The notes under the pieces: generated by a model
Told to the model about the DNA's origin: nothing
Databases searched by the model: none
Seen by the model: the letters and a program-made list of their open reading frames with translations, nothing else
DNA from: Coprobacter fastidiosus
GTDB taxonomy: Bacteria > Bacteroidota > Bacteroidia > Bacteroidales > Coprobacteraceae
Assembly (NCBI RefSeq): GCF_030296935.1
Contig: NZ_AP028032.1
Coordinates: 3,038,001-3,102,000 of the forward strand
Length of the DNA stretch: 64,000 nt
Reading direction: 5' to 3'
Shown: positions 1 through 64,000 of the stretch, piece by piece
Position numbering within the stretch: the stretch's first letter is position 1
Layout: every line of letters begins with the position of its first letter
Made by a program: the position numbers and the translations under genes

Positions 1-336
1 ATTCATTCTGCCGGTGGTAAGTGTTCCATTTCCTACGACATTACCTATAGGGTTTGTTGCGGAAATTTTTGCGCAACTGCCTGATCCTGTACGGGTGTCG
101 GTACTTTGAGAAACAGAGGCTTTTGTCATACTTTGTAGATTTCCGGCAGCAGTCCCGAAAGAATGCCAATATTGGGGGGCATTTTCTGTTGATTTGCCGA
201 GAAAGCCTCCCCAAGTTGTTTCTTTCCATGTTCCCTCAAATCCGGGATTCGGCAATTGGTATTGCGCTTGAACATTTATACAACCTGCAATTATACATGC
301 GATTGCAAGCATCATTTTTCGAGTAAACTTATTCAT
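1..336 (-). CDS. Exported PCMD-like surface protein, N-terminal part (runs off left edge)
   Basis: A minus-strand frame opens with ATG at 334-336 and stays open through base 1, giving 112 residues with no stop. It begins MNKFTRKMMLAIACIIAGC, a positively charged then hydrophobic export signal, followed by NVQAQ and then YQLPNPGFEGTWKE. A mature start of the form 'LPNxGFExW' is typical of Bacteroidales exported proteins with a putative carbohydrate-metabolism (PCMD) domain. The later stretch on Tyr-Trp-His and a Gly/Ser-rich segment (SVSQSTDTRTGSGSCAKI) also fits that beta-sandwich family. A Cys follows the hydrophobic core, so lipoprotein processing is possible, but the AQ site one turn later looks like ordinary signal peptidase cleavage. 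The C-terminus lies outside the window. The family assignment is from motif memory and is moderate. Confidence 0.7.
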   Translation of the reverse strand, partial: MNKFTRKMMLAIACIIAGCINVQAQYQLPNPGFEGTWKETTWGGFLGKSTENAPQYWHSFGTAAGNLQSMTKASVSQSTDTRTGSGSCAKISATNPIGNVVGNGTLTTGRMN

Positions 337-360
337 AATTAATGTAATTAAGATTTGATG

Positions 361-368
361 CAAAGATA
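361..368 (-). promoter_or_regulatory. Candidate -7 box for the PCMD-like gene
   Basis: TATCTTTG on the minus strand matches the Bacteroidota -7 consensus TAnnTTTG and lies 24 bases before the ATG. No convincing TTTG -33 element is seen at the usual distance. Confidence 0.45.
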
Positions 369-725
369 GGTCAATAAATACGGAGCGTGGTTTTGAATAC
401 ATTTTTTAACTGAATAAAATATTTATAAACAAGTGATTTTGAAAGGAGTAAATTATTATATAAATAGAGATAAATATCTGTCATTATAGGGGTTTCGAAA
501 AAGTGATTCCGTTTTTGATGCAAAGAAGAAGATATGTTTGAAATCACAAATTTTTTTAATATTCGAGCTGGTGAATAAAATATTGAAACTCAATAAGATG
601 AATAAAAGAACATTTGAAATTAAAAATAGACCAAAACAAGCAAAATGTAATATTTTCTTCTCTTTTTCTTTTGAGAGGAGAGACGAAAAACTTTCAGAAA
701 AAATAGTACAAATTGTAATCTCTAC

Positions 726-756
726 TTTGCAAAAAATCAATTTTTTCTTATCTTTG
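726..756 (+). promoter_or_regulatory. Promoter of the AAA ATPase gene
   Basis: TTTG at 726-729, a 19-base spacer, then TATCTTTG at 749-756. This is a textbook Bacteroidota sigma-ABfr promoter. Transcription should begin about 760-764, leaving a leader of fewer than 20 bases before the GTG at 779. Confidence 0.75.
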
Positions 757-778
757 CCCCGTCTTACAGAACAATAGC

Positions 779-1957
779 GTGGAAGCATTCTTTAGAACAC
801 ATAAATATCTGGTAGAGCATGTAAACTCTCCTGTAAAGAGAGAACTGATGCGGGAGATCGACTGGAGTCACCGGCTTATAGGTATCAAAGGCAGTCGGGG
901 GGTCGGAAAGACTACGTTTTTGCTGCAATATGCTAAGGAAAATTTCGGTACCGATCGTTCTTGCCTTTATATCAATCTGAACCATCTTTATTTTACCGAA
1001 CGGACATTAATCGATTTTGCCGATGAATTCAGAATAAAGGGAGGAAAAACTTTATTGATCGATCAGGTATTTAAATATCCCGGCTGGTCAGAAGAGTTGA
1101 GATATTGTTATGATCACTTTCCGGAGTTGAAGATTGTTTTTTCCGGTTCTTCTGTGATGCGGTTAAAAGAGGAAAATCCTTTGCTTTCGGGTGTCGCGGA
1201 TTCTTATAATCTGAGGGGATTTTCTTTTAGGGAATATTTAAACCTGATGGCGGGGACGGATTTCCCTTCGGTGAAGTTGGACGAGTTGTTATGCAATCAT
1301 ACGGTTATTGCATCGGAAATATGTAATAAGGTGAAACCTTTGGCATATTTTCAAGACTATCTGCATCACGGTTTTTATCCTTTTTTTCTGGAGAAGCGTA
1401 ATTTCTCGGAAAATTTGATTAAAACGATGAATATGATGATGGAGGTAGATATCCTTTTCATCAAACAGATAGAACTTACTTATTTACCGAAAGTGCGTAA
1501 GCTTTTATATTTGTTAGCCGTAAATGCACCTTCTGCTCCGAATGTGAGTCAGTTGAGCAAAGAGATACAGACGTCGAGGGCTACAGTTGTGAACTATATC
1601 AAATATCTGAAAGATGCCCGACTTATCAATATGTTGTATCCTGTTGATGAGGAATTTCCCAAAAAGCCGGCAATGGTATATATGCACAATACGAATCTGA
1701 TGTACCCGATTCGTCCGGCTCAAGTAGAAGAGCAAGCGGTTCGGGAGACATTCTTTTATAATACTTTGCATAAGGATAACCGGTTGAATAAAGGTGAAAA
1801 GAATACGCATTTCCTTGTTAATCAGAAGTATAATTTTAAGATAGAGAGCGAAAACATACGGGGAAGAATAAATCCCGATATTTATTATACGATAGATCGT
1901 ACCGAAATCGGCAGGGAGAATAAAATTCCGCTGTGGTTGTTCGGATTTTTATATTAA
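779..1957 (+). CDS. AAA_14/DUF4143-type ATPase
   Basis: A 392-residue protein of the prokaryotic 'ATP-binding protein' family with an AAA_14 core followed by a DUF4143-like C-terminal region. The Walker A motif GSRGVGKT is at residues 38-45 and is preceded by the usual IDWSHRLIGIKG. The Walker B strand TLLIDQVFKYPGW is at 91-103. Family members normally read D-E here; this one has D95-Q96, so the catalytic glutamate is replaced by glutamine. IVFSGSS at about 119-125 is the usual sensor region. The C-terminal half has a helix-turn-helix-like SQLSKEIQTSRATVVNYIKYL. The start is GTG at 779, chosen because it keeps the family's N-terminal helix and suits the promoter; the next ATG is at 848. The gene stands alone. 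The biological role of this family is poorly known. Confidence 0.8.
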   Translation: MEAFFRTHKYLVEHVNSPVKRELMREIDWSHRLIGIKGSRGVGKTTFLLQYAKENFGTDRSCLYINLNHLYFTERTLIDFADEFRIKGGKTLLIDQVFKYPGWSEELRYCYDHFPELKIVFSGSSVMRLKEENPLLSGVADSYNLRGFSFREYLNLMAGTDFPSVKLDELLCNHTVIASEICNKVKPLAYFQDYLHHGFYPFFLEKRNFSENLIKTMNMMMEVDILFIKQIELTYLPKVRKLLYLLAVNAPSAPNVSQLSKEIQTSRATVVNYIKYLKDARLINMLYPVDEEFPKKPAMVYMHNTNLMYPIRPAQVEEQAVRETFFYNTLHKDNRLNKGEKNTHFLVNQKYNFKIESENIRGRINPDIYYTIDRTEIGRENKIPLWLFGFLY

Positions 1958-2009
1958 TTTCAGTAATATTGTAATTGCATTTTTAAATTCTCAAATATAT
2001 ATTTAGAAT

Positions 2010-5000
2010 ATGACCAAACAAAAGAAAATGTTGACCTGTGATGGTAATCAAGCGGCTGCACATATCTCGTATATGTTCAGTGAAGTGGCTGCTATTTATC
2101 CTATCACACCCTCTTCAACCATGGCAGAATACGTGGATGAGTGGGCTGCTGCCGGAAGAAAAAATATCTTCGGCGAAACCGTATTAGTTCAAGAAATGCA
2201 ATCGGAAGCCGGTGCAGCGGGTGCTGTACACGGTTCTTTACAGGCCGGAGCTTTGACTACGACCTATACTGCATCTCAGGGATTATTGTTGATGATCCCG
2301 AATATGTACAAAATTGCCGGAGAATTCCTTCCTTGTGTATTTCATGTTTCTGCCCGTACGTTGGCATCTCATGCACTTTGTATCTTCGGAGATCATCAAG
2401 ATGTAATGTCGACCCGTCAGACCGGATTCGCTATGTTGGCAGAAGGTTCGGTTCAAGAGGTTATGGATCTTGCCGGAGTCGCTCACTTATCGACTATTAA
2501 AGCTCGTGTGCCTTTCGTCAACTTCTTTGACGGATTCCGTACTTCTCATGAGATACAGAAAATAGAAATGTTGGAAAATGAAGATCTTGCTCCGTTGATC
2601 GATCAAGAAGCTCTTCAAGAATTCCGTAACCGTGCCTTGAACCCCGAAAATCCGGTGGCTCGCGGTATGGCTGAAAATCCGGATACTTTCTTCCAACATC
2701 GGGAGTCATGTAATAACTATTACGAAGCTGTTCCGGCTATCGTAGAGGAATACATGAATGAAATTTCGAAAATTACCGGACGTAAATACGGTCTGTTCGA
2801 TTATTACGGAGCTGAAGATGCCGACCGTGTGATTATCGCTATGGGGTCTGTAACGGAAGCTGCCCGTGAAGCTATCGATTATCTGACAGCCAAAGGTGAA
2901 AAAGTAGGTTTGGTTTCGGTACACTTGTATCGTCCGTTCTCTGCAAAACATTTCTTGGCCGCTGTTCCTAAAACTGCAAAACGTATTGCCGTTCTGGATC
3001 GTACAAAAGAACCTGGCGCTACCGGAGAACCTTTATATCTGGATGTTAAAGATGTGTTCTACGGACAAGAAAATGCTCCTGAAATCGTAGGCGGACGCTA
3101 TGGTTTGGGTTCTAAAGATACTACTCCGTCTCAGATATTGGCCGTATTTGAGAATCTTGCTTTGCCGATGCCGAAAAATAACTTTACTATCGGTATCGTT
3201 GATGATGTAACCTTTACATCTTTACCTCAAAAAGAAGAAATCGCCATGGGTGGCGAAGGTATGTTTGAAGCTAAGTTTTACGGATTGGGCGCTGATGGAA
3301 CAGTCGGTGCTAACAAGAACTCCGTAAAAATTATCGGTGACAATACCGATAAGCATTGTCAGGCATACTTCTCTTATGACTCTAAGAAGTCGGGTGGTTT
3401 CACTTGTTCTCACCTTCGTTTCGGAGATAGCCCTATTCGTTCTACTTATTTGGTAAATACTCCGAATTTTGTCGCTTGTCATGTACAGGCCTATTTGCGT
3501 ATGTATGATGTGACTCGCGGTCTTCGTGAGAACGGAACTTTCTTGTTGAATACGATCTGGAACGAGGAAGAACTGGCAAAGCATTTGCCGAATAAAGTAA
3601 AACGCTATTTCGCACAGAAAAACATAAGTGTTTATTATATTAATGCGACTCAGATAGCTCAGGAAATCGGTTTGGGTAATCGTACCAATACGATCCTGCA
3701 ATCTGCTTTCTTCCGTATTACTGGTGTAATTCCTGTCGATCTGGCTATCGAACAGATGAAGAAGTTCATCGTAAAATCTTACGGTAAAAAAGGTGAAGAT
3801 GTCGTAAACAAAAATTATGCTGCCGTTGACCGTGGCGGTGAATATAAACAACTTACCGTAGATCCTGCATGGGCGAATCTGCCGGATGATGAAGTGCTGC
3901 CGAACAATGATCCGGCGTTCATCAACGAAGTTGTTCGTCCTATCAATGCACAAGATGGCGATCTGCTTCCTGTATCAGCATTTAAAGGTCTTGAAGACGG
4001 TACTTGGCATCAGGGGACAGCTAAATACGAGAAACGTGGTGTCGCAGCTTTTGTTCCGGTATGGACAGCTGAAAACTGTATACAGTGCAACAAATGTGCT
4101 TATGTTTGTCCTCACGCTTCTATCCGCCCGTTCGTTCTTGATGCGGCAGAACAATCAGGTGCGAATTTCCCGATGCTTAAAGCGGTGGGAAAAGCTTTTG
4201 ACGGCATGACATTCCGCATGCAGGTAGATGTTCTCGACTGTTTGGGTTGTGGTAACTGTGTTGACGTATGTCCGGGTAATAAGAATGGTAAAGCTTTGGC
4301 TATGACCGATCTTGAATCTCAATTGCCTCAAGCTGCCAACTGGGAATATTGCGTTAATAACGTGAAGAGCAAACAACATCTTGTAGATATCAAAGCTAAT
4401 GTGAAGAACTCACAGTTCGCTACTCCTCTCTTCGAATTCTCCGGTGCATGTTCGGGTTGCGGTGAAACTCCGTACGTGAAATTGATTTCTCAATTGTTCG
4501 GTGATCGTGAGATGGTTGCTAATGCAACAGGATGTTCTTCGATCTATTCAGGTTCTATCCCTTCGACTCCTTATACGACAAACGAAAAAGGTCACGGTCC
4601 GGCATGGGCGAACTCTTTGTTCGAGGATTTCTGTGAATTCGGTTTCGGTATGTATCTTGCCGTTGACAAAATGCGTGAACGTATCGTTAAGTTGATGAAT
4701 CAGGCTATCGAAAGCGGTTGTCCCGAAGAAATGAAGACTTTGTTTACCGAATGGATCGCCGATAAGGAAAATACCGAACGTTCTATCGAACTGGAAGCTA
4801 AGATCACACCGATGGTAAAAGCTGCAGCCGATAAGTGTGAAATTTGTAAGGAGATCGCTTCATTGAGCAAATATCTCATCAAGAAATCTCAATGGATTAT
4901 CGGTGGTGACGGAGCTTCTTATGATATCGGTTTCGGTGGTCTCGACCATGTTCTTGCATCCGGTAAGAATGTAAATATCCTCGTATTGGATACAGAAGTT

Positions 5001-5558
5001 TATTCGAATACGGGTGGTCAAGCTTCTAAAGCGACTCCGGTAGGAGCTATTGCTAAATTTGCCGCTGCCGGTAAACGTGTACGCAAGAAAGATCTCGGTT
5101 TGATCGCTTCTACTTACGGTTATGTATATTGCGCACAAATCGCTATGGGTGCTGATCAGGCTCAGACTCTGAAAGCTATTCGCGAAGCTGAAGCTTACGA
5201 CGGACCTTCTATTATTATCGCTTATGCTCCGTGTATCAACCACGGTTTGAAGAAAGGTATGGGTAAAGCTCAGGCCGAAGAAGCTGCTGCTGTTGAATGC
5301 GGATATTGGCATTTGTGGCGTTATAATCCTATGCTCGAGGCAGAAGGCAAAAATCCGTTTACATTGGACAGCAAAGAACCGCAATGGGATAAGTTCCAAG
5401 ACTTCCTGAAGGGAGAAGTTCGTTACGCTTCTGTAATGAAACAGTATCCGAACGAAGCCGCCGAATTATTCCAAGCTGCTCAAGATAATGCAAAATGGAG
5501 ATATAATAACTACAAACGTCTTGCAAAACAACAGTGGGGTGTTGAAGTAGAAGATTGA
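2010..5558 (+). CDS. nifJ: Pyruvate:ferredoxin (flavodoxin) oxidoreductase, single chain
   Basis: A 1182-residue homodimer-type PFOR/NifJ that converts pyruvate and CoA to acetyl-CoA and CO2 and reduces ferredoxin, in the cytoplasm of anaerobes. The length is typical. The N-terminal pyrimidine-binding domain has YPITPSS near residue 30. The middle carries the transketolase-C-like and gamma domains. Two 4Fe-4S motifs follow (CIQCNKCAYVCPH near 690 and CLGCGNCVDVCPG near 743). The C-terminal thiamine diphosphate domain has CSGCGETPY near 813, GDGASYDIGFGG near 965 and a following YSNTGGQ. All key cysteines are visible. It is a monocistronic gene between the AAA ATPase and a terminator. I saw no clear promoter in the 52 bases upstream. 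Confidence 0.97.
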   Translation: MTKQKKMLTCDGNQAAAHISYMFSEVAAIYPITPSSTMAEYVDEWAAAGRKNIFGETVLVQEMQSEAGAAGAVHGSLQAGALTTTYTASQGLLLMIPNMYKIAGEFLPCVFHVSARTLASHALCIFGDHQDVMSTRQTGFAMLAEGSVQEVMDLAGVAHLSTIKARVPFVNFFDGFRTSHEIQKIEMLENEDLAPLIDQEALQEFRNRALNPENPVARGMAENPDTFFQHRESCNNYYEAVPAIVEEYMNEISKITGRKYGLFDYYGAEDADRVIIAMGSVTEAAREAIDYLTAKGEKVGLVSVHLYRPFSAKHFLAAVPKTAKRIAVLDRTKEPGATGEPLYLDVKDVFYGQENAPEIVGGRYGLGSKDTTPSQILAVFENLALPMPKNNFTIGIVDDVTFTSLPQKEEIAMGGEGMFEAKFYGLGADGTVGANKNSVKIIGDNTDKHCQAYFSYDSKKSGGFTCSHLRFGDSPIRSTYLVNTPNFVACHVQAYLRMYDVTRGLRENGTFLLNTIWNEEELAKHLPNKVKRYFAQKNISVYYINATQIAQEIGLGNRTNTILQSAFFRITGVIPVDLAIEQMKKFIVKSYGKKGEDVVNKNYAAVDRGGEYKQLTVDPAWANLPDDEVLPNNDPAFINEVVRPINAQDGDLLPVSAFKGLEDGTWHQGTAKYEKRGVAAFVPVWTAENCIQCNKCAYVCPHASIRPFVLDAAEQSGANFPMLKAVGKAFDGMTFRMQVDVLDCLGCGNCVDVCPGNKNGKALAMTDLESQLPQAANWEYCVNNVKSKQHLVDIKANVKNSQFATPLFEFSGACSGCGETPYVKLISQLFGDREMVANATGCSSIYSGSIPSTPYTTNEKGHGPAWANSLFEDFCEFGFGMYLAVDKMRERIVKLMNQAIESGCPEEMKTLFTEWIADKENTERSIELEAKITPMVKAAADKCEICKEIASLSKYLIKKSQWIIGGDGASYDIGFGGLDHVLASGKNVNILVLDTEVYSNTGGQASKATPVGAIAKFAAAGKRVRKKDLGLIASTYGYVYCAQIAMGADQAQTLKAIREAEAYDGPSIIIAYAPCINHGLKKGMGKAQAEEAAAVECGYWHLWRYNPMLEAEGKNPFTLDSKEPQWDKFQDFLKGEVRYASVMKQYPNEAAELFQAAQDNAKWRYNNYKRLAKQQWGVEVED

Positions 5559-5578
5559 TTTTCATCTATGTTATATTG

Positions 5579-5615
5579 AAAAAGGGAGAGCATTATGTTC
5601 TCCCTTTTTATTTTC
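5579..5615 (+). terminator. Intrinsic terminator of nifJ
   Basis: An 11-bp stem (AAAAAGGGAGA with TCTCCCTTTTT, 9-base loop) is followed by ATTTT, 20 bases after the nifJ stop. Confidence 0.85.
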
Positions 5616-5647
5616 GGTAATAAATTTATTTGAGTTCTTTATAAGAA

Positions 5648-5749
5648 CGATAGCGGGCAATCTGAAAAATGAAAATGAGAAGCAGACCGGAAGAAAATAC
5701 AGAAATGACCTGATGATATTTTCTTATCGAAAATTTTGAATAAGCTCTT
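5648..5749 (-). repeat. Repeat element copy A (degenerate, minus orientation)
   Basis: Read on the minus strand this matches the left part of the full copies at 7684-7859 and 24129-24303: AAGAGCTTATTCAAAATTTT, then ATATCATCAGGTCA, CTTCCGGTC, and the central TGCCCGCTATC. The right half is missing. Confidence 0.7.
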
Positions 5750-5787
5750 GGTAGAAGACTATGTCGTTTAGAATATCTTGAACCTTT

Positions 5788-7584
5788 TTATTTTGGACGA
5801 GAGGCAAAAGACCCGAAATAGTCTTTGGATAAAATAAGATTTGATATGTCCCAAGCTTTTATTTGATCAGGTATAAGAGGAGAGTCGCTATTTCCGTATA
5901 TCGATTTTTTGTCCCAGTGTACGGCACTGGATACGGGATATTGTAAAATGCTGTGTCCCATTCCTCTCCAGGAATAATTGTTCAAGCCCATGACATCGAG
6001 TAAAGTCGAGTATATGTCGATTTGTCCCATAATATTTTTATAATTTAGAGAAAGTGGGACATTTAGAATAATCATCGCGGTTTCTCTATCAGATAGTTTT
6101 CTTTTTTTTCTGCCGTCTAAAACGTTTTTACCTAATTCATCATGATCGGAGACGATGACTATCGTTGAATTTTTATATAAATTGTTCTTTTTCAGAGAAT
6201 CGATAAAAGAACCGATTGCCTGATCTGTGTAATGGAATGCCTCCATACAGTTTCTTACCGTAGAAGTAAATTGCTTGGACTCGGATATCCGGGTTTTATT
6301 TATAGGAGTGTCGTAAGGCATGTGTGTCGAGGCGGTTACGATCTGACAGAAGAAGGGTTCGGGCAAATTTTTTATAATTCTAAAACTTTGTTGCATCAGA
6401 GATTTATCGCTGATACTGCCGCGTATCATATCGTCTTTTTCCAGACATTTTTTGTCATAAAGCGTGTCGAATGAGAAGGCTTTAGACATTTCTTTTTGAT
6501 TCCAAAAGTTTCCGGCATCGCTGATAATATTGAGGCTATAATAACCATAAGGTTTTAGGGCATCGGCTAATGACGGAAAATGTTTTGTTTTGCAGGTTGT
6601 TGCCGCTGCTCCTAATTGCAGAGGTAGAATTCCCGTATTGATCATAAGATGTCCGTCGCTTGATCTGCCGTCTTTTACTTGGGGAAGAATATGCAAAGCC
6701 GAAATAACAGAATCTTCTTTTATAAAACGGTTTAGGTTGGGAGTTATTTCGATTCCGTCTATGGTTCTGTTTAATAGCCATGAATTGAGAGACTCGACGA
6801 TAATGATGATCAGATTTTTTCGGGGATGATCAAGAATCGTATTGTGTATTTGTTTTTTTTCTTTTGACAAAATGAACCGGTCGATATAGTTTTTTTCTTC
6901 TGGTGTTATTTTTTTTGAAGTTGTTGTCGCTTTAGTTAAAGTATAAACAAAGTAAGGAACAAGTCCGTTTGCTTCGACATAGAATGACGGTCCGAAAGAT
7001 GCAGTCCATCTTATCCAAGGAGACGGTCGGTTCGGATCTTTTATTATCGCTGCTTTTAATGGTGTTGCAAGATACCCGAAAGAACAAATTATGAATATCA
7101 TTGCACCGTAAGCAATACGTTTTGGGAGAGGTTCGTATGCGCCGATATTGTTTTTATAAAATCCTAAGTACAAAAGTAATAGTAGTATGGTGGGTAGAAT
7201 GACCCATATATCTCCCGGATGAATAGATCCGATAATGCTTTTTATCAGCAACTCGGAAATGTTATCGAATAAAAAATAGGATGAAAAGGGCATTAGAGTC
7301 TGATATGTCCTGAAATACCATATTTGAGATAAACAAAATATATCCAAGAGAAATAATAAAATGAAAATTATCCATTTCCGTTTGTTCATGAGAAAAAAAG
7401 GAAGCATGAGCATACACGCATCGAACAGGCTTCTGAATTTTCTGACTATTAATGTAAATGCAGATGTTTCGTTTTGCATTATGTTGTATTGTAATATTTC
7501 TATGGATATTGCAGCGCAAATTGCAGTCAGAAAATAAAATAGCAAAAGTCTAAAATTTATATTTTTGAAAAATTCAATGTTCAT
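5788..7584 (-). CDS. LTA-synthase-like sulfatase-fold membrane protein
   Basis: A 598-residue inner-membrane protein with about five hydrophobic helices in residues 10-180, then an exported alkaline-phosphatase/sulfatase-fold domain. This layout is that of LtaS/OpgB/MdoB-type phosphoglycerol and phosphoethanolamine transferases. Metal- and substrate-binding motifs are visible: IIIIVESLNSW (E264), KDGRSSDGHLMINTG with a Ser308 where LtaS has its catalytic Thr, TASTHMPYD, and VSDHDELG. Gram-negative Bacteroidales have no lipoteichoic acid, so the acceptor is probably a lipid, a glycan or an envelope polymer; the sequence does not say which. It is monocistronic, with degenerate repeat copy A just downstream and a full copy (7684-7859) upstream. 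Confidence 0.85.
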   Translation of the reverse strand: MNIEFFKNINFRLLLFYFLTAICAAISIEILQYNIMQNETSAFTLIVRKFRSLFDACMLMLPFFLMNKRKWIIFILLFLLDIFCLSQIWYFRTYQTLMPFSSYFLFDNISELLIKSIIGSIHPGDIWVILPTILLLLLYLGFYKNNIGAYEPLPKRIAYGAMIFIICSFGYLATPLKAAIIKDPNRPSPWIRWTASFGPSFYVEANGLVPYFVYTLTKATTTSKKITPEEKNYIDRFILSKEKKQIHNTILDHPRKNLIIIIVESLNSWLLNRTIDGIEITPNLNRFIKEDSVISALHILPQVKDGRSSDGHLMINTGILPLQLGAAATTCKTKHFPSLADALKPYGYYSLNIISDAGNFWNQKEMSKAFSFDTLYDKKCLEKDDMIRGSISDKSLMQQSFRIIKNLPEPFFCQIVTASTHMPYDTPINKTRISESKQFTSTVRNCMEAFHYTDQAIGSFIDSLKKNNLYKNSTIVIVSDHDELGKNVLDGRKKRKLSDRETAMIILNVPLSLNYKNIMGQIDIYSTLLDVMGLNNYSWRGMGHSILQYPVSSAVHWDKKSIYGNSDSPLIPDQIKAWDISNLILSKDYFGSFASRPK

Positions 7585-7627
7585 ATTAGTTTATAAATCA
7601 ATAAAATATAAATATATTATTAGATGT

Positions 7628-7643
7628 ACTATAATATTATAGT
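7628..7643. repeat. 16-bp perfect palindrome upstream of the LTA-synthase-like gene
   Basis: ACTATAATATTATAGT is a perfect palindrome 44 bases upstream of the start codon. It could be an operator or simply AT-rich chance. No promoter box is evident next to it. Confidence 0.3.
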
Positions 7644-7683
7644 ATTAATTACGCACTAAAATTTATCTTTTTAAGTGGGATTA

Positions 7684-7859
7684 AGAGCCTGTTTAAATTT
7701 TCCAATAAAAAAATACTATCAGGTCTTTTTTTGTGTTCTCTTCCGGTCTTTTCCCCTGTTTTCCCTTGTCAGATAGCCCGCTATCCTCCTCGTAAAAACA
7801 GAAAAACATACTCGGAAGAAATTCTCAAAACTGACCCGAATAAAGTTTAAACAGGCTCT
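7684..7859 (+). repeat. Repeat element copy B (full length, 176 bp)
   Basis: Starts AGAGCCTGTTTAAATTTTCC and ends AAAGTTTAAACAGGCTCT, so the ends are inverted repeats of about 17 bases. The interior has ATCAGGTC, CTTCCGGTC, a small palindrome GATAGCCCGCTATC, and CAGAAAAACATACTCGGAAG. It has no open frame. It closely matches copy D at 24129-24303. The form is that of a MITE-like, non-autonomous element. Confidence 0.85.
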
Positions 7860-8043
7860 AAATAGATATAACTATTCTGTGAATGTTGGCTTTATCTTTT
7901 GATTGTCCGTATATTTATACATAGACAATTTATTCTAATCTAAAGTGATGAAAAATCAACATTATTTTGGGCTTCAAAATTAATATAAAATGGGAATAGA
8001 CACAACATCCTGTATAAGAAATGCTTGTGAATATATAATAAAA

Positions 8044-8083
8044 ACCAGACACCCTGATGAATTATTCCATCAGGGTGTCTGGT
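8044..8083 (-). terminator. Intrinsic terminator of the alpha-mannosidase gene
   Basis: A 16-bp stem of ACCAGACACCCTGATG and its complement with a short loop is followed on the minus strand by TTTTATT. It begins 20 bases past the stop codon. Confidence 0.85.
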
Positions 8084-8102
8084 CTTGAAGTTTTCCTTTT
8101 AC

Positions 8103-11100
8103 TTAATTCTTAGCATATTCGATTACCCGAGTTTGTTTAGGCAAAGCTCTCGGTTCTATTGCCTGTTTTATATTATTAGCAGGATCGATGCTTGCTGTTG
8201 CGGCAAATACAACGATATTTTCGTTATCGGGTAGGATAATTTGGGACGCACCTTTCGGTATGTCTAATTCCAGACGATAGATATAGGTAAATTGATACGG
8301 TTCGTTGCGGAATACATATTGGTTAGAACCTTCAAGTCCTAATACCTGATGGTGGCGATGTGTGCCTACATGGGCGATAACACCGTCTTTTACATACCCT
8401 TCACTGAAATTCTGTAATCCCCATTGTGAATAGAAATCGCTATAGTACGGGATTTTCAGATCGACAGCTTGATCTCCTATATGGAATGTGGCTGTACGAT
8501 CTTTGTCTGTTGCGGCAGCAAGTATATACACTTTGTCGTATGTTTTATCCTGAGGTATGTCGATTGTGTCGCCTTTACATTTAATTATATTGTTTATCCC
8601 GGCTTTTCCCATTTTGAAAGGTATCCCGTTTACCTCTAAGACTGCAGGTAATAATTCTGCAGCATAAGAGCATTTATTTCCATCTACATCAGCTATTTCG
8701 GCAAAATAGTCTGTCGATATGCCGTTTGCGTTATAACTCAAAGCAATACTTTTGCTCTCTGCCGATTGTAATTTGTGGTTCGGATCTTTCAGTTTCACAA
8801 TAAAAGTTTTAGGCTGGAACTTACTGCAACTGATAGAAATCGAGTTCCCGGATACAGGTACATCTCCGACATTTTCTTCGATCCCGTTCACCTCACGAGC
8901 CCATTCTATATCTGTCGGGAAAGAAATATGTGCATCTTTCACTTCTTTTCCGGCTGTTTCATAAACCCGTAAGACGTATCCGTTCCCGTTTTCGGCTTTT
9001 TTCAGCATTTTGACGGCTACTTGAGGTGTATCTGAATTTACGAATGATATTGTTTTTCCTAATACTCCGTTATGTTTAGGTGCAATATAAGTTATTAACG
9101 GTTGATTCAACTCTTCAGCTTTTTGTATGATTCCTGCATTTTCGAGAGATTGAGTATGTCCTACTATGGAGTAAATGATCTGGTGGTGTCCGAAATCCAT
9201 AGTTCTTTGATGAGCATATCGTTTGTCAGAACCCGGTGTGTGCAGCAAAGTCAGGCGAAGCGTATTATCGTCAGGCTTGTCCCAACCGTATTTGCAGTTG
9301 TTTAGAATTGAGACACCGTAAGATCCGTCTTTATCAGAAAGATCAGCCCAATGTTGTGCGTAAACTTCATAAGCAAGTTCTGTGTTGTTGCCTCTTTTTA
9401 TGTTTCCTAATCCTAAATCATAAGTAGCTTCTTTATTGGATACAGATAGCGGAAATTCGGCTTTTAATAATGAAGCCTTTGTTGCCCAGTCTATATCGGT
9501 AATGATGTCGATGCGATCATCAGCAGCACCTTCGGTGAGGCAAATGCGTTGAGTAAATTTACTGTCACCGTATTTACGTTCTACTTTCAGCACAGATCGT
9601 AAACCTCCATTTTCTTCTATTGTGATTTTGACATCTTCTTTTATGGATTCGGGTTCGGCATCTATTACGCTTTTAATGATTTCCCATGCCGGCCATTCGT
9701 TCGACATATTGTTTCGGAATAAAGCGAGACGTATAGCCTTTCCATTTTTAACAAGTTCTTTGCCGACTCTTTTGTCTATGATCGAAGATATATCGCCATT
9801 GGAGTTTAGAGTGACCTTGTAAATACTGTTTTCGATAGAGTTTGCAGTGGTTATCAGAGTTTTCGTATTTTTTTGTTTTCCGGATAAACGAATGTCGTAT
9901 ACGCTATAACTCACCGGATCGACATTTGCCGTGAATAAGATGTGGGCTTTTCCGTCGGTATATCCGAGTATTTGTGCGGGAGTTTCTTTTCCGTCGGGAG
10001 TGTAAACTTTTATACCTGAAGGAAATTTATCTGTGGGGATAAAAGCTTCGGCAATATTTTTACGGGCATAAGCAGCCGGATTATAGATTACGACCGGAAT
10101 ACCTTTGACTTTTGTGTTCATTCCTGAAATAACTGCACCGCTTGCCGTGTTCATCACCTGCATAAACTGAGTTTGGGAAAGAATCTCATCATTCCAAGAA
10201 AAAGGATATGCTTCCCGAATACTTGTTCCTGTAAGATCGTCATGAAATTGATGCCAAATGAAACGCTGCCAGCTTTCGGTCAAGGTTTTACTTTGATAAG
10301 GTAAAGCGCCGAGCCATTCGGCCATTACGGATGCCCGTTCTGCTGCATCTGCTAATTGTTCGTTTCTGCGATTGAATCGTTTCATTGCCGATTGGGAGGT
10401 GTAGCATCCCGAAGCATGTACGTCCATTAGCAATTCGCCGTCGAATACCGGTAACTCTTTTACTTTTCCGGAATGTAGATAGTCCTTGTATAGTTGGTCG
10501 GAAGATGCGCAGACAATTTCTATCGGTCCGTCTCCTGAAACTTGGGCTTTTTCTATTGCCATAGCGGAGACAGGCATTGCAGAACCCCCTCTGTCTCCGG
10601 CACCGAAATAGCGGTATGCCGTATGCATCGGATCTCTTTCTACACTTTGTATCAGATCATTATCTTTTGTAAGATCATCGTCTTTAAAATTATGTACATA
10701 ACTACCACAATCTAAAGCACATATCAGTTCTGCTCCGTCAATACCTTTCCAGCGTCCTATGGTGAAAGGTATTTTCGAGTCTCCGTAAAACGGTTTTTTG
10801 CGCCATCCCAATTTTTGAGTGGAGAAGCCTATGAGGCCGCAATGTTTGGCAATAGAAGGAAGCGTGTAACCGAAACCGAAACAGTCGGGTAAAAAAATGT
10901 CAGTCGATTTCAGTCCGAATTCTTTTTTATAAAATTCTTGTCCGAGCAATATGTTCCTGAAACTGGATTCGGGAGACGGAACATTTACATCATTGGCATC
11001 CCAAGAAGAACCGGATACATGCCATCTCCCGTTTTTTATAGCCTCTTTTACTTTTTCGTAGTCAAGGGGATAGTACTCTTTCATCCAGTTATATTTTACA

Positions 11101-11372
11101 GCTCCTTCAAAATTGAAAATATAATCGGGATAGTCGTGTATAAGCGCTAAGTTCTGATAAATGGTACGAGGAATATAATCTATGATCGATGTCCTCACAG
11201 TCCATAACCATTGGGTATCCAGATGTGCGTTGGAGACAACGTATGCCTTACCTGATTTTGGGGGCTGTGTAGCCGGAGTATTTCCGGCAATACTTACTAA
11301 ACAGATTGCTAATATCCATTTTTTTGGTAGAAAGGAAATGCCCTTTTTGCGTGTTGGAAAAATTTTTTTCAT
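8103..11372 (-). CDS. Exported GH38 alpha-mannosidase
   Basis: A 1089-residue glycoside hydrolase family 38 enzyme, which removes alpha-mannose residues from glycans. The N-terminus MKKIFPTRKK...WILAICLVSIAG is an export signal, so it should act in the periplasm or at the surface. The zinc-binding start of the catalytic domain is NAHLDTQWLWT (H50, D52). The likely nucleophile is D163 in LPDCFGFGYTLP, matching the family's PDxFG motif. The middle has the helical bundle (WQRFIWHQFHDDLTGTSIREAY near 375-396) and the rest is the beta-sandwich C-terminal region. No SusC/SusD genes or regulator are next to it, so it is not in an obvious polysaccharide utilisation locus. It is monocistronic with its own terminator. 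Confidence 0.93.
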   Translation of the reverse strand: MKKIFPTRKKGISFLPKKWILAICLVSIAGNTPATQPPKSGKAYVVSNAHLDTQWLWTVRTSIIDYIPRTIYQNLALIHDYPDYIFNFEGAVKYNWMKEYYPLDYEKVKEAIKNGRWHVSGSSWDANDVNVPSPESSFRNILLGQEFYKKEFGLKSTDIFLPDCFGFGYTLPSIAKHCGLIGFSTQKLGWRKKPFYGDSKIPFTIGRWKGIDGAELICALDCGSYVHNFKDDDLTKDNDLIQSVERDPMHTAYRYFGAGDRGGSAMPVSAMAIEKAQVSGDGPIEIVCASSDQLYKDYLHSGKVKELPVFDGELLMDVHASGCYTSQSAMKRFNRRNEQLADAAERASVMAEWLGALPYQSKTLTESWQRFIWHQFHDDLTGTSIREAYPFSWNDEILSQTQFMQVMNTASGAVISGMNTKVKGIPVVIYNPAAYARKNIAEAFIPTDKFPSGIKVYTPDGKETPAQILGYTDGKAHILFTANVDPVSYSVYDIRLSGKQKNTKTLITTANSIENSIYKVTLNSNGDISSIIDKRVGKELVKNGKAIRLALFRNNMSNEWPAWEIIKSVIDAEPESIKEDVKITIEENGGLRSVLKVERKYGDSKFTQRICLTEGAADDRIDIITDIDWATKASLLKAEFPLSVSNKEATYDLGLGNIKRGNNTELAYEVYAQHWADLSDKDGSYGVSILNNCKYGWDKPDDNTLRLTLLHTPGSDKRYAHQRTMDFGHHQIIYSIVGHTQSLENAGIIQKAEELNQPLITYIAPKHNGVLGKTISFVNSDTPQVAVKMLKKAENGNGYVLRVYETAGKEVKDAHISFPTDIEWAREVNGIEENVGDVPVSGNSISISCSKFQPKTFIVKLKDPNHKLQSAESKSIALSYNANGISTDYFAEIADVDGNKCSYAAELLPAVLEVNGIPFKMGKAGINNIIKCKGDTIDIPQDKTYDKVYILAAATDKDRTATFHIGDQAVDLKIPYYSDFYSQWGLQNFSEGYVKDGVIAHVGTHRHHQVLGLEGSNQYVFRNEPYQFTYIYRLELDIPKGASQIILPDNENIVVFAATASIDPANNIKQAIEPRALPKQTRVIEYAKN

Positions 11373-11472
11373 AAGTGTGTAATTTATGTGTAGTTAGATG
11401 ATGGCATATTATGACTTTATAAAATAATTCCAGATGCATTAAAGATATGAAATATAATTTAATAACCGATTA

Positions 11473-11524
11473 AGAGCCCGCTTAAATTTTCCGACAAAAC
11501 AATGTTGTAAGAAAATTTAGACAG
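11473..11524 (+). repeat. Repeat element copy C (short, about 52 bp)
   Basis: Begins AGAGCCCGCTTAAATTTTCC and ends GAAAATTTAGACAG, so both ends of the element are present with almost all of the interior gone. It sits between the divergent mannosidase and gdhA genes. Confidence 0.65.
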
Positions 11525-11644
11525 AATATTTGAGTATATTGTATTTCCCTTTGTGTCAAAATTTCTAATAAATAAGTAAAAACGAAACTTTTTGCCATTA
11601 AAAATAATTTTATTGCGCTTTTTGTTATTTATTTTCTGTTATTT

Positions 11645-11677
11645 CTTGCAATTATCAAATTATTTGTTTTAAATTTG
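11645..11677 (+). promoter_or_regulatory. Probable gdhA promoter
   Basis: CTTG at 11645-11648, a 21-base spacer, and TAAATTTG at 11670-11677. The -7 box is a full consensus match and the -33 box is partial. It predicts a leader of about 150 bases. Confidence 0.55.
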
Positions 11678-11833
11678 CGTCAAAATAAAAGATATAGCCT
11701 CTATTTCTTGCGTTTTTATTACTAATGAGCAGTTGAAAAGTAAAAAGTCAGAAGCGAAAAGGGAATAAAGGCTTGCTTTATGCAAAAATGGGATCGTAAT
11801 TTGAATTATTTACTACTATAAATTATTAAGAAA

Positions 11834-13168
11834 ATGAATGCGCAAAACGTACTGAGTGAATTGAAAAGACGTTTCCCGAATGAACCTGAATATCATCAGG
11901 CTGTGGAAGAAGTGTTGTCAACTATCGAGGATGCCTACAATGAACATCCTGAGTTTGACCGTTACAATCTTATCGAAAGATTGTGTATTCCTGATCGTAT
12001 TTTTTCGTTTCGTGTAACTTGGTTGGACGATAAGGGAAAGGTACAAACCAATATGGGATATCGTGTACAGCATAATAATGCAATCGGACCGTACAAAGGG
12101 GGGATTCGTTTCCATTCATCCGTAAACTTATCTATCCTTAAATTCCTTGCGTTCGAACAGACTTTTAAAAACTCTTTGACAACATTGCCTATGGGGGGTG
12201 GTAAAGGAGGTTCGGACTTTAACCCGAAAGGAAAATCCGATACGGAAATCATGCGTTTTTGTCAGGCTTTTGTTACTGAATTGTGGCGTCATATCGGACC
12301 GGAAACTGATGTTCCTGCCGGTGATATCGGAGTTGGAGGACGTGAGGTCGGTTATATGTATGGTATGTATAAAAAACTGGCTCGTGAAAATACAGGGACT
12401 TTTACCGGTAAAGGACTTGAATTCGGAGGTTCTTTGATTCGTCCTGAGGCTACCGGTTATGGTAATGTATATTTCCTCCTTGAAATGTTGAAAACCCGGA
12501 ATATCGATATTAAAGGTAAAGTCGTTACGGTATCGGGATCGGGAAATGTAGCTCAATATACAGTAGAAAAATTGATCAGTCTCGGAGCTAAAGTTGTCAC
12601 CATGTCTGATAGTAACGGTTATATTTATGATCCTGACGGTATTGATGAAGCCAAATTGAAGTATATCTTTGAATTGAAAAATCTGTATCGCGGACGTATA
12701 AAGGAATATGCAGAACAGTATGGTTGCAAGTATGTAGAAGGCGGTCGTCCTTGGGGAGAAAAATGCGACATCGCCATGCCGAGTGCTACTCAGAACGAAT
12801 TGGATGGAGATGATGCTCGTGCTTTGCTTGCAAATGGATGTTTTGCCGTGTCGGAAGGTGCGAACATGCCTTCGACTCCTGAGGCTATCGATGAATTCTT
12901 GAAAGCGAAGATTCTTTATGCTCCGGGTAAAGCGGCTAATGCCGGAGGTGTTTCTGTTAGTGGTCTCGAAATGACTCAGAACTCTATCAAATTAAACTGG
13001 ACGGCAGAAGAAGTCGATGCTCGTTTGAAACAGATTATGTTCGACATCCATACTCAATGTGTACGTTATGGAAAACAAGAGGATGGTACTGTTAACTATG
13101 TCAAGGGTGCTAATGTTGCCGGATTTATGAAAGTTGCAAAAGCAATGATGGCACAAGGCGTGTTGTAG
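11834..13168 (+). CDS. gdhA: NADP-type glutamate dehydrogenase
   Basis: A 444-residue hexameric-type glutamate dehydrogenase that interconverts 2-oxoglutarate plus ammonia and glutamate in the cytoplasm; the length is standard. The substrate domain has GYRVQHNNAIGPYKGGIRFH and the catalytic-lysine motif PMGGGKGGSDFNPKGKSD. VPAGDIGVGGREVGYMYG follows. The Rossmann domain has VTVSGSGNVAQYTVEKL and then MSDSNGYIYDPDG. SEGANMPSTPEA near the C-terminus is the usual cofactor and substrate contact. The coenzyme preference (NADPH) is inferred from overall likeness to the GdhA subfamily. The gene is monocistronic and converges on carB across a strong two-hairpin terminator. Confidence 0.95.
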   Translation: MNAQNVLSELKRRFPNEPEYHQAVEEVLSTIEDAYNEHPEFDRYNLIERLCIPDRIFSFRVTWLDDKGKVQTNMGYRVQHNNAIGPYKGGIRFHSSVNLSILKFLAFEQTFKNSLTTLPMGGGKGGSDFNPKGKSDTEIMRFCQAFVTELWRHIGPETDVPAGDIGVGGREVGYMYGMYKKLARENTGTFTGKGLEFGGSLIRPEATGYGNVYFLLEMLKTRNIDIKGKVVTVSGSGNVAQYTVEKLISLGAKVVTMSDSNGYIYDPDGIDEAKLKYIFELKNLYRGRIKEYAEQYGCKYVEGGRPWGEKCDIAMPSATQNELDGDDARALLANGCFAVSEGANMPSTPEAIDEFLKAKILYAPGKAANAGGVSVSGLEMTQNSIKLNWTAEEVDARLKQIMFDIHTQCVRYGKQEDGTVNYVKGANVAGFMKVAKAMMAQGVL

Positions 13169-13177
13169 TGGAGTTTT

Positions 13178-13242
13178 CTAAATCATACGATAAAAAGTAA
13201 GGCGGATATTTTATCTGCCTTACTTTTTATCGTATGATTTAG
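13178..13242. terminator. 31-bp near-perfect palindrome between gdhA and carB
   Basis: The arms are 13178-13208 and 13212-13242, with a 3-base loop and only one G-T pair (CTAAATCATACGATAAAAAG and on, against its complement). It lies 10 bases after the gdhA stop and serves both convergent genes. The core GTAAGG...CCTTAC followed by TTTTTAT is a good terminator on either strand. Confidence 0.85.
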
Positions 13243-13273
13243 AACCTTTTAAGTTTTGTACTTAAAAGGTTCT
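13241..13273. terminator. Second hairpin of the gdhA/carB terminator
   Basis: A perfect 13-bp stem AGAACCTTTTAAG / CTTAAAAGGTTCT with a 7-base loop directly abuts the longer palindrome. It ends 13 bases from the carB stop. Confidence 0.75.
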
Positions 13274-13285
13274 TGAAATAATCTT

Positions 13286-16200
13286 TTATCTGTATTCTTT
13301 CCAACTTTTGATTTCTATGTCTTCCATTCCTATGTTACAAAATGCTTCTATAAATGCACTTGCCAGACGGGCATTTGTCAGTAACGGAATATTGTGATCT
13401 ATCGAAGCACGGCGTATCTTGTAACCGTTGGTCAGTTCCCGTTTAGTATGATTTTTAGGGATATTGATGACCAATTCGAATTTATGTTCCGAGATCATGT
13501 CCATGACGTTGTTTTCTTTATTTTCATCCGGCCATGAGACAACTTGCACATTCTTTACGCCATTGTCTTTTAGAAATTTTTGTGTTCCGGCTGTGGCATA
13601 TAAATCATACCCTTTTTGATCGAGTAGTCGGCAAGCTTCCAATAAATCGACTTTAGATTTTGCCGATCCTGAAGAGACCATTACGCTCTTTTGGGGAATG
13701 TTATACCCTACTGCAATCATAGAAGTCAAAAGAGCTTCATTGAAATCTTCTCCGATACATCCGACTTCTCCGGTAGATGCCATATCCACACCTAATACAG
13801 GATCGGCATTCTGTAACCGGGCGAAAGAGAATTGTGAGGCTTTGACGCCGATGCAATCAACATCGAAAGCCGATTTATCGGGCTGTGAGTATGGGGCGTC
13901 GAGCATAATGCGGGTTGCCGTTTCGATAAAGTTGCGCTTCAATACTTTAGAAACGAACGGAAAACTTCGAGATGCCCGCAAGTTACATTCGATAACTTTC
14001 ACTTCATTATTCTTGGCAAGATACTGAATGTTGAAAGGTCCGCTGATATTCAATTCTTTTGCGATCTGCCGGCTGATTTTCTTTATACGGCGGGCAGTCT
14101 CAAAATAGATTTTCTGAGCCGGGAAAACCAGAGTCGCATCTCCTGAATGTACTCCTGCAAACTCGACATGTTCGGAGATGGCATACTCCACAACTTCTCC
14201 GTTTTTGGCTACGGCATCGAATTCTATCTCTTTGGCGTTCTGCAAAAATTGAGAAACTACAACGGGATATTCTTTTGATACGTGAGCAGCGAGATCGAGG
14301 AAGTTTCTCAATCCTTCTTTATCGTAGCAAACATTCATGGCAGCTCCGGAAAGTACATATGACGGACGTACCAATACCGGGAATCCTACTTTTTCGATAA
14401 AAGCATCGATTTCGTCCATACTGGTGAGCTCTTTCCATGCCGGTTGGTCTATACCCAATTGATCGAGCATGCTGGAAAATTTGTGACGGTTTTCTGCACG
14501 GTCGATGGAGACTGGAGATGTTCCGAGAATAGGTACTTGCTGACGATGTAATTTCATTGCCAGGTTATTCGGAATTTGTCCGCCTACCGATACGATGACC
14601 CCTTTAGGAGATTCCAAGTCGATCACATCGAGTACCCGTTCATAGGTCAGCTCATCGAAATAAAGCCGGTCGCACATGTCGTAGTCTGTCGATACGGTTT
14701 CAGGATTGTAGTTGATCATTATCGATTTATATCCTAATTTACGAGCTGTTTGCACGGCATTTACCGAACACCAGTCGAATTCTACCGAACTACCTATGCG
14801 ATATGCTCCTGATCCGAGCACGACAACCGATTTGTCGTTTTTGTAGTAGGGAATGTCATGATCGCTTCCGTCATACGTCAAATACAAGTAGTTGGTCAAT
14901 TCGGGATGTTCTGACGCAACCGTGTTAATCCGTTTTACCGAAGGAAGTATTCCTAATTTCTTCCGATAGTTACGGGTACGGATATTTTCAGCTTCCATAT
15001 TCCCTTGTGGGTTTTCTACAAAACGGGCAATCTGGAAATCGGAGAATCCGAGACGTTTTGCTTCGAGCATTACGTCTGCAGGAATATCTTCTATATGATC
15101 GTATGTCTGAAGTTTTAATTTATAGTCGTGGATATTTTTCAGCTTACCGAGAAACCATGGGTCTATTTTTGTCAGATCATGTATTTTCTCGATCGTATAA
15201 CCTTTGTCGAATGCTTCGGCAATGGCGAAGATACGCATATCGGTCGGGTGGGAGAGTTCTTCTGCCAGATTGTCGAATTTCAGGTCGCTGTTTCCTACAA
15301 AACCGTGCATTCCCTGTCCGATCATTCTTAAACCTTTTTGAATGATTTCTTCAAAACTTTTACCGATAGACATGATTTCTCCTACCGATTTCATGCTCGA
15401 TCCGATCAGTCGGGATACTCCGGCGAATTTGTTCAAATCCCAGCGGGGAATTTTGCAGATATAGTAGTCGAGACTCGGTGCTACGTATGCCGAATTGGGA
15501 GTTCCCATTTCTCCGATTTGATCTAGGGAATAACCCAGAGCGAGTTTTGCAGCGACGAATGCTAAAGGATAACCGGTCGCTTTTGAGGCTAAAGCTGAAG
15601 AACGGCTCAACCGGGCATTGACTTCGATTACCCGATAATCATCTGTTTCGGAATTGAAGGCGTACTGTATATTGCATTCTCCGACGATACCCAGATGGCG
15701 GATAGTTTTTTTAGAAAGGTCTTGTAATAGAGCCAGTTCTTTTTCGTCAAGAGAACAAGTCGGTGCTACAACGATACTTTCACCGGTATGTATACCCAGC
15801 GGATCGAAGTTTTCCATACTCGCAACGGTAAAACAGTGATCGTTTTTGTCTCGGATAACTTCGAATTCAATTTCTTTCCATCCTTTCAAGGATTCTTCTA
15901 CTAAAATTTGGTTTGAGTAGGAGAATGCGTTTTCGGCAAGTTCTTTTAATTCTTTTTCGTTATAGCAAAAACCGCTACCCATACCGCCTAAAGCGTATGC
16001 CGAACGTATGATCAGAGGATATCCGATCGATTCGGCTGCTTTGAAAGCATCTTCCATAGATTCTACAGCGATGCTTTTCGGTGTTTTTACTCCGATTTCA
16101 TTTAGTTTTTTAACAAATAAATCCCGGTCTTCGGTATTCATTATCGCTTCTACCGAAGTACCCAATACTTTTACATTGTATTTATCCAGAATCCCTTTGT

Positions 16201-16504
16201 TATATAGTTCTGTACCACAATTCAGTGCTGTTTGACCGCCAAATGCGAGAAGAATGCCGTCGGGTTGTTCCTTTTTAAAAATTTCTTCTACGAAATAAGG
16301 GGTTACAGGTAAGAAATATACTTGATCGGCAATCCCTTCCGACGTTTGTATTGTCGCGATGTTAGGATTAATAAGGACTGTCTTGATTCCTTCTTCTTTT
16401 AATGCTTTTAACGCTTGAGATCCGGAATAGTCAAATTCTCCCGCTTGTCCGATTTTTAAAGCGCCGGATCCTAATACCAGTACTTTTTTAATAGATTTCT
16501 GCAT
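13286..16504 (-). CDS. carB: Carbamoyl-phosphate synthase large subunit
   Basis: A 1072-residue large subunit that makes carbamoyl phosphate from ammonia (delivered by the small subunit), bicarbonate and two ATP, for pyrimidines and arginine. It has two duplicated ATP-grasp halves: the first starts VLVLGSGALKIGQAGEFDYSG, the second VVVLGSGAYRIGSSVEFDWC near 560. Each is followed by PLIIRSAYALGGMGSG or PVLVRPSYVLSGAAMNV. ARLSRSSALASKATGYPLA ends the first half. The C-terminal 130 residues are the MGS-like regulatory domain (DLYATAGTQKFL). The central linker has the form EEIIQKGLRMIGQGMHGFVGN. No carA is adjacent, which is unusual. A promoter and a leader with a terminator lie upstream. Confidence 0.96.
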   Translation of the reverse strand: MQKSIKKVLVLGSGALKIGQAGEFDYSGSQALKALKEEGIKTVLINPNIATIQTSEGIADQVYFLPVTPYFVEEIFKKEQPDGILLAFGGQTALNCGTELYNKGILDKYNVKVLGTSVEAIMNTEDRDLFVKKLNEIGVKTPKSIAVESMEDAFKAAESIGYPLIIRSAYALGGMGSGFCYNEKELKELAENAFSYSNQILVEESLKGWKEIEFEVIRDKNDHCFTVASMENFDPLGIHTGESIVVAPTCSLDEKELALLQDLSKKTIRHLGIVGECNIQYAFNSETDDYRVIEVNARLSRSSALASKATGYPLAFVAAKLALGYSLDQIGEMGTPNSAYVAPSLDYYICKIPRWDLNKFAGVSRLIGSSMKSVGEIMSIGKSFEEIIQKGLRMIGQGMHGFVGNSDLKFDNLAEELSHPTDMRIFAIAEAFDKGYTIEKIHDLTKIDPWFLGKLKNIHDYKLKLQTYDHIEDIPADVMLEAKRLGFSDFQIARFVENPQGNMEAENIRTRNYRKKLGILPSVKRINTVASEHPELTNYLYLTYDGSDHDIPYYKNDKSVVVLGSGAYRIGSSVEFDWCSVNAVQTARKLGYKSIMINYNPETVSTDYDMCDRLYFDELTYERVLDVIDLESPKGVIVSVGGQIPNNLAMKLHRQQVPILGTSPVSIDRAENRHKFSSMLDQLGIDQPAWKELTSMDEIDAFIEKVGFPVLVRPSYVLSGAAMNVCYDKEGLRNFLDLAAHVSKEYPVVVSQFLQNAKEIEFDAVAKNGEVVEYAISEHVEFAGVHSGDATLVFPAQKIYFETARRIKKISRQIAKELNISGPFNIQYLAKNNEVKVIECNLRASRSFPFVSKVLKRNFIETATRIMLDAPYSQPDKSAFDVDCIGVKASQFSFARLQNADPVLGVDMASTGEVGCIGEDFNEALLTSMIAVGYNIPQKSVMVSSGSAKSKVDLLEACRLLDQKGYDLYATAGTQKFLKDNGVKNVQVVSWPDENKENNVMDMISEHKFELVINIPKNHTKRELTNGYKIRRASIDHNIPLLTNARLASAFIEAFCNIGMEDIEIKSWKEYR

Positions 16505-16536
16505 AAATGGATATTATTTAAATTCTTGTTGTCCGA

Positions 16537-16596
16537 TCAAAAAAAATGCGTTAGCAATAAAGCCAACGCATTATATAATAAAAATTTTAAGTTCAT
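16537..16596 (-). CDS. Possible 19-codon leader peptide of carB
   Basis: ATG at 16594-16596 opens a frame of 19 codons ending in TGA at 16537-16539. The peptide is MNLKFLLYNALALLLTHFF, with seven leucines. The frame covers the whole terminator hairpin and its T tract and stops right after it. A ribosome on this frame would melt the hairpin. There is no strong ribosome-binding site (GTAGACA precedes the ATG), and AT-rich DNA yields such frames by chance, so expression is unproven. Confidence 0.35.
   Translation of the reverse strand: MNLKFLLYNALALLLTHFF
16539..16572 (-). terminator. Intrinsic terminator in the carB leader (candidate attenuator)
   Basis: On the minus strand AATGCGTTGGC pairs with GCTAACGCATT (11 bp, one G-T) around the loop TTTATT and is followed by six further T. 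It ends 35 bases before the carB ATG and is preceded by the U-rich AATTTTTATTATATAATG. It lies between the carB promoter and the gene, so it must control carB. It could also stop read-through from the M23 peptidase gene. Confidence 0.8.
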
Positions 16597-16707
16597 TGTC
16601 TACGAAAAACGGGAAATTGCTGTCGGGATTCGACATGCTTGAATGCGGTATGCCACTATTCAGATAAATATTAATTATCATATCTTTCCTGTTTTTCAAA
16701 ATCTCGG

Positions 16708-16739
16708 TAAAGATAACAGCTTTTAATCAGAATGTCAAA
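16708..16739 (-). promoter_or_regulatory. Probable carB promoter
   Basis: On the minus strand TTTG at 16736-16739, a 20-base spacer, then TATCTTTA at 16708-16715. It starts 13 bases after the stop of the M23 gene. It predicts a leader of about 200 bases that includes the terminator at 16539-16572. Confidence 0.6.
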
Positions 16740-16751
16740 TTTTCACTTCTT

Positions 16752-17687
16752 TTATTTTACTCGAATAGGTTGTCCCAATCGCAATATCTTATTTTTACTG
16801 ATACCGTTCAATCGGCATAATGTATTTACTGTTGTACGGTATTTGACGGCAATAGAAGAGAGCGTATCTCCTTTTTTCACTCTATAAGTGACATATTTGC
16901 TTCCGTTATTTCCGCTTTTCGATGCTGCAGTGCGTGCCGAATAAACATTCTTTACGGATGTTTTTGCTCTGAATACATAAGTATCGGTATGGGGAACTTG
17001 ATTGACAAAATCGAAAATTTCGTTCGGATTTATATCCAAACCTAAAAAACGCGTTTCAAAATGGAGGTGAGGACCTGTTGATCTTCCGGTGTTGCCTCCT
17101 AATGCAATAGGATCACCTACTTTGACAATTTGATTGGGGCGAACCAATATTTTTGAAAGATGCCCGTAAATTGTTTCCAATCCGTTTGGATGCCTTAATA
17201 AGACATAATAGCCGTATCCTCTGGCTTCATATTTCGTAATTCTTACTTTTCCGGAAAATGCGGCCCTTACGGTATCTCCTACTTGAAGTTTCAAATCTAC
17301 TCCTCTGTGCATTCTGCGCCAGCGAGGACCGTAATCAGAGGTTTTGTATCCCGGAACTGGCATGCAATAGTTAGAGACGTCGATTGAAAACGAGTCGGGA
17401 AATTGCACAGTCGATTTATAAGGATTTACCCATTCTGTATTCCAATTATCTCCGTAAAGATCAAGAGCGGGGTATTCGTTATATTCCTGTTCCAGCCTTT
17501 TTTTTAGAGCGGCCGAATCCACCACATTCATAATGCGGGGAATTACTTTATTGTAGGCGATAAGGTCTTCTTGAATGGAGGTATGTTTTTTAGTGGCCGG
17601 CTTTGAGGTTTGCGCTGAAACTAAACCAAAGGGGATCACTGTGAATAAGCCTGTAATAATAAATTGTTTTAATCCAATCAATTTCAT
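16752..17687 (-). CDS. Exported M23 peptidase with LysM domain
   Basis: A 311-residue cell-wall hydrolase of the M23/LytM family. An export signal (residues 1-25, GLKQFIITGLFTVIPFGLVSAQ) is followed by a linker and then the peptidase. DYGPRWRRMHRGVDL carries the first zinc His and Asp; VLLRHPNGLETIYGHLS and GPHLHFE supply the rest of the HxxxD...HxH set, so it looks catalytically intact. The last 45 residues (YRVKKGDTLSSIAVKYRTTVNTL...) are a LysM peptidoglycan-binding repeat. It probably cuts peptide cross-links in the periplasm during growth or division. It has its own upstream region of 279 bases and is separated from carB by that gene's promoter. Confidence 0.92.
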   Translation of the reverse strand: MKLIGLKQFIITGLFTVIPFGLVSAQTSKPATKKHTSIQEDLIAYNKVIPRIMNVVDSAALKKRLEQEYNEYPALDLYGDNWNTEWVNPYKSTVQFPDSFSIDVSNYCMPVPGYKTSDYGPRWRRMHRGVDLKLQVGDTVRAAFSGKVRITKYEARGYGYYVLLRHPNGLETIYGHLSKILVRPNQIVKVGDPIALGGNTGRSTGPHLHFETRFLGLDINPNEIFDFVNQVPHTDTYVFRAKTSVKNVYSARTAASKSGNNGSKYVTYRVKKGDTLSSIAVKYRTTVNTLCRLNGISKNKILRLGQPIRVK

Positions 17688-17793
17688 TCCGATGATTTTT
17701 TGTCTTACTTTTCCGGATTTCCCGGAACATGGATAATGTAAATGTGGATATCGTAATCGATACGCTATGTGCCTAGATTTAGGCTCACATTTT

Positions 17794-17801
17794 CAAAGGT
17801 A
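17794..17801 (-). promoter_or_regulatory. Candidate -7 box of the M23 peptidase gene
   Basis: TACCTTTG on the minus strand fits TAnnTTTG, 106 bases before the ATG. No clear -33 element. The predicted leader contains a small inverted repeat GCCTA...TAGGC at 17771-17784. Confidence 0.45.
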
Positions 17802-17966
17802 ATGATTTTGTCCGGAAAAAGGATTTTCTGATTAACATCTTTTACGGTAGCGGAAAGAAAAATAATGCTTTATTTGATGATAATTATTTGTATTTTAGAT
17901 GTTTGTATCAAAATATGTTTTGCAACATGTTTGAACAATTTAAGAAATGAAGATTTGGACAGACTT

Positions 17967-20063
17967 TTAACTGATCAGACTCCAATTGATTTTCTTTTTG
18001 AATATTTTTTGTAATTGGCGGTTCAGGACATAGTTTTCTGTCAGAGACAATTCAGGATCTTTATCTAAAATTTCATTCGCAATATCACGGGCTAATTGCA
18101 ATATTTGTCCGTCTTTAGCGATGTTTGCGATTTTTAAGTCGAAAGCGATGCCGCTTTGTTGAGTACCTTCCATATCACCCGGACCTCGCAATTGCAGATC
18201 GGCTTCCGATATTTCGAAGCCGTCGTTTGTGCGTACCATGATTTCGAGTCGTTTTCGTGTTTCTTGGGAGAGCTTGTGCGAAGTCATCAAGATACAATAT
18301 GATTGATCTGCTCCCCGTCCTACACGTCCTCGTAATTGGTGCAATTGCGATAATCCGAAACGTTCGGCATTTTCTATGATCATTACCGAGGCATTCGGAA
18401 CATTTACACCTACTTCGATTACAGTAGTCGCCACCATAATGTGGGCTTCTCCTGAAACAAATTTCTGCATTTCAGCATCTTTCTCAGCCGGTTTCATTTT
18501 GCCATGTACCATACAAACTTTGAACTCGGGAAAGACCTCTTGTATATGTTTAAATCCGTCTTCCAGATTTTTCAAATCCGAACGTTCACTTTCTTGTATA
18601 AGCGGATATACGATATAAATTTGTCTGCCCATTTCGATTTGTTTGCGAATAGATGCATATAGAGCTCCTCGTTTATTATCGTATTGGTGTATGGTCTGTA
18701 TCGGCTTCCTTCCCGGAGGAAGTTCATCGATTACCGAAACGTCCAGATCTCCGTAAACGGTCATTGCCAATGTTCGGGGAATGGGTGTTGCCGTCATTAC
18801 CAGTATGTGGGGAGGCCGGTTGTTCTTTTTCCATAGTCGTGCACGTTGTTCTACTCCGAAGCGATGCTGCTCGTCGATGACTACTAATCCCAGATTTGAA
18901 AAGAGTACGGTATTTTCGATCAGTGCATGTGTACCGATAATCAGATTTACATCTCCGGTCAGTAATCCTTCATGAATGCGTTCTCTTTCTTTTTTTCGTG
19001 TCGATCCGGTTAGCAATTCTACATGTATGCCGATTGGGGCTACTAATTCGCTGATCGATTCGTAATGCTGAGATGCCAGTATTTCGGTGGGAGCCATGAG
19101 GCATGCCTGAAATCCGTTATCGACAGCCATCAGCATACTCATTAAGGCCACCAAAGTTTTTCCGCTTCCGACGTCCCCTTGTAACAAGCGGTTCATCTGT
19201 TTTCCGCTTCCGACATCCGCACGAATTTCCCGTAATACTCTTTTTTGAGCGTTTGTCAGCTCAAAAGGTAAACATTGGTGATAAAAATTGTTGAAATAGT
19301 CTCCGATATGGTCGAACCGAAAACCGCCCAGTTTTTTTTGTCTTTGTCGGGTAAAGCGGAGTATATTCAGTTGCAGGTAGAACAGTTCTTCGAATTTGAG
19401 TCTGAATTGTGCTTTTCTAAGCAAGTCGGGAGATTGCGGGAAATGTATATTTTGTATGGCTTCGGTCAGATAAATGACTTGGGAACGGGCGATAACCTGT
19501 GCCGGTAGTGTTTCGGGAAGAGGGCCATTAATACTTTTCCAAAGATTATACATGATTTTTTGTATAGCCTTCGAATTGAGAAAATGACTTTTCATCTTCT
19601 CTGTCGTGCTATAATAAGCTTGTAATCCCGGAGCTTTATCGATAATATCGTCGATCGGATCGATTTCGGGGTGAGCGATATTGAATTTGCTGCCAAACCG
19701 GGTCGGTTTCCCGAATAGAGTGTATTCTATCCCCGGTTTGTATTTTTCGATAATGAATTTTATTCCTTTAAACCATACGAGTTCGATAATGCCTGTTCCG
19801 TCCGAAAAACGGGCGATAAGTCGACGACCTTTGCCTTCGCCTTGTGTTTCGAAATTCAAGATCTCTCCCCGTAGTTGTATATAGGGCATATTTCCGTCTA
19901 TTTCCTTGATTTTATAGGTACGGCTGCGGTCTATATATTTGTAAGGGAAATAGTATAAAAGATCTTCGAAGCTGAATATTTTCAGTTCCTTATTGAACAG
20001 TTCCGCTTTTTTCGGACCTACTCCCGGTAGAAATTTTATGTCGCGGGTCGATAAATCAGACAT
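17967..20063 (-). CDS. recG: ATP-dependent DNA helicase RecG
   Basis: A 698-residue branch-migration helicase that remodels stalled forks and Holliday junctions. The wedge (OB) domain is in residues 1-190 (FLPGVGPKKAELFNKELKIFSFEDLLYYFPYKYIDR). Helicase motif I is LLQGDVGSGKTLVAL, motif II is VIDEQHRFGVEQR, motif III is MTATPIPRTLAM, and the C-terminal motifs include VEVGVNVPNASVMIIENAERFGLSQLHQLRGRVGR. The last section, DLQLRGPGDMEGTQQSG, is the RecG TRG region. The length is normal. The start codon lies within the end of ispD (8-base overlap), so the two genes are cotranscribed and probably translationally coupled. Confidence 0.97.
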   Translation of the reverse strand: MSDLSTRDIKFLPGVGPKKAELFNKELKIFSFEDLLYYFPYKYIDRSRTYKIKEIDGNMPYIQLRGEILNFETQGEGKGRRLIARFSDGTGIIELVWFKGIKFIIEKYKPGIEYTLFGKPTRFGSKFNIAHPEIDPIDDIIDKAPGLQAYYSTTEKMKSHFLNSKAIQKIMYNLWKSINGPLPETLPAQVIARSQVIYLTEAIQNIHFPQSPDLLRKAQFRLKFEELFYLQLNILRFTRQRQKKLGGFRFDHIGDYFNNFYHQCLPFELTNAQKRVLREIRADVGSGKQMNRLLQGDVGSGKTLVALMSMLMAVDNGFQACLMAPTEILASQHYESISELVAPIGIHVELLTGSTRKKERERIHEGLLTGDVNLIIGTHALIENTVLFSNLGLVVIDEQHRFGVEQRARLWKKNNRPPHILVMTATPIPRTLAMTVYGDLDVSVIDELPPGRKPIQTIHQYDNKRGALYASIRKQIEMGRQIYIVYPLIQESERSDLKNLEDGFKHIQEVFPEFKVCMVHGKMKPAEKDAEMQKFVSGEAHIMVATTVIEVGVNVPNASVMIIENAERFGLSQLHQLRGRVGRGADQSYCILMTSHKLSQETRKRLEIMVRTNDGFEISEADLQLRGPGDMEGTQQSGIAFDLKIANIAKDGQILQLARDIANEILDKDPELSLTENYVLNRQLQKIFKKKINWSLIS

Positions 20064-20769
20064 GGGATAATAACATTTCTGCCAATAACAAATCTTTCGG
20101 GGTTGTAATTTTTATGTTTTCCGCATTTCCTTTTATCAACTTGACCTCTTTGCCTGTAGCCTCGACGACTGATGCGTCGTCGGTGAAGCAATCGCAGAAC
20201 GGTTGGTTGTATGCTTCTTTCAAAAGTGCGGTTTTGAAAACTTGGGGAGTTTGTACACTTCGGTATAAGTTTCTCGGGACAGATTTGCTTTTTCCGTCCG
20301 AGGTCAACTCTCGTAGAGAATCGGTTACTTCAATGACCGGAATTACCGCGCCTGACCGTTTTGCTTCTTCGAATGCATTGTCGATTACCTTTTCGGAAAC
20401 TAATGGGCGTACACCGTCGTGCACGGCTACCAGCCCGTTATCGGGCAAAGTATCGAGTCCGTTTTTTACTGAATGGAAACGGGTAGGCCCTCCTGTAACG
20501 ACTCTGTGTTTAAGGGTAAATCGATATTGAAGACATAAGTCGTTCCAATAATTTTGGTGTTCTTCGGGTAATACCAAAATGATTCTTATTTCGGGATCAT
20601 ATCTATAAAAAGCTTCGAGGGTGTGCATCAGTACCGGATGACCTGAGATCGGGCGGAATTGTTTGGGAATTTCTCCACCCATTCTCAATCCTTTTCCTCC
20701 GGCCACGATAATAGCGTATTTAGGAAGTTGAAGACAATTATCGGTTTGCATTTTTCCGGTTTTTTGCAT
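20056..20769 (-). CDS. ispD: 2-C-methyl-D-erythritol 4-phosphate cytidylyltransferase
   Basis: The MEP-pathway enzyme that joins CTP to methylerythritol phosphate on the way to isoprenoids. YAIIVAGGKGLRMGGEIPKQF is the nucleotide-binding start, followed by VTGGPTRFHSVKNGL, VAVHDGVRPLVS and SVQTPQVFKTALL. The 237-residue frame starts at 20769, but a -7 box (TAAGTTTG, 20777-20784) sits only 8 bases upstream, which would leave almost no leader. The ATG at 20751 (MQTDNCLQLPKYAI) is therefore the more likely start and leaves a 231-residue protein of typical length. It is the first gene of an ispD-recG pair. Confidence 0.95.
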   Translation of the reverse strand: MQKTGKMQTDNCLQLPKYAIIVAGGKGLRMGGEIPKQFRPISGHPVLMHTLEAFYRYDPEIRIILVLPEEHQNYWNDLCLQYRFTLKHRVVTGGPTRFHSVKNGLDTLPDNGLVAVHDGVRPLVSEKVIDNAFEEAKRSGAVIPVIEVTDSLRELTSDGKSKSVPRNLYRSVQTPQVFKTALLKEAYNQPFCDCFTDDASVVEATGKEVKLIKGNAENIKITTPKDLLLAEMLLSHV

Positions 20770-20776
20770 TTACCGG

Positions 20777-20784
20777 CAAACTTA
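20777..20784 (-). promoter_or_regulatory. Candidate -7 box of ispD-recG
   Basis: TAAGTTTG on the minus strand, fitting TAnnTTTG. Its position favours the ispD start at 20751 over 20769. No good -33 box. Confidence 0.45.
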
Positions 20785-20990
20785 CATAAAAATAACGAAA
20801 AACGTGTTGTGGTGAGTCGTTTTGTAGAAAATACAATTTTTATAGGGATTTTCAGATAGGCTTTTAGGGGATAAAATGTTAAAACTGTATCCGGTTATAG
20901 CTTATTAACATCTGTTTTTCAAACTTTCTTTTATAAGTATTGTTATGGAATCATAATCGTTTCTAATAATAAATTTAAATGGAAAGTAAT

Positions 20991-21635
20991 ATGAAAAAAA
21001 TGATTTCTGTACTACCGGTACTATTCGTATTATTTTTATCAACATCGTGTCAGAAAGACCCCGATATGTCTAAATTGGATGACAATTTCATGGTCTATAC
21101 CGATTATGATAAAAAAGAAAATTTCAGCGAGTTTTCAACGTATTATATTCCGGACAGTATTTTACTTATCTCGGACAGTAAAGAGGCAAAATATTGGAAA
21201 GATGATAATGCGTTGAATATTATCGACACTTATGTGAAAAACATGGATGACAGAGGCTACACAAGGGTCGAAGAGAAAGAGGATGCCGATTTGGGTATTC
21301 AAGTAAGTTATGTCGAAGATTCATACTATTTTACAGGTTATAGCAACCCCTATTGGTGGTGGGATTATCCCGGTTACTGGTATCCCGGTTATTGGGGCGG
21401 CTACTGGGGTGGCGGCTGGTACTATCCTTATAGCGTAGTTTATAGCTATAATGTAGGTTCTATGCTCGCAGAATTGGTAAATTTGAGTGCGCCGACCGGA
21501 CAAAAAGAAAAACTTCCTGTTTTGTGGAGTGCGTATATGACCGGTTTGCTTTCCGGTTCTAACCGCTTTAATACACAACTTGCTATCACGGCTGTAAATC
21601 AAGCTTATGTCCAATCTCCTTATTTGAAAAAATAA
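20991..21635 (+). CDS. DUF4136-like lipoprotein
   Basis: A lipoprotein of 214 residues from the ATG at 20991 (MKKMISVLPVLFVLFLSTSC); an in-frame ATG at 20979 adds only MESN. The lipobox LSTSC is clear. The fold region FMVYTDYDKKENFSEFSTYYIPD and the later DADLGIQVSYVED fit the DUF4136 family of envelope lipoproteins. A striking segment of Trp, Tyr, Gly and Pro (NPYWWWDYPGYWYPGYWGG onward) fills about residues 113-142. The end LSGSNRFNTQLAITAVNQAYVQSPYLKK resembles the family's C-terminal helix. It is followed after 13 bases by an outer-membrane barrel gene and probably cotranscribed. Function unknown. Confidence 0.8.
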   Translation: MKKMISVLPVLFVLFLSTSCQKDPDMSKLDDNFMVYTDYDKKENFSEFSTYYIPDSILLISDSKEAKYWKDDNALNIIDTYVKNMDDRGYTRVEEKEDADLGIQVSYVEDSYYFTGYSNPYWWWDYPGYWYPGYWGGYWGGGWYYPYSVVYSYNVGSMLAELVNLSAPTGQKEKLPVLWSAYMTGLLSGSNRFNTQLAITAVNQAYVQSPYLKK

Positions 21636-21648
21636 AATTACAGACAAG

Positions 21649-22278
21649 ATGAAAACAATAAAAAATATAGGATTGAAACTCGCCGTTATAATGGCGGTTT
21701 TCATGGCTGTTCCTGCGGTAGGACAAGCTCAGGTGAAAAAAGGTTATGCTAATGTCGACTGGCAATTCAACGTACCGCTAAGTAATAAATTCGCAAGCAC
21801 TGCCAGTGGTTGGGGTATGAACTTTGAAGGTGGTTATTTTATCACCGATAATATTGGAGTAGGTCTTTTCTTGGCTTACAGTACGAATAATGAATATTTT
21901 GGGCAGAAAACACTGAATATTTCCGAAACAGCAGCAATGACCACAGATCAACAACACTCGTTGTTCCAATTGCCTTTCGGAGCGTCTTTCCGTTATCGTT
22001 TTGTTCCCGAAAGTCAGTTCATTCCTTATTTGTCATTGAAATTAGGTCCTGAATATAGTGAGATGTCATCATATTATAATGTGTATAAATCGCATGATTA
22101 TGATTGGGGATTTTATATTTCTCCTGAAGTAGGTATTACAATGTATCCTACTCAGGACAAGTCAGTCGGTTTCCATGTAGCGTTATATTATAGTTATGCT
22201 ACCAATAAAGGAAATGTTCTTACTTATTCGCTCGACGGATTAAATAACTTCGGATTCCGTCTCGGTTTGGCATTCTAA
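21649..22278 (+). CDS. Small outer-membrane beta-barrel protein
   Basis: A 209-residue protein with an export signal (MKTIKNIGLKLAVIMAVFMAVPAVGQAQ) and alternating aromatic strands through the rest: NFEGGYFITDNIGVGLFLAYS, GASFRYRFVPESQFIPYLSLKLGPEY, YISPEVGITMYP. It ends in a strand with terminal Phe (FGFRLGLAF), the usual barrel-assembly signal. It looks like an OmpX/OmpA-like eight-strand barrel with no peptidoglycan-binding domain. It lies 13 bases after the DUF4136 lipoprotein gene and has a terminator behind it, so the two form a two-gene operon. Role unknown. Confidence 0.82.
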   Translation: MKTIKNIGLKLAVIMAVFMAVPAVGQAQVKKGYANVDWQFNVPLSNKFASTASGWGMNFEGGYFITDNIGVGLFLAYSTNNEYFGQKTLNISETAAMTTDQQHSLFQLPFGASFRYRFVPESQFIPYLSLKLGPEYSEMSSYYNVYKSHDYDWGFYISPEVGITMYPTQDKSVGFHVALYYSYATNKGNVLTYSLDGLNNFGFRLGLAF

Positions 22279-22296
22279 AACTATATATTATTTCCT

Positions 22297-22333
22297 AAAA
22301 GGTCATCGGGCAGATTGTCTGATGGCCTTTTTT
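22297..22333 (+). terminator. Intrinsic terminator of the lipoprotein/barrel operon
   Basis: AAAAGGTCATC pairs with GATGGCCTTTT (one G-T) and is followed by T residues. Confidence 0.8.
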
Positions 22334-22434
22334 ATGTTATGAGATATTCATGTAAAAATTATTCTGATAGAAAAATCCGTAATTTGGTTAATAGAATCGG
22401 AGATTTATCTACAAGTCTGTAATAGAAGAGCTAT

Positions 22435-22442
22435 TATTTTTG
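22435..22442 (+). promoter_or_regulatory. Candidate -7 box of the flavoprotein gene
   Basis: TATTTTTG fits TAnnTTTG and lies 27 bases before the ATG at 22470. It overlaps an in-frame TTG at 22440, which rules that start out if the box is used. Confidence 0.45.
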
Positions 22443-22469
22443 TACCGAATAAAAACATTAAGTAAGAAA

Positions 22470-23006
22470 ATGAAAAAAATATTGATTCTTTCATCGAGTC
22501 CGCGTCGTGGCGGTAACTCCGACACTTTGTGTGATGAATTTTTACGAGGAGCTACAGAAGCCGGTAATGAGGCAGAAAAGATCTTTCTTCGGGATAAAAA
22601 TATTAATTACTGTACAGGATGTAGCGTGTGCAGTATGTATGGTAAGCCTTGTCCTCAGAAAGATGATATGTCTGAAATTATAGAGAAAATGCTTGCTGCG
22701 GATGTGATTGTTATGGCTACTCCGGTATATTTTTATACAATGTCGGCACAAATGAAGACCCTTATCGATCGTTGCTGTGCACGTTATACAGAGATAAAAA
22801 ATAAAGATTTCTTTTTTATTATAACGGCGGCAGAAGACGATAAAGAAAAAATGTTACGCACGGTCGATACTTTTCAAGGTTTTCTCGATTGTTTAGAGAA
22901 TCCGGTGATAAAAGGAACTGTATTCGGTTTGGGAGTATGGAATATTGGCGAAATTAAGGGTAATGCTGCTATGCAAGAGGCATACGAAATGGGTAAAAAT
23001 GTGTGA
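22470..23006 (+). CDS. NADPH-dependent FMN reductase / iron-sulfur flavoprotein-like
   Basis: A 178-residue flavodoxin-fold protein. SSSPRRGGNSDTLCDEF at residues 8-24 is the phosphate-binding loop for FMN, and MATPVYFYTMSAQMKTLIDRC matches the family's second flavin contact. Residues 48-61 hold a compact cysteine set CX2CX2CX6C (NYCTGCSVCSMYGKPC) followed by PQKDDM. This spacing resembles the Isf iron-sulfur flavoproteins, but many family members with similar cysteines have not been shown to bind a cluster. The start at ATG 22470 is preferred over TTG 22440 because of the promoter box. The next gene begins 20 bases later, so the two are likely cotranscribed. The electron acceptor is not known. 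Confidence 0.85.
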   Translation: MKKILILSSSPRRGGNSDTLCDEFLRGATEAGNEAEKIFLRDKNINYCTGCSVCSMYGKPCPQKDDMSEIIEKMLAADVIVMATPVYFYTMSAQMKTLIDRCCARYTEIKNKDFFFIITAAEDDKEKMLRTVDTFQGFLDCLENPVIKGTVFGLGVWNIGEIKGNAAMQEAYEMGKNV

Positions 23007-23026
23007 TTCTATAAAAATAGGATAGG

Positions 23027-24046
23027 ATGAATAGAAAATTATGTTTTTTGATATTTTTAATGTCGTTAATTATGAATACGCTTGGTGCTCAAAAAAATGA
23101 TAAGACTTTTATCGTCAGTGATAAGGTAGAAGTTGAGAATGTCCGATATAAAAATCGTTTCGGAATTACGATTGCTGCAGATATGTATGTGCCGAAAGAC
23201 TTTGACAAGTCTGAAAAATATCCGGCAATTGTCATAGGAACGCCTTATGGTGGGGTGAAGGAACAAGGTGCAGGTATTTATGCTATGGAACTTGCCGAAC
23301 GAGGGTTTATAACTTTGGCTTTTGATGAGTCTTATAATGGAGAAAGCAGCGGTGAACCTCGCCATATTTCTTCTCCGGACATTTTTGTCGAGGATTTTAG
23401 TGCTGCGGTCGATTTTATCGGTACACGATCGTTTGTTGACCGAAATCGTATCGGCGCGATCGGGCTTTGCGGGGGTGGAGGCTTTGCTGTTACGGCGGCC
23501 CAGGTAGATAAACGTATTAAAGCCGTTGCTACGGCAAGTATGTACGATATTAGTCGTGCAGATCATTACGGATGGAAAGATTCTATGACGAAGGTTGAAT
23601 ATGATCAGATGCTCGAACGTCTCAGTGAGCAGCGTTGGAAAGATTTTGAGGCCGGAGAACCTGAGTATAATCCGTCATTTCCGGTCGAGGTCGCAACAGA
23701 GATACCTGCAGGACTCGATTCGATAGGCGCTGAGTTTTGGGAATACTATGCTCTTAAACGAGGGCATCATCCTCGTGCCCGGGGAGGTTTTTCCGAAACG
23801 AGTCATTTATCGTTTATTAATTTCCCTCTGATGAACTATATCGAGACTATCTCTCCTCGTCCTTTACTTTTTATTATAGGAGAGAATGCACATTCGCGTT
23901 ATTTCAGTGAAGATGCTTATGAGCGGGCAGTTGAACCGAAAGAGCTTTATATCGTACCGGGAGCGCGCCATATCGACCTCTATGATCGTGCCGATATGAT
24001 TCCTTTTGACAAATTAGAGACATTTTTTAAAGAAAATCTGAAGTGA
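23027..24046 (+). CDS. Exported alpha/beta hydrolase with cysteine nucleophile
   Basis: A 339-residue protein with an export signal (FLIFLMSLIMNTLGAQ) and an alpha/beta-hydrolase core of the dienelactone-hydrolase-like type. The nucleophile elbow reads GAIGLCGGGGFAV, so the usual Ser is a Cys. The oxyanion side is VIGTPYGG. SRYFSEDAYERA and the late His in VPGARHIDLYDR supply the probable Asp/Glu and His. Related enzymes (YcjY-like) also carry Cys at the elbow. The substrate cannot be told from the sequence; an ester, thioester or peptide-like bond is possible. It follows the flavoprotein gene by 20 bases. A repeat element lies just downstream and no separate terminator is obvious. Confidence 0.82.
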   Translation: MNRKLCFLIFLMSLIMNTLGAQKNDKTFIVSDKVEVENVRYKNRFGITIAADMYVPKDFDKSEKYPAIVIGTPYGGVKEQGAGIYAMELAERGFITLAFDESYNGESSGEPRHISSPDIFVEDFSAAVDFIGTRSFVDRNRIGAIGLCGGGGFAVTAAQVDKRIKAVATASMYDISRADHYGWKDSMTKVEYDQMLERLSEQRWKDFEAGEPEYNPSFPVEVATEIPAGLDSIGAEFWEYYALKRGHHPRARGGFSETSHLSFINFPLMNYIETISPRPLLFIIGENAHSRYFSEDAYERAVEPKELYIVPGARHIDLYDRADMIPFDKLETFFKENLK

Positions 24047-24128
24047 TTGTAAAATATTTGATGGATTGTTTTCTTTGGGTGTATTATAATCATTTAGTTT
24101 TTCGTAGGTTCTGAAAGATGAAATAGTA

Positions 24129-24303
24129 AGAGCCAGTCTAAATTTTCCAATAAAAAAATGCTATCAGGTCATTTTGCGTTTTCTTCCGGTCTTTTTCCTC
24201 GTTTTCCCTCGTCAGATAGCTCGCTATCATCCTCTTAAAAACAGAAAAACATACTCGGAAGAAATTCTCAAAACCTGACCCGAGTAAAATTTAAACAGGC
24301 TCT
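24129..24303 (+). repeat. Repeat element copy D (full length, 175 bp)
   Basis: Begins AGAGCCAGTCTAAATTTTCC and ends AAAATTTAAACAGGCTCT. The interior matches copy B almost base for base, including GATAGCTCGCTATC and CAGAAAAACATACTCGGAAG. Confidence 0.85.
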
Positions 24304-24324
24304 AAAAAATAATTTGCAGAATAA

Positions 24325-24366
24325 AGTTACCATCCGGAGTTCGAATGATTCTTCCGAATGGTAACT
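24325..24366 (-). terminator. Intrinsic terminator of the beta-helix gene
   Basis: AGTTACCAT-CCGGA pairs with TTCCG-AATGGTAACT across a short loop; on the minus strand a T-rich stretch follows. Confidence 0.65.
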
Positions 24367-24370
24367 AAGT

Positions 24371-24389
24371 CTAAATTTTAGCAGGCTCT
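24371..24389 (+). repeat. Isolated end of the repeat element
   Basis: CTAAATTTTAGCAGGCTCT is a second right-hand end, 68 bases beyond copy D. It suggests a nested or recombined element. Confidence 0.5.
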
Positions 24390-24401
24390 TAATTTATAAA
24401 G

Positions 24402-25940
24402 TTACTTTCCGATTTTACCGATCGGGTTTTCTATTGCTCCGGCGGCACACTTGTTATCGGTATAAGATCTTGTTTTTTGTAGTTGATCGACATATATGCC
24501 TACTTCTTTCAAATATTGTGCATTTCCGGCTTTTAGTGCTTGAGAATTGTCTTTTAAAGGAATACATTTTAGTTTTTGTATGCACTCGATCGGATTTTCC
24601 ACAAGACCGCATGATATGCCGTTCGGGGTATAATTCATTTGGCTTTCGGCGGCAAAGCCGTCGCTTAATTTATTGCTGGATTCTGCTCCTATAAATGAAT
24701 TTTTGATAACCAGTTCGTTTTCATTGACATCATTATATTGTATGGACAAGTCAGAAGGGCGTTCTCCTTTTTCGGTATTGCCTTCCAGAATGCAGTTATA
24801 GATGCGTTTGGTCATATTTACAGCTCTATTGTTGATGCGTATCCCTCCGCCGGATTGGGAGTCATTGCCTACGATAGTGCAGTTGATAAGGTCGAATGTG
24901 CTTGTCGTCTCGGGAACTTGGTCGAGCATGATAGCTCCACCAGACATGGCTTTGTTCCCATACATGGTCGTATTGATAAAGGTTACTTTATCTGTGCCCG
25001 AAGGTTGGCTGTTATCTACAATGCATACTCCACCCTGATATTTCAGGCATTGATTATTGTAAATGAGGCAGTTCTCAACCCGGAGATTTAAATTTTTATC
25101 TTTTACGAGATGTTTCAGACTGAATGCCGCACCATTCGTATCTACTTTATAGTTTCTGATAACCGAGTTGCGAAATACGATGTCATTGAAGTCTCCTTGT
25201 GTGGTAGTTTTTAGTACTCCGCCTTCCGATCCTGTATATATGCTGGCATCAGTTCCTTCAAAAGAACAACCGTCGACAAGTAATGCTCCGTTACTGAAAA
25301 AGATATCACTACCTTCTTTGTTCAGATTACCTTTAAATATACATTTGTTAAGAGTTAGTTTGGAGTCCGGATGATTTCCTTCGTAATAGATAGCGCCTCC
25401 TCGAGTAGTCCCGTTATTCTGTTTATAGTTGCGATTGTCTATGAAAGCACAGTTGTCGAATGTGATTTTACCTCCTCGAATATAAGCACCTCCACCTTTA
25501 TCTCCGCAAGGATCACCGTTTTTTATAGTAAGGTTCTTGACCGTTAATCCGTCGTATATGCCATCTAAACGAAGGCAGCCTGTTCCGTTTCCGGAATTTG
25601 ATTTTCCGTCGAATCCGCAAGTTTCTCGATTATCTCCTGTAATAGTCAATGTTTTGTTGGGAAACTTTACTCCTTGATTACCTTTCAGGTTGTAGCATCC
25701 ATTTCCGTATTGATCAGAAGTCGGTTCTTTAGAAATATCGATAAATCCCGATACTTTGATTTCGTCGCCTTTATCTGCAAGTGATAAAGCTTTTGAGAGG
25801 GTTTTTACAGCCGTAGTAGGAGTTGTACCGTCATTTTTGTCTTTTCCATTAGATGATAGATAGATTTCTTTGGCAGAAGCCGTAGTAATGAGGCAGCATA
25901 AAAGTAAAGAAGCTGTTTGTTTGAATGTACATGTTTTCAT
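24402..25940 (-). CDS. Exported right-handed beta-helix protein
   Basis: A 512-residue protein with an export signal (MKTCTFKQTASLLLCCLITTASA) directly followed by EIYLSSNGKDKNDGTTPTTAVKTLSKALSLA, the DUF1565-like start of surface beta-helix proteins. The middle shows many coils of the form 'GGAxxxxx...LxNCxF...xN', for example GGGAYIRGGKITFDNCAFIDN, GGAIYYEGN, SGGAIMLDQV and SGGGIRINN, as in polymorphic outer-membrane and adhesin-like proteins. No catalytic motif of a polysaccharide lyase is visible, and there is no type IX sorting domain at the C-terminus. It is likely a surface or periplasmic glycan-binding or adhesion protein; the role is an inference. Confidence 0.8.
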   Translation of the reverse strand: MKTCTFKQTASLLLCCLITTASAKEIYLSSNGKDKNDGTTPTTAVKTLSKALSLADKGDEIKVSGFIDISKEPTSDQYGNGCYNLKGNQGVKFPNKTLTITGDNRETCGFDGKSNSGNGTGCLRLDGIYDGLTVKNLTIKNGDPCGDKGGGAYIRGGKITFDNCAFIDNRNYKQNNGTTRGGAIYYEGNHPDSKLTLNKCIFKGNLNKEGSDIFFSNGALLVDGCSFEGTDASIYTGSEGGVLKTTTQGDFNDIVFRNSVIRNYKVDTNGAAFSLKHLVKDKNLNLRVENCLIYNNQCLKYQGGVCIVDNSQPSGTDKVTFINTTMYGNKAMSGGAIMLDQVPETTSTFDLINCTIVGNDSQSGGGIRINNRAVNMTKRIYNCILEGNTEKGERPSDLSIQYNDVNENELVIKNSFIGAESSNKLSDGFAAESQMNYTPNGISCGLVENPIECIQKLKCIPLKDNSQALKAGNAQYLKEVGIYVDQLQKTRSYTDNKCAAGAIENPIGKIGK

Positions 25941-25994
25941 AAGTATATTTATTAGAAATAATAGTCCGGAAATAATTGTCGGTTAACATTGTTG

Positions 25995-26025
25995 CAAATA
26001 TGTGATGAGACGATTATTAGATCAA
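25995..26025 (-). promoter_or_regulatory. Probable promoter of the beta-helix gene
   Basis: On the minus strand TTG at 26023-26025, a 20-base spacer, then CATATTTG at 25995-26002 (one mismatch to TAnnTTTG). It leaves a leader of about 50 bases. Confidence 0.4.
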
Positions 26026-26123
26026 TTATATTTTAATTAATTGGGGATTAATAATCGTAGAGAAGAAATAAATGTAAAATTAGACAGGCGATATATGCGG
26101 TTGTTTTTTTAAGAACGAAGCTA

Positions 26124-26181
26124 AGAGCCTGTCGTCTGAATTTTACCCGAATCAGGTTTGGGGGTTCTTTAAACAGGCTCT
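26124..26181 (-). repeat. Repeat element copy E (short, 58 bp)
   Basis: AGAGCCTGTCGTCTGAATTT at one end and TTTAAACAGGCTCT at the other, with ACCCGAATCAGGTTT inside. It is an internally deleted copy in minus orientation, just past the 3' end of the GlsB-type gene. Confidence 0.75.
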
Positions 26182-26208
26182 AAATGAAAGAAAGTTCAGT
26201 GGAAATTT

Positions 26209-26460
26209 TTATTGTTTCTGTTTGGGTTGCATGAATGAAACCAGCCATAACAGAACAATAGCTCCGATTACGGATGTGATAAAACTACCGATCGAGCCGA
26301 CGGGAATAAGACCGAAAAGCCCGAACAACCAGCCTCCGAGCAAACCGCCGATAATGCCGACTACCAAATTAACAACCAATCCGAAACCTCCGCCTCTCAT
26401 AATTTTTCCAGCGACCCATCCTGCGAGAATACCGATCAATATGTACCATAAAAAACTCAT
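26209..26460 (-). CDS. GlsB/YeaQ/YmgE-type small membrane protein
   Basis: An 83-residue inner-membrane protein with three hydrophobic helices and the family hallmark WYILIGILAGWVAGKIMRGGGFGLVVNL and GIIGGLLGGWLFGLFG. Members are often named transglycosylase-associated or stress-response proteins, but no biochemical role is firmly known. The short tail MQPKQKQ is cytoplasmic or periplasmic. It lies 69 bases downstream of sbcC on the same strand and may be its last cotranscribed gene. Repeat copy E follows. Confidence 0.9.
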   Translation of the reverse strand: MSFLWYILIGILAGWVAGKIMRGGGFGLVVNLVVGIIGGLLGGWLFGLFGLIPVGSIGSFITSVIGAIVLLWLVSFMQPKQKQ

Positions 26461-26529
26461 GACAATCTGTTTTTAGAATTTATATGGTATAAACATTTTT
26501 ACAGACTGTTTGGTTTTGTCATCTCTTTT

Positions 26530-29500
26530 TTATCCTGTTATCGATATCTTGCTTTTTCCGTTGTTTATTTTTTCTACTTGTATTTGCACAGCAATGCGTT
26601 CGGTCATTTCTTGTACATGTGATATGACGCCGATTTTTCTTCCTCCTGTTTGTAACCGTTCAAGAGCATCCATTGCAATACGCAGGGTATCTATGTCGAG
26701 AGAACCGAATCCTTCGTCGATGAACAAGGATTCGACTTGCATGCGGTTCGAGGATACGGAAGACAAGCCTAAGGCAAGGGCCAAAGATATGAGAAAAGAT
26801 TCTCCTCCTGATAGAGAGTGTACCGATCTTATTTCTCCTCCCATATCGAGGTCGGAGATTTGAAGCCCGAGTGTGTCCGGAATGCGTTGTAGTACATACC
26901 GTCTTGATAACTCTTGCAGATGTTTGTTTGCATAAGATAACAATATGTCGAGGGTATATCCCTGTGCGATTTTTTTGAATTTATCACCGCTTTGAGAACC
27001 TAATAATTCATTTAGTTTATTCCACTTTTCCGAAATAAGACTTAACCGATCGAGTTCATTTGTAAACTGTTTTACTTTTTCTGAATTTCGTTGGTGGGAT
27101 TGTAATAATACGGAAATCTCGGTATTTCTTTGTTGATATGATTTTATATTGTTATTAATCTCTTCAATTTGTTTTATCAAAGATTCATCATGATTTGTGC
27201 TTATAACTCCCGGATTATTCGATTCGTGAGTTTTAAGTTTGTTTTCTCTTTCGATAAGTGTTGCTTTACAGATGCTTTCCCGACGAGAAAGGTCTGCTAA
27301 TTGTTCTCGTTCACGGGTAATCCATTCCGGAGACCGGGATAAGAGTTCCGGCAAATCTTCTGACGAGAGACGGAAGGCCGAGGTACGATTAAAATCGGAA
27401 ATCCATACCTTTATGTTTTGCTTTTCCGTTTCGATTTCTTGTAAAAGTCGGTTAAGTTCGAGTTCGTTTGCTGCGGATATACCGTTTAGATGCTCTTGTT
27501 GTCCGGCAATATCGTTTAATGTTTTTCGAGAATCTTCGAGTTGTTTTGAAACTTCTTGTTTTCGTTTCTCATAATTTGTTTGTATATCGTTTGCCAGCCG
27601 TCCTTCGAATAAACTTTTTCTTTCTTCGAGCAGTTGAGACAATCGGGAAGATTCTGAGAGTTGTTGTTGCTCCCTCTCTTTTCGGGTCTCTGCCAATCGT
27701 TTGATAAGATCGGTTTTTGCAGAGAGCTTTTCGTTCGATGTATTTTGTTTTTCTGATAAACGAGAAAGAGATTCTTGTTTTATTTGCCAAAAAGACGCAG
27801 TTTCTTTTAATAGTTTTCCCAGTGTTTCTTCTTGTAATAACTTTTCCCAATCAGGAAAAGTCTCGAAATATCCGGCAATATTTTCATGCGCATTTTTATA
27901 CGATGTTTCGTAGTTCTGTATTAAAGTGCGGTATCGCTCGATAGAAATCGAGATTTGTCCGATTTCTTCCGAAAGAGAAGAGATCATTTTATCGGCATTT
28001 TCTTTGAGTTCTTCCAATTTTTCCGATTGTAAAGACTCTTCCGAAGTGTCGGTATTTTGTTTTATCGGATGGTGTATGCTCCCGCATACCGGGCACGGAG
28101 TGCCTTCGGTAAGTTGGGAACGCCATAAAATGATTTCTTTGGGAAGATGTTTTTCCAGATTTTCGCGTTCTGTTCTTACTTGCGTTAATTTTTTCTCTTG
28201 CGCTTCGAGAGTTTTATTTAATGATATAAGTGTCTTTTCATTTGATAATTTCTGGTTGCGGGCGATCTCCGTTTCGTGGATTAAATTCAAAATCAAGCTT
28301 ATGTGAGGGATTATATCTTTAAAGTGCTCGTGTTCGGTAAACCATTTCTTAATCTCTTTTATTTGAGTCTCGGTTGTAGATATATCCTTGTGCAGAGTTT
28401 CATATATTTGTTGTTCTGCGTCCAATTCTTTTGTAATCTTGTCTATATCAAACTTTAGAGTGTCGGTCTGTTTTTTCCCGTTCTCGATTCGTATATCCAG
28501 TTCACGAGCCCTTCTTAATTGAGGTTCTATAAGAATATAGGTATCTTCTATCTTTTTCAGTTGAGATTCGTTTTGCCTATAAACATCTTCTGCTGTTTTA
28601 TATTTTTCTGAAATTTCGTTTCGTTGTTTTTGTAGCGTTTGATAGAGAACTTTGGCTTTAATATGTTGTTCTTCTGCTGTTTTTAGTTTCAGATAGTATT
28701 CTTTTATCGGTTGTATGCAGTCGATACGTTGCAGATAGTTGAAGCGGGGCTGAGCTTCAAGAAGTTCTTGTCGTATTTTTGTCAGATCGTTTTGTGCTTT
28801 TTCCTTTTCAAAGAAAAGTGTTTCTCGGTTTTTAATCCAATTCAATTTCTCTTCGATACTTTTTTGCTGTTTTTGCAAAAGAGAAAGAGATTCGATGATC
28901 GAGTTTTGCTCTGTTAAATATTGTTTTACGGTTTCTTCCGGCAGCAGTTCGATATCTTTGGTGCGGTTGTACATAGATTGCCATTTTTCTTCAGCATCTT
29001 TTGCACGCATGTATATTGTTTTCGATATACGGGAATAGATATCAGTTCCGGTAAGTTTTTCCAGCAATTCCGCTTTTTCGTTTTGCTTAGCTTTTAAAAA
29101 GGTAGAAAAATCATTTTGAGCTAATAGTACCGATCGAGTAAATTGTTCGAAATTCATGCCGAGCAGTTCTTGAATACGAGACAGAATCTCGGTTTTTGTA
29201 CCTTGTATTTCTTCTTGATTATCGAGTCTGAATACCCGTATTTCGGCATTTTTTAATTTCCCGGTTATTTTATCTCTAGCGCGTGCCACCGACCAAGAAC
29301 TACGGTAACAGAGACCGTTTAATGCCTTGAAATCTACCTCTGCATATCCATGTGTCGTACCTCTGCGCAAAATACTACGAGGATCTTTTTGTCCGATACT
29401 TTGTCCTTCGGTATCAGAAACCGATATACTGTCCGAACTGCCTTCGGTGCGGGGAGTTTTATCGAATAGAGCCAGACATAATGCATCGAGTAAAGTCGAT

Positions 29501-29628
29501 TTGCCGGAGCCCGTAGCTCCGGTAATTGCGAATATTCCGGCTGAACATAATGGTTCGGTTGTAAAATCTATTGTAAATTCCCCGGCTAACGAGGCGAGGT
29601 TTTTTCCTCGTATGGCTAATATTTTCAT
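26530..29628 (-). CDS. sbcC: Exonuclease SbcC, SMC/Rad50-like subunit
   Basis: A 1032-residue ATPase subunit of the SbcCD nuclease that trims hairpins and blocked DNA ends. Residues 1-50 have FAITGATGSGKSTLLDALCLALF (Walker A). The long middle is coiled coil (about 200-880) with the zinc-hook CPVCG near residue 511. The C-terminal head has HSLSGGESFLISLALALGLSS (signature) and VESLFIDEGFGSLD (Walker B and D-loop). The head, coil and hook order is complete. The start follows the sbcD stop by 4 bases, so translation is likely coupled. Confidence 0.95.
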   Translation of the reverse strand: MKILAIRGKNLASLAGEFTIDFTTEPLCSAGIFAITGATGSGKSTLLDALCLALFDKTPRTEGSSDSISVSDTEGQSIGQKDPRSILRRGTTHGYAEVDFKALNGLCYRSSWSVARARDKITGKLKNAEIRVFRLDNQEEIQGTKTEILSRIQELLGMNFEQFTRSVLLAQNDFSTFLKAKQNEKAELLEKLTGTDIYSRISKTIYMRAKDAEEKWQSMYNRTKDIELLPEETVKQYLTEQNSIIESLSLLQKQQKSIEEKLNWIKNRETLFFEKEKAQNDLTKIRQELLEAQPRFNYLQRIDCIQPIKEYYLKLKTAEEQHIKAKVLYQTLQKQRNEISEKYKTAEDVYRQNESQLKKIEDTYILIEPQLRRARELDIRIENGKKQTDTLKFDIDKITKELDAEQQIYETLHKDISTTETQIKEIKKWFTEHEHFKDIIPHISLILNLIHETEIARNQKLSNEKTLISLNKTLEAQEKKLTQVRTERENLEKHLPKEIILWRSQLTEGTPCPVCGSIHHPIKQNTDTSEESLQSEKLEELKENADKMISSLSEEIGQISISIERYRTLIQNYETSYKNAHENIAGYFETFPDWEKLLQEETLGKLLKETASFWQIKQESLSRLSEKQNTSNEKLSAKTDLIKRLAETRKEREQQQLSESSRLSQLLEERKSLFEGRLANDIQTNYEKRKQEVSKQLEDSRKTLNDIAGQQEHLNGISAANELELNRLLQEIETEKQNIKVWISDFNRTSAFRLSSEDLPELLSRSPEWITREREQLADLSRRESICKATLIERENKLKTHESNNPGVISTNHDESLIKQIEEINNNIKSYQQRNTEISVLLQSHQRNSEKVKQFTNELDRLSLISEKWNKLNELLGSQSGDKFKKIAQGYTLDILLSYANKHLQELSRRYVLQRIPDTLGLQISDLDMGGEIRSVHSLSGGESFLISLALALGLSSVSSNRMQVESLFIDEGFGSLDIDTLRIAMDALERLQTGGRKIGVISHVQEMTERIAVQIQVEKINNGKSKISITG

Positions 29629-29632
29629 GTTC

Positions 29633-30835
29633 TCAAATCTCCGTTTGTTCGATTGCTTCTTTTAACAAGCTTTCTATATCTGTGGGCATTTCTGATCCGT
29701 ATTTCTTCAAAAAAGCCTCCTTTGCCATCTCTATAGGACTGATTTTCTTAAACTCGTCATAATTTATTATCCGTTGCTCGCTTGATCCGGAAACAACCGC
29801 CGATTTTCGCAAAATACGAGTAAGACGTACTTGTTTATTCTCCAGTGCTTGTTCTATTTTATAATTAAGAGACGGTTCAGGACCATCGACCGATACAAGC
29901 ACCTCTATATAATTTTTTGAAGACGGGTCTATACTATCTATTGCCTGTAAAACTTTATCTATCGGTTCGGCTGTTTCGGGTATTGATTGCAGAGGAATCG
30001 GTGCATCGAAGATTTCTCGGTGTATATTTATAACTTTGTTTTTCTCTAATTCGATGACTTCGATACCGTGCTTATAATTTTTTTCAGCGAAAGACATCGG
30101 CAAAGGACTTCCGGCATAACGGACATTTTCTCGTTTCGAGACACGCTGTCCTTTGTGCAAATGGCCGAGAGCCGTGTAAGAAATGTCGGGAGCAAAGGCT
30201 TCGGGAGAAATGCACTCCAAACCGCCGATTACGGTACGTTCGCTCTGGTCGTCTTCTGAAATCTCAGATCCTGTGGCCTGCAAATGTCCCATAGCGATAA
30301 TCATTTGGTCGTGTTCTGCATGCTTCAAAGCCTCGTTATATATGGCGTTATACAGATTTTTTATACCTTCTGCGTAACTGTCTGAAGGAGGATAATCTCC
30401 TTGTCTTATGTAGGGGACAGCCATACACCAAATGAGGATATTTCCCTCTTTATCATAAATGGGAACTAACAAATCTGAGTAGTCGATTCCGTCTTCATTT
30501 CTTTTTATAACACCTTTGATCGTGATGTTCATCGATTCCAACAAAGGCATGGGAGCTTCCAAGCGGGCAGCCGAGTCGTGGTTTCCCGATATGATTATGA
30601 TTTGCAGTTGCGGATTTTCTTCAGTGGCCTTTCTCAGAAAATGGTAAAATAAACGTTGTGCCGAGGCCGGAGGATTAGGAGAATCGAAAACATCTCCGGC
30701 AATGAGCAGGGCATCGGCTTTTTCCCTTTTTATTACAGCACACAGCCATTCAAAAAACATTTGATGTTCGTTGTCTCGGTTATACCCGTAAAATGATTGT
30801 CCGATATGCCAGTCTGCCGTATGAATAAGTTTCAT
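29633..30835 (-). CDS. sbcD: Exonuclease SbcD, Mre11-like nuclease subunit
   Basis: A 400-residue metallophosphoesterase nuclease partner of SbcC. The phosphoesterase motifs are MKLIHTADWHIGQ (residues 1-13), ALLIAGDVFDSPNPPASA, IIIISGNHDSAARL, MAMGHLQATG-like IIAMGHLQATG and YTALGHLHKGQ. The C-terminal capping and SbcC-binding region follows. I chose the ATG at 30835; an in-frame TTG at 30862 would add nine residues not found in the family, and the -7 box overlaps it. sbcD is first in the sbcD-sbcC operon. Confidence 0.95.
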   Translation of the reverse strand: MKLIHTADWHIGQSFYGYNRDNEHQMFFEWLCAVIKREKADALLIAGDVFDSPNPPASAQRLFYHFLRKATEENPQLQIIIISGNHDSAARLEAPMPLLESMNITIKGVIKRNEDGIDYSDLLVPIYDKEGNILIWCMAVPYIRQGDYPPSDSYAEGIKNLYNAIYNEALKHAEHDQMIIAMGHLQATGSEISEDDQSERTVIGGLECISPEAFAPDISYTALGHLHKGQRVSKRENVRYAGSPLPMSFAEKNYKHGIEVIELEKNKVINIHREIFDAPIPLQSIPETAEPIDKVLQAIDSIDPSSKNYIEVLVSVDGPEPSLNYKIEQALENKQVRLTRILRKSAVVSGSSEQRIINYDEFKKISPIEMAKEAFLKKYGSEMPTDIESLLKEAIEQTEI

Positions 30836-30859
30836 ATATCGATTATGATCTTGATAGAA

Positions 30860-30867
30860 CAAATGTA
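30860..30867 (-). promoter_or_regulatory. Candidate -7 box of sbcDC
   Basis: TACATTTG on the minus strand fits TAnnTTTG, 24 bases before the sbcD ATG at 30835. No clear -33 box. Confidence 0.45.
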
Positions 30868-30900
30868 CAAAACAAATTTGATTTATCCGTGTTTTTATAG

Positions 30901-30937
30901 CCTGACTGAATTACTTTATCGGAAAATTTAAACGGGA
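30901..30937 (-). repeat. Repeat element copy F (left-end fragment)
   Basis: On the minus strand CCCGTTTAAATTTTCCGATAAA... then TCAGTCAGG matches the first 37 or so bases of the element (GCCTGTTTAAATTTTCCAATAAA...ATCAGGTC). Confidence 0.5.
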
Positions 30938-31140
30938 TTTATTTGTCAGGAGTTTAATAGATATAGAAATATCTTTAAAGTTCTATATTTGTGATACATT
31001 GGTAGAATAGATGAAAGGAATTTTGAAAGAGGAAATTTCAAATCTCGTTATCGGATTTATTTTGTAAAAACTGTTAATAAAGCAGGTGAAATTATATCAA
31101 ATACCGCAGTCATTAGATAACTTTGTAGAAAGTAGGACTG

Positions 31141-31188
31141 GATTGTTTCAAAATAAGTTTTACAGATGTTTTGAAACAATCTTTTTTT
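31141..31188 (+). terminator. Orphan intrinsic terminator upstream of the dsbD-like gene
   Basis: A perfect 13-bp stem GATTGTTTCAAAA / TTTTGAAACAATC with a 15-base loop is followed by TTTTTTT on the plus strand. The nearest upstream gene is on the other strand, so it ends either a small RNA or a leader of the downstream gene. Confidence 0.75.
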
Positions 31189-31269
31189 CGGCTTTTCTGT
31201 TAATTATATAGAGTTATTTTCTATGGATCAGAAAATTCCGGTAGTGTGAGATGTAAGTTAAAAAACTAA

Positions 31270-33324
31270 ATGATAATGAAGAAATTATTTTCGCTGTTGT
31301 TTCTTTTGTGTGTGAGTGTTATAAGTTATGCCCAAATTATCGAGGCGGTACATTGGCGTTTTTCTGTAAAGGATATTTCCGGTTCTGAAAAAGAACTTGT
31401 ATTTACTGCCAATATGGATGACGGATGGCATCTTTACGGAATGAATATTCCGGATGGAGGACCTGCGGCAACAACATTTTCATTCGATGAGATACATGGT
31501 GCGGTCTTAGATGGCGGGGTAACCTCGTCGTCTCGTCTGATAAAAAAATATGATAAACAGTTCGAAATGGAACTCAGTTGGTATGAAAAGCAGGCCGTAT
31601 TTATTCAGAAAATAAAATTGACAGCACCGACATTTTCTATAACGGGTAATGTGAGGGCAATGGCTTGTAATGACCAGAGTTGTCTTCCTCCGACGACTGA
31701 GGAGTTTACTTTTACGGGAAAAGGTACTCCTGCAGAAGCAACGAAGCCGGAGTCTTTACAAAAAGAAAATATAAAATCAACATTTGAACCGGAACAAAAG
31801 AGCGGAATTTTGAAAGCCGATACACTTATGGCTGCCCGGGTTGTTGCTGTCGATTCTGCTACTGTTCACACAAAGAATTCGGAAAACGATTTGTGGACTC
31901 CGGTAATAGATGAGCTCAATGCTTTTGGCGAGAATGGCGGAACTACCGAAAGATCGCTTCTGATTATTTTCTTTTTGGGATTCGGCGGAGGTTTGCTTGC
32001 CTTGCTTACTCCCTGCGTGTGGCCTATGATCCCGATGACTGTAAGTTTTTTCTTGAAACGTACGAAAGATCGTAAAAAATCGATAAGGGATGCTGTTATG
32101 TACGGTATTGCCATTATCGTTATTTATGTAGTGTTAGGTTTGATTATTACGGCTATTTTCGGGGCGAGTGCTTTGAATAATTTAGCGACGAATGCAATAT
32201 TCAATATTATATTCTTTGCATTGTTGGTACTGTTTGCCATATCATTTTTCGGAGCGTTCGAATTAACATTGCCGGCTTCATGGACTACAAAGCTGGATAG
32301 TAAAGCCGATGCAACTACCGGTATTTTGAGTATCTCTTTTATGGCATTTACTTTGGTTTTGGTATCTTTCTCTTGTACCGGTCCTATTATCGGTACGCTT
32401 TTGGTTCAGGCGGCATCGATGGGTGAAATTGCCGGACCTGCGATCGGAATGTTGGGATTTGCAGTAGCATTATCTATTCCCTTCTCTTTGTTTGCCATAT
32501 TCCCTTCTATGCTCAAGTCGATGCCTAAATCGGGGGGGTGGTTGAATTCTGTAAAAGTGGTATTAGGCTTCTTAGAACTGGCTTTGGCTTTAAAATTCTT
32601 GTCTGTTGCCGATTTGGCTTATGGCTGGCATATCCTTGACAGAGAGGTATTCGTGACTTTATGGATTATTATTTTTACTTTATTGGGATTTTATTTACTC
32701 GGTAAAATTAAATTTTCTCATGACAGTGATATAAAATATGTCTCTGTACCACGCCTTTTTATGGCAATTATTTCTTTCGCATTTGCTATTTATATGATTC
32801 CCGGCTTATGGGGAGCGCCTTTGAAAGCGATCAGCGCATTTACTCCTCCGTTGAATACACAAGACTTTAATCTTTATAAGGAAGAAGTACATGCCAAATT
32901 TACGGATTATGATGAGGGTATGGCGTATGCCAAGAAAGTTAATAAACCGGTTATGATCGATTTTTCCGGATTCGGTTGTGTGAATTGCCGGAAAATGGAG
33001 GCTGCTGTATGGACTGATCCGGCCGTAAAAGCGATGATCGATAATGATTATGTGTTGATTACTTTAATGGTAGATGACAAGACTCCGTTATCTGAACCGG
33101 TAAAAATAGAAGAGTATGGAAAGATGCGTACGCTTCGTACGGTAGGGGATCGTTGGAGTTATTTGCAACGGTCGAAATTCGGTGCTAATGCACAACCGTT
33201 TTATGTTTTATTGGATACCGATGGTTATCCTATAGCTCCTCCGTATTCTTATAATGAGGATATTTCCGCTTATTTGAATTTCTTAAAAGGAGGAATCGAA
33301 ACTTTCGAGAATAGAATCAAGTAA
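31270..33324 (+). CDS. Protein-disulfide reductase, DsbD family
   Basis: A 684-residue membrane protein that passes electrons from cytoplasmic thioredoxin to the periplasm. An export signal (MKKLFSLLFLLCVSVISYAQ, from the ATG at 31276; 31270 is an alternative) precedes a periplasmic N-terminal beta domain (to about 200, with ACNDQSCLPPTTEEF). The membrane core has eight or so helices (about 235-530), with LLTPCVWPMIPMTVSFFLKR and FSCTGPIIGTLL carrying the paired cysteines. The C-terminal thioredoxin-like domain has FGCVNCRKME (C570, C573). All six redox cysteines of a DsbD are therefore present. It may recycle periplasmic thiol proteins; an exported methionine sulfoxide reductase occurs elsewhere in the window. 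It is monocistronic. Confidence 0.9.
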   Translation: MIMKKLFSLLFLLCVSVISYAQIIEAVHWRFSVKDISGSEKELVFTANMDDGWHLYGMNIPDGGPAATTFSFDEIHGAVLDGGVTSSSRLIKKYDKQFEMELSWYEKQAVFIQKIKLTAPTFSITGNVRAMACNDQSCLPPTTEEFTFTGKGTPAEATKPESLQKENIKSTFEPEQKSGILKADTLMAARVVAVDSATVHTKNSENDLWTPVIDELNAFGENGGTTERSLLIIFFLGFGGGLLALLTPCVWPMIPMTVSFFLKRTKDRKKSIRDAVMYGIAIIVIYVVLGLIITAIFGASALNNLATNAIFNIIFFALLVLFAISFFGAFELTLPASWTTKLDSKADATTGILSISFMAFTLVLVSFSCTGPIIGTLLVQAASMGEIAGPAIGMLGFAVALSIPFSLFAIFPSMLKSMPKSGGWLNSVKVVLGFLELALALKFLSVADLAYGWHILDREVFVTLWIIIFTLLGFYLLGKIKFSHDSDIKYVSVPRLFMAIISFAFAIYMIPGLWGAPLKAISAFTPPLNTQDFNLYKEEVHAKFTDYDEGMAYAKKVNKPVMIDFSGFGCVNCRKMEAAVWTDPAVKAMIDNDYVLITLMVDDKTPLSEPVKIEEYGKMRTLRTVGDRWSYLQRSKFGANAQPFYVLLDTDGYPIAPPYSYNEDISAYLNFLKGGIETFENRIK

Positions 33325-33348
33325 TGATACTTGATCTTTATTGGTCTG

Positions 33349-33382
33349 AAATCCGCATTTTTTATAAGATGCGGATTTTTCA
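33349..33382 (+). terminator. Intrinsic terminator of the dsbD-like gene
   Basis: AAATCCGCAT / ATGCGGATTT is a perfect 10-bp stem followed by TTC-AT, 25 bases past the stop. Confidence 0.8.
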
Positions 33383-33391
33383 TTATAGATT

Positions 33392-33545
33392 AGAACCTGT
33401 CGTCTAAATTTTATTCGGGTCAGGTCTGATAGTTTTTGAGGAAACGTTTTTTTTGTCTTTACGAGAGAGAGCAGGCTATCTGACAAGTGAAAACGTAAAA
33501 ATGGCCTGGTAATATTTATTTATCGGAAAATTCAGACAACCTCTT
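33392..33545 (-). repeat. Repeat element copy G (about 154 bp, minus orientation)
   Basis: AGAACCTGTCGTCTAAATTT at one end and GGAAAATTCAGACAACCTCTT at the other, with ATTCGGGTCAGG and GCAGGCTATCTGACAAG inside. It is a diverged near-full copy read on the minus strand. Confidence 0.75.
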
Positions 33546-33633
33546 AAATGTAGTCAAATAATCTTAATCCTGTGAAACTTTTGCATGACGCCTTGTTATC
33601 CCAATGTATTACAAATGCTAAATCGAAAAGACG

Positions 33634-34098
33634 ATGAAATTGAAATCTATTGGGATAGTTACAATATTATTATTTTCGGTCATGGGAATATTTTTCTCGT
33701 GTGATGATGACGATAAAAAAATCGTTTATAATAATTTGCCAGTCGAGAGCCGACATTTTATAGAGAATTATTTCTCCGGGGTAGATGTGGCTTCTGTTGA
33801 GAAAGAGGACGGAGAGCCTCATTATAAAGTGGAGCTTGCAAACGGTTTTGTATTGCGATTTTACAGGAATGGCGGATGGCAAGAAGTAGATGGAAATGGC
33901 GTTGAAATTCCAGGACCTGTCTTGTATGATCTGTTACCGGGAGCTATTTTGACGTATGTCGCCCAAGAATATCCGGATGCTTCTATTGTTGAGATCAGCC
34001 AGCATAGTTATGGCTATGAGGTAAATCTTGAAACCCAACCGGAGGTGAAATTGAAATTTAATCGTGATGGAGGAATTATCACAGAAATTGTAGACTGA
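33634..34098 (+). CDS. PepSY-like lipoprotein
   Basis: A 154-residue protein with a lipoprotein signal (MKLKSIGIVTILLFSVMGIFFSC). The mature part has two tandem repeats of about 60 residues: PVESRHFIENYFSGVDVASVEKEDGEPHYKVELANGFVLRFYRNGGW, then YVAQEYPDASIVEISQHSYGYEVNLETQPEVKLKFNRDGG. This is the DUF2874/PepSY-like fold common in Bacteroidales periplasmic lipoproteins. Its role is unknown; PepSY domains are thought to act as inhibitors or sensors in the envelope. It stands alone with a terminator. Confidence 0.85.
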   Translation: MKLKSIGIVTILLFSVMGIFFSCDDDDKKIVYNNLPVESRHFIENYFSGVDVASVEKEDGEPHYKVELANGFVLRFYRNGGWQEVDGNGVEIPGPVLYDLLPGAILTYVAQEYPDASIVEISQHSYGYEVNLETQPEVKLKFNRDGGIITEIVD

Positions 34099-34117
34099 TT
34101 GATAAATAGATGATTAA

Positions 34118-34166
34118 ACTCGGAAACATCACTTAAAATATAGAGAGATGTTTCCGGGTTGTTTTT
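34118..34166 (+). terminator. Intrinsic terminator of the PepSY-like gene
   Basis: ACTCGGAAACATC / GATGTTTCCGGGT is a 13-bp stem (one G-T) with a 16-base loop, then TGTTTTTG. Confidence 0.75.
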
Positions 34167-34169
34167 GTA

Positions 34170-34664
34170 TTATTTCTTTTCGTAAATAACAAAGGAATAA
34201 GGATAAGAATGTTTTTCGTCTGCCGGATGATCTTCCCGAAAAACCTCTTTCCATTTATTAGGATCTATGACCGGGAAAAATGTATCGGCATTTTCAAACT
34301 TATGATGAATCTCCGTAATATACAATTTGTCGGCCATTTCGATAGTTTGTTTGTATATCATGGCTCCTCCGATGATAAAAACTTCATCTTGCGATTCGCA
34401 TAGATTCAGTGCATCTTCTATAGAAGAACAAGCAAAGGCATTATCATAAAATGATTCGGGAATAGAAGTAAGAACCAAATTTTTACGATTAGGTAATGCC
34501 CCGTCAGGAAGGGATTCGAATGTACGGCGTCCCATGATAACGGCATGATTTACGGTCAAGTCCTTAAACCGTTTCAGATCGTTGGGCATATGACACAAAA
34601 GCTCTTTATTTTTGCCGATAGCCATATCTTCAGCTACTGCGGCGATTAAAGAAATTGTTGGCAT
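34170..34664 (-). CDS. folA: Dihydrofolate reductase
   Basis: A 164-residue NADPH-dependent reductase that regenerates tetrahydrofolate. ISLIAAVAEDMAIGKNKELLCHMPNDLKRFK has the usual start and the substrate-binding acidic position in PNDL. VIMGRRTFESLP, VFIIGGAMIYKQ and YITEIHHKFENADTFFP are the remaining family motifs. The usual WxxP in the active loop is CHMP here, a mild variation. It follows thyA by 44 bases on the same strand; ThyA oxidises methylene-tetrahydrofolate to dihydrofolate, which FolA reduces, so the pair is a functional unit. Confidence 0.96.
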   Translation of the reverse strand: MPTISLIAAVAEDMAIGKNKELLCHMPNDLKRFKDLTVNHAVIMGRRTFESLPDGALPNRKNLVLTSIPESFYDNAFACSSIEDALNLCESQDEVFIIGGAMIYKQTIEMADKLYITEIHHKFENADTFFPVIDPNKWKEVFREDHPADEKHSYPYSFVIYEKK

Positions 34665-34708
34665 AATATTATCTGTATTAGGTTATTATTAAATAGTTTT
34701 GCCGAAAC

Positions 34709-35503
34709 TTATACCGCAACCTCTCCTTTTATATGAGGATGCGGATCGTATCCGGTAAGTGTAAAATCTTCATATTTGAATCCGAATATATCCTTTACAT
34801 TCGAATTTATTTCTATTTGAGGTAATGGACGAGGTACCCGGGTCAATTGTAATTTTACCTGTTCGATATGATTACTATAGATATGGGCATCTCCCAATGT
34901 ATGAACAAAATCTCCGGCTTTTAATCCGGTAACTTGTGCCATCATTTTTAATAACAAAGCGTATGATGCAATGTTGAACGGAACACCTAAAAATATGTCG
35001 GCACTACGTTGGTAGAGTTGCAGACTTAAGCGTCCGTTTGCTACATAAAATTGGAAAAACGCATGACATGGAGGTAAATTCATCTGAGGAAGATCTGCGA
35101 CATTCCATGCACTTACGATTATCCTGCGAGAATCGGGATTGTGTTTGATTGTTTCCACAGCTTCGGTTATCTGATCTATATGGCCACCGTTATAATCAGG
35201 CCATGACCGCCATTGATAACCGTATATATGTCCCAAATCACCGTTTTCATCGGCCCATTCATTCCATATCCTTACTCCATTATCTTGAAGATATTTGACA
35301 TTTGTATCACCTTTAAGAAACCATAGAAGTTCGTATATAATCGATTTCAAATGCAGTTTTTTTGTTGTCAATAGCGGAAAACCATCTTCCATATTGAATC
35401 GCATTTGGTGTCCGAATACACTAATCGTACCTGTCCCGGTACGGTCTTCCTTATGAGTTCCTTCCTGCAATACACGTTGTAAAAGATCTAAATATTGCTT
35501 CAT
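34709..35503 (-). CDS. thyA: Thymidylate synthase
   Basis: A 264-residue classical ThyA that methylates dUMP to dTMP using methylene-tetrahydrofolate. [36 protein letters not shown] is the standard N-terminus. The catalytic cysteine lies in [12 protein letters not shown], followed by [26 protein letters not shown] and [15 protein letters not shown]. The length is exactly that of the E. coli type. It is first in the thyA-folA operon. Confidence 0.98.
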
Positions 35504-35928
35504 GTTCGGTAGTTAATAGGAGTACAAAAATAGTAATTCTATGTCAATTATTATATAGAAAAGAAATATATTTGGGAGGGTTAACATTTAATTTGTAGTA
35601 CCGGTTTATTTTTATGAGTCGCTTTATACGGCTTTTATCGACATGACTATCTTCCTGTTGGGGTGTTATCGAATTTTCATCGATCCGATTTCTATAGGCT
35701 TTTTTATAGTTTTTAATCATAAATGTTAAATTATGCTGTTTTATTTGTGTTTAATGGTACTATGTATTACATGGTACTTTATATTTTATATATTTGTGGA
35801 GTAGAATAAGAGGTAGATTTGAGTCTGTTAAAATTTTGTACAGATATTTTTTTGACTAAAAATTATTATTTGCAACCTTTAGATCTGTAATATACGTCTA
35901 AGATTAAAATTATATAGAATATTTGACT
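35504..35928. other. Intergenic region between thyA and the efflux operon
   Basis: 425 AT-rich bases between divergent operons. It holds the thyA -7 box. On the plus strand TTTGACTA at 35851 and ATTATTTGC at about 35866 look promoter-like but are spaced wrongly for the consensus. Nothing else seen. Confidence 0.4.
35525..35532 (-). promoter_or_regulatory. Candidate -7 box of thyA-folA
   Basis: TATTTTTG on the minus strand, 21 bases before the thyA ATG, fitting TAnnTTTG. No clear -33 box. Confidence 0.45.
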
Positions 35929-36603
35929 ATGATACGCCTTGAGCAAATTCACAAAACTTACCATAATGGTTCTCCATTACATGTACTGAAAGGTGTCGAT
36001 TTGGAGATCGGCAAGGGGGAGTTAGTTTCGATAATGGGGGCATCCGGATCTGGAAAGTCCACTCTGTTGAATATATTGGGTATCTTGGATGATTATGACT
36101 CGGGTAATTATTATTTGAATGATGTGCTTATTAAGAATTTATCGGAGACTAAAGCTGCTGAATATCGCAATCGAATGATCGGATTTGTTTTTCAATCATT
36201 CAATTTGATATCTTTTAAAAATGCAATGGAGAATGTTGCTCTTCCTCTATATTATCAAAATGTATCACGTAAAAAAAGAAATATGCAGGCAATGGAATAT
36301 CTCGAAAAAATGGGACTTAAAGAACATGCTTTGCATCTGCCTTCGGAATTATCCGGAGGTCAGAAACAGCGGATTGCCATAGCAAGGGCACTGATTGCCC
36401 GTCCGCAGATTATATTGGCTGATGAGCCGACCGGAGCGTTGGACAGTAAGACGAGCCAGGAGGTTATGGATCTGTTGAAAGAAGTGAATAGAGAAGGGAT
36501 GACTTTGGTTGTCGTAACTCATGAGAGAGATATTGCCACTCAGACGAATAAGATCGTTCATATCAAAGATGGGATTATCGGTTCGGTAGAAATTTTAAGA
36601 TAA
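35929..36603 (+). CDS. ABC transporter ATPase, MacB/LolD type
   Basis: A 224-residue ATPase of the MacB/LolD/FtsE group. MIRLEQIHKTYHNGSPLHVLKGVDLEIGKGE is the usual start; an in-frame TTG at 35923 is less likely. Walker A is MGASGSGKSTLLNILG, the Q-loop is FVFQSFNLIS, the signature is PSELSGGQKQRIAIARAL, Walker B is IILADEPTGALDS and the H-loop is VVVTHER, so it is intact. It is the first gene of a five-gene operon (ATPase, two permeases, adaptor, outer-membrane channel) with gaps of 7, 15, 24 and 1 bases. The whole is a type VII (MacB-like) tripartite efflux pump. Confidence 0.93.
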   Translation: MIRLEQIHKTYHNGSPLHVLKGVDLEIGKGELVSIMGASGSGKSTLLNILGILDDYDSGNYYLNDVLIKNLSETKAAEYRNRMIGFVFQSFNLISFKNAMENVALPLYYQNVSRKKRNMQAMEYLEKMGLKEHALHLPSELSGGQKQRIAIARALIARPQIILADEPTGALDSKTSQEVMDLLKEVNREGMTLVVVTHERDIATQTNKIVHIKDGIIGSVEILR

Positions 36604-36610
36604 AACGAGT

Positions 36611-37855
36611 ATGTGGAACATTGTTCAAGAAATATGGGGAGCTTTACGTAATAATAAATTACGAACATTCTTGACCGGATTTTCTGTTGCTTGGGGCATT
36701 TTTATGCTTATTCTGTTATTGGGGGCAGGTAACGGGCTGAAGAACGGGGTGCGGAGTAAATTTTCATGGCGTGCAAAGAATGCCGTAGCATTATGGACGG
36801 GAAAGACTTATCTTCCGTATAAAGGTATGCCTAAAAACAGACAAGTAAGTTTCCGTCCTGAAGATGTTTCCGAGTTTCGTAAACTTCACCCGGAGGTTAC
36901 CCGTTTTACAGCCGTTCTTGATCGTTGGGGAGATACTTTGTCGGTAGGAAAAGAATCTATGTTTAATTTGATAAAGGCTGTTTCTCCCGAATATCCATCT
37001 ATTCGTAATGTAGAGATTGTAGCGGGAGGAGGGCGTTTTATTAATGAAGCTGATATGAAAATGGCTCGTAAAGTAGCTGTAATTCACGAGCGTACGGCCG
37101 AGACGTTATTTAAATCCAAACCAGCTATAGGACAGCAGATCAAAGCCGGAAATATCGTCTATAAAGTTGTCGGCATTTATATGGAAGAACTTATGCAGAG
37201 TTCGCCAGATGTATTTATTCCGTTATCGACTGCCGGGAAAATTTATTTTCCTGACGAAAAATATAAGAGCTTGGAGATGTTGGTCGAGGGTGTAAACTCG
37301 TTAGAGGAAAATGCTGCTTTTGAACGAGGAATGCGGGAAACGTTGGGCCAGCTCGGAGATTTTTCTCCGGACGATAGGAATGCTTTGTATGTCAGTAATA
37401 CGATATCGAATTATTTGCAGACACAGGGAATATTTAACGGAATCCAGATTTTTGTTTGGATTATCGGCATCGGAACTCTTATCGCCGGGATTGTAGGGGT
37501 TAGTAATATTATGTTAATCTCGGTAAAAGAGCGGACTCGGGAATTAGGAATCCGAAAAGCATTAGGTGCTACTCCAGCTTCGATTTTGAGACTAGTCGTG
37601 ATTGAATCGGTGTTTGTAACACTTTTTTTCGGCTATTTGGGAATGATTGCAGGAATCGGTTTGACGGAAGGTGTGAATGCTTTGTTGGTTGGAGGAGGAA
37701 TGAATAAGGATATGATATTTCAGAACCCTACGGTAGATCTTTCGATAGCTGTTTCTGCTACGTTGGTTCTTGTTGTGTCCGGAGTTCTTGCCGGATATTT
37801 TCCGGCTCGGAAAGCCGTACGGGTAAAACCGATAGAAGCATTGCGGAGTGAATGA
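36611..37855 (+). CDS. MacB-like permease 1
   Basis: A 414-residue permease with four transmembrane helices: one near residue 20-45 (LTGFSVAWGIFMLILLLGAGNG), then a periplasmic MacB_PCD domain (about 50-270), then three helices of the FtsX domain (IFVWIIGIGTLIAGIVGVSNIMLISVKERTRELGIRKALGAT, VFVTLFFGYLGMIAGIG, and LVLVVSGVLAGYFPARKAVRVKPIEALRSE). The periplasmic domain should couple to the adaptor. It is paralogous to the next gene, so the pair probably forms a heterodimer with the ATPase at 35929. Confidence 0.9.
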   Translation: MWNIVQEIWGALRNNKLRTFLTGFSVAWGIFMLILLLGAGNGLKNGVRSKFSWRAKNAVALWTGKTYLPYKGMPKNRQVSFRPEDVSEFRKLHPEVTRFTAVLDRWGDTLSVGKESMFNLIKAVSPEYPSIRNVEIVAGGGRFINEADMKMARKVAVIHERTAETLFKSKPAIGQQIKAGNIVYKVVGIYMEELMQSSPDVFIPLSTAGKIYFPDEKYKSLEMLVEGVNSLEENAAFERGMRETLGQLGDFSPDDRNALYVSNTISNYLQTQGIFNGIQIFVWIIGIGTLIAGIVGVSNIMLISVKERTRELGIRKALGATPASILRLVVIESVFVTLFFGYLGMIAGIGLTEGVNALLVGGGMNKDMIFQNPTVDLSIAVSATLVLVVSGVLAGYFPARKAVRVKPIEALRSE

Positions 37856-37870
37856 TTAAGTTTTGAAGTT

Positions 37871-39130
37871 ATGTTTGATAAAGATAGATGGCAGGAAATA
37901 TGGCTTACGATCACGCGGAATAAAATCCGTAGTCTTTTGACTGCATTTGGGGTGTTTTGGGGGATATTTATGTTAGTTCTCATGTCAGGATCGGGAAACG
38001 GGCTTGAAGAAGGGATAATTTCCGGGGTGAAAAATTTTCCGAAAAATTCTTGTTATTTCTTCTCTGAGAGGACCTCTAAAGCTTATGCCGGTTTTGCAAA
38101 AGGGCGTAATTGGTCTATACATACGTCGGATGTGGAGGTGCTGAGGGGGCGTTTTCCCGAAATAGAGCGAATATCTGCTATTATGTTTGAGTGGAATGAG
38201 AAAAATACGTTGCGAAATAATAAATATGGGGCTTATATGGTAAAAGGGCTTTCTCCTGATTACCTTTTTATAGAACCCCAACGTATGCTTTATGGGCGCT
38301 ATATAAATGAAGTGGATATTAGGGAGAGGCGAAAAGTCTGCGTAATAGGGGAACAGGTGTATCAAGAGATGTTTATGCCGGGAGAGAATCCGTTAGGAAA
38401 GTTGTTACAGATAAATGGAGTGGCTTATCGGGTAGTAGGTGTGAATATTCCGGTAACGAAAATACAGATCGGAGGCCGTTCCGAAGCATCTATTATTTTA
38501 CCGTTTAGTACTATGCAGCAGAGTTATAATAGAGGGGACAAGATAGACTGTGTAGCATTGTCTGTAAATGAAAAGTTTTCGGTTTCTGCTTTGGAGGAGG
38601 AAATGAAAAATGTCGTTAAGAAGCATAATCGAATCTCTCCTGACGATTTGCAAGCCGTCGGCAGTATAAATGTTGAGAAAGAATTTAAAATGTTTTACTC
38701 TTTATTCGGTGGGATAAATATTCTGATTTGGATTGTAGGAATAGGGACATTGTTGGCTGGGGCGGTAGGTGTGAGTAATATTATGTTGGTGACCGTACGG
38801 GAACGGACTAAAGAGATCGGTATCCGTCGGGCATTGGGAGCTTGTCCTCGTTCTATATTGATGCAAATTATGTCCGAAAGTCTCATCTTGACATTGCTGG
38901 CCGGTTTTTTCGGTTTGTTTATGGGGGTAGCTCTTCTATATGTGGTGGATATATTTATGCAAAACATGTTGCAATCCGGAGAACAGATATTTTTTGCTCC
39001 ACCTCAAATTTCTTTTGCAACAGCGGTTTCGGCATCGATAGTCTTGATCGTTACCGGTTTGTTGGCGGGATGCCTGCCTGCATGGAGAGCTTTACAGATA
39101 AAAGCAATAGATGCGATACGGGAAGAATAA
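37871..39130 (+). CDS. MacB-like permease 2
   Basis: A 419-residue permease built like the gene before it: first helix LTAFGVFWGIFMLVLMSGSGNGLEEG, periplasmic domain to about 270, and FtsX helices starting IWIVGIGTLLAGAVGVSNIM and ending LAGCLPAWRALQIKAIDAIREE. It shares the GIGTLxAGxVGVSNIM and KExGIRxALGA segments with permease 1, which suggests an old tandem duplication. The periplasmic domains differ much more (for example CYFFSERTSKAYAGFAKGRNW). Confidence 0.9.
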   Translation: MFDKDRWQEIWLTITRNKIRSLLTAFGVFWGIFMLVLMSGSGNGLEEGIISGVKNFPKNSCYFFSERTSKAYAGFAKGRNWSIHTSDVEVLRGRFPEIERISAIMFEWNEKNTLRNNKYGAYMVKGLSPDYLFIEPQRMLYGRYINEVDIRERRKVCVIGEQVYQEMFMPGENPLGKLLQINGVAYRVVGVNIPVTKIQIGGRSEASIILPFSTMQQSYNRGDKIDCVALSVNEKFSVSALEEEMKNVVKKHNRISPDDLQAVGSINVEKEFKMFYSLFGGINILIWIVGIGTLLAGAVGVSNIMLVTVRERTKEIGIRRALGACPRSILMQIMSESLILTLLAGFFGLFMGVALLYVVDIFMQNMLQSGEQIFFAPPQISFATAVSASIVLIVTGLLAGCLPAWRALQIKAIDAIREE

Positions 39131-39154
39131 ATAAGAAAAATAATAATATAGATT

Positions 39155-40258
39155 ATGAAAAGATATGTAAGGTTTTTTTTACTGTTGGTATTTGCAGTAA
39201 TGCTTGTGGGAACGTTTGTATTTTTATGGAAAAAGTCCCGTCCTGAGATAACTGTATATGAAGTAGTTGCTCCTCAGAAAAGGACGATAGAGAAAAAAAC
39301 AATAGCTACCGGAAAAGTAGAGCCGCGTGATGAAGTCTTGATTAAGCCTCAGATTTCGGGTATTGTGTCTGCGGTTTATAAAGAAGCTGGTCAGATGGTG
39401 AAAGCCGGTGATGTAATTGCTTTGGTGAAGGTGATTCCGGAAATGGGAACATTGAATGCTGCAGAGTCTCGGGTTAATGTCGCTCAGATCAATTTCGGTC
39501 AGACTCAACGGGACTTCGACCGGGCTCAAAATTTATTTCGTTCCGGTGTGATCTCAAAAGAGGAGTTTGAAAAAAGCCAGTTGGAAAATAACCGGGCGAA
39601 AGAAGAGTTACAGAATGCTCAGGATAATCTGGAAATTGTAAGAGATGGGATTTCCAGGCGTTCGGCACAGTATAGCAATACTCAGATTCGTTCCACCATC
39701 GATGGGATGATTCTCGATGTTCCGGTAAAAGTAGGTAACTCTGTGATACAATCAAACAATTTTAATGACGGTACTACGATAGCTTCTATTGCAAATATGA
39801 ATGATATGATTTTCAAAGGTAAAATAGACGAAACAGAAGTCGGTCAACTTCATGAGGGCATGCCGATCAAGCTTACTGTCGGTGCACTCAGAGATGCTTG
39901 TTTTGATGCGGTTCTGGAGTACATATCACCGAAAAGTACAGAGGAGAACGGGACAGTCTTGTTCGAAATTAAAGCAGCGGCTTCGATTCCTGATACCGTA
40001 TTTGTTCGTGCCGGATATAGTGCGAATGCTGAAATTATTCTGGATAGGAGAGAAAACGTGCTCACGATACCGGAAAGTACGGTGGAGTTTCATGGGGATT
40101 CTACTTTTGTGCAACTGGTGCAGGATAGTATAAGCCGTCCTCAGGTATTTGTGCAAAAACCGATAAAAACCGGATTGTCGGATGGAATATCGATAGAGGT
40201 AATTTCGGGAGTGAAAGCGGGAGATTTTATTCGGGGAAATAGAATTATAAAGAAATGA
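39155..40258 (+). CDS. Periplasmic adaptor (HlyD/MacA family)
   Basis: A 367-residue membrane-fusion protein. One N-terminal membrane anchor (FFLLLVFAVMLVGTFVFLWKK) is followed by the barrel-sandwich half GKVEPRDEVLIKPQISGIVSAVYKEAGQMVKAGDVIALVKV. A helical hairpin follows (residues about 90-170, with SGVISKEEFEKSQLENNRAKEEL), then the second lipoyl half STIDGMILDVPVKVGNSV. The beta-barrel and membrane-proximal domains end at KAGDFIRGNRIIKK. It bridges the permease pair to the TolC-like channel. Confidence 0.93.
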   Translation: MKRYVRFFLLLVFAVMLVGTFVFLWKKSRPEITVYEVVAPQKRTIEKKTIATGKVEPRDEVLIKPQISGIVSAVYKEAGQMVKAGDVIALVKVIPEMGTLNAAESRVNVAQINFGQTQRDFDRAQNLFRSGVISKEEFEKSQLENNRAKEELQNAQDNLEIVRDGISRRSAQYSNTQIRSTIDGMILDVPVKVGNSVIQSNNFNDGTTIASIANMNDMIFKGKIDETEVGQLHEGMPIKLTVGALRDACFDAVLEYISPKSTEENGTVLFEIKAAASIPDTVFVRAGYSANAEIILDRRENVLTIPESTVEFHGDSTFVQLVQDSISRPQVFVQKPIKTGLSDGISIEVISGVKAGDFIRGNRIIKK

Positions 40259-40259
40259 A

Positions 40260-41606
40260 ATGATGGATATTCGTAAAATAGTCGTAATAAGTTTGGGCAT
40301 AACATCATGCTGTTTTTCGCTTGTAGCACAAGAAAAATGGTCGCTGTCGCAATGTATCGATTATGCCGTACAAAATAATATTCAGGTAAAGCAAAAACAA
40401 CTGGAAAAAGAAAATAGTGAAATACGGTTGAATACAACTCGAATGAGTCGTTTACCTGATTTGACCGGAAGTGCCGGACAAGATTTTTACTTCGGACGGA
40501 GTCCTTCACGTACAGGAGTTTATGAAGACCAATCTCAATCTTCAACATCATTTCGCATATCATCGTCACTCCCTGTATTTACAGGATTTAAGATACAGAG
40601 TGAGATCGGTTCGGCCCGGTTCGACTTGAAAGCTGCCGTAGAAGAGTTGAATAAGGCGAAAGAAGATGTTGCCTTGAATGTAACATCTTATTATTTACAG
40701 GCCCTTTTTAATAAAGAGATATTATGTATTGCGCAAAAACAACTGGAAATTAGTCGTTTGCAATTGAAAAAAATCGAAAAAATGGTGGAGCAAGGACGGA
40801 GTTCCGAGGCATCTTTGTATGAAAGCCGGGCTTTAGTTGCAGAAGATGAAATGAATGTGACCCAATCGGAAAATAATCTGCTTTTATCTTTAGTCGATCT
40901 TTCCCAATTACTGAATTTAGAAAAGGCAGAGGGTTTTGATATTGAAGAACCCGATATGAACTCGGTCACTTTACAACAAACAGCATCTTTGGTTTCCCCG
41001 AAGGATGCATTTAAGTTTTCTGTAGAAAATCGTCCCGGTATAAAGTCTGCTTTGTATGCTTTAGAGAGCAGTCGTTTTGGGTTGAAACAAGCACGTTCGG
41101 GATATTATCCTACACTTTCTTTCGGAGCGTCTTACGGGACGAGCTATTATCATGCTTATAAGGGGGGAGATGAAAATAACTGGACTTTTGCCGAACAGAT
41201 GCGTAATAATGGGAGTGAAACGCTCGGTTTTACATTATCTGTCCCGCTTTTTAATCGTTTGGTAACCCGCAATCAAGTAAAGCAAGCCCGATTGCAAATA
41301 CGATTGCAAGAATTGGCATTGGATAATGCTCGTCAGCAACTTTATAAAGAAATAGAACAGGCGTATTATGCCGCGGTCGCCGCGCATAAAAAGTATATTT
41401 CTTCTCAAAAGTCGGTGGATGCGGCCCGTATCTCATTCGAGTATGAGCAGAAAAAGTATGATGCCGGAAAATCAACGGTTTTTGAATATAGCGATGCAAA
41501 AAATAAATATGAAAAAAGTCTGTCCGAACAAGTTCAAGCGCGTTATGATTTTTTATTCCGTTCAAAAGTTTTAGATTTCTATAATGGGAAGCCTTTAGCT
41601 TTTTGA
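40260..41606 (+). CDS. TolC-like outer-membrane efflux channel
   Basis: A 448-residue outer-membrane factor. A signal peptide (VVISLGITSCCFSLVAQ) precedes EKWSLSQCIDYAVQNNIQVKQKQLEKENSEIRL, the first of two internally repeated OEP halves. The second half starts near FKFSVENRPGIKSALYALESSRFGLKQARSGYYPTLSFGASYG. Long coiled helices form the periplasmic tunnel and SVPLFNRLVTRNQVKQARL begins the second hairpin. ATG 40260 and ATG 40263 are adjacent in frame; the start lies one base after the adaptor's stop, so the two are translationally coupled. Confidence 0.92.
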   Translation: MMDIRKIVVISLGITSCCFSLVAQEKWSLSQCIDYAVQNNIQVKQKQLEKENSEIRLNTTRMSRLPDLTGSAGQDFYFGRSPSRTGVYEDQSQSSTSFRISSSLPVFTGFKIQSEIGSARFDLKAAVEELNKAKEDVALNVTSYYLQALFNKEILCIAQKQLEISRLQLKKIEKMVEQGRSSEASLYESRALVAEDEMNVTQSENNLLLSLVDLSQLLNLEKAEGFDIEEPDMNSVTLQQTASLVSPKDAFKFSVENRPGIKSALYALESSRFGLKQARSGYYPTLSFGASYGTSYYHAYKGGDENNWTFAEQMRNNGSETLGFTLSVPLFNRLVTRNQVKQARLQIRLQELALDNARQQLYKEIEQAYYAAVAAHKKYISSQKSVDAARISFEYEQKKYDAGKSTVFEYSDAKNKYEKSLSEQVQARYDFLFRSKVLDFYNGKPLAF

Positions 41607-41700
41607 TTAACGGTTGTTTGTCTTCCGGATGTCGTATGCAAGCGCATTCGGAGACAATGGCGACTTGACGGTATATGTTAATGAAGGATGATGGCGAAAA

Positions 41701-42636
41701 TCAGTAACCTTCTCTGTATTTTCCTTCGGTGCTGTCGTCTATGATACTCAGATAGCTTGCATATCGGGATTCGCTGATCCTATGTTGTTCTACTGCCGCA
41801 AGTACGGCGCAACCCGGTTCATGGCGATGTGTGCAGTTGTTAAAACGGCAATCATGGGAAATTTTAAATATTTCGGGGAAAAAATGAGCGACCTCTTCCG
41901 GTTCGAAATCGATAGTACCGAAACCTTTTACTCCCGGAGTATCGATAATATATCCTCCTTCGGGCAATGGGAACATTTCAGAAAATGTTGTAGTGTGCAT
42001 CCCTTTATGGTGTGATGTCGATACATTTCCCGTCTTCAGGTTTAATCCCGGAAGGATAGTATTGATCAGAGTGGATTTTCCAACACCTGAGTTACCGGAC
42101 AGTAAAGTGATTTTTCCTTTTAGAAGAGATTTGATCTCCTCGATGCCTTTTCCCGTCAATGCCGATACCTTAAAACAATCATATCCGATAGTGTCATAAA
42201 GATGGATCAAAGCATTCATGTATTCTGTATCGTCCTCGTTGTAACTGTCTGTTTTATTGATGACAATTTTTACCGGGATTCGATATGCTTCGGCAGTAGC
42301 GAGAAAACGATCTATAAAAATCGTATGGGTAGTAGGATTGCTGACTGTGATAATTAACAAGGCTTGATCGATATTGGCCGCCAGAATGTGAGACTCTTTG
42401 GAAAGGTTTGACGATTTTCGTATAATATAATTTTCTCGCGGTTCTATTTTCGAGATAAAGGCCGTCCCCTCTTTATTATTTTCTATTTCTACCCGGTCTC
42501 CAACCGCGATGGGATTGGTACTGCGGATTCCTTTTAAACGGAAATTACCTTTTATTTTACATTTGATTTCTTTCCCATCATCCGTTTTTACGATATACCA
42601 ACTACCGGTGTTTTTTATTACGAGTCCGTGTTCCAT
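41701..42636 (-). CDS. rsgA: Ribosome small-subunit maturation GTPase RsgA
   Basis: A 311-residue circularly permuted GTPase that helps finish the 30S subunit. An OB fold occupies residues 1-70 (GRCKIKG-like [26 protein letters not shown]). The G4 motif VINKTD precedes G1 ([20 protein letters not shown]) and G3 ([10 protein letters not shown]), the permuted order typical of the family. The C-terminal zinc domain has [14 protein letters not shown]. It lies downstream of frr on the same strand, after the frr terminator. Confidence 0.96.
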
Positions 42637-42679
42637 ATTAATTTGATAAAACTATATCCTTGTCCGGGTAATTTTAAAA

Positions 42680-42722
42680 AAGAAAAACTAAAAGCAAAAC
42701 AAACCGTTCTGACTTTTAGTTC
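42680..42722 (-). terminator. Intrinsic terminator of frr
   Basis: On the minus strand AACTAAAAG pairs with CTTTTAGTT (9 bp) around an 18-base loop and is followed by TTTCTTTTTT. It is between frr and rsgA. Confidence 0.7.
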
Positions 42723-42786
42723 TTCCAATATGTTTTATGCTGTTCAAAAAATTCTTTTTACAATGAAAATAAATGTGAGATTCAAG

Positions 42787-43347
42787 TTATACGGTTAAAA
42801 TCTCTTTTTCTTTTGCATTGAAAATATCGTCTATCTTTTTAATGTATTTATCGTGAATTTTCTGAACACTGGCTTCTCCGTCTTTTTCAACATCTTCGGG
42901 CATTCCGGCTTTAATAGCTTTTTTCAACCCATCGATAGCATCTCGGCGTGCATTTCGTACACTTACTTTTGCGTTTTCAGCTTCTTGCTTTGCTTGTTTG
43001 ACTAAAGCTTTACGTCTCTCTTCTGTCAATGGGGGTAATCCTAAACGGATAATTTCACCGTTGTTCTCGGGAGTAATGCCCACTTCGGAATTTTGAATAG
43101 CTTTTTCGATCTCTTTGAACATCGATTTTTCCCACGGTTGTATGGCGATGGTTTTAGCATCGGGAGTGGTAATAGTGGCTACATTACTGATAGGTACCAT
43201 ACTGCCGTAGTATTCTACCCGTACCGGGTCAAGAATGCGGGCACTGGCTTTTCCTGCACGGATTGTAGCCAGAGCTTCATCTAAAAACTCAACACTCATC
43301 GCCATTTTTTCTTCAGCGGCATCCAGATATGTTTTTACGTCTGTCAT
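42787..43347 (-). CDS. frr: Ribosome recycling factor
   Basis: A 186-residue RRF that splits the post-termination ribosome with EF-G. It has [43 protein letters not shown] and the C-terminal [28 protein letters not shown]...[19 protein letters not shown]. The length is standard. It sits between pyrH and rsgA in an order common in bacteria, but has its own promoter (43466-43496) and terminator. Confidence 0.98.
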
Positions 43348-43432
43348 AGTGGTTTTATATACGATGGTTTATAAAATTCGGTTTTCAGTAGGAATAAACG
43401 GTTTCGATTTTATTTAACCGATATGTTAATGT

Positions 43433-43449
43433 ATTATCGAAACGATAAT
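43433..43449. repeat. Small palindrome in the frr leader
   Basis: ATTATCG-AAA-CGATAAT, 7-bp arms, lies between the frr promoter and its start codon. It could be a leader hairpin or an operator. Confidence 0.3.
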
Positions 43450-43465
43450 TTATTTCTTTATGGAA

Positions 43466-43496
43466 CAAATATAAAATAGTTTCGGCAAATCTCAAA
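43466..43496 (-). promoter_or_regulatory. Promoter of frr
   Basis: On the minus strand TTTG at 43493-43496, a 19-base spacer, and TATATTTG at 43466-43473, both full consensus. The leader to the frr ATG is about 115 bases. Confidence 0.7.
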
Positions 43497-43508
43497 ACGT
43501 TTCTCGGA

Positions 43509-44219
43509 TTAATAGACTAACGTGCCTATATTCTCGCCGGTGAGGACTTTTTTCAAGTTACCGTTGGTGTCCATATCGAATACGATGATCGGAAGTCGGT
43601 TTTCTTTGCAAAGCGTTGTTGCCGTCAGGTCCATTACTTTAAGTCCTCGTGTATAGATTTCATCATAACTGATTTTATCGAATTTTACGGCTGTTTTATC
43701 TTTTTCGGGGTCGGCAGTATAAATACCATCGACACGAGTACCTTTTAGCATTACGTCGGCCTCTATCTCTATGCCTCTCAAAGCCGACCCTGTATCGGTA
43801 GTGAAATACGGGTTGCCCGTACCGCCCGAGATAATAGCGATTTCACCTCGTTTCATGGCATCTATCGCTTTCCATTTGCTATAATGTTCACCTATGGGGA
43901 ACATATTAGTTGCGGTGAATACGTGAGCTTTTTGTCCCAGAGAATCTAATGCCGAACTGAGGGCGAGACTGTTGATTACGGTAGCGAGCATACCCATTTG
44001 GTCGCCTTTAACACGATCGAATCCTTTGGCTGCACCACTCAATCCCCTGAAAATATTTCCACCTCCGATTACGATGCCGATTTCGATACCCAGCCCGGCG
44101 ATTTCTTTAATTTGTTCGGCATATTCGTTCAGCCGTTTTTCGTCTATACCGTACTGTTTTTCTCCCATAAGCGACTCACCGCTCAATTTTAGTAATATAC
44201 GTTTGTACTTGATATCCAT
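43509..44219 (-). CDS. pyrH: UMP kinase
   Basis: A 236-residue hexameric UMP kinase that makes UDP from UMP. MDIKYKRILLKLSGESLMGEKQYGID starts the amino-acid-kinase fold, then IGIVIGGGNIFRG, KGDQMGMLATVINSLAL, FTATNMFPIGEHY, IISGGTGNPYFTTDTGSALRGIEIEADVMLKGTRVDGIYTADPEKD. All family motifs are present. It precedes frr on the same strand and its stop lies just upstream of the frr promoter. Confidence 0.97.
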   Translation of the reverse strand: MDIKYKRILLKLSGESLMGEKQYGIDEKRLNEYAEQIKEIAGLGIEIGIVIGGGNIFRGLSGAAKGFDRVKGDQMGMLATVINSLALSSALDSLGQKAHVFTATNMFPIGEHYSKWKAIDAMKRGEIAIISGGTGNPYFTTDTGSALRGIEIEADVMLKGTRVDGIYTADPEKDKTAVKFDKISYDEIYTRGLKVMDLTATTLCKENRLPIIVFDMDTNGNLKKVLTGENIGTLVY

Positions 44220-44274
44220 ATTTTTGATTTTATGATTGAGGAAATTCTTATTCCCTGTTTTGTCGTTTCCTTGC

Positions 44275-44282
44275 CAAATTTA
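44275..44282 (-). promoter_or_regulatory. Candidate -7 box of pyrH
   Basis: TAAATTTG on the minus strand, 55 bases before the pyrH ATG, fitting TAnnTTTG. No clear -33 box. Confidence 0.4.
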
Positions 44283-44347
44283 AACATTTTAAATGAACGG
44301 GGATAAACTCCTGTTCAAAAAAGAGAAATATATACTTCCTTTTTTAT

Positions 44348-44355
44348 TAAATTTG
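44348..44355 (+). promoter_or_regulatory. Candidate -7 box of the TPR gene
   Basis: TAAATTTG, 38 bases before the ATG at 44394. The predicted leader starts with AAGAGCCTGTTA, which resembles the end of the repeat element but is too short to call. Confidence 0.4.
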
Positions 44356-44393
44356 CAACATAAGAGCCTGTTACTTTGTTTCGAAAATTATAG

Positions 44394-45278
44394 ATGAGGA
44401 AGATTATTATCATATTATTTTTGAGTGTGGTGTATTCGCTTCAGGGGGCGATTATTAATGAGAAATTGTATCGTAAAGCAGAGACTCATTTTGAGAATCG
44501 GGAATGGAGCGAGGCGCTTTCTATGTATAATATTTTGTTGATCGAGAATCCGAAAGAGGTAAAATTATATGTATCTTCTGTTGTGGCGGCATCTTACAAG
44601 GAAGCTCCCCAGTCGGTAATGCATTATGTCGAATTATCGGAGCGTAACGGTGTGTCTTTAGATTCTCTGTTCGTCGGGGTGAATGCTTTGACTATGGCTC
44701 ACCGAAAATCTGAGATATATGAGAATATGCTATTGTTGATTAAGAAAGAACAACCTTGGCTGAAAAAATTGATCAATACTTATCTATTACGTTTTTATCG
44801 TTTTAGAAATGATGCGCCTCGTATAGTAGAGATTTCGGACGAACTTTTAGAGATGTTTCCGGATGATGAAAGACTTCTTAAACTCAAAGGAGATGCTTTG
44901 CTTGAACAGGGAGAAGAGCTACAATCTTTTGGCTGTTATAAACGGATATATCAAAAAGATTCGACCAATCGGGATGCTCTGATCTTTCTGGGCAATTTTA
45001 TGTATAATCGGGGAATAGAACAATTAAAGGAGTTGGAAATGCACTATGACGGTCTGATGTCTCCTACACGAATGCAATATGCTTCTTATGAATGGGAGAA
45101 AAACAGAATTCTGGATACCGATTTTCGAGAAGCCGCATCTTATCTTGAGAAAGCCGATAAACAATATACTACCCCTTATCTGCGTAAGACTCTGTATTCT
45201 ATTTATACACGTTTATCGGAAATAGGAAAGGCAGAGATGATTCTGAACGAGTCTAAATCACGAAAGAAATCTCCTTAA
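44394..45278 (+). CDS. Exported tetratricopeptide-repeat protein
   Basis: A 294-residue protein with an export signal (MRKIIIILFLSVVYSLQGA) and TPR-like helices: YRKAETHFENREWSEALSMYNILLIENPKE, RIVEISDELLEMFPDDERLLKLKGDALLEQGEELQSFGCYKRIYQKDSTNRDAL, and a last AASYLEKADKQYTTPYLRKTLYSIYTRLSEIGKAEMIL. It probably serves as a periplasmic scaffold or adaptor. No partner is apparent. Its 3' end overlaps the convergent birA by 26 bases. Confidence 0.75.
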   Translation: MRKIIIILFLSVVYSLQGAIINEKLYRKAETHFENREWSEALSMYNILLIENPKEVKLYVSSVVAASYKEAPQSVMHYVELSERNGVSLDSLFVGVNALTMAHRKSEIYENMLLLIKKEQPWLKKLINTYLLRFYRFRNDAPRIVEISDELLEMFPDDERLLKLKGDALLEQGEELQSFGCYKRIYQKDSTNRDALIFLGNFMYNRGIEQLKELEMHYDGLMSPTRMQYASYEWEKNRILDTDFREAASYLEKADKQYTTPYLRKTLYSIYTRLSEIGKAEMILNESKSRKKSP

Positions 45279-45990
45279 ATGCGAAAGTATGGATAGAGCC
45301 GTTTTCTTTTTTCAGTATCAACTGCCCGTTAGGTTCTATTCCTTCGATCGAAGCGTTGAATATTTCTTTTCCGTATGAATAGGGATATATCCCTTTGTTG
45401 CGAAAAAGTAACGCCATATATTTTTGTCTTATTTCTTCTTCGTTATCGGGAGTGTATTTGTTGTATTCGTCGACAATGCTGTCGAGAATTTTCTCAAGGA
45501 GTTCAGAGAGGTTATGTTCTTTACCTGTGATTTGGGTAAGTGATACCGGATTCGGGGCATCTGATTTGAAATGTCTCTGGTTTATGTTGATTCCGATTCC
45601 TATTATAGCATTACTGAGGGATGAGCCGGTAAGATCGACCTCGATCAGCATCCCGGCTATTTTTTTTTCTTTCCAGTAAATATCATTCGGCCATTTTATG
45701 GTAAAATGCCGATCATATTCTTTTAGAACACCAACAATTGCTATGGAAATGAGTTGAGACAGAATGAACTGTTTTCCCGGCGGAATATGGTTTGGATGAA
45801 GTAGAATGCTGAATGTTAAATTTTTACCCCGTTCAGACTCCCAACTATTGCCCTTTTGTCCACGTCCGGCAGTTTGGTAATCGGTGATTACGACTGTACC
45901 TTCGGGTTGCTCTTTTTCTCTCATGATCAATTCTCTTAAATAAGAATTGGTCGAATGGGTTTCATTCAGATGTATAAAAGTTTCGTTCAT
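45253..45990 (-). CDS. birA: Biotin--[acetyl-CoA-carboxylase] ligase
   Basis: A 245-residue biotin protein ligase without the DNA-binding domain found in E. coli BirA. The catalytic core has HLNETHSTNSYLREL, TDYQTAGRGQKGNSWESERGKNLTFSILL (the GRGxxxxxW biotin/AMP loop), IKWPNDIYWKEKKIAGMLIEVDL and GIGININQ. The short SH3-like tail follows. Lacking the repressor domain, it should not regulate biotin synthesis directly. It is last in a probable yraN-yjbR-birA operon and converges on the TPR gene with overlapping ends. Confidence 0.93.
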   Translation of the reverse strand: MNETFIHLNETHSTNSYLRELIMREKEQPEGTVVITDYQTAGRGQKGNSWESERGKNLTFSILLHPNHIPPGKQFILSQLISIAIVGVLKEYDRHFTIKWPNDIYWKEKKIAGMLIEVDLTGSSLSNAIIGIGININQRHFKSDAPNPVSLTQITGKEHNLSELLEKILDSIVDEYNKYTPDNEEEIRQKYMALLFRNKGIYPYSYGKEIFNASIEGIEPNGQLILKKENGSIHTFAFKEISFVI

Positions 45991-46017
45991 ATTTTTATCT
46001 TTTGTCTTTCTGCTATT

Positions 46018-46404
46018 TTAGAGCCTGTCGTCTAAATTTCCCGTTTTTTTGAGTTGTTCGAATAATTTTTCCCGTTTGATCTTAGGCAATTTTTTTACGA
46101 CTTCGGTATATGAGTGAAGCATCCATTCTTTCATTTGTTCCTCTTTCGCTTTATCATAGACGATCGTATTCCAGTATTTTTTATTAGCGTGATATCCGGG
46201 CATTACATAGCTATATTGTTCCCGTAGTTCGATTGCCAGATCAGGATCACATTTTACATTTGCCCAATGTTGTTCGGCTTCGAGACTCGTATAAAGAAAC
46301 ATTTTTCCTGCGACTTTAAAGACCAAAGTAGTTTCGTCAAACGGAAAACACTCTGTCGTTTCGGGAAGACTTAAGCAAAAGTCACGTATTTGTTCTATAT
46401 CCAT
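46018..46404 (-). CDS. MmcQ/YjbR-family protein
   Basis: A 128-residue DNA-binding-like protein of the MmcQ/YjbR (double wing) family: DIEQIRDFCLSLPETTECFPFDETTLVFKVAGKMFLYTSLE, then ELREQYSYVMPGYHANKKYWNTIVYD. The biological role is unsettled. The last residues (NLDDRL and the stop) are encoded by an end of the repeat element that continues past the stop, so the natural C-terminus was probably replaced. It lies between yraN and birA with gaps of 13 and 27 bases. Confidence 0.88.
   Translation of the reverse strand: MDIEQIRDFCLSLPETTECFPFDETTLVFKVAGKMFLYTSLEAEQHWANVKCDPDLAIELREQYSYVMPGYHANKKYWNTIVYDKAKEEQMKEWMLHSYTEVVKKLPKIKREKLFEQLKKTGNLDDRL
46020..46040 (-). repeat. Repeat element copy H (single end, inside yjbR)
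   Basis: AGAGCCTGTCGTCTAAATTT is the same end as in copies E and G. No opposite end follows. It supplies the stop codon and last codons of the yjbR-like gene. Confidence 0.65.
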
Positions 46405-46417
46405 ATTGTTTTAAGTT

Positions 46418-46783
46418 TTATAGTAACGGAGGATAAAAAGCATCCGGAATATGTTCGATTTCATATTCGTTTTCTTTTTTAACGATAGAAATAATATCGA
46501 ACCGGACTTCGAACGGGAGATCGTATTTTTGTATATATGCGTCCGTCGCGTCTATGATATGTCGTATCTTTCGGGTGTTTACCGCATCTTCCGGATGCCC
46601 GAATAAATCGGAACTTCGAGTTTTTACTTCAACAACGATCAGTGTCCGATCCTTATATGCGACAATATCCAGTTCGAGTTTTCCGTTTTTCCAATTAATA
46701 TCCCGGATTATATAACCTCTGGCAATGAGATATTCTGCGGCTAGTTCTTCTCCTGTCTTTCCTGTTTGGTTATGTTTTGCCAT
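46418..46783 (-). CDS. yraN: UPF0102 family protein YraN
   Basis: A 121-residue endonuclease-fold protein: HNQTGKTGEELAAEYLIARGYIIRDINWKNGKLELDIVAYKDRTLIVVEVKTRSSDLFGHPEDAVN. The E...D...ExK set (LELDIVA, VVEVKTR) is that of Holliday-junction-resolvase-like nucleases, though family members have no well-proven activity. It is the first gene of the yraN-yjbR-birA set. Confidence 0.93.
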   Translation of the reverse strand: MAKHNQTGKTGEELAAEYLIARGYIIRDINWKNGKLELDIVAYKDRTLIVVEVKTRSSDLFGHPEDAVNTRKIRHIIDATDAYIQKYDLPFEVRFDIISIVKKENEYEIEHIPDAFYPPLL

Positions 46784-46916
46784 AATCGGAAATTTTGAAA
46801 ATGAATCTGTTTACGAAAATACGCCTTTCCGGTGAATTACGCAAAATGCATCTCAACGCTTTTTATTTTTTGTTTAAAAAAACAGAGGAAGATAACTCTT
46901 ATTCTCTTTTAAATGC

Positions 46917-46924
46917 TATATTTG
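46917..46924 (+). promoter_or_regulatory. Candidate -7 box of the SIMPL-tadA unit
   Basis: TATATTTG, 36 bases before the ATG at 46961, fits TAnnTTTG. No -33 box seen at the right distance. Confidence 0.45.
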
Positions 46925-46960
46925 TGAATAGAAGGATTTATTAATTAAAAACTGACGATA

Positions 46961-47674
46961 ATGGATTCAAAACGATTTCAATTGCCGATAGCCGGATTAT
47001 TGATTGCTATTGGGCTTTATTTGTTAGGGTGGACATTAAGTCATGCTTTGACGGAAATTAAGGATAGGGACAGAGTTGTTACGGTTAAAGGATTGGCGGA
47101 AAAGGAAGTTCCTGCCGATAAGGTGATCTGGCCTTTGGCATTTAAAGAAATCGGTAATGATATGATTTCGATGTATGATGAATTGAACCGTAAAAATCAG
47201 ATTATTGTAACTTTTCTGAAAAATAACGGAATAACCGATAACGAAATATCATTGTCTGCACCTCAGATTATCGATATGAAAGCTGAAAGATATTCGAATA
47301 CTCAGTCACCTTACCGTTATAACATTACATCGGTGATAACCGTTACTTCGGGACAGATTGATCGGGTGCGTAAATTAATGGATAAACAGGCCGATTTATT
47401 GAAATTGGGAGTTGCTATTACAGGCGGAGAATATCAATATAGCCCGCAATTTTTCTTTACAAAATTGAATGAAATAAAACCTGGAATGATAGAAGAGGCA
47501 ACTAAAAATGCCCGTTCTTCGGCCGAAAAATTTGCAAAGGATTCTGATAGTGAATTAGGTAAAATAAAACGTGCCAATCAAGGACAATTCATTATCGAGG
47601 ACAGGGATGTAAATACTCCGTATATAAAAAGCGTACGTGTTGTGACGACTGTCGATTATTATCTTGAAGATTGA
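46961..47674 (+). CDS. SIMPL (DUF541) domain protein
   Basis: A 237-residue protein with an N-terminal membrane anchor (LPIAGLLIAIGLYLLGWTLSHAL) and then RDRVVTVKGLAEKEVPADKVIWPLAFKEIGND, the start of the SIMPL/DUF541 domain, ending KSVRVVTTVDYYLED. Members face the periplasm and are linked to oxidative-stress defence (BP26/OMP28 and YggE), with unclear chemistry. It is followed after 7 bases by tadA. Confidence 0.88.
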   Translation: MDSKRFQLPIAGLLIAIGLYLLGWTLSHALTEIKDRDRVVTVKGLAEKEVPADKVIWPLAFKEIGNDMISMYDELNRKNQIIVTFLKNNGITDNEISLSAPQIIDMKAERYSNTQSPYRYNITSVITVTSGQIDRVRKLMDKQADLLKLGVAITGGEYQYSPQFFFTKLNEIKPGMIEEATKNARSSAEKFAKDSDSELGKIKRANQGQFIIEDRDVNTPYIKSVRVVTTVDYYLED

Positions 47675-47681
47675 AAACTCA

Positions 47682-48122
47682 ATGGAAGAAAACCGGGATG
47701 AATATTTTATGCGTCAGGCTCTGTTTGAGGCGAAAGAAGCTTATGACAGAGATGAAATTCCTGTCGGTGTGGTGATTGTTTATAAAGATCGTATAATAGC
47801 CAGAGGTCATAATCTGACGGAAACTTTGAACGATGTTACGGCTCATGCCGAGATGCAGGCGATTACTTCGGCGGCAGGTGTATTGGGTGGTAAATATTTG
47901 ATAGGGTGTACTGTATATGTGACTTTAGAACCTTGTATCATGTGTGCCGGAGCATTGGGCTGGTCGCAAATTTCTCGGATTGTTTACGGAGCAGCCGATG
48001 ATAAGCGCGGATTTCAAAAATTTGCCCCGAAGGCTTTGCATCCTAAGACCGAGATTCAGGGAGGTGTTTTGCAAGAAGATTGCGCGCGATTGATGCAAGA
48101 CTTCTTTAGAAATAAGAGGTAG
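47682..48122 (+). CDS. tadA: tRNA adenosine(34) deaminase
   Basis: A 146-residue deaminase that makes inosine at the wobble position of tRNA-Arg. The zinc site is THAEMQAI (HAE) and LEPCIMCAGAL (PCxxC). MRQALFEAKEAYDRDEIPVGVVIV is the standard start. The ATG at 47682 is preferred; a TTG at 47664 would overlap the SIMPL gene. It shares a transcript with the SIMPL gene. Deaminases of this group include guanine and cytosine deaminases, but the length and GWSQISRIVYGA fit TadA. Confidence 0.93.
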   Translation: MEENRDEYFMRQALFEAKEAYDRDEIPVGVVIVYKDRIIARGHNLTETLNDVTAHAEMQAITSAAGVLGGKYLIGCTVYVTLEPCIMCAGALGWSQISRIVYGAADDKRGFQKFAPKALHPKTEIQGGVLQEDCARLMQDFFRNKR

Positions 48123-48193
48123 ATAGAATAGAGATAATAAATGGTAGTTGATAATATAGATTATAGCAAAAATTTGAAAACGTACAGGAGAAT

Positions 48194-48472
48194 ATGGAAA
48201 ACACTCGAGTAAAAGTAGAATTGGAGATAAAACCGGAAATGGCCCTTTTATTAGGCATGGTATTGCATGGGGGTACATACGGTTACAATGTGGTTAGTAA
48301 GTTATTGACGCCCAAAAGTCTGAAAGATCTTCACGACATCGGTCAGAGTATTATAGATCAGGTGGAGTCGGAGCGTGATATGGCTACATACGAAAAAGAA
48401 TTGTTGACACGTCTCAATCCGGAAGAATTGGCTTTTTTCAAAGAGCTCCGAAGTGCTGAATCGAAAAAATAA
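48194..48472 (+). CDS. Small conserved-looking protein of unknown function
   Basis: A 92-residue protein (MENTRVKVELEIKPEMALLLGMVLHGGTYGYNVVSKLLTPKSLKDLHDIGQSIIDQVESERD...) with a good ribosome site (AGGAGAAT just before the ATG). A hydrophobic stretch (residues 16-28) and then charged helices make a small amphipathic helical protein. I do not recognise a family. It sits 71 bases after tadA on the same strand and converges with rnz, and it could be the third gene of that transcript. Confidence 0.7.
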   Translation: MENTRVKVELEIKPEMALLLGMVLHGGTYGYNVVSKLLTPKSLKDLHDIGQSIIDQVESERDMATYEKELLTRLNPEELAFFKELRSAESKK

Positions 48473-48517
48473 AGTCAGTGGCAATTATTGTACGTAAATA
48501 AGTAAAGAAGATAGTGC

Positions 48518-49432
48518 TCAGAAACGTATCTGCATACTTTCTTTAGCAATGATGGTATGTGGAAAAATTTCTTGGGCTTCTTGCAAAAAAATAGAGTCGT
48601 CTTGATAACGGGCCGAGAAATGTCCTAATATTAATTTCTTGACGTGTGCTTTTTGTGCAAGGGTGGCGGCTTGTACTGCTGTTGAGTGAAAGGTTTCTTT
48701 TGCTCGGGCTTTGTTATCTTCTGCGAATGTCGCTTCATGATATAACAAGTCTACTCCCTCAATCAAGGGAATAAGTTTTTCTTGATAAATAGTATCAGAG
48801 CAATAGGCGTATCGGGAAACCGGATCAGCAGGTCGGCTTAATCGTTCATTAGGGATAATCAACCCTTCAGGCGTAATAAAATCTTCACCTTGTTTTATTT
48901 TGGCAAGTTCTCTGATAGGGATATTGTAAAATTGTATCATATCGCGGATTAGATGTCTTTCTTTTTCTTTTTCTTCAAATAAGAATCCGCATGTCGGTAT
49001 CCGGTGACGTAAAGGTAAGGTGGAAACTTTTAATGCTTTATCTTCGTAGATCATTTCATTTTGATTCGTAGATATGGCATTAAAACGAACGTTAAATGGT
49101 AAGTCCCGGCAAAAATAATCCAATTGAGGTCTGAACACGCGTTCTGCATCCGAATGTGCATGAATAATCAGTTCGGATGTGCGTCCCAATATACCTAAGG
49201 TGGAGATCAGTCCTATCAATCCGAAGCAGTGGTCTCCATGTAAATGCGAAATGAAAAGATGTTGTAATCTGGTAAATTTTATTTTGTTTCTTCTGTATTG
49301 TAATTGAGCTCCCTCTCCGCAGTCTATCATAAAAAGACGTTCTCTGTGATTTAGAATCTGAGAACTTGGGTAGTGGCGAGTTGTAGGCATGGCTGATCCG
49401 CATCCTAAAATAGTTAGTTCGAAGTTTTCCAT
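48518..49432 (-). CDS. rnz: Ribonuclease Z
   Basis: A 304-residue metallo-beta-lactamase-fold RNase that cuts tRNA precursors after the discriminator base. FISHLHGDHCFGLIGLISTLG is the HxHxDH zinc motif; MIDCGEGAQLQYRR, CSDTIYQ, LYHEATF and LILGHFSARYQ give the rest. The PxKxRN-like exosite and length suit the short RNase Z form. It is monocistronic. Confidence 0.95.
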   Translation of the reverse strand: MENFELTILGCGSAMPTTRHYPSSQILNHRERLFMIDCGEGAQLQYRRNKIKFTRLQHLFISHLHGDHCFGLIGLISTLGILGRTSELIIHAHSDAERVFRPQLDYFCRDLPFNVRFNAISTNQNEMIYEDKALKVSTLPLRHRIPTCGFLFEEKEKERHLIRDMIQFYNIPIRELAKIKQGEDFITPEGLIIPNERLSRPADPVSRYAYCSDTIYQEKLIPLIEGVDLLYHEATFAEDNKARAKETFHSTAVQAATLAQKAHVKKLILGHFSARYQDDSIFLQEAQEIFPHTIIAKESMQIRF

Positions 49433-49509
49433 AATATATAATTAGGATTTAATTATTCCAAAAACGTTTCGGAAAGAGTTCGGATGCCGGTTTCCGCCGT
49501 TTGTGTAAA

Positions 49510-49517
49510 CAAATATA
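49510..49517 (-). promoter_or_regulatory. Candidate -7 box of rnz
   Basis: TATATTTG on the minus strand, 77 bases before the rnz ATG. No clear -33 box. Confidence 0.4.
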
Positions 49518-49755
49518 TAAATTCTGGCCGAGAAAATATCGAATTTTATTCAGAGTTTTTGTAAAGACTTGAAAAACTTATTTTTGACAATTAGAGTTAT
49601 TTGCCTCTGGTTGGTTAATATCGTTTTCAGTCTCTTTCCTGCATTCGATTGTTGCATTGCGATGATACCCATGTCGAGTATAGGATTCTATAAAGATAAG
49701 TTCTTTAGTTTTTTATATTCGTTGATGATATTTGAAAAACAGTTTTTAGGCTATA

Positions 49756-49791
49756 AAAAAACAGGCTATCCTTAATGATAGCCTGTTTTTT
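49756..49791 (-). terminator. Intrinsic terminator of rpsA
   Basis: A perfect 15-bp stem AAAAAACAGGCTATC / GATAGCCTGTTTTTT with a 6-base loop; it is symmetrical, so it can stop both strands. It begins 17 bases past the rpsA stop. Confidence 0.9.
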
Positions 49792-49807
49792 ATAACTTGA
49801 TTTCGGA

Positions 49808-51607
49808 TTATTTCTTTTCCGATTCCAATTTTTCTTTCAATGCAGCAAGCTCTTCAATATCACCCAAAGTAGTTTTCTCTACATTGTTGTTGATAGCTGC
49901 AGTTTCATTTTCTGCTTTGGCTGCTTTCTTAGCAGCTTTCTTGGCTGCAGATTCTTTTTTAGCTTCTGCCTTAGCTTCGTCTTCGAAAATGCGGCTGTGA
50001 GACAAAATGATACGTTTAGCATCTTTATTGAATTCGATTACTTTGAAAGGTAATTTTTCTTCCAGTTGAGCTTGAGTACCATCTTCTTTTACCAAATGTT
50101 TCGGAGTTGCAAATCCTTCGACACCATAAGGTAATGCGATAACAGCACCTTTGTCGAGCATTTCGATAATTGTTCCTTCATGAACCGAATCGACAGTAAA
50201 TACTGTTTCGAATACATCCCAAGGATTTTCTTCGAGTTGTTTGTGACCAAGGCTTAAGCGACGGTTTTCTTTGTCGATTTCCAAAACTTGAACTTCGATT
50301 TCTGCACCGATCTGAGTAAATTCTGACGGATGTTTGATTTTCTTAGTCCAAGACAGATCTGAGATATGGATCAGACCGTCAACACCTTCTTCGATTTCAA
50401 CAAATACACCGAAGTTAGTGAAGTTACGAACTTTAGCCATGTGGCGAGAACCTACGGCATATTTAGCTTCGATATTTTCCCATGGATCTGGTTTCAATTG
50501 TTTGATACCTAAAGACATTTTACGTTCTTCACGATCCAAAGTCAAAATAACGGCTTCTACTTCATCTCCTACTTTCATGAAGTCTTGTGCGCTGCGTAAA
50601 TGTTGTGACCAAGACATTTCAGAAACATGGATCAAACCTTCGACACCCGGAGCAATTTCGATAAATGCACCATAGTCTGCCATAACCACTACTTTGCCCT
50701 TTACTTTGTCTCCAACTTTCAGTTCAGAACTCAAAGCATCCCAAGGATGAGGAGTAAGTTGTTTCAGACCGAGAGCGATGCGTTTCTTTTCATCATCGAA
50801 ATCAAGGATTACGACATTCAATTTTTGATCGAGTGAAACGACCTCTTCAGGATGGCTGACACGCCCCCAGCTAAGATCTGTGATGTGAATCAAACCGTCT
50901 ACGCCACCCAAGTCGATGAATACACCGTAAGAAGTGATATTCTTAACAGTTCCTTCAAGTACTTGTCCTTTTTCGAGTTTGGCGATAATATCTTTTTTCT
51001 GTTGTTCCAGTTCTGCTTCGATGAGAGCTTTGTGAGAAACAACGACATTCTTGAATTCTTGGTTAATTTTTACCACCTTGAATTCCATAGTTTTACCTAC
51101 GAATACATCGTAATCGCGAATCGGTTTAACGTCGATTTGAGAACCCGGCAAGAAGGCTTCGATGCCGAATACATCAACGATCATACCGCCTTTGGTACGG
51201 CATTTGATAAACCCTTTAATGATTTCATCGTTTTCAAGAGCCGAGTTAACACGATCCCAAGAACGGGTAGCACGCGCTTTTTTGTGAGAAAGCACCAATT
51301 GGCCTTTTTTATCTTCCTGACTTTCAATATACACTTCGACAGTGTCTCCGACTTTTAAATCAGGGTTGTAACGGAATTCGTTCATCGAAATAACGCCGTC
51401 CGATTTGTAACCGATGTTTACGACAACTTCTCTTTTGTTCATAGAGATAACCGTTCCTTCGGTTACTTCTTTGTCTTTTACAGTGTTAAGAGATTGATCA
51501 TAAGTGTTGATCAATTCTTCACGGCTTTTTTCACCTAACACTTCGCCTTTTTCGTAGGCATCCCAATCGAAATTTTCAACGGGTGAGTTTTTTAATTCTT
51601 GATCCAT
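49808..51607 (-). CDS. rpsA: 30S ribosomal protein S1
   Basis: A 599-residue S1 that binds mRNA on the small subunit. It has six S1-type OB repeats; repeats 3-6 are easiest to see from KGKVVVMADYGAFIEIAPGVEGLIHVSEMSW, AKVRNFTNFGVFVEIEEGVDGLIHISDLSW, GTVKNITSYGVFIDLGGVDGLIHITDLSW and the more diverged GTIIEMLDKGAVIALPYGVEGFATP. A Lys/Ala-rich tail follows (KKESAAKKAAKKAAKAENETAA). The length is typical of Bacteroidota S1. Confidence 0.97.
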   Translation of the reverse strand: MDQELKNSPVENFDWDAYEKGEVLGEKSREELINTYDQSLNTVKDKEVTEGTVISMNKREVVVNIGYKSDGVISMNEFRYNPDLKVGDTVEVYIESQEDKKGQLVLSHKKARATRSWDRVNSALENDEIIKGFIKCRTKGGMIVDVFGIEAFLPGSQIDVKPIRDYDVFVGKTMEFKVVKINQEFKNVVVSHKALIEAELEQQKKDIIAKLEKGQVLEGTVKNITSYGVFIDLGGVDGLIHITDLSWGRVSHPEEVVSLDQKLNVVILDFDDEKKRIALGLKQLTPHPWDALSSELKVGDKVKGKVVVMADYGAFIEIAPGVEGLIHVSEMSWSQHLRSAQDFMKVGDEVEAVILTLDREERKMSLGIKQLKPDPWENIEAKYAVGSRHMAKVRNFTNFGVFVEIEEGVDGLIHISDLSWTKKIKHPSEFTQIGAEIEVQVLEIDKENRRLSLGHKQLEENPWDVFETVFTVDSVHEGTIIEMLDKGAVIALPYGVEGFATPKHLVKEDGTQAQLEEKLPFKVIEFNKDAKRIILSHSRIFEDEAKAEAKKESAAKKAAKKAAKAENETAAINNNVEKTTLGDIEELAALKEKLESEKK

Positions 51608-52256
51608 TTGTTTAAATAATTGATTTTCTTGTTAATAAGTTAGACATTATATGGTCTCAAAATCGGGGCAAAGGTAGTGATTTATTTTGATATACAAAGA
51701 GTCCTGACCCCCTTTTTTGATTGTAAATAAAATATTTTCATAAAATTCAAACACTTCTTGATGATATTTTGGGCGGAAAATTTATACAGGATTTTAATTG
51801 TGTATTTTTTATCTCTTGTCGAATATATCAATCGAGTTAATGCGGAAATGCTTATTTACTATTCTTTTTTTAATTGGTTGGTAGCATATTCTTTCTTGTT
51901 AGTATTATTGGAAATTTGTGTAATAGGTATATTATCATAATGTTTAGATCTCATAATTTGTGTTTTATATATTTATTAACATTTCTGAAGATTGAATGAT
52001 CGTGTTCTATTTTTAAGATAAAAATTTAATTCTTTAAAAAGGAATAGAAAGTATAGTTCTTTGAAATACGTTGTTTTTATCTTTTGAATTTACCGTATAA
52101 TAGAATAGTGAAATTGCTTATTTAGAATTTATATAAATAGTAAATCTTTTAGGGAAACGTTAACAATGTTTTATATTATAATATTTGTAATCAAAACATC
52201 TACATTTGCTTCGATTTTTTAGAAAAATAGGTATTAATCAATAAAAGAAGAGTAAT
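51608..52256. other. Intergenic region, 649 bases, between rpsA and the surface protein
   Basis: The largest gap here. It holds the rpsA promoter and about 550 very AT-rich bases. TTTG at 52060 and TATCTTT at 52078 look promoter-like but with only a 14-base spacer. A 60-codon open frame at 51758-51940 is not supported. No RNA gene was recognised. Confidence 0.4.
51669..51698 (-). promoter_or_regulatory. Probable rpsA promoter
   Basis: On the minus strand TTTG at 51695-51698, 18 bases, and TACCTTTG at 51669-51676. The spacer is one short of the usual 19. It gives a leader of about 55 bases. Confidence 0.6.
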
Positions 52257-54704
52257 ATGAAAGATTTACGACTCACGTTTTTTTTAAGTTTATTATTTTG
52301 TTTAGGTAATTTACGACTTTCGGCACAGGAGGCACAATCGCTGCCATTGAATATTACAAGTAATGATCAGCTTTTTTCCCGCTCTGAAAGTGGTACGGCT
52401 AAAGCATCTGTCTCGGGAACGAATCAGATTTCTTTTATAAAGGATGGTTCAAAAACGGGAGAGTCTTCGGCTGTTATTTGGATCGGTGATGTTCCCGGAC
52501 GTTTGAAAATGACTGTGGGTAAAAATGGTTCTGTTTGCACAAGCCATACAAACTCACTGACAGTATATGCCTCGAGCGATAATATTTCTTATCGGCAGTT
52601 GGGTAGTTTTAATCATGAAAGCGGTACTGTGGATTTTGACCAACCATTGAATAAAGATGATCGTTACATACGTTTCTACTATGATGTGACTGCATCGGGT
52701 TGGTTTGGATTAAATTACTGTGCTCATGGCTGGATACCGACTATTACGATTACAGAGCCTATATCTTTCCCTTCTTCAGTGGTGACGGATACGATTACTG
52801 GAGGTGTATCGTTTACCGGAAAATTTACAGTGAATTACTCCAACCCTTCGGGTGATTTAATATTGATTTCTTCTGATCCGAATATTGTTCTTCAGACCAC
52901 TCGAATTAATGGAGTTTCTGGGCAAGAAGGTAGTCAAGAAATATCATATATATACAATCCTTCGGTAACTGGAGCAAAACATGCGGATATTACGGTGACA
53001 GATGAGGGAAATAATACGTATTCGAAAGTATTGGGATTGGACATTGTCACCGTTCTTCCTGAAGCTCCTTCTGTGGAAGCAGCTGATAATATTGATTTGA
53101 CTTCGTTTCGAGTAGCATGGCAACCGGTAACAAATGCTTCTTCATATTTGTTGACGGTAACGGATGCCGATGGTGATATAGTAGGGGAGTATAATGATTT
53201 TGTTGTTACTGAGGCGACATCGGTCGACATTACAGGGTTAGTACCCGGTACATTATATAAATATTCGGTGAAAACAAAAATTGAAGATTTTGTATCTGAG
53301 GCTTCTTTGGTAAAAGAAGTAACGACATTGAAACCTGTGATTGCTCCCCTTGTTATAGAGACTTTTGAATCGGTTGCAGGTATATCGTCATTGCAAACCT
53401 TAACAGTTGGTGCGACCGATTTGTATGGTGATATTTCAGTGGTTATATCGGGAGATGACGCTGCATTATTTACTTTGGGAGAGGGAGAAGAAACTATTGG
53501 TAAGGATGCTGATTCTAAGCAGTTACATATAACTTATACACCGGTGAAGCCGGGAACTCATACGGCTAAGTTAACTTTAGTGTCGGAGTATGCCGAGCCG
53601 GTAACAGTGGTGTTGAACGGTACGGCGACATTGCCTGCCCCTACAGGATTGATTACAACGCAAGTTACACCTGACGGTTTTTTCGCTAATTGGGATGCTG
53701 TTATGGGTGCTACTGTGTATGAACTTACTGTTGTGACTGTAGAAGGAAAACCTGTTGACGGATATGTTGCTAAAGAAGTGGATGCTGGTACAGTTTGTCA
53801 AATAACCGGTTTGAGTCCTGCTACGGCGTATATTTTTAAGATAGTAGCCAAGTATGGAGAGCTTGTTTCGCCGGAAGCTGTTTCGGAAATGATAACAACA
53901 TCTGTAGTTCCGGTTATTGAGACGCCTGTTATTCCAAAATTTACAACAGAAGTTTCTGTCGTTGCTGAACAGCAAATAACGATTTCAGCTACAGATCTAT
54001 ATGATGATATTACAGTTTCTATAACGGGTGCGGATGCTGATAAGTTCGATACAGATGTGCTAATTTTGGATAAGTCGGGTCTTATGCAAATTACGATAAC
54101 TTATGAGTCTGAAGAGGTAGGAGAGCATGAGGCGGTTCTTTCGTTGACTTCGGATTATGCCCAGTCGGTGAATGTAGCATTGAACGGGACATCTTCGCTG
54201 GCAAAACCTGTTATTGCTGTCGGTGATGTGTGTGAAGGTAAAATTCCAGTAAGTTGGAATGTCGTTGCCGGAGCTGCTGAGTATCACGTAACTTTATATA
54301 AAGGAGATGTTCTGGTGGATGGGTATGATGATATTGTGACGGATGAAACGAATTTTACGTTTATGGATTTGACCGGTTCTACTCAATATTTTGTAGTTAT
54401 AACCGCCACTTCAGGAGATTATTTTACAGCTTCGGAAAAGATTGCTGTAATGACGCTTCCGACCGGATTAAGTACAGCTTCAGCCGAGGTCGTGACCGTA
54501 TATCCTAATCCGGTTGTTTCAAATATCTGTATTAAGGGTATAGTAGCCAAAGAAGCAAAAATATATTCGGTGAACGGACAACTTCTCATGTCTGTCTTCC
54601 CTGTAGATAATAAAATAGATGTTTCGTCTCTTGTTCAAGGTGTATATTCGATTTTGATTAAGTCAGATACAGATATTGTCCGCTTACAATTTATCAAAAA
54701 ATGA
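52257..54704 (+). CDS. Type IX-secreted surface protein with fibronectin-III modules
   Basis: An 815-residue exported protein. Signal peptide FFLSLLFCLGNLRLSAQ. Three FN3-like modules (SVEAADNIDLTSFRVAWQPV..., LITTQVTPDGFFANWDAV..., and VGDVCEGKIPVSWNVV...) alternate with two beta-sandwich modules marked by VGATDLYGDISVVISGDD and SATDLYDDITVSITGAD. The final 75 residues (VYPNPVVSNICIKGIVAKEAKIYSVNGQLL... to LQFIKK) are a type A C-terminal sorting signal of the type IX secretion system. It is probably a cell-surface binding protein; the ligand is unknown. It is monocistronic with a large hairpin behind it. Confidence 0.85.
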   Translation: MKDLRLTFFLSLLFCLGNLRLSAQEAQSLPLNITSNDQLFSRSESGTAKASVSGTNQISFIKDGSKTGESSAVIWIGDVPGRLKMTVGKNGSVCTSHTNSLTVYASSDNISYRQLGSFNHESGTVDFDQPLNKDDRYIRFYYDVTASGWFGLNYCAHGWIPTITITEPISFPSSVVTDTITGGVSFTGKFTVNYSNPSGDLILISSDPNIVLQTTRINGVSGQEGSQEISYIYNPSVTGAKHADITVTDEGNNTYSKVLGLDIVTVLPEAPSVEAADNIDLTSFRVAWQPVTNASSYLLTVTDADGDIVGEYNDFVVTEATSVDITGLVPGTLYKYSVKTKIEDFVSEASLVKEVTTLKPVIAPLVIETFESVAGISSLQTLTVGATDLYGDISVVISGDDAALFTLGEGEETIGKDADSKQLHITYTPVKPGTHTAKLTLVSEYAEPVTVVLNGTATLPAPTGLITTQVTPDGFFANWDAVMGATVYELTVVTVEGKPVDGYVAKEVDAGTVCQITGLSPATAYIFKIVAKYGELVSPEAVSEMITTSVVPVIETPVIPKFTTEVSVVAEQQITISATDLYDDITVSITGADADKFDTDVLILDKSGLMQITITYESEEVGEHEAVLSLTSDYAQSVNVALNGTSSLAKPVIAVGDVCEGKIPVSWNVVAGAAEYHVTLYKGDVLVDGYDDIVTDETNFTFMDLTGSTQYFVVITATSGDYFTASEKIAVMTLPTGLSTASAEVVTVYPNPVVSNICIKGIVAKEAKIYSVNGQLLMSVFPVDNKIDVSSLVQGVYSILIKSDTDIVRLQFIKK

Positions 54705-54729
54705 TTTTTAATTGATTTTATATGAGTAA

Positions 54730-54777
54730 TGAAATGGACACCGAAAGTTTTTTATCCAACTTTCAGTGTCCATTTCA
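54730..54777 (+). terminator. Hairpin after the surface protein gene
   Basis: A 20-bp stem TGAAATGGACACCGAAAGTT with its complement (one G-T) and an 8-base loop. It has no T tract, so it may protect RNA ends or act from both sides. Confidence 0.6.
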
Positions 54778-54838
54778 AAAACAGAAAGCATTCTCAAAAA
54801 ATATTAAACTCGATCCGTGCAAAATTTAGACAGGCTTT
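54778..54838 (+). repeat. Repeat element copy I (right half)
   Basis: AAAACAGAAAGCATTCTCAA...GCAAAATTTAGACAGGCTTT matches the right half of copies B and D. Its end overlaps the stop codon of corA. Confidence 0.65.
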
Positions 54839-55913
54839 AATACCAGTGTTGTTTTTTTATGTACCACCACACTCCAATAACGATAATCCCCATTAATCCC
54901 CATGCCATTAGGTATCCATATTGCCATTCCAGTTCCGGCATTGACTTAAAGTTCATACCCCAAACGCCCACAACAAAAGTTAAAGGGATAAATATCGTTG
55001 TGACTACAGTCAGCCGTTTCATGATTTCATTCATTTTTAAATCATTGTTCGAGAAATATAGATCCAGTAAAGAAGCCTGAGTTTCTCTACATATTTCTAT
55101 AGATTGTATAATGAATAACATCCGGTCTTCAAGATCATTAAAATATATCATGTCTTCGTCACAAATGAGTTTGTTCTCATTGTGTATCAGTTTATTAAAA
55201 TCATCTTTTAAGGGGAGTATAGATTTTTTCAGTTGTAGGTAATCTCTTCGGTTCGCCTGTATTCGGTTGCCGAAATCATCACGAGGGTTTCCTGTAATGA
55301 TTTCGTCTTCCATTGTGCCCAAAACATCTTCGAGGGTTGCAATAATGTCTAAATAATTGCTGAATACGTTATTTATCAATAAACAAAATAGGTAGTCTGT
55401 CGGGCGGTTGCGTACACGGGCAGTATTTTGAGTGATAGCTTTTTCTATATTATCGAAGAGCGGAAGATCTGATTCCTGAAAAGAAAATACGTATTCTTTA
55501 CCCATAATTATACAAATATGTTCTTGCTGCAATTCTTTGTTTTCAGAGTAATAGAATGTATTTAGGATAAGGAATGTTTTATCTTCATAGGTCTCGATCT
55601 TCGCAATGTGTTGGCTGGTAAGTATATCTTGTATATCCGTAAAATGTAGCCCTAATGTTTTGCCTATGAGTGCAACAGTATGAGTGTCGGACAATCCGGA
55701 AATATGTATCCAATTCTTTTTACCGTTTTGGATGAGAGCCGGTAACTTTTCCGGAGATGTGAAAGAATGTTGGATATAATTATCGGCATCATATTGTGTA
55801 AGATAAATGTGCATTTCTCCTTTGCGATCTCCGGTATATATATATTCGTCTGTCAGCAGATTGTTTTTTATGTGCCGGTGTTTTTTCCGAAGGTTTGAGG
55901 CTTGTTTGTGCAT
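54837..55913 (-). CDS. corA: Magnesium/cobalt transporter CorA
   Basis: A pentameric Mg2+/Co2+ channel. From the ATG at 55913 (MHKQASNLRKKHRH) the protein has 358 residues; a TTG at 55955 lies upstream of the likely promoter. The large cytoplasmic domain has TLEDVLGTMEDEIITGNP and the long stalk helix. Two C-terminal transmembrane helices flank the hallmark VGVWGMNFKSMPELEWQYGY (GMN). The tail is IKKQHWY. The stop codon touches a repeat element end, so the 3' untranslated part has been replaced by an insertion. Confidence 0.95.
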   Translation of the reverse strand: MHKQASNLRKKHRHIKNNLLTDEYIYTGDRKGEMHIYLTQYDADNYIQHSFTSPEKLPALIQNGKKNWIHISGLSDTHTVALIGKTLGLHFTDIQDILTSQHIAKIETYEDKTFLILNTFYYSENKELQQEHICIIMGKEYVFSFQESDLPLFDNIEKAITQNTARVRNRPTDYLFCLLINNVFSNYLDIIATLEDVLGTMEDEIITGNPRDDFGNRIQANRRDYLQLKKSILPLKDDFNKLIHNENKLICDEDMIYFNDLEDRMLFIIQSIEICRETQASLLDLYFSNNDLKMNEIMKRLTVVTTIFIPLTFVVGVWGMNFKSMPELEWQYGYLMAWGLMGIIVIGVWWYIKKQHWY

Positions 55914-55939
55914 GATTTCCTTTTTATGAGTCTTGTCTA

Positions 55940-55947
55940 CAAAGTTA
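55940..55947 (-). promoter_or_regulatory. Candidate -7 box of corA
   Basis: TAACTTTG on the minus strand, 26 bases before the ATG at 55913; it rules out the TTG at 55955 if it is used. No clear -33 box. Confidence 0.45.
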
Positions 55948-56059
55948 ATAAACAAAAAGATAAAAAGATAGATATTTTCGTCACTTTATAATAAGAATAT
56001 GTTGGATAGCCGATTTTTATTCCCCACTAAAAGCTTTATCGAAAAACAAAAATATAAGG

Positions 56060-58876
56060 TTAATACCATTTTAAGCGATCATAAGAGTTTCCGCTCTTAT
56101 CCCATTTTAAATCACTTAATAATGAAGACTTCACGCTGATATGGAAATTATAGGATTTGTAAGGACCCACCGGAATAAAGTTTGCACTCATAGTCCAGCA
56201 GTGCATATCACGGGTAATGCCACAGTTCATATATGCTATTTTTTTTGCGTCGAAGTCATAACTTGCCGAGAAATTGAATGACCAATTCTTTGTGGGTTGA
56301 ATGCGTCCTGAAAAGCTGAGATTTTGTGTGATCTTTCCGTTATATTCCATTTTCTTTTTATTGAAAGTGCCATATCCGTAATTGATCGAATAGTTAACCG
56401 ATAGGCTCCAGGGAACATTCCATACCATATATCCGTCTTTCATTTCTAATCCGGAGTCTTCTGTTTTTTCTTGACTTTCGTTTTCTCTGTTTTCAGTGTT
56501 TTCTGTATTATTATCAATCGGAGTTTCGTTAGTCGAAGTTTCTGTCTCTTTAGTATTGTTTTTCGATTTTTTCTTAAATGTATCGTTACTGAATGTATAA
56601 GAGAAAGAAGTTCCTGTACTTGATAGTCTGCCTAATCCTTTTCCAGCTTTCCATCGTGGAATATTTACACGTACAGGATTGCCGTATTCATTCAGTTGAT
56701 AAGTATAAGTATCAAAAACGGCAGAAGCTTGCAGATTGAAATTTTTAGTTAGTTTGATTAATATCGAAGTATTGATATTACTCCAATTCATAGAGTCGGC
56801 AGCCATGTTATAGCTGATCCCTGCGGTGAGATTTTCGATAAGACTGATTTTTCGCACTCCGGTTGTATCCCGATCTGAGTTGACTTTCATTTCCAAATTA
56901 TTGGAAACATTGAAAGATACTGTACCCTGTTTTCCTTGAGGCGCAGTTCCGAATATACCGTGAGAGAATGGAGAATATTTTACATCTACCCGTTTCCCGT
57001 TCTCAATTTTTGAATATGTTTGCCAGAATCCGTATCGGGAACTACCGAAATCAGGTGCGGCACTAAAACTGACACTGGGAGTGAATACGTGCCGGATCAT
57101 TTGTATTTTTTTCCCTCCGAAAAAGGGTAGAGGTCGGTAGAATCCATATAACTTAGTTTGGGCACTGACGCTGAAACTATAGTTAAAAACGTTATAAAAA
57201 CCGTATGTAGTGTCTCTTACAACGGCTGCGGACTGGGGATCCCATTGTTGCATGATGCGGTTGGTGTACATTCGGTCGGTGAAGTTGAACGACGGAGATA
57301 TATTGAGATATTTAAATAAGCTGAATGTTGCCGATACGGGAATCGTGTGTTGCATGCCGTTGCGCCAGTCTTTAATCAAGCTTGACTTGAAAAACAGATT
57401 TTGTTTTGTTTCTATAGAGTTTCGGAATAGACCGGTGTAATTTAAACTGATTTTCTCATACCATTTTTCTTTGCCTACCGGATTTTTTCGTTTGAACGGA
57501 TATACCCGACTCATATTGAGGGTAAAGTCCGGAAATGATACGTTCAAAGTGGAATCTTTACTTCGTTGTGTGATGTTGGCTGTTGCCGATATACTAAAAG
57601 GGGTATTCGGAAAATTATAGGTCATGTTCACTGTCGAACTTTTGGTGTTTTCCGTAAAAGAAGTTGCGTTATAATAGCTGTTCAGATTGTTTCGGTCATA
57701 TCCACTTGTCGTAAAATTGACACTGGCAGAGAAACTCATATTCGGATTTGCTTTTGCATCTTGGGAGTGTGACCATATTAATCGGAAATTTGTCTGTTTT
57801 TGATAATCGGGCATTCCTTTGTCTCCGAGTATAGTCACCAGGTATCCCATATTGAAATTCCCAGAAAACTTATATCTTTTCACGTAGTTAGACATGGCAT
57901 TCAATCCCCACGACCCTTTTGTATAAATTTCACCTGTGAGAGCTAAATCGATATAATCGTTGATCGCAAAGTAATAACCGCCGTCTCTTAAATAAAATCC
58001 GCGAGCCATTTCATCCCCGAATGTCGGCATAATGATTCCTGATGAATATTTTTCTGTGAAAGGGAAAAAGCCGAAAGGAATTGCTAACGGAAGAGGTACT
58101 CCTGCCAGAACCAAGTAGGCAGGACCTGTAACGATATTTTTCTTCGGACGCATTTTAGCCTTGGTCAGTTGGAGATAAAAGTGCGGACATTCATGGTCAT
58201 CGCATGTCGTATATTTCCCGTCTTTCAAGTAAAAATCCCCTTCTTTGTTCTTTTTCGTACTACCTCCTGTCAGGTAACCTTCTCCTTGTTGGGTAATGAT
58301 ATTGGTGATATATCCTTTTTGACTTTTAAAATTGTATTTCATTGTAGCAGATTCATATTCTCCGCTTTTATCTTTAAATATGGGATTCCCTACAATTTCG
58401 CCGGCGGTATCGGGACGTCCGATCGCGAACACCGTACTACTGTCCATATTCATTCGTATCTCGTCTGCATCGAGTTCTATATCTTGATAAGTAACAACCC
58501 CTTGTCCATACATATAAGCTTGATTGTTACTTAAAAATACGATAGAGTCGTTTGCCGTATATTTTACCACATCTTCCAGTGGTGATTTTTTGGGAGGAGG
58601 AGCTTGTACCGTATCGGTCATGACAGAGTCAACAAGAATAGAATCGACACTCTTCAATAATGAGTCGGGACGGATAAGAATAGAATCGGGTAAAGCGGGA
58701 AATGTATCGGAAATAGATTTTATTTTGTCGCTGTCTGCTGGTGTAACAGTGTCGGCAAAAGCGGGATTCGCTTGCCGTATATGGCTTTTCCTTTTAGGCT
58801 GGGCACTGAGATTGACCAGCAGTAAGGAGCAAAACAGGGTAAGGACTATTATATGAATCTTATTTCTCGATGACAT
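56060..58876 (-). CDS. LPS-assembly protein LptD-like outer-membrane protein
   Basis: A 938-residue exported protein (signal: IIVLTLFCSLLLVNLSAQ). After a Pro/Ser/Asp-rich linker (residues 30-100) comes the OstA-like N-terminal domain (YTANDSIVFLSNNQAYMYGQGVVTYQDIELDADEIRMNMDSSTVFAIGRPDTAGEIVGNPIF), then KGYITNIITQQGEGYLTGGSTKKN with a conserved cysteine pair in YTTCDDHECPHFYLQLTKAKMRP. The rest is a very large beta-barrel with many aromatic-alternating strands. It places lipopolysaccharide in the outer leaflet. It is the usual Bacteroidota form, longer than the E. coli LptD. No LptE is next to it. An Asn/Glu/Thr-rich insert is near residues 770-810. Confidence 0.9.
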   Translation of the reverse strand: MSSRNKIHIIVLTLFCSLLLVNLSAQPKRKSHIRQANPAFADTVTPADSDKIKSISDTFPALPDSILIRPDSLLKSVDSILVDSVMTDTVQAPPPKKSPLEDVVKYTANDSIVFLSNNQAYMYGQGVVTYQDIELDADEIRMNMDSSTVFAIGRPDTAGEIVGNPIFKDKSGEYESATMKYNFKSQKGYITNIITQQGEGYLTGGSTKKNKEGDFYLKDGKYTTCDDHECPHFYLQLTKAKMRPKKNIVTGPAYLVLAGVPLPLAIPFGFFPFTEKYSSGIIMPTFGDEMARGFYLRDGGYYFAINDYIDLALTGEIYTKGSWGLNAMSNYVKRYKFSGNFNMGYLVTILGDKGMPDYQKQTNFRLIWSHSQDAKANPNMSFSASVNFTTSGYDRNNLNSYYNATSFTENTKSSTVNMTYNFPNTPFSISATANITQRSKDSTLNVSFPDFTLNMSRVYPFKRKNPVGKEKWYEKISLNYTGLFRNSIETKQNLFFKSSLIKDWRNGMQHTIPVSATFSLFKYLNISPSFNFTDRMYTNRIMQQWDPQSAAVVRDTTYGFYNVFNYSFSVSAQTKLYGFYRPLPFFGGKKIQMIRHVFTPSVSFSAAPDFGSSRYGFWQTYSKIENGKRVDVKYSPFSHGIFGTAPQGKQGTVSFNVSNNLEMKVNSDRDTTGVRKISLIENLTAGISYNMAADSMNWSNINTSILIKLTKNFNLQASAVFDTYTYQLNEYGNPVRVNIPRWKAGKGLGRLSSTGTSFSYTFSNDTFKKKSKNNTKETETSTNETPIDNNTENTENRENESQEKTEDSGLEMKDGYMVWNVPWSLSVNYSINYGYGTFNKKKMEYNGKITQNLSFSGRIQPTKNWSFNFSASYDFDAKKIAYMNCGITRDMHCWTMSANFIPVGPYKSYNFHISVKSSLLSDLKWDKSGNSYDRLKWY

Positions 58877-58902
58877 TCACAAACCAATAGGTTATTGAGG
58901 TG

Positions 58903-58910
58903 CAAAAATA
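58903..58910 (-). promoter_or_regulatory. Candidate -7 box of the lptD-like gene
   Basis: TATTTTTG on the minus strand, 26 bases before the ATG, fitting TAnnTTTG. No clear -33 box. Confidence 0.4.
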
Positions 58911-58957
58911 CACAATTTACCCTAACATATCAGGTATTGAAGCCTATTTAATATATT

Positions 58958-59497
58958 TTAGAGGAGGAAAAGGTGATACCACCTCTCAAAACGGGCGACG
59001 GAAGCCTCTCCGTATTTACTCATACTTTTTCGTATTTGTTCTATACTTTTTTCTTTTAAAGGGTTTGATTTGGAGTAGAATTTGTCGGCAAAGCAGATCA
59101 TTTGCTCTTCTATGCTTATCGGAAGCATATCTCGGTGAGGAATAGGAAGGTTTTGATTAATAATGTCTTCTAAAGAAAGTCCTGCTCCTGTGTGGCGTTC
59201 GCTGACTAAAGCATGACGAGGAAAACCTTCTTTTTTCAAGAGCTCGCTGCCTAATGTACCGTGACAGATATACGGTCGTGTGCCGTGGCATTCTATATCG
59301 GGGGCATCGGTAAGAAAGATTCCGATATCATGTAACATGGCTGCTTCGGAGATAAATTCTGTGTCTGCGTTCAATTCGGGGTGAGCATTTGCTATTTCGA
59401 GAGCCTTTTGTGTAACCAGACGACTGTGATCTACTAAAATATCATATAGTGCGGTTCCTTGTGTATAATATTTATCGATGATTGTAAAAGGATTCAT
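58958..59497 (-). CDS. HD-domain phosphohydrolase-like protein
   Basis: A 179-residue HD-superfamily protein: LVDHSRLVTQKALEIAN supplies the first His, ISEAAMLHDIGIFLTDAP the HD pair, and the later HGTLGSELLKKEGFPRHALVSERHTGAGLS more metal ligands. Such proteins hydrolyse phosphate esters of nucleotides; the substrate is not known. It precedes the lptD-like gene by 81 bases on the same strand. Confidence 0.85.
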   Translation of the reverse strand: MNPFTIIDKYYTQGTALYDILVDHSRLVTQKALEIANAHPELNADTEFISEAAMLHDIGIFLTDAPDIECHGTRPYICHGTLGSELLKKEGFPRHALVSERHTGAGLSLEDIINQNLPIPHRDMLPISIEEQMICFADKFYSKSNPLKEKSIEQIRKSMSKYGEASVARFERWYHLFLL

Positions 59498-59535
59498 TTC
59501 TATTGTATTTTGTGCAATAATACAAAAAAAATTTT

Positions 59536-59664
59536 AGAGCCAATCTAAATTTTCCAATAAGAAAATATTATCAGGTCATCTTTACGTTTTCTTCCAATCT
59601 ATTTTTCTGTTTTCACTCGAAAGGAACTCTCGAATCTGGCCTAAGTAAAATTCAGACAGGCTCT
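59536..59664 (+). repeat. Repeat element copy J (129 bp)
   Basis: AGAGCCAATCTAAATTTTCC at the left, AAAATTCAGACAGGCTCT at the right, with ATCAGGTC and CGTTTTCTTCC inside and a missing central part. Confidence 0.8.
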
Positions 59665-59746
59665 TAGAATAAAGGCTTTGTTCTTTTATCCGTATTGAAC
59701 AGAATTATAAAAATATTGATAGGGTTGAATGTTCGATTATTGGGCA

Positions 59747-60673
59747 TCAAAATATTTTGTGATATTTATGACAGTAGGGAGTTGTTCCTTTGTTTTCATA
59801 ATAGTCTTGATGATAATTTTCTGCCGGCCAGAATGTGGAGACCGGTAAAAGTCGCGTTGCGACTTTATATCCCATAATTGTGAGCTTATGTATATATTCT
59901 TCAGCGATTTCTTTTTGTTTTTGATCGGCATAGAAGATTACCGAAAGATATTGTGTACCTATATCAGGACCTTGACCATCGGTTTGGGTAAAATCGTGAG
60001 TCTCGAAAAAGAATTTTACCAGTGATTCATAACTGACAATTTCTGGATCATATTCTATTTCGACAGTTTCAAAATGTCCTGTTTTTTGAGAACAAACTTC
60101 TTTGTATGTCGGGTGTTTGCTAGATCCTCCCATAAAACCGACTGTGGTTTCTTTGACTCCTTTTAATTTTTGAAAATAGTATTCTGTCCCCCAAAAACAT
60201 CCCGATGCAAAATAGGCTTTGGATATTTGCTCTGGTTTATCGGGCTTAAATTTTAAAGAAATCGAGTTCACACAATGTCTGGTCTCTTTGGGTGTCAAAT
60301 GTTCGTTTAAGAATACATGTCCGAGATGACCTTTGCAATTGGCGCAAATAATTTCAGTTCGTTTTCCGTCGTTATCAGGTTTCCGGATAACGGCGTTAGG
60401 GATTTCGTCATCAAAAGCCGGCCAGCCGCATCCCGAATCGAATTTATCAGAAGATCGGTACAATGGAGCGTCACATTGTTTACATAGGTATATCCCTTTT
60501 TTATAGAAGTTGTTATATTCGCCGCTAAAAGGGGCTTCTGTTCCTTTTTTCAGCATGACATATTCTTCTTCTGGAGTGAGTTTATTAAGATTCATATTAT
60601 TTTGTTTTTTATGCTGTGCCCATATAGTGATAGCTAATGTAATAGCGAGTCCTGTCAGCAGAAATGTTTTCAT
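59747..60673 (-). CDS. Exported MsrB-MsrA fusion, methionine sulfoxide reductase
   Basis: A 308-residue two-domain enzyme that reduces both R and S methionine sulfoxide. A signal peptide (LLTGLAITLAITIWAQ) sends it out of the cytoplasm. MsrB comes first: LTPEEEYVMLKKGTEAPFSGEY, zinc Cys pairs at 64/67 and 110/113, GCGWPAF and the catalytic C134 in TRHCVNSISLKF. MsrA follows: YFASGCFWGTEYYFQ (C159), then GFMGGSSKHPTYKEVCSQKTGHFETVEI and the last YCHKYHKIF. The order is MsrB then MsrA, where many bacteria have MsrA first. It probably protects envelope proteins and would need reducing power from a DsbD-like route. Confidence 0.94.
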   Translation of the reverse strand: MKTFLLTGLAITLAITIWAQHKKQNNMNLNKLTPEEEYVMLKKGTEAPFSGEYNNFYKKGIYLCKQCDAPLYRSSDKFDSGCGWPAFDDEIPNAVIRKPDNDGKRTEIICANCKGHLGHVFLNEHLTPKETRHCVNSISLKFKPDKPEQISKAYFASGCFWGTEYYFQKLKGVKETTVGFMGGSSKHPTYKEVCSQKTGHFETVEIEYDPEIVSYESLVKFFFETHDFTQTDGQGPDIGTQYLSVIFYADQKQKEIAEEYIHKLTIMGYKVATRLLPVSTFWPAENYHQDYYENKGTTPYCHKYHKIF

Positions 60674-60756
60674 AATGTCATTTTTAGGAAATAGTTCCTT
60701 ATTTATAACTCTTTAAGATGTGTTTTTGTTCGATATTTCATTTTATATATAAAAAT

Positions 60757-60798
60757 AAAAACCCGGAACGAACAGCATTAAGGACATTCCGGGTTTTT
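60757..60798 (-). terminator. Intrinsic terminator of ilvE
   Basis: A perfect 12-bp stem AAAAACCCGGAA / TTCCGGGTTTTT with an 18-base loop, 24 bases past the ilvE stop. On the minus strand TTTTTATTTTT follows. Confidence 0.88.
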
Positions 60799-60821
60799 GT
60801 ATTATTTAATTAATCTGAATA

Positions 60822-61841
60822 TTATTCGACGATAGTTACCCAACCATATTTGTCCGGTTCATCTCCATATTGTATGGCCCGGAGTTTATTGTATAATTGG
60901 GTGCATATTTTACCCGGTTTTCCGTCTTTAGAAATAATATATGACCGATTTTTTTCAGGATCGTCGATACGTTGTATCGGACTGATAACTGCAGCAGTAC
61001 CGCAAGCTCCCGCTTCTTCGAAAGTATCTAATTCTTCTTCCGGAATTTGACGGCGTTCGACGGTCAAGCCCATTTCTTCTGCCAATGTCATTAGGCTTTT
61101 ATTGGTAATAGACGGTAGGATAGAAGTAGATAACGGAGTTACGTACGTATTGTTTTTAATCCCGAAAAAATTAGCAGCACCACACTCGTCGATATATTTT
61201 TTTTCTTTTGCATCTAAATAAAATTCGCAGGAATATCCCATGTCGTGTGCCATTTTATTGGCCCGTAAACTGGCAGCATAATTTCCTCCGACTTTATAAA
61301 CTCCTGTACCTAATGGTGCTGAGCGATCATATTGACGGATAATGACGTAAGGATTAGTTGAAAATCCACCTTTAAAGTATGGCCCTACCGGTGTGACAAA
61401 TACGATGAACATATATTCGCTTGCCGGATGTACACCTACTTGTGCACCTGTTCCGATTAATAATGGTCTGATGTAAAGAGACGCTCCGCTTTCATAAGGC
61501 GGAACGAACCGTTCATTCAGTTTTATGACTTTAAGGATAGCGTCACGGAATTTTTCCGTAGATAGTTCAGGCATTAAAATTCCTCTGCAAGTACTTTGCA
61601 GCCGTGCCGCATTTTCATCAAGACGAAATACTCGTATTTTCTCGTCTTTTCCGCGAAAAGCTTTTAATCCTTCAAAAGCTTCTTGTCCATAATGCAGGCA
61701 AGTGGCTGCCATGTGCATATTGATATATTCGCTGCTACTTATTTCAAGTTCGCCCCAACTTCCGTTCCGGTAATTGTACCGTACATTGTAATCGGTCGGC
61801 ATGTAACCGAATGATAAATTAGCCCAATCGATAGTTTTCAT
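60822..61841 (-). CDS. ilvE: Branched-chain amino-acid aminotransferase
   Basis: A 339-residue fold-type IV PLP enzyme that interconverts branched-chain amino acids and their keto acids. CLHYGQEAFEGLKAFRG, PPYESGASLYIRPLLIGTGAQVGVHPA, the catalytic Lys183 in GVYKVGGNYAASL, ECGAANFFGIKN and EAGACGTAAVISPI are all in place. The length fits the eukaryote-like BCAT-II subgroup seen in Bacteroidota. It is monocistronic, with its own terminator, and an inverted repeat overlaps its promoter. Confidence 0.96.
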   Translation of the reverse strand: MKTIDWANLSFGYMPTDYNVRYNYRNGSWGELEISSSEYINMHMAATCLHYGQEAFEGLKAFRGKDEKIRVFRLDENAARLQSTCRGILMPELSTEKFRDAILKVIKLNERFVPPYESGASLYIRPLLIGTGAQVGVHPASEYMFIVFVTPVGPYFKGGFSTNPYVIIRQYDRSAPLGTGVYKVGGNYAASLRANKMAHDMGYSCEFYLDAKEKKYIDECGAANFFGIKNNTYVTPLSTSILPSITNKSLMTLAEEMGLTVERRQIPEEELDTFEEAGACGTAAVISPIQRIDDPEKNRSYIISKDGKPGKICTQLYNKLRAIQYGDEPDKYGWVTIVE

Positions 61842-61879
61842 TTTTATTATTGTTTTTCGATATTTACATGTAAGATTTA

Positions 61880-61887
61880 CAAAGTTA
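61880..61887 (-). promoter_or_regulatory. Candidate -7 box of ilvE
   Basis: TAACTTTG on the minus strand, 39 bases before the ATG, fitting TAnnTTTG. No -33 box at the right place. Confidence 0.45.
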
Positions 61888-61909
61888 CAATTTTTATAAA
61901 TATTGTAAC
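61884..61909. promoter_or_regulatory. Inverted repeat overlapping the ilvE promoter (candidate operator)
   Basis: GTTACAAT at 61884-61891 and ATTGTAAC at 61902-61909, 8-bp perfect arms spaced by 10 AT bases. The nearer arm shares its first four bases with the -7 box. Two half-sites centred 18 bases apart suit a dimeric repressor or activator. Confidence 0.45.
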
Positions 61910-61965
61910 TGTTTTTTGTCCGAAATATTGAACATTATTCCGGTTTAAAAGAAAAAAAAGAAAAT

Positions 61966-62808
61966 TTATGACAGGTTGTTATTGTTATGAGGTAAGAATG
62001 TCCCGCAATTTTTACAATAAGAAGCATCTGCCTCATGCTTATTCTCTCCGCAATTAGGACAAGTAATGTTCTTTTTTCGTAAAGGTTTGATCAATTCTGA
62101 AGAAATAATACCGGTAGGAACGGCCAGTATCGAGTATCCGAGTAACATGACGATGACTGAAATTGTCTGACCTAAGAATGTGATAGGCGTTATATCTCCG
62201 TATCCTACGGTCGTGATAGTGACGACTGCCCAATATATGCTTTTGGGAATGTTGGAGAAAGAAGGATTTACACTTCCTTCGACCAAATACATCAAAGCTC
62301 CTAATATCGTTACGAGAATCATGATGAAGTAGGTAAATATCATGATCTTTTTTACGCTTCTTCGTAAAGAATCGACCAAATGGTTGCCTTCTTTTAAAAA
62401 ATGCGTTAGTTTTAGTATTCTGAAGATACGAAGAAGACGTAAGGCACGAATAACGATAAGATAGTGAGTACTACTGTACAGGATACCGATGAAGAACGGT
62501 AAAATAGATAAGAGGTCAATGATTCCATAAACTGAAAAAATATATTTTTTTCGATTCGGACTGCAGTAAATACGGGTTGCATATTCGATAGTAAACAGTA
62601 TGGTTATAATCCACTCGCAGATACGGAATGGGAGTGCGTATCGAGCGTTGAATGCGACTACACTTTCTATTGCTGCCAATATAACGCTGAGAAGGATTAC
62701 GTTCAGTAAGATGATATCGAATCTCTTTCCTTCTTCCGTATCGGTTTTGAATATGATGGTGTATAGTTTCTTTTTTAATTCTTTACGTTTTTGCAGATCC
62801 ATGATCAT
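61966..62808 (-). CDS. Voltage-gated potassium channel with C-terminal zinc ribbon
   Basis: A 280-residue six-helix ion channel (an in-frame ATG at 62802 is an alternative start). The voltage sensor S4 is RALRLLRIFRILKL (residues 121-134) with arginines every third position. The pore has TVGYGD at 200-205, the potassium filter. After S6 comes a short tail with CPNCGENKHEADASYCKNCGTFLPH (C250, C253, C265, C268), a zinc ribbon. The tail is an unusual addition to a Kv-type channel and could sense metal or redox state. It is monocistronic between ilvE and the S4/pth genes. Confidence 0.9.
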   Translation of the reverse strand: MIMDLQKRKELKKKLYTIIFKTDTEEGKRFDIILLNVILLSVILAAIESVVAFNARYALPFRICEWIITILFTIEYATRIYCSPNRKKYIFSVYGIIDLLSILPFFIGILYSSTHYLIVIRALRLLRIFRILKLTHFLKEGNHLVDSLRRSVKKIMIFTYFIMILVTILGALMYLVEGSVNPSFSNIPKSIYWAVVTITTVGYGDITPITFLGQTISVIVMLLGYSILAVPTGIISSELIKPLRKKNITCPNCGENKHEADASYCKNCGTFLPHNNNNLS

Positions 62809-62850
62809 GTCATTCCGATTAAAAGTTTCTTATCTCCTATGTGAATCCTA

Positions 62851-62879
62851 TAAAGATAGTCTTGATGCGGATTGAACAA
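62851..62879 (-). promoter_or_regulatory. Candidate promoter of the K+ channel gene
   Basis: On the minus strand TTG at 62877-62879, 18 bases, and TATCTTTA at 62851-62858, a partial consensus match, 43-49 bases before the start. Confidence 0.4.
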
Positions 62880-62920
62880 GTTGCTGCAGTATAACAGATC
62901 AAGTGTTGTATAAGTTTTGC

Positions 62921-63364
62921 TTAATCGTTTTCTTCGTAATCGTCAAAATCAAAATCAAAGTCGAATCCGTCATCAAAAAAATCTCCTTCGGTAAACTTTT
63001 TCAGTTCCCTTCCTTCTCGTTTTGTCGGTCTTCCCAGTCCTTTGCTCCGATTTATGAATCCGCTGATACGGTTCATTTCCAGTATATCGTATTGTTCTTG
63101 CGGTGTAACGTTTTCAAGGTATTCCGGGACAAGTTTTGCTCCCATCCTCTTTTCGGTCAGAGCCAATACTTTAAAAGAGTAAGTGACAGGAGGTTTCCGT
63201 ACTTGGATGATTTCACCTGCTTTTATTGTACGGGATGGTTTTACCGAGACGTTTCCGATAGAGACTCGCCCTTTCTTACAAGCTTCGGTTGCAATTGTAC
63301 GTGTTTTGAAAATGCGTGTAGCCCACATCCATTTGTCTATTCGAACTTCATTTTCTTTTTCCAT
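62921..63364 (-). CDS. S4-domain RNA-binding protein, Hsp15-like
   Basis: A 147-residue S4-domain protein resembling heat-shock protein 15 (HslR): RIDKWMWATRIFKTRTIATEACKKGRVSIGNVSVKPSRTIKAGEIIQVRK. Hsp15-type proteins bind nascent-chain-blocked 50S subunits. The C-terminus is highly acidic (FTEGDFFDDGFDFDFDFDDYEEND). It starts 7 bases after the pth stop and is part of a probable rplY-pth-S4 operon. Confidence 0.92.
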   Translation of the reverse strand: MEKENEVRIDKWMWATRIFKTRTIATEACKKGRVSIGNVSVKPSRTIKAGEIIQVRKPPVTYSFKVLALTEKRMGAKLVPEYLENVTPQEQYDILEMNRISGFINRSKGLGRPTKREGRELKKFTEGDFFDDGFDFDFDFDDYEEND

Positions 63365-63371
63365 GACAATT

Positions 63372-63935
63372 TTACTTATTGTTGAATTGTGTCATGGTCA
63401 GTTGTATGCCTGCCAGACAGAAACTTTTTATGATCTCTCCTGCACGTTCGAGACGGGCGGGTAATTCTTTTTCTTGTTCTTCGGGGAAGCTTCCTAATAC
63501 GTAGTTGACTTGTTGTCCTTTAGAAAAATCATTCCCGATTCCGAATCGAAGTCGGGCGTAATTGTCACTCCCTAATATTTGTTGAATATGTTTCAGACCG
63601 TTATGACCGGCATCGCTACCTCGGGGCTTTAAACGCAGACTACCGAAGGGTAATGCTAAATCATCCACTATTACCAATAAATTTTCTACCGGAATGTTTT
63701 CTTTTTGCAGCCAATAACGTACGGCATTTCCGCTCAAATTCATATACGTAGACGGCTTTAACAAGATTAATGTGCGTCCTTTGATTTTTAATTCGCAGAT
63801 TTCGCCATACCTTTTGTCTGTAAAAACGAGATTGGACGCTTTAGCTAAAGCGTCCAATACTCTGAATCCTATGTTGTGACGGGTATTTTCATATTCTGGT
63901 CCGATATTACCCAATCCCACAATCAAATATTTCAT
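63372..63935 (-). CDS. pth: Peptidyl-tRNA hydrolase
   Basis: A 187-residue Pth that releases peptides stuck on t[34 protein letters not shown] contains the catalytic His; [52 protein letters not shown] and YARLRFGIG are the other family motifs. The length is normal. It sits between the probable rplY end and the S4 gene. Confidence 0.97.
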
Positions 63936-63948
63936 TTAAGCAATATTA

Positions 63949-64000
63949 TTATTTACCGCTTTTTGCTTGCAAACCGCGAGCTGCTCTTGTTAGTTTAACA
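63949..64000 (-). CDS. rplY: C-terminal codons of a gene before pth, probably ribosomal protein bL25
   Basis: A minus-strand frame running off the right edge reads VKLTRAARGLQAKSGK then TAA. It is 13 bases before the pth ATG. Only 16 residues are visible, so the product is inferred: in Bacteroidales rplY (bL25/Ctc) usually precedes pth, and a basic Ala/Arg/Lys tail fits it. Not provable here. Confidence 0.55.
   Translation of the reverse strand, partial: VKLTRAARGLQAKSGK

Follow-up and report, generated by a model that had tools for sequence, protein, structure and literature searches.

The divergent gap between sbcD and a dsbD-like gene of Coprobacter fastidiosus holds a promoter-like box, a hairpin with a run of T and a short spacer, all on the plus strand and all ahead of dsbD, and a sister species has these parts in the same order. 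With modest confidence, we take this to be a putative lineage-specific terminator in the 5' leader of dsbD, which would be a fairly ordinary kind of control and of a known type. Positions are those of the window, the 64,000-nucleotide stretch of DNA that was analysed, and the features needed below are the following.

29633 to 30835, minus strand: sbcD, divergent, with a TIGR00619 match above cut-off and its ATG at 30835
30867 to 30860, minus strand: the -7 box of sbcD itself, TACATTTG, kept in the sister species according to the alignment
31056 to 31082, plus strand: conserved block with the core TGTAAAAACTGTTAATAAA, located some 40-60 nt upstream of the -7 box
31096 to 31125, plus strand: promoter region with the -7 box TAACTTTG (31118-31125) at its 3' end, kept in the sister
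31131 to 31188, plus strand: predicted short terminated RNA of about 55-60 nt, deduced from the box at 31118 and the hairpin with its T-run
31141 to 31181, plus strand: terminator hairpin, 13 Watson-Crick pairs and a 15-nt loop, read directly from the sequence
31141 to 31153, plus strand: 5' arm of the hairpin, GATTGTTTCAAAA
31154 to 31168, plus strand: loop of the hairpin, 15 nt
31169 to 31181, plus strand: 3' arm of the hairpin, TTTTGAAACAATC
31182 to 31188, plus strand: terminator T-run, seven T (eight in the sister)
31189 to 31269, plus strand: spacer from terminator to dsbD, with no TAnnTTTG, low conservation and no structure above chance
31270 to 33324, plus strand: dsbD-like gene, start at 31270 or 31276, with the Pfam domains DsbD_N, DsbD_TM and Thioredoxin_7

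The gene behind the gap, which the initial annotation had described as running the other way, turned out to be SbcD on the minus strand, and SbcC comes after it. On the other side of the gap lies the gene for a thiol-redox membrane protein. All three Pfam domains of this dsbD-like product score above their cut-offs, and the NCBIfam DsbD model gives the product 149 bits, under that model's cut-off of 330. There are two in-frame ATG codons for dsbD, at 31270 and 31276; in the sister a counterpart exists for the second alone, and 31276 may therefore be the true start. The next gene after dsbD is PepSY-like and begins 309 nt past the dsbD stop.

The hairpin itself was already known from the initial annotation as a perfect 13-bp stem followed by seven T, on the plus strand and before the dsbD-like gene, and a fresh reading of the sequence gave the same result. 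With flanking bases the stem extends to 15-16 pairs upon folding, and a 61-nt RNA that contains it folds at -16.1 kcal/mol (z -3.44, with one of 200 shuffles equally good). It has the stable stem and the T-run of a leader terminator and is oriented with the downstream gene, dsbD, at a distance of 81-87 nt, as against 306 nt to the start of sbcD. That this is a chance hairpin devoid of function is scarcely credible. The stem is AT-rich and is known from two species only, but 100 dinucleotide shuffles of the window, searched on both strands, gave not one comparable stem (perfect over at least 10 bp, loop of 3-20 nt, at least six T in seven), and the pairing survives six substitutions between the two species. 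The real window has four stems of this kind, and the other three lie just past the ends of genes on the same strand. Our terminator scanner was limited to loops of 3-8 nt, and the hairpin with its 15-nt loop is therefore absent from the scanner's list. No Rfam family reached its gathering score anywhere in the window, and around the sbcD/dsbD gap every match with E up to 10 stayed below its own gathering score. At 49760-49787, between two minus-strand genes, there is another hairpin, near-symmetric and with T-runs on both strands, which is likely a two-way terminator.

The sister species (G003, an uncultured Bacteroidales MAG and one of four same-genus genomes compared) has a DsbD that is 82% identical and the same sbcD/dsbD order as the window. 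The gap was aligned with this genome only, that is, over two sequences. Window positions identical in the sister amount to 31 of 41 over the sbcD start and its promoter, 60 of 180 over the upstream stretch (insertions scored as differences), 24 of 27 in the block at 31056-31082 and only 3 of 13 in the nucleotides that follow it, 32 of 38 in the promoter block 31096-31133, 4 of 7 just before the stem, 37 of 48 over the hairpin plus T, and 41 of 81 over the spacer, which has no conserved promoter island. The T-run is also present in the sister, whose box reads TACTTTTG; a TTTG lies 23 nt before that box (-33) and is missing from the window. The block at 31056-31082 is possibly an upstream promoter element or the site of a regulator.

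The extended stem is fully paired, at 15 of 15 positions, in each of the two species. Nine of these pairs are unchanged, six have a substitution on one side that makes or removes a G-U pair, and none differs on both sides. Under a null of six random single changes, the probability that no pair is broken is 1.5e-5, 2.6e-4 and 1.4e-3 with transition weights of 1, 2 and 4, respectively. Slid alignments pair in 32-66% of cells, versus 100% for the true stem, and the sister hairpin also folds well below its shuffles (z -3.17). A shuffle control of the pairing equalled the observed values in 500 of 500 cases and is uninformative, since the alignment has two sequences. The loop sequence differs between the window and the sister, and the few nucleotides before the stem are partly alike.

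As for promoters, the plus strand between 30800 and 31400 has only two TAnnTTTG octamers, TATATTTG at 30984-30991 and TAACTTTG at 31118-31125, which are the same two boxes that had been noticed before the hairpin. The consensus is that described for Bacteroides (PMC7366714, excerpts). The box at 31118 is kept in the sister. The one at 30984 is not kept in the sister alignment and would start a longer RNA without structure above chance before the hairpin. One could imagine that this first box gives rise to a leader, or an RNA, some 190 nt long, with UUUUGAAA at 31021-31028 as a possible antiterminator pairing with the 5' arm of the hairpin. The box is present and the 8-nt complement to the 5' arm occurs once in 30991-31140, but both the box and the 31021-31028 stretch are missing in the sister, and the RNA from 30997 to 31139, before the hairpin, is no more stable than its shuffles (z 0.26), so we consider this longer leader improbable.

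Behind the hairpin, the initial annotation saw no promoter box before the gene, and indeed 31189-31269 has no octamer within one mismatch of TAnnTTTG. The sister spacer holds two such one-mismatch boxes. Neither spacer has structure above that of its shuffles (z -1.11 in the window, z -0.38 in the sister), and the nearest TAnnTTTG to dsbD lies at -152 in the window and at -148 in the sister, before the hairpin. With a conserved promoter in front of the terminator and nothing recognisable behind it, dsbD would most simply be read through the terminator. The same layout bears on the notion that the hairpin is an insulator against stray plus-strand transcription of the divergent gap, with neither a short RNA nor the control of dsbD involved. 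A position between divergent genes, in an AT-rich gap with several promoter-like boxes, would suit an insulator; nevertheless, the hairpin follows a conserved promoter instead of separating that promoter from something to be shielded, and it would sever dsbD from its only recognisable promoter, which makes this role very improbable.

For the leader terminator of dsbD, we infer the start site, termination, read-through and any regulation from the parts described above. Transcription from the 31118 promoter would start about 10 nt before the stem; the start at about 31131 is placed from the box with a box-to-start spacing that we assume. RNA polymerase would then reach the hairpin and the T-run almost immediately, and many transcripts would stop at about 31183-31188, giving an RNA of 55-60 nt. 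The remaining transcripts would pass the terminator and continue into dsbD, as a message whose leader measures about 140 nt, and the terminator would thereby hold down or gate dsbD. Read-through could be a fixed fraction, or it could be set by a factor acting on the polymerase or on the hairpin. No sensing or antiterminator element is visible in the roughly 10 nt between the presumed start (about 31131) and the terminator, a length that leaves no room for a riboswitch, a leader peptide or the usual antiterminator; regulated read-through, if it occurs, would accordingly need another factor. The initial annotation had offered a choice, in which either a small RNA ends here or the gene is read by passing the terminator. 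On the present reading the two options would be a single unit, and both may well be right, each issuing from the promoter at 31118.

The searches of relatives with DNA, protein and covariance models covered the source genome and 59 others, four of them of the same genus. With E up to 0.001, DNA searches matched the leader in G003 only. The remaining matches were to a repeat in G001, to a short stretch of 38 nt in G020, and to 30 nt from the 3' part of the hairpin in G059; the place matched in G059 is not a comparable hairpin. A covariance model made from the two sequences (promoter plus hairpin) gave E of 1e-15 or lower solely in the source genome and G003, and with stricter filters all its matches elsewhere had E of at least 0.1, two weak ones in G003 itself included.

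The upstream regions were scanned at 25 relatives' loci in which the match reached the protein start, out of 29 found. With G003 set aside, 19 of 24 relatives carry a TAnnTTTG at most 81 nt from the dsbD start and the other five have none at that distance either, so that a missing box is no proof of a missing promoter. A hairpin with T lies within 400 nt of dsbD at 7 of the 25 loci, and G003 alone among the seven has a box before the hairpin and none after it, the box of the others lying behind the hairpin or at its end. In a scan of 80 loci of named genomes, where two rows had less than 400 nt upstream and starts were unrefined if the match began inside the protein, four had a hairpin with T: L065, which is the contig of G003; L134, with a box after the hairpin; L082, with a box overlapping the tail; and L107, with no box. 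The leader arrangement is kept at one of the 25 relatives' loci and at one of the 80 named-genome loci, the same MAG both times. Among the dsbD loci compared, with flanks of at most 1.5-2.5 kb, sbcD was found beside dsbD only in the window and in G003.

These comparisons also bear on the main rival to the leader terminator, in which the segment from 31118 to 31188 is a small RNA gene in its own right, about 55-60 nt long and acting elsewhere, and dsbD is transcribed from a separate, unrecognised promoter located behind the hairpin. A promoter followed by an intrinsic terminator is the canonical layout of intergenic small RNAs in B. thetaiotaomicron (PMC7366714, excerpts), and the five of 24 relatives that have no TAnnTTTG near dsbD make a boxless promoter possible. 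On the other hand, the loop is unconserved, the spacer has neither a conserved island nor, in the window, a one-mismatch box, and the searches gave no copy elsewhere and no Rfam family. The conserved unpaired seed expected of a small RNA is absent from the loop, which differs between the two species. We regard an independent gene as a lesser but serious possibility. Under the leader terminator reading, too, the short RNA could act in trans, with a loop that lacks conservation.

The source genome has a second dsbD-like gene at genome position 887396-889339, and G003 likewise has two; the two copies are 43-44% identical in their main segment. In both species the second copy has TATCTTTG 32-33 nt before its ATG, and neither this copy nor its G003 counterpart has a hairpin with T within 400 nt. 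The upstream neighbour of the second copy resembles, by eye, the gene beside dsbD in G001 and G002, yet the DsbD proteins of these two genomes are nearer (65-66%) to the copy in the window, and gene order and sequence kinship therefore disagree.

Within the same genome, the window and a sample of 400 kb were surveyed for hairpins with T, using a home-made finder and gene caller. Of the 109 sites found, five fall in one of the 42 divergent gaps and face the gene in front of them. The dsbD-leader hairpin has the lowest folding energy among these five; it and one other carry a TAnnTTTG 22-24 nt upstream of the stem and lack one downstream. A second divergent gap with a box, a hairpin with T-run and a gene in the same order was seen at about 5300-5510 of L160; its stem is weaker, at -9.8 kcal/mol, and may be chance.

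When the whole 416-nt gap was searched against the genome with E up to 10, nearly all of the 44 matches belonged to a dispersed repeat, and those to the hairpin part had E of at least 0.36, the hairpin's own reverse complement apart. Elsewhere in the genome the two conserved upstream blocks occur only with three mismatches, in 9 and 3 copies, near the 10 and 1 of a reversed-pattern control, and the block at 31056-31082 has no further genome copy above that control. The repeat lies at 30899-30942 (core 30916-30938) and also at 7686-7708 and 11475-11497, with GAGCCTGTTTAAATTTTCCGATAA on the other strand. If up to three mismatches are allowed, the genome has 21 occurrences of its 23-nt core, and the reversed control has none. 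Among the longer copies the shared sequence reaches up to about 180 bp and stops sharply on one side; a search within 1.5 kb turned up no inverted partner. The repeat is present in the same-genus G001 too and may be what is left of one end of a mobile element. An inserted element was rejected as the source of the hairpin, since the repeat is missing from the sister gap, where the hairpin is present.

We would also mention a more far-reaching, and unlikely, possibility. The leader could represent an aptamer-free, factor-dependent attenuator of the Bacteroidota, in which a redox-responsive factor would act on the stem or on the just-initiated polymerase to control dsbD. One of the two copies would then be set by read-through, without a repressor, and the conserved blocks before the promoter would be part of a loading site. 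For the leader terminator in general, if that reading is right, one of two dsbD-like genes would be gated at a step beyond initiation and the other would depend on an ordinary promoter close by, and a single reporter could serve to test how the periplasmic reducing pathway is controlled. The link to oxidative stress has the family of the dsbD gene as its sole basis. As a short, sensor-free leader terminator, the region would make a simple case for study, of modest import and in two species.

Literature searches on dsbD with terminator, attenuation or leader, and on Coprobacter with small RNA and terminator, found no paper. The excerpts of PMC6158253 contain nothing on a dsbD leader, and the excerpts of PMC2965389 contain neither "Bacteroid" nor "dsbD". 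There are nonetheless several known systems that the dsbD leader resembles in part. The mobile attenuators, in which terminators of insertion elements lie before cellular genes (PMC2965389, excerpts), come to mind because of the dispersed repeat at 30899-30942 in the same gap; unlike in those, the hairpin is about 200 nt from the repeat, and the sister keeps the hairpin in a gap without it. Intergenic small RNAs of the GibS type (PMC7366714, excerpts) share the promoter and the intrinsic terminator in an intergenic gap, but the RNA predicted here is far shorter, lies right before a gene on the same strand, has an unconserved loop and has no known target. Another resemblance is to the small RNAs derived from 5' UTRs in B. 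thetaiotaomicron (PMC7366714 and PMC10994844, excerpts), whose start is shared with the message and whose short product ends before the coding sequence. Those RNAs were mapped by RNA-seq and one was confirmed by Northern blotting, whereas that of dsbD is predicted only, and among those described in the excerpts no sequence relative of it was recognised. Leaders longer than 100 nt are found in 13.5% of B. thetaiotaomicron messages, a minority (PMC7366714, excerpts), and a dsbD leader of about 140 nt would thus fall within that class. The last comparison is with the 5' leader terminators and attenuators surveyed by Naville and Gautheret in 2010 (PMC2965389, excerpts). Unlike these attenuators, the dsbD leader lacks an antiterminator or a sensing structure ahead of the stem and is not kept across a wide family. 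Like them, it has an intrinsic terminator oriented with the downstream gene, and with 81-87 nt to dsbD and 306 nt to sbcD it agrees with both distance rules of that survey, by which a candidate is at most 300 nt from the first codon and closer to the downstream than to the upstream gene.
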